Origin: Brevibacillus sp.
GTDB lineage: Bacteria; Bacillota; Bacilli; Brevibacillales; Brevibacillaceae
Direction: 5' to 3'
DNA length: 5,314 bases
NCBI GenBank assembly: GCA_029240815.1
Contig: JARDZO010000434.1
Coordinates: 1 to 5,314 of the forward strand
Shown: in pieces, positions 1-5,314 of the stretch
Layout of the letters: the number at the start of each line of letters is the position of its first letter
How positions within the stretch are numbered: the stretch's first letter is position 1
Notes under the pieces: generated by a model
The model's input: the letters and a program-made list of their open reading frames with translations, nothing else
Databases searched by the model: none
Told to the model about the DNA's origin: nothing
Position numbers and translations under genes: made by a program

Positions 1-599
1 GTTACATAGTATTCGCCTTGTACATTGTCATTTTTCACTTGTGCCAAGGCTTTCCATAATTTTTGGTTGTCATAGCAGTATATGCCCGTGTTAATTTCCC
101 GGATCGCCCGTTCCTCTGAAGAGGCGTCCTTGTGTTCCACGATTCGCAATACTTCGCCTGCCTCATCGCGCACGATTCGTCCGTAGCCTGTAGGATCGGA
201 CAGCACGGCGGTCAATACGGTTGCAGCCGCTTGCTGCTCTTCGTGATAGGTCAACAAAGCGGACAACGTCTCTGCAGACAAAAGCGGGACATCTCCGTAC
301 AAAAGAAACGTAGTGCCTTCTTTATCTTGTAAAAATGGCGCTGCCTGCTGGACGGCATGCGCCGTTCCCAACTGTTCTTCTTGTAGTGCATATGCAACGC
401 CCTCGCCTAGTTTGGCGCGGACTGCGTCTGCACCATGACCTACGACGACAACGATATCCTCCACCTGCATGGATGCCATTGTATCCACTACATGTTGGAC
501 CATTGGCTTTCCGCACACAGGGTGCAGGACCTTGTACAGCTTCGATTTCATCCGTGTACCCTGACCAGCGGCCAGAACCACGGCATGGATCTTAGACAT
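1..599 (-). CDS. glmU: Bifunctional UDP-N-acetylglucosamine pyrophosphorylase / glucosamine-1-phosphate N-acetyltransferase, N-terminal part (partial)
   Basis: Partial: the frame stays open to the window edge, giving about 199 residues of a protein that is usually about 455-460. GlmU makes UDP-GlcNAc in the cytoplasm for peptidoglycan and teichoic acid synthesis. What is visible is the N-terminal uridyltransferase domain: the nucleotide-binding loop [11 protein letters not shown] (residues 9-19), K23 in [19 protein letters not shown] (76-83), the metal-binding aspartate in YGDVPLL (D103), GYGRIV (138-143), VEHKDA (154-159) and NTGIY (170-174). The left-handed beta-helix acetyltransferase domain lies outside the window. 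The ATG at 597-599 is chosen because GGAGGG (605-610) lies 5 nt upstream and a sigma-A promoter lies at 631-659. In B. subtilis glmU directly follows spoVG; here a divergent GTPase gene separates them, so glmU has its own promoter. Identity is secure. Confidence 0.97.
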
Positions 600-630
600 G
601 ACAACCCTCCATCGTAGAAGTTCCACAATG

Positions 631-659
631 ACTATATCTTAATCATATGTGGATTTCAA
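631..659 (-). promoter_or_regulatory. Sigma-A-type promoter of glmU
   Basis: On the minus strand, TTGAAA (659-654) is separated by exactly 17 nt from TATAGT (636-631), close to the TTGACA/TATAAT consensus. Transcription would start near 624, giving a leader of about 25 nt that includes the GGAGGG site of glmU. This fits glmU being transcribed separately from the spoVG side. It is a motif match only. Confidence 0.65.
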
Positions 660-728
660 GACAATCGATGCAGGATTATAGCCGTTTTCCGGACATTGAT
701 TGAAAGTTGGACAAACATCAGACAACAT

Positions 729-757
729 TTAATTTTCTGAGAAAAGTGTGATATATT
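729..757 (+). promoter_or_regulatory. Candidate promoter of the CobW-family GTPase gene
   Basis: An extended -10 of the form TGnTATATT (749-757) lies 17 nt after a weak -35-like TTAATT (729-734). The start point would be near 764, about 33 nt before the ATG at 797. An alternative pair is TTGGAC (707-712) with TAATTT (730-735), also spaced 17 nt. I see no convincing Zur-type inverted repeat (TCGTAAT-N-ATTACGA-like) between 600 and 796, so zinc control cannot be supported from sequence. Confidence 0.4.
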
Positions 758-781
758 GATGGTCGATAGGGGTATTTGAGA

Positions 782-787
782 AGGAGG
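782..787 (+). promoter_or_regulatory. Ribosome binding site that sets the GTPase start at 797
   Basis: A full AGGAGG (782-787) lies 9 nt before the ATG at 797. The same frame is open back to a TTG at 776, but a start there would place this site inside the coding region and would leave the TTG without a site of its own. Confidence 0.85.
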
Positions 788-796
788 TCGAACTGG

Positions 797-1810
797 ATGA
801 GCGCTCAAGTCTACTTGCTGACTGGTTATTTAGGAAGCGGAAAAACCACCCTATTGCAGAAAATGCTCACTCATTTGCGTGCGCAGGATTGCAAAGTCGT
901 GGTCGTGATGAATGAAATGGGCGAGGAAGATATTGATGGAGAACAACTTCAAGGATTTGGATTTCCTGTAAAAAAGCTCTTGGATGGATGCATCTGCTGC
1001 TCCATTCGGGGGGAAATGACGGAGAGCCTAAAGGAAGTAATTACCTCGCTGAATCCCGATAAAATTCTCATTGAAACGACTGGTGTCGCCGATCCCATCG
1101 ATGTGATCGATGGATTGACTCATCCTGAACTGTATGAGTCGGTTGATTTAAAAGGCATCATCTCCGTCGTGGATGCCTCCCGCTTTCTGGAGCTCAACTC
1201 ACGCTTCCAGTCTACGAGTGCCCTCGTGAAAACGATACGCAATCAGGTGAAATATGCAGACCTGTTACTAGTAAACAAGGTCGATATGACCCCAGCCGAC
1301 ATGCTGGAAAAAGTGCAGCGAAGGCTGTCCGAGCTAAATCCACATGCTCCCGTACATCTCACCATCCAAAGCGACATGGACCTACATACCCTATTATCCG
1401 TCACACGCCTGCCTGAACACTTCGCTGCACAGCGAGAGGCAGTCAGCTACGTATCTGTCCAAAAGAGTATCGGTCGTATGTCACCGATGGATCGGCTAAA
1501 GCAGTCACTTGGAATGAACGCGAGCCAGCCGTCACTGTTCAACAGCATCGAGACCTTTTCCTATCCCTTTACTGGACCTGTAGATGCTGCCAAGTTTGAA
1601 GACTTCCTATACAGCCTGCCCAAAAACGTGTACCGGGCAAAGGGCTACGTCTTGTTTCACGGCAGAGAGCAACTCATCTCTTTTCAGCACACCGATAATC
1701 AGGTGCACCTGTTTCCTTTTGAAAATCATGGACCCAAAATGGTGGCCGTTTTTATTGGAGAGGGAATGAACCGAGAGAAGATGATTACGGACCTGCAGAA
1801 ATGCTACTGA
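797..1810 (+). CDS. COG0523 / CobW-family GTP-binding protein (putative metal chaperone)
   Basis: A 337-residue G3E-family P-loop GTPase. Visible motifs: Walker A GYLGSGKTT (residues 10-18), NEMGEEDIDG (39-48), the family metal-binding CxCC as GCICCS (C65, C67, C68), ETTGVADP (93-100), VVDA (124-127), and the guanine-specificity motif NKVD (160-163). A CobW C-terminal-like domain runs from about 249 (ETFSYPFTGPVD) to the end. There is no His-rich tail or signal peptide, so it is cytosolic. COG0523 proteins use GTP hydrolysis to deliver metals such as zinc, cobalt or nickel; the subfamily and metal cannot be told here. It is the only plus-strand gene, divergent from glmU and convergent with spoVG, so it forms its own unit. 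Nothing near it suggests cobalamin synthesis or a nitrile hydratase. The ATG at 797 is chosen over TTG 776 because of AGGAGG at 782-787. Confidence 0.92.
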   Translation: MSAQVYLLTGYLGSGKTTLLQKMLTHLRAQDCKVVVVMNEMGEEDIDGEQLQGFGFPVKKLLDGCICCSIRGEMTESLKEVITSLNPDKILIETTGVADPIDVIDGLTHPELYESVDLKGIISVVDASRFLELNSRFQSTSALVKTIRNQVKYADLLLVNKVDMTPADMLEKVQRRLSELNPHAPVHLTIQSDMDLHTLLSVTRLPEHFAAQREAVSYVSVQKSIGRMSPMDRLKQSLGMNASQPSLFNSIETFSYPFTGPVDAAKFEDFLYSLPKNVYRAKGYVLFHGREQLISFQHTDNQVHLFPFENHGPKMVAVFIGEGMNREKMITDLQKCY

Positions 1811-1823
1811 TAGCCACACGTCG

Positions 1824-1853
1824 AAGCACCCTGTCAAAATAGACAGGGTGCTT
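1824..1853. terminator. Intrinsic terminator shared by the convergent GTPase gene and spoVG
   Basis: A perfect 12-bp inverted repeat, AAGCACCCTGTC (1824-1835) and GACAGGGTGCTT (1842-1853), encloses a 6-nt loop. It sits between the GTPase stop (1810) and the spoVG stop (1865). On the plus strand the stem runs into TTGTTAGTT, a moderately T-rich tail. On the minus strand the tail is poorer in T, so it may be less efficient for spoVG. Confidence 0.85.
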
Positions 1854-1864
1854 GTTAGTTCTAC

Positions 1865-2152
1865 CTATGCACCAGCTTCGATCGTGCTTTCTTCTTCTTG
1901 ACCAACGCGATCATACTCAGTCAAGACAGCAGCCTGAATTTTTTCGCGGGTAGTGGAAGAAATCGGATGCGCGATATCACGGAACTCTCCATCCGGTGTA
2001 CGCTTGCTCGGCATGGCAACGAACATACCATTGTTTCCGTCAATGACACGGATATCATGAACCACAAATTCATGGTCAATTGTAATGGACGCAATCGCTT
2101 TCATCCTACCATCCGTATTCACTCGGCGAAGTCTAACGTCTGTAACTTCCAT
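1865..2152 (-). CDS. spoVG: Septation / stage V sporulation regulator SpoVG (RNA-binding)
   Basis: A 95-residue protein, almost collinear with the roughly 97-residue B. subtilis SpoVG. It begins [20 protein letters not shown] and carries the hallmark stretches [36 protein letters not shown] and TTREKIQ. The acidic C-terminal tail ([10 protein letters not shown]) is variable in the family. SpoVG is a small dimeric nucleic-acid-binding protein that affects asymmetric septation and spore cortex formation; in other Firmicutes it is reported as a global post-transcriptional regulator. The start ATG (2150-2152) has AGGGAG (2161-2166) 8 nt upstream. A sigma-H-like promoter lies at 2191-2221, so the gene can be switched on early in sporulation separately from the upstream ridA-purR genes. 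Its 3' end faces the convergent GTPase gene. Confidence 0.97.
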
Positions 2153-2190
2153 CTAGTTCACTCCCTTTATCTATGAAAACGCGTTTAGGA

Positions 2191-2221
2191 GTATTTCCAC
2201 CCTTTGGGTAAATATTCCTGC
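2191..2221 (-). promoter_or_regulatory. Candidate sigma-H promoter of spoVG
   Basis: Read on the minus strand, GCAGGAATAT (2221-2212) resembles the sigma-H -35 (RnAGGAWWT), and GTGGAAATA (2200-2192) resembles the -10 (RnnGAATWW, with GAAA in place of GAAT). The arrangement closely resembles the classic B. subtilis spoVG promoter as I remember it (GCAGGA, then GTGGAAT), with spacing the same or 1 nt longer. The predicted leader is about 30 nt and holds the spoVG ribosome binding site. Confidence 0.65.
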
Positions 2222-2272
2222 TGTCCTAGCGCGCATTTTGCACGAGGCTGTTCTGTGATCATCTAGCGTTTC

Positions 2273-2656
2273 TTACGCTTCCAGATAAGCTACAATCTCA
2301 ATTTCGACTTTCACATCACGCGGCAGACGAGCTACTTCCACAGTGGAACGAGCCGGTTTGTGATCGCCGAAATATTGTCCGTACACTTCATTGAGTTGGG
2401 CGAAGTCGTTCATGTCTTTGATGAATACAGTCGCCTTTACGACGCTGGACAAGCTACCGCCCGCCTCTGCCAGGACTGACTGGATGTTCGAAAACACCTG
2501 ATGGGTTTGTGCTACGATGTCGCCTTCCACGAGAGTGCCGTCCGCGCGCAGCGGGATTTGACCAGATGCAAATAGGAATGGGCCTACCTTGGCAGCTTGG
2601 CTGTATGGACCAATTGCTGCTGGAGCTTTGTCAGTGGAAACAAAAGAGATTGCCAT
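2273..2656 (-). CDS. ridA: RidA / YjgF / YabJ family 2-iminobutanoate/2-iminopropanoate deaminase
   Basis: A 127-residue protein of typical length for the family. RidA proteins are trimeric and hydrolyse reactive enamine/imine intermediates released by PLP enzymes such as threonine dehydratase. Family marks are visible: IGPYSQA (15-21), FASGQIP (29-35), QTHQVFSNI (50-58), and [11 protein letters not shown] (102-112) with R103, the arginine that binds the substrate carboxylate. VEIEIVA (117-123) provides the conserved glutamates E118/E120. Placement directly after purR is conserved; in B. subtilis this gene is yabJ, and YabJ has been reported to affect PurR-dependent repression of purA. The start ATG (2654-2656) follows AGAGGGGAG (2666-2674) by 9 nt. 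The whole 93-nt gap to purR is filled by repeat copy C plus this ribosome binding site, and I see no separate promoter, so co-transcription with purR is likely. Confidence 0.95.
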
Positions 2657-2676
2657 GTGGATCTACTCCCCTCTAT

Positions 2677-2757
2677 TTTGGAAAACCTGGCTCCGCATTT
2701 GCTTTTCAGAGCCGCAGCTGCACTGTTGTAGACAGGAACTTACGGATTCCTATCTAC
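2677..2757 (-). repeat. Two-hairpin intergenic repeat, copy C (purR-ridA junction, diverged)
   Basis: The most diverged of three copies. In minus-strand order, hairpin 1 pairs GTAGATAGGAA (2757-2747) with TTCCTGTCTAC (2738-2728): 11 bp including one U-G wobble. The linker AGTGCAGCTG follows (2724-2715). Hairpin 2 pairs GGCTCTG (2713-2707) with CGGAGCC (2695-2689), 7 bp including one U-G wobble, and is followed by AGGTTTTCCAAAA. The last three purR codons overlap hairpin 1, including the TAG stop (2752-2750). The repeat ends 2 nt before the ridA ribosome binding site. Confidence 0.7.
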
Positions 2758-3574
2758 CAAAAAAGCTTCCGAGCTCGATTTCGATTTGCTTACCCTTGAT
2801 GTCAACATCCTGCAGCTTGGCCAATGACACGTATTCATCGACCAAGCGTTCAGATACGTCAGCTGTCGTTTCTACCAATACTCCGCACCCTACTACAGTA
2901 GCACGGAACTCTTGCAACAGGTCGATCATGCCACGCAGCGTACCGCCTGCCTTCATGAAGTCGTCCACAATCAGGACACGAGACTGCTCGGCCAGTGCGC
3001 GACGAGCAAGTGACATCGTCTGAATCCGCTTGCTGGACCCTGAAACGTAGTTAATACTTACGACCGAACCTTCCGTCACCTTGTTGTCACGGCGCACTAT
3101 GACCACAGGGACATTCAAAAACATCGCTGTCGCATAAGCGAGTGGAATCCCTTTGGTCTCCACCGTCATGACCACATCGACGTTTTTGTCCGAGTAAGCT
3201 GTAGCGAACAGCTTGCCAATCTGCGCCATAGTGGACGGATTGCCGAGAATATCGGACATGTACAGGTACCCACCTGGCAAGAGACGATCTGGATTAGCCA
3301 ATTGACCAATCAGTTCTTGCACGAAAAGCAGGGCTTCTTCTGTTTTGACCTGGGGAATAAACTTCACTCCACCGGCCGCTCCCGCCACCGTTTTCAACAA
3401 GCCAACACCCTGAACCTCAAACGCTTCTTTGATGATTGACAAGTCTTCACTAATCGACGATTTCGCCGCCCCGTATTGTTCGGCAAACAGAGTGAGCGGA
3501 ATCAGCGTATGGGGATGGGCGAGTAAGTGCTGAGTCATATCGACAAGACGAGCACTTCTACGCAATTTCTTCAT
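2750..3574 (-). CDS. purR: Purine operon repressor PurR
   Basis: A 274-residue Bacillus-type PurR: an N-terminal winged-helix DNA-binding domain joined to a phosphoribosyltransferase-like domain that binds PRPP as inducer but is not an enzyme. The winged helix covers about residues 1-73 (RRSARLVDMTQHLL, AAKSSISEDLSIIKEAF, GAAGGVKFIP). The effector domain shows VVMTVETKGIPLAYATA, NKVTEGSVVSINYVSGSS and the PRPP loop VLIVDDFMKAGGT (200-212). It represses purine synthesis and transport genes at PurBox pairs. The start ATG (3572-3574) has GGAGG (3582-3586) 7 nt upstream. A PurBox-like sequence overlaps the leader (3587-3599), suggesting autoregulation. The C-terminus ends at FFGR, about 11 residues short of the B. 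subtilis protein as I remember it, and the stop codon lies inside repeat copy C. Core motifs are intact, so it should work. Confidence 0.97.
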   Translation of the reverse strand: MKKLRRSARLVDMTQHLLAHPHTLIPLTLFAEQYGAAKSSISEDLSIIKEAFEVQGVGLLKTVAGAAGGVKFIPQVKTEEALLFVQELIGQLANPDRLLPGGYLYMSDILGNPSTMAQIGKLFATAYSDKNVDVVMTVETKGIPLAYATAMFLNVPVVIVRRDNKVTEGSVVSINYVSGSSKRIQTMSLARRALAEQSRVLIVDDFMKAGGTLRGMIDLLQEFRATVVGCGVLVETTADVSERLVDEYVSLAKLQDVDIKGKQIEIELGSFFGR

Positions 3575-3586
3575 AGCTCTTCCTCC

Positions 3587-3599
3587 AAAACCGAATATT
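3587..3599. promoter_or_regulatory. PurBox-like operator upstream of purR
   Basis: The plus strand reads AAAACCGAATATT, matching 12 of 13 positions of the B. subtilis PurBox AWWWCCGAACWWT (T in place of C at position 10). It abuts the purR ribosome binding site (3582-3586). B. subtilis operators use an inverted pair about 16-17 nt apart; no good second box is seen at that distance, so this would be a single-box or weak operator. Confidence 0.45.
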
Positions 3600-3629
3600 A
3601 TGGTGCTAATGTATCATTTATATACGGGT

Positions 3630-4508
3630 TCATGCAAGCATTTCCCCTTCTTGCGCACCTAACATTCGGGCAACAAATACATCTTTCACAAATCCACGCA
3701 ATGCGTTGTATATCCGATGCACCTTAGCTTCCTTCTGTACGAGTGCAAATACAGTAGGACCGCTCCCTGACATCAGTACACCATCAGCTCCTGATGCCAT
3801 CATCAGTTCCTTGATCTGCCGTACTTGCGGATGGAGCGCCAGCGTGACATTTTCGAGCACATTTCCGAGAGATTGACACATTAACGAGAAGTCTTGGTCC
3901 TCGATTGCCATCAGCATTTCACCCGTCGGTGGATGGTCGGCAATCTCCGGCACTCGCAGATTCCCGTATACATCTGCTGTCGACACACCAATCGGTGGCT
4001 TGGCGAGAATGACCCAGCACGGTGCTGGAGGTCCCAGATGGGTAATCTGTTCGCCGCGACCCTTTGCCAGCGCCGTTCCTCCGTACACACAGAATGGAAC
4101 GTCAGAGCCAATCTCAGCTCCCACGGCCGCTAACTCGTCAAGGCTCAACCCGAGATTCCATAATTGATTCAGCCCGCGCAGCGCTGCTGCTGCATCACTG
4201 CTGCCCCCTGCCAGGCCCGCTGCAACGGGGATCTGTTTATCGATATACAAATGCACGCCTTCGCGTACATGATAGCGTTCTTTTAATAGGACCGCTGCTT
4301 TATACGCGTGATTGCGGATATCATCTGGTACGAAGCTAGCAGAGCAGTCCAGCGTTATCTCTCCATCTCCGCGTAGAGTCAGATCTACACGATCCGCCAA
4401 GTCTACGGTAGTCATCACCATTTCCACTTCGTGATAACCGTCCGGCCGCTTGGCGAGAACATCAAGAGTTAAATTGATTTTGGCCGGAGCTTTGACCGAG
4501 ATACGCAC
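3630..4508 (-). CDS. ispE: 4-diphosphocytidyl-2-C-methyl-D-erythritol kinase (IspE)
   Basis: A 292-residue GHMP-superfamily kinase that phosphorylates CDP-methylerythritol with ATP in the MEP pathway, giving isoprenoid precursors for undecaprenyl phosphate and quinones. Visible motifs: [12 protein letters not shown] (6-17) with the substrate-binding lysine K10, [14 protein letters not shown] (residues 21-34), the ATP-binding loop [14 protein letters not shown] (94-107), catalytic aspartate D136 in GSDVPF, and the third GHMP motif MSGSGPTVF (246-254). The GTG at 4508-4506 is chosen over the in-frame GTG at 4517 for two reasons: GAGGTGA (4520-4514) lies 5 nt upstream of it, and the protein then begins (M)[12 protein letters not shown], in register with B. 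subtilis [13 protein letters not shown]. It sits between sspF and purR as in Bacillus. The 55-nt gap to purR has no hairpin terminator, so read-through into purR is likely. Confidence 0.97.
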
Positions 4509-4513
4509 GTTGT

Positions 4514-4520
4514 TCACCTC
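4514..4520 (-). promoter_or_regulatory. Ribosome binding site that sets the GTG start of ispE
   Basis: GAGGTGA (4520-4514) lies 5 nt before the GTG at 4508. An upstream in-frame GTG (4517-4515) lies inside this site, and the sequence before it has only weak complementarity to the 16S rRNA end. Confidence 0.75.
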
Positions 4521-4549
4521 TGCCTACGTTCTAAATTTCCTAGTCTCTT

Positions 4550-4558
4550 ATTGTAGCA
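4550..4558 (-). promoter_or_regulatory. Candidate extended -10 promoter of ispE
   Basis: The minus strand reads TGCTACAAT (4558-4550), an extended -10 (TGnTATAAT) with one mismatch, about 42 nt before the GTG start. No good -35 is seen 16-18 nt upstream (TGGCAT-like at best). An ispE promoter is expected here because sspF, the preceding gene, is spore-specific and ends in a terminator. Confidence 0.4.
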
Positions 4559-4637
4559 TAGGCATTCTCTTCCATGCCACTCGATCGCATAAAACAATAT
4601 GATCGGGAAGATTATGACGGTTTAGAAAATATCGATC

Positions 4638-4722
4638 TTTAGAAAACTCGGCTACGCCAAGCTTTTTGGCGAATACCTAGTTGCACTTATACTGGATAGA
4701 AAAACTATAAATTCCTATCTGT
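4638..4722 (-). repeat. Two-hairpin intergenic repeat, copy A (sspF-ispE gap)
   Basis: On the minus strand, hairpin 1 pairs GATAGGAA (4719-4712) with TTTCTATC (4702-4695): 8 bp including one G-U wobble, with a 9-nt loop. The linker ATAAGTGCAACTA follows (4690-4678). Hairpin 2 pairs CGCCAA (4671-4666) with TTGGCG (4660-4655) and leads into TAGCCGAGTTTTCTAAA. Shared blocks with copy B (plus strand): TTAGAAAACTyG, CTACGCCA, TGGCG, TAGTTrCACTTAT and TATAAATTCyTATC. It lies just beyond the sspF terminator. Confidence 0.85.
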
Positions 4723-4751
4723 ACAAAGAAAAGACCGGGTTTTCCCCGGCC
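4722..4751 (-). terminator. Intrinsic terminator of sspF
   Basis: On the minus strand CCGGG (4749-4745) pairs with CCCGG (4739-4735) across a short A-rich loop, followed by TCTTTTCTTTG. It lies 11 nt after the sspF stop and directly before repeat copy A. It fits a single-gene spore transcript. Confidence 0.75.
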
Positions 4752-4762
4752 TCGCCAACGAG

Positions 4763-4945
4763 TCATGTAGTATGCTGTTTGGCCAATGCTTCCTCGGCAA
4801 TCTGAATAGCGCGTTTGACTATGTTTCCTGCGTCACGCGTCGTGATGGCACCCCAGCCCTCGGCTTTCACCGTATCGTAAAATCCAAGCTCCTTGGCGAT
4901 CTCCATCTTGAACTGCTCAGACATAATGCCTCGTCTGCGACCCAT
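4763..4945 (-). CDS. sspF: Small acid-soluble spore protein, alpha/beta type, SspF
   Basis: A 60-residue protein that is highly similar in register to B. subtilis SspF (61 residues): [19 protein letters not shown], then [33 protein letters not shown]. Alpha/beta SASPs are made in the forespore, coat and protect spore DNA, and are degraded at germination. The start ATG (4943-4945) is preferred to one 27 nt upstream: GGGGAGG (4957-4951) lies 5 nt before it, and the family begins MGRRR. The longer start would put the ribosome binding site inside the gene. A sigma-G -10-like CACACTA (4980-4974) lies upstream, but no good -35 is seen at 17-18 nt. It lies between veg and ispE as in Bacillus and has its own terminator. 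Confidence 0.96.
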
Positions 4946-4950
4946 AACAT

Positions 4951-4957
4951 CCTCCCC
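4951..4957 (-). promoter_or_regulatory. Ribosome binding site that sets the sspF start
   Basis: GGGGAGG (4957-4951) lies 5 nt before the ATG at 4945. It decides between this start and an upstream in-frame ATG at 4972-4970, which would add nine residues (MCQREGEDV) not found in the family. Confidence 0.8.
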
Positions 4958-5040
4958 TTCTCGTTGACACAAGTAGTGTGTGCAACAAAGGGGCGCTTCA
5001 ATCTATTTTGAGGTGGCCGTCAGCAACCGAATATTTGGCA

Positions 5041-5119
5041 TTAGAAAACTTGCCTACGCCATTTCTGGCGTAGCCGTAGTTACACTTATGCGAATAAGAA
5101 TTTTATAAATTCTTATCGT
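5041..5119 (-). repeat. Two-hairpin intergenic repeat, copy B (veg-sspF gap)
   Basis: The copy with the best-formed hairpins. On the minus strand, hairpin 1 is a perfect 9-bp stem (ATAAGAATT 5116-5108 with AATTCTTAT 5102-5094, 5-nt loop). The linker ATAAGTGTAACTA follows (5089-5077). Hairpin 2 is a perfect 8-bp stem (CTACGCCA 5073-5066 with TGGCGTAG 5061-5054) closed by a GAAA loop, then GCAAGTTTTCTAA. It begins just beyond the T-tract of the veg terminator and ends about 95 nt before sspF. Confidence 0.85.
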
Positions 5120-5154
5120 AAAAATAAAACAGTAGAACCCGGGGGGCTCTACTG
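5117..5154 (-). terminator. Intrinsic terminator of veg, overlapping its stop codon
   Basis: On the minus strand CAGTAGA (5154-5148) pairs with TCTACTG (5136-5130), with an inner CCC/GGG pairing, then TTTTATTTTTACG. The veg TAG stop (5151-5149) lies within the left arm. The T-tract runs into the start of repeat copy B. Confidence 0.85.
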
Positions 5155-5314
5155 TTGTACAAATGTGATGCGGATGTGCTGATTCTCACGGCACACCGTC
5201 AACTCTACAGTTTCTGTCAAGATGTCCGCATAGCTGTAAGAAACCCGCTCGAAAAGTTGATCATCGTCTAGCTTTACTACAAATACTGATGGGTATGTTT
5301 CTTCGAGGATGCCA
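5149..5314 (-). CDS. veg: Veg protein, C-terminal part (partial)
   Basis: Partial at its 5' end: 54 residues and the stop are present, where B. subtilis Veg is about 86. The fragment begins [18 protein letters not shown] and continues [20 protein letters not shown], close to the B. subtilis Veg C-terminal half; the last 15 or so residues ([14 protein letters not shown]) differ. Veg is a small, strongly expressed protein reported in B. subtilis to promote biofilm formation by countering SinR. In B. subtilis veg also precedes sspF on the same strand, supporting the assignment. The stop codon lies inside the terminator stem, so the end of translation and of transcription are closely spaced. Start, ribosome binding site and promoter are outside the window. 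Confidence 0.93.

What the first reader, a model, noticed from the sequence alone, without database searches (positions are those of the whole stretch)
2677..5119. Repeat of about 80 bp with two hairpins in three gaps of one gene block, all in the same orientation
Copies at 2677-2757 (C), 4638-4722 (A) and 5041-5119 (B) share the same order of parts. On the minus strand these are an A/T-rich hairpin ending in GATARGAAT-like sequence, a linker around AGTGYARCT, a GC-rich hairpin (GGCGTAG-like), and RRGTTTTCYAAA. A and B share several identical blocks of 8-13 nt; C is more diverged. Three copies in 2.5 kb suggest a family dispersed in the genome, either a small non-autonomous element or a regulatory RNA module. 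I do not recognise it as a named family.
Basis: partly seen in the sequence, partly recalled or inferred. Interest (0 to 1): 0.75.

Follow-up and report, generated by a model that had tools for sequence, protein, structure and literature searches.

The report
Small structured repeat targeting transcription terminators
The three repeats belong to a family, apparently undescribed, of tiny non-coding two-hairpin mobile elements in chromosomes of Brevibacillus and other Bacillales, which mostly settle right after the T-rich end of transcription terminators and nearly always on one replication strand, moved by an enzyme that is still unknown.

Summary
A profile built only from other genomes finds exactly the three window copies (78.5, 61.8, 29.2 bits; best in 1000 simulated windows 10.9). 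They belong to a dispersed family: a covariance model hits 22 of 26 genomes of the genus (0-71 copies) and 10 of 36 genomes of Brevibacillus, Aneurinibacillus and other Bacillales (up to 104; one genome in both sets). The two hairpins are kept by compensatory changes (22 of 27 pairs).

Of 77 copies, 55 start right after an intrinsic terminator, against 2/77, 4/77 and 39/2000 in controls. In one chromosome 69 of 71 copies point with replication, but only 69 of 100 strong terminators do. Sister species have the same terminator empty. Copy C entered a T6 tract in the last purR codons and shortened PurR.

So this is a non-autonomous mobile element, most likely inserted into single-stranded lagging-strand template. 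Its enzyme is unknown: Y1/Y2 transposases and reverse transcriptases do not track copy number, and a genome with about 49 near-identical copies showed none. Targeting resembles group IIC introns; sequence does not. No Rfam match; eight paper searches found no description.

The parts
5041..5120 (-). Copy B of the element (TAC...CTAA), in the veg-sspF gap; one free base (5121) separates it from the T-tract
5122..5159 (-). Intrinsic terminator behind veg (inverted repeat 5125-5140 / 5144-5159 and T-tract 5122-5129) that copy B follows
   Evidence: (inverted repeat I2); kept without an element in B. reuszeri NIT02 (L005), B. parabrevis and B. porteri
4639..4723 (-). Copy A of the element (TAC...CTAA), in the sspF-ispE gap, ending 121 nt before the ispE start; one free base (4724) separates it from the T-tract
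4725..4751 (-). Intrinsic terminator behind sspF (hairpin and T-tract) that copy A follows; limits read by eye
   Evidence: counted as terminator by the script; orthologous terminator without the element in B. centrosporus, B. parabrevis, B. porteri and B. formosus
2678..2758 (-). Copy C, more decayed, inserted into the last codons of purR; its first bases supply the purR stop codon (2750-2752); 5' limit uncertain by one base
2759..2764 (-). T6 tract in the SFF codons of purR, the insertion target of copy C; no terminator called here

Best explanation
A family of non-autonomous, non-coding mobile elements of about 80-90 nt (also forms of about 106 and 138 nt). The unit is TAC-[AT-rich hairpin]-GTA, TAAGKGCAAC, [G+C-rich hairpin with an AAC/GTT base], TTTTCTAA. 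Shown: dispersal, conserved fold, an insertion point one base after a T-tract that is usually the U-tract of an intrinsic terminator, the same orientation as that terminator, a strong bias to one replication strand, turnover between species, tandem copies. Inferred: at the replication fork the terminator forms a hairpin in the single-stranded lagging-strand template, and a trans-acting enzyme that recognises the folded element (as single-stranded DNA, or less likely as RNA) joins a copy just behind the T-tract without duplicating target bases. The enzyme is not identified. Landing behind terminators makes insertions nearly harmless, so copy number can grow.
For: Family: 22 of 26 genus genomes, 10 of 36 further handles. 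Fold: 90.3% of cells paired, 22 of 27 pairs with changes on both sides, 264 such cells against a shuffled mean of 77.7 (alignment fitted to the model); on the freely made alignment 13 pairs and 40 cells against 13.2. Target: 55 of 77 against 2/77, 4/77 and 39/2000; at least 5 T in the 8 bases before the free base in 58 of 60 copies. Strand: G018 69 of 71 against 187 of 293 ORFs (p 1e-11) and 69 of 100 strong terminators (p 2e-9); G010 15 of 15 listed, G019 15 of 16, G011 37 of 42 at its best switch point. Empty sites. Insertion in a gene end. Near-identical copies: 42 of 49 in G023 share an identical 24-nt segment. Tandem copies.
Against: No mobilising enzyme and no autonomous copy was found. 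Movement has not been seen within a species. 22 of 77 copies have no terminator called at their edge. G015 has only 3 copies, 2 of them co-oriented if its terminus lies near mid-chromosome (read, not scripted), and 5 of 42 in G011 are against the rule. The exact junction is ambiguous by a base, and flanks at most empty sites have diverged, so absence of a target duplication is not proved base by base. RNAalifold predicted no structure for the first alignment.
Confidence: 0.7

Rival explanations
1. A parasite of group IIC introns, a bacterial counterpart of SINEs: a small RNA is inserted into the same terminator targets by an intron-encoded reverse transcriptase acting in trans.
For: Same target and strand preference as bacterial-C introns (PMC8919778, passages; PMC10190682, passages). 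Group II introns of the same genomes sit right after terminator T-tracts in the four loci read. No target duplication seen. Reverse transcriptase genes are present in 7 of the 11 copy-bearing genomes tested.
Against: No RVT_1 match in G023, G057, G002 or G019, with 48, 104, 16 and 16 copies; the genomes G006 (29 matches), G013 (10) and G017 (6) have no copies. No sequence likeness to the intron loci.
Confidence: 0.12
2. A miniature derivative of an IS200/IS605-type element, or a REP-like repeat, moved as single-stranded DNA by a Y1 (HUH) transposase acting in trans.
For: Hairpins at both ends, no inverted repeats, no target duplication seen, insertion behind a short fixed sequence on the lagging-strand template (that IS200/IS605 elements do this is recalled). 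Y1 genes are numerous in G011 (13 matches) and G026 (11), which have 42 and 15 copies.
Against: No Y1_Tnp match in G001, G018 or G023, with 55, 71 and 48 copies; zero-copy genomes G017 and G027 have Y1 genes. The Y1, TnpB and RAYT-like loci examined do not carry the ends of the element; three of 41 loci hold a copy 0.8-1.4 kb downstream of the TnpB domain, in the gene's orientation, not at the gene's end.
Confidence: 0.13
3. A regulatory RNA module (3' UTR or leader element) kept by selection.
For: Strongly conserved fold with covariation; orientation of the preceding gene.
Against: Sites are not conserved: copy A is absent in the five relatives aligned and the G019 copy in four. Copy numbers run from 0 to 71 in one genus. 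Orientation follows replication more strictly than genes or terminators do. Copies lie behind the point where transcription should stop.
Confidence: 0.04

Closest known systems
Bacterial-C (group IIC) introns
   Same: Insertion immediately after intrinsic terminators and strong replication-strand bias (PMC8919778, passages); DNA stem-loop as target (PMC10190682, passages). Group II introns of the same genomes sit after terminator T-tracts (four loci read).
   Different: The element is about 85 nt against about 1.9 kb (L236, read), has no reverse transcriptase, no match to Rfam's intron models and other ends.
IS200/IS605-derived miniature elements and REP/REPIN repeats
   Same: Short, hairpin-bearing, non-coding, no target duplication seen, strand-linked behaviour (general features recalled; PMC3733652 and PMC3116915 seen only as search listings).
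   Different: No Y1 gene in three of the richest genomes; hairpin feet vary with compensation instead of carrying one fixed tag.
Classical bacterial MITEs
   Same: Small, non-coding, intergenic, in many copies.
   Different: No terminal inverted repeats and no target duplication seen; fixed target behind T-tracts.
Catalogued stem-loop repeats Bhal-1, Bant-1 and bcr1 of Bacillus
   Same: Intergenic, structured; Bhal-1 74 bp with 36 copies, Bant-1 72 bp with 104 copies (tables of PMC2267715, passages).

Membership tests
Group II introns | Conserved intron domains (Rfam models) | tested here: not met
   No Rfam match on the window or on copies in L091, L095, L096, L086, L192, L310, L186 at or above cut-off, while introns in L234, L236, L239, L240 are matched
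Group II introns | Bacterial-C targeting: directly behind terminators, one replication strand | tested here: met
   55 of 77 copies behind terminators; 69 of 71 on one strand in G018
Group II introns | A reverse transcriptase in the host genome | tested here: not met
   RVT_1 in 13 of 21 genomes, but none in G023, G057, G002, G019
IS200/IS605 or REP-type miniature element | A Y1 transposase in the host genome | tested here: not met
   Absent in G001, G018, G023; present in 5 of 10 and 13 of 18 genomes
IS200/IS605 or REP-type miniature element | Ends shared with an autonomous tnpA/tnpB element | tested here: not met
   No match at the ends of Y1, TnpB or RAYT-like loci (41 loci; 25 loci; 20 loci); not all such loci of each genome were fetched
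IS200/IS605 or REP-type miniature element | No target duplication, strand-specific insertion behind a fixed short sequence | tested here: inconclusive
   T-tract target and strand bias met; junction bases ambiguous by one base
IS91/Helitron-like (Y2) | A Y2 transposase in the host genome | tested here: not met
   3 of 21 genomes only (G018, G011, G055)
Classical MITE | Terminal inverted repeats and target duplication | tested here: not met
   None in the alignments; by inspection
TnpB omega-RNA | Lies at the 3' end of a tnpB gene | tested here: not met
   3 of 41 Y1/TnpB loci hold a copy, each 0.8-1.4 kb beyond the TnpB domain
Bhal-1 / Bant-1 / bcr repeats | Sequence similarity | not tested

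The most novel reading that the evidence does not exclude
A new class of minimal mobile nucleic acid in Bacillales: a folded strand of about 85 nt that enters single-stranded DNA at replication forks behind terminator hairpins, like a group IIC intron, but is served by an enzyme outside the known Y1, Y2 and reverse-transcriptase families, and has spread through several genera to about 100 copies in one chromosome.
Probability: 0.33. Interest if true: 0.87.

Novelty: new variant of a known kind. Interest (0 to 1): 0.7.

Why it matters
Nearly harmless insertion behind terminators is known from group IIC introns. Here an element some twenty times smaller shows the same targeting with a very strict strand rule, in genomes where the usual enzymes were not found. 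Identifying what moves it would reveal either a new ssDNA or RNA mobility system, or a known one that serves parasites in trans. The copies also record fork direction, and they can alter genes: PurR of this lineage has lost its last residues to copy C.

Tried and rejected
Rfam: nothing in the window; copies in four loci at E up to 5 gave six weak matches, all below cut-off; long variants gave none. TnpB omega-RNA: rejected, see membership test. Reverse transcriptase, Y1 and Y2 as drivers: no tracking. Autonomous copy: the 5' and 3' end patterns in G023 (49 places each), paired by reading, left three unpaired 5' ends (two at contig ends, one with a decayed rest) and three 3' ends with decayed or missing 5' parts; none flanked an ORF as an end pair. 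Half-hits in G019, G003, G018, G001, G011 and G026 were short, tandem or long variants. Viral contigs: four patterns, exact matches only, no hit. Phages: one query (copy B), none. Plasmids: four queries; 11 records with short weak matches, one 60-nt match, none. Papers: eight searches, seen as listings, gave no description of this family; the sequence-string search listed no paper that looked relevant among 25 of 48. Passages only were read of PMC2267715, PMC8919778, PMC10190682 and PMC10969869. My pre-check thought that copy A is simply empty in all relatives aligned was corrected: B. reuszeri has about 70 nt of other sequence there.

Limits: the genome searches scored at most 150 candidates a genome (123; 40) and cut long lists, so copy numbers are lower bounds. 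One search used 77 of the 79 matches (dropped: L087 1449-1531, an inverted echo of the hairpins, and L192 913-998, weak); some of the 77 are orthologous copies (L086/L160/L180; L167/L168) and three are the window's. One search chose 60 copies by a pattern that demands GTTTTCTAA, so those letters are conserved by construction; the flanks are not. One search searched genomes of 36 of the 80 loci; one of them (G025) is also among the 26. One search used all rows for G018, G019 and G011 but only the 15 listed of 27 for G010, and left out G015 (3 copies). The switch point for G011 was chosen to fit best. The p-values treat copies as independent.
Full report
The window carries, mostly on the minus strand, veg, sspF (an alpha/beta-type small acid-soluble spore protein), ispE, purR, ridA/yabJ, spoVG and glmU, with a CobW-family gene on the plus strand (Pfam matches; gene names by match and gene order). 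The nearest relative found is Brevibacillus centrosporus (IspE 94% identical). The window's own genome is not held.

Observation. The three copies align over their whole length. A profile made from 30 copies of other genomes finds exactly these three places with 78.5, 61.8 and 29.2 bits; 1000 simulated windows reach at most 10.9. So copy C is a real, decayed member.

Structure. Hairpin 1 is A+T-rich, with a foot TAC/GTA that changes with compensation (GTAG/CTAC, GCAG/CTGC and others). Hairpin 2 has a base AACT/AGTT or AACC/GGTT. On 79 copies 90.3% of cells pair, 22 of 27 pairs show changes on both sides, and 264 cells do, against a shuffled mean of 77.7 (this alignment was fitted to the model). 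On the freely made alignment of 29 copies the figures are 90.2%, 13 pairs and 40 cells against 13.2. RNAalifold returned no structure for that alignment. Longer variants carry an extra module of about 50 nt after GCAAC (G018, G019), and G023 has a 106-nt form.

Insertion site. Of 77 copies, 55 have a terminator (hairpin and T-tract) ending at their first base, against 2 of 77 stretches ending 60 nt downstream, 4 of 77 inverted at the 3' edge, and 39 of 2000 random positions in G018. Of the other 22, several, copy C among them, have a T-tract without a hairpin that the script accepts. In 60 copies the bases before the element are a T-tract followed by one free base (G 50%, A 37%), then TAC; 58 of 60 have at least 5 T in the 8 bases before the free base. 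Further out conservation ends, except for T in 77% at the first base downstream. Tandem copies join CTAA directly to TAC, which fixes the unit up to one base.

Presence and absence. Copy A: B. centrosporus, B. parabrevis, B. porteri and B. formosus have the sspF terminator without an element; B. reuszeri has about 70 nt of other sequence there in which the profile found no copy. A G019 copy: the same terminator is empty in G001, G002, G004 and G029. Copy C: in eight relatives (L002-L009) PurR ends GSFFENRGE; in the window and B. centrosporus it ends GSFFGR, because an element entered the T6 tract of the SFF codons and brought a stop codon (alignment; the script found no end for three more distant loci). 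B. centrosporus keeps a decayed relic there, so C is older than that split. In gap B B. centrosporus has sequence that resembles, by eye, a relic of the long variant. Two B. reuszeri strains have a copy in another gap of the same block, between yabJ and spoVG.

Strand. In the complete chromosome G018, 69 of 71 copies point with replication. In 400 kb sampled from the same chromosome 187 of 293 ORFs do (p 1e-11), 307 of 581 terminator-like sites by a loose rule and 69 of 100 strong terminators behind ORFs (p 2e-9). GC skew in all 20 samples agrees with the replichores assumed. Other chromosomes: G010 15 of 15 listed copies (27 in all), G019 15 of 16, G011 37 of 42 at the best switch point; G015 has three copies, two of them co-oriented if the terminus is near mid-chromosome (read). 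An element bound to terminators should follow terminators; it follows the fork more strictly, which points to single-stranded lagging-strand template as the substrate. This last step is inference.

Amplification. Among 66 copies from genomes with at least two sampled, 38 have their nearest neighbour in the same genome (shuffled mean 3.2, maximum 12). In G023, 42 of 49 copies share an identical 24-nt 5' segment.

What moves it. Y1_Tnp: in 5 of 10 genomes and 13 of 18; none in G001, G018, G023; 13 matches in G011 and 11 in G026; present also in zero-copy genomes such as G017 and G027. RVT_1: in 13 of 21; none in G023, G057, G002, G019; most in G006 (29) and G013 (10), which have no copies. Y2_Tnp: 3 of 21. 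The loci of these genes that were examined do not carry the ends of the element. The search for split ends found no autonomous copy. So the enzyme is unknown, diverged, on unassembled sequence, or lost since.

Comparison. The targeting is that of bacterial-C group II introns: immediately after terminators, and strand-biased (PMC8919778, passages); their RNP recognises a DNA stem-loop (PMC10190682, passages). Group II introns of the same genomes sit after terminator T-tracts in the four loci read. The element is not such an intron: no intron model matches, it is too short, and its ends differ. It is not a classical MITE, and membership in IS200/IS605, REPIN or IS91 is not supported. Bhal-1 and similar catalogued repeats could not be compared.

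Verdict. Observation confirmed; a real mobile repeat family, apparently undescribed within the searches made, of a known broad kind (non-autonomous structured repeats) but with an unusual target and strand rule and no known mover.

Noticed in passing
G010:C1 (Aneurinibacillus sp. Ricciae_BoGa-3), e.g. 399740-403415, 1417847-1421518, 1443450-1447124, 2365159-2368832, 3336778-3340470: Reverse transcriptase genes appear split in two parts (177-190 aa and about 309 aa frames) about 3 kb apart at several places, as if one insert sits in a repeated group II intron gene.
   Followed up: no
G006 (B. panacihumi W25, locus L010) and G013: 29 and 10 reverse transcriptase matches but no copy of the element; group II introns and the element use the same kind of site, so they may compete.
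   Followed up: no
L192, L193-L197 (G018), L310 (G019): Long form of the element with a module of about 50 nt ending in a GTGCCC-TTT-GGGTAC hairpin between the two conserved hairpins; shorter versions of the module occur in L315, L316 and L309.
   Followed up: partly
window 2750-2773: PurR of the window and of B. centrosporus ends GSFFGR instead of GSFFENRGE; the stop codon lies inside copy C.
   Followed up: yes
CP053689.1 35878-35937 (locus L255): A plasmid recorded as Arthrobacter citreus holds a 60-nt match (80%) to the Bacillus form of the element; the record may be a misnamed Bacillaceae strain, which was not tested.
   Followed up: partly
G023:C2:258-471, C37:118203-118416, C77:22570-22783: Head-to-tail dimers of the 106-nt form; two of the three, and C46:255-362, share the same upstream sequence, perhaps a repeated operon end.
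   Followed up: partly
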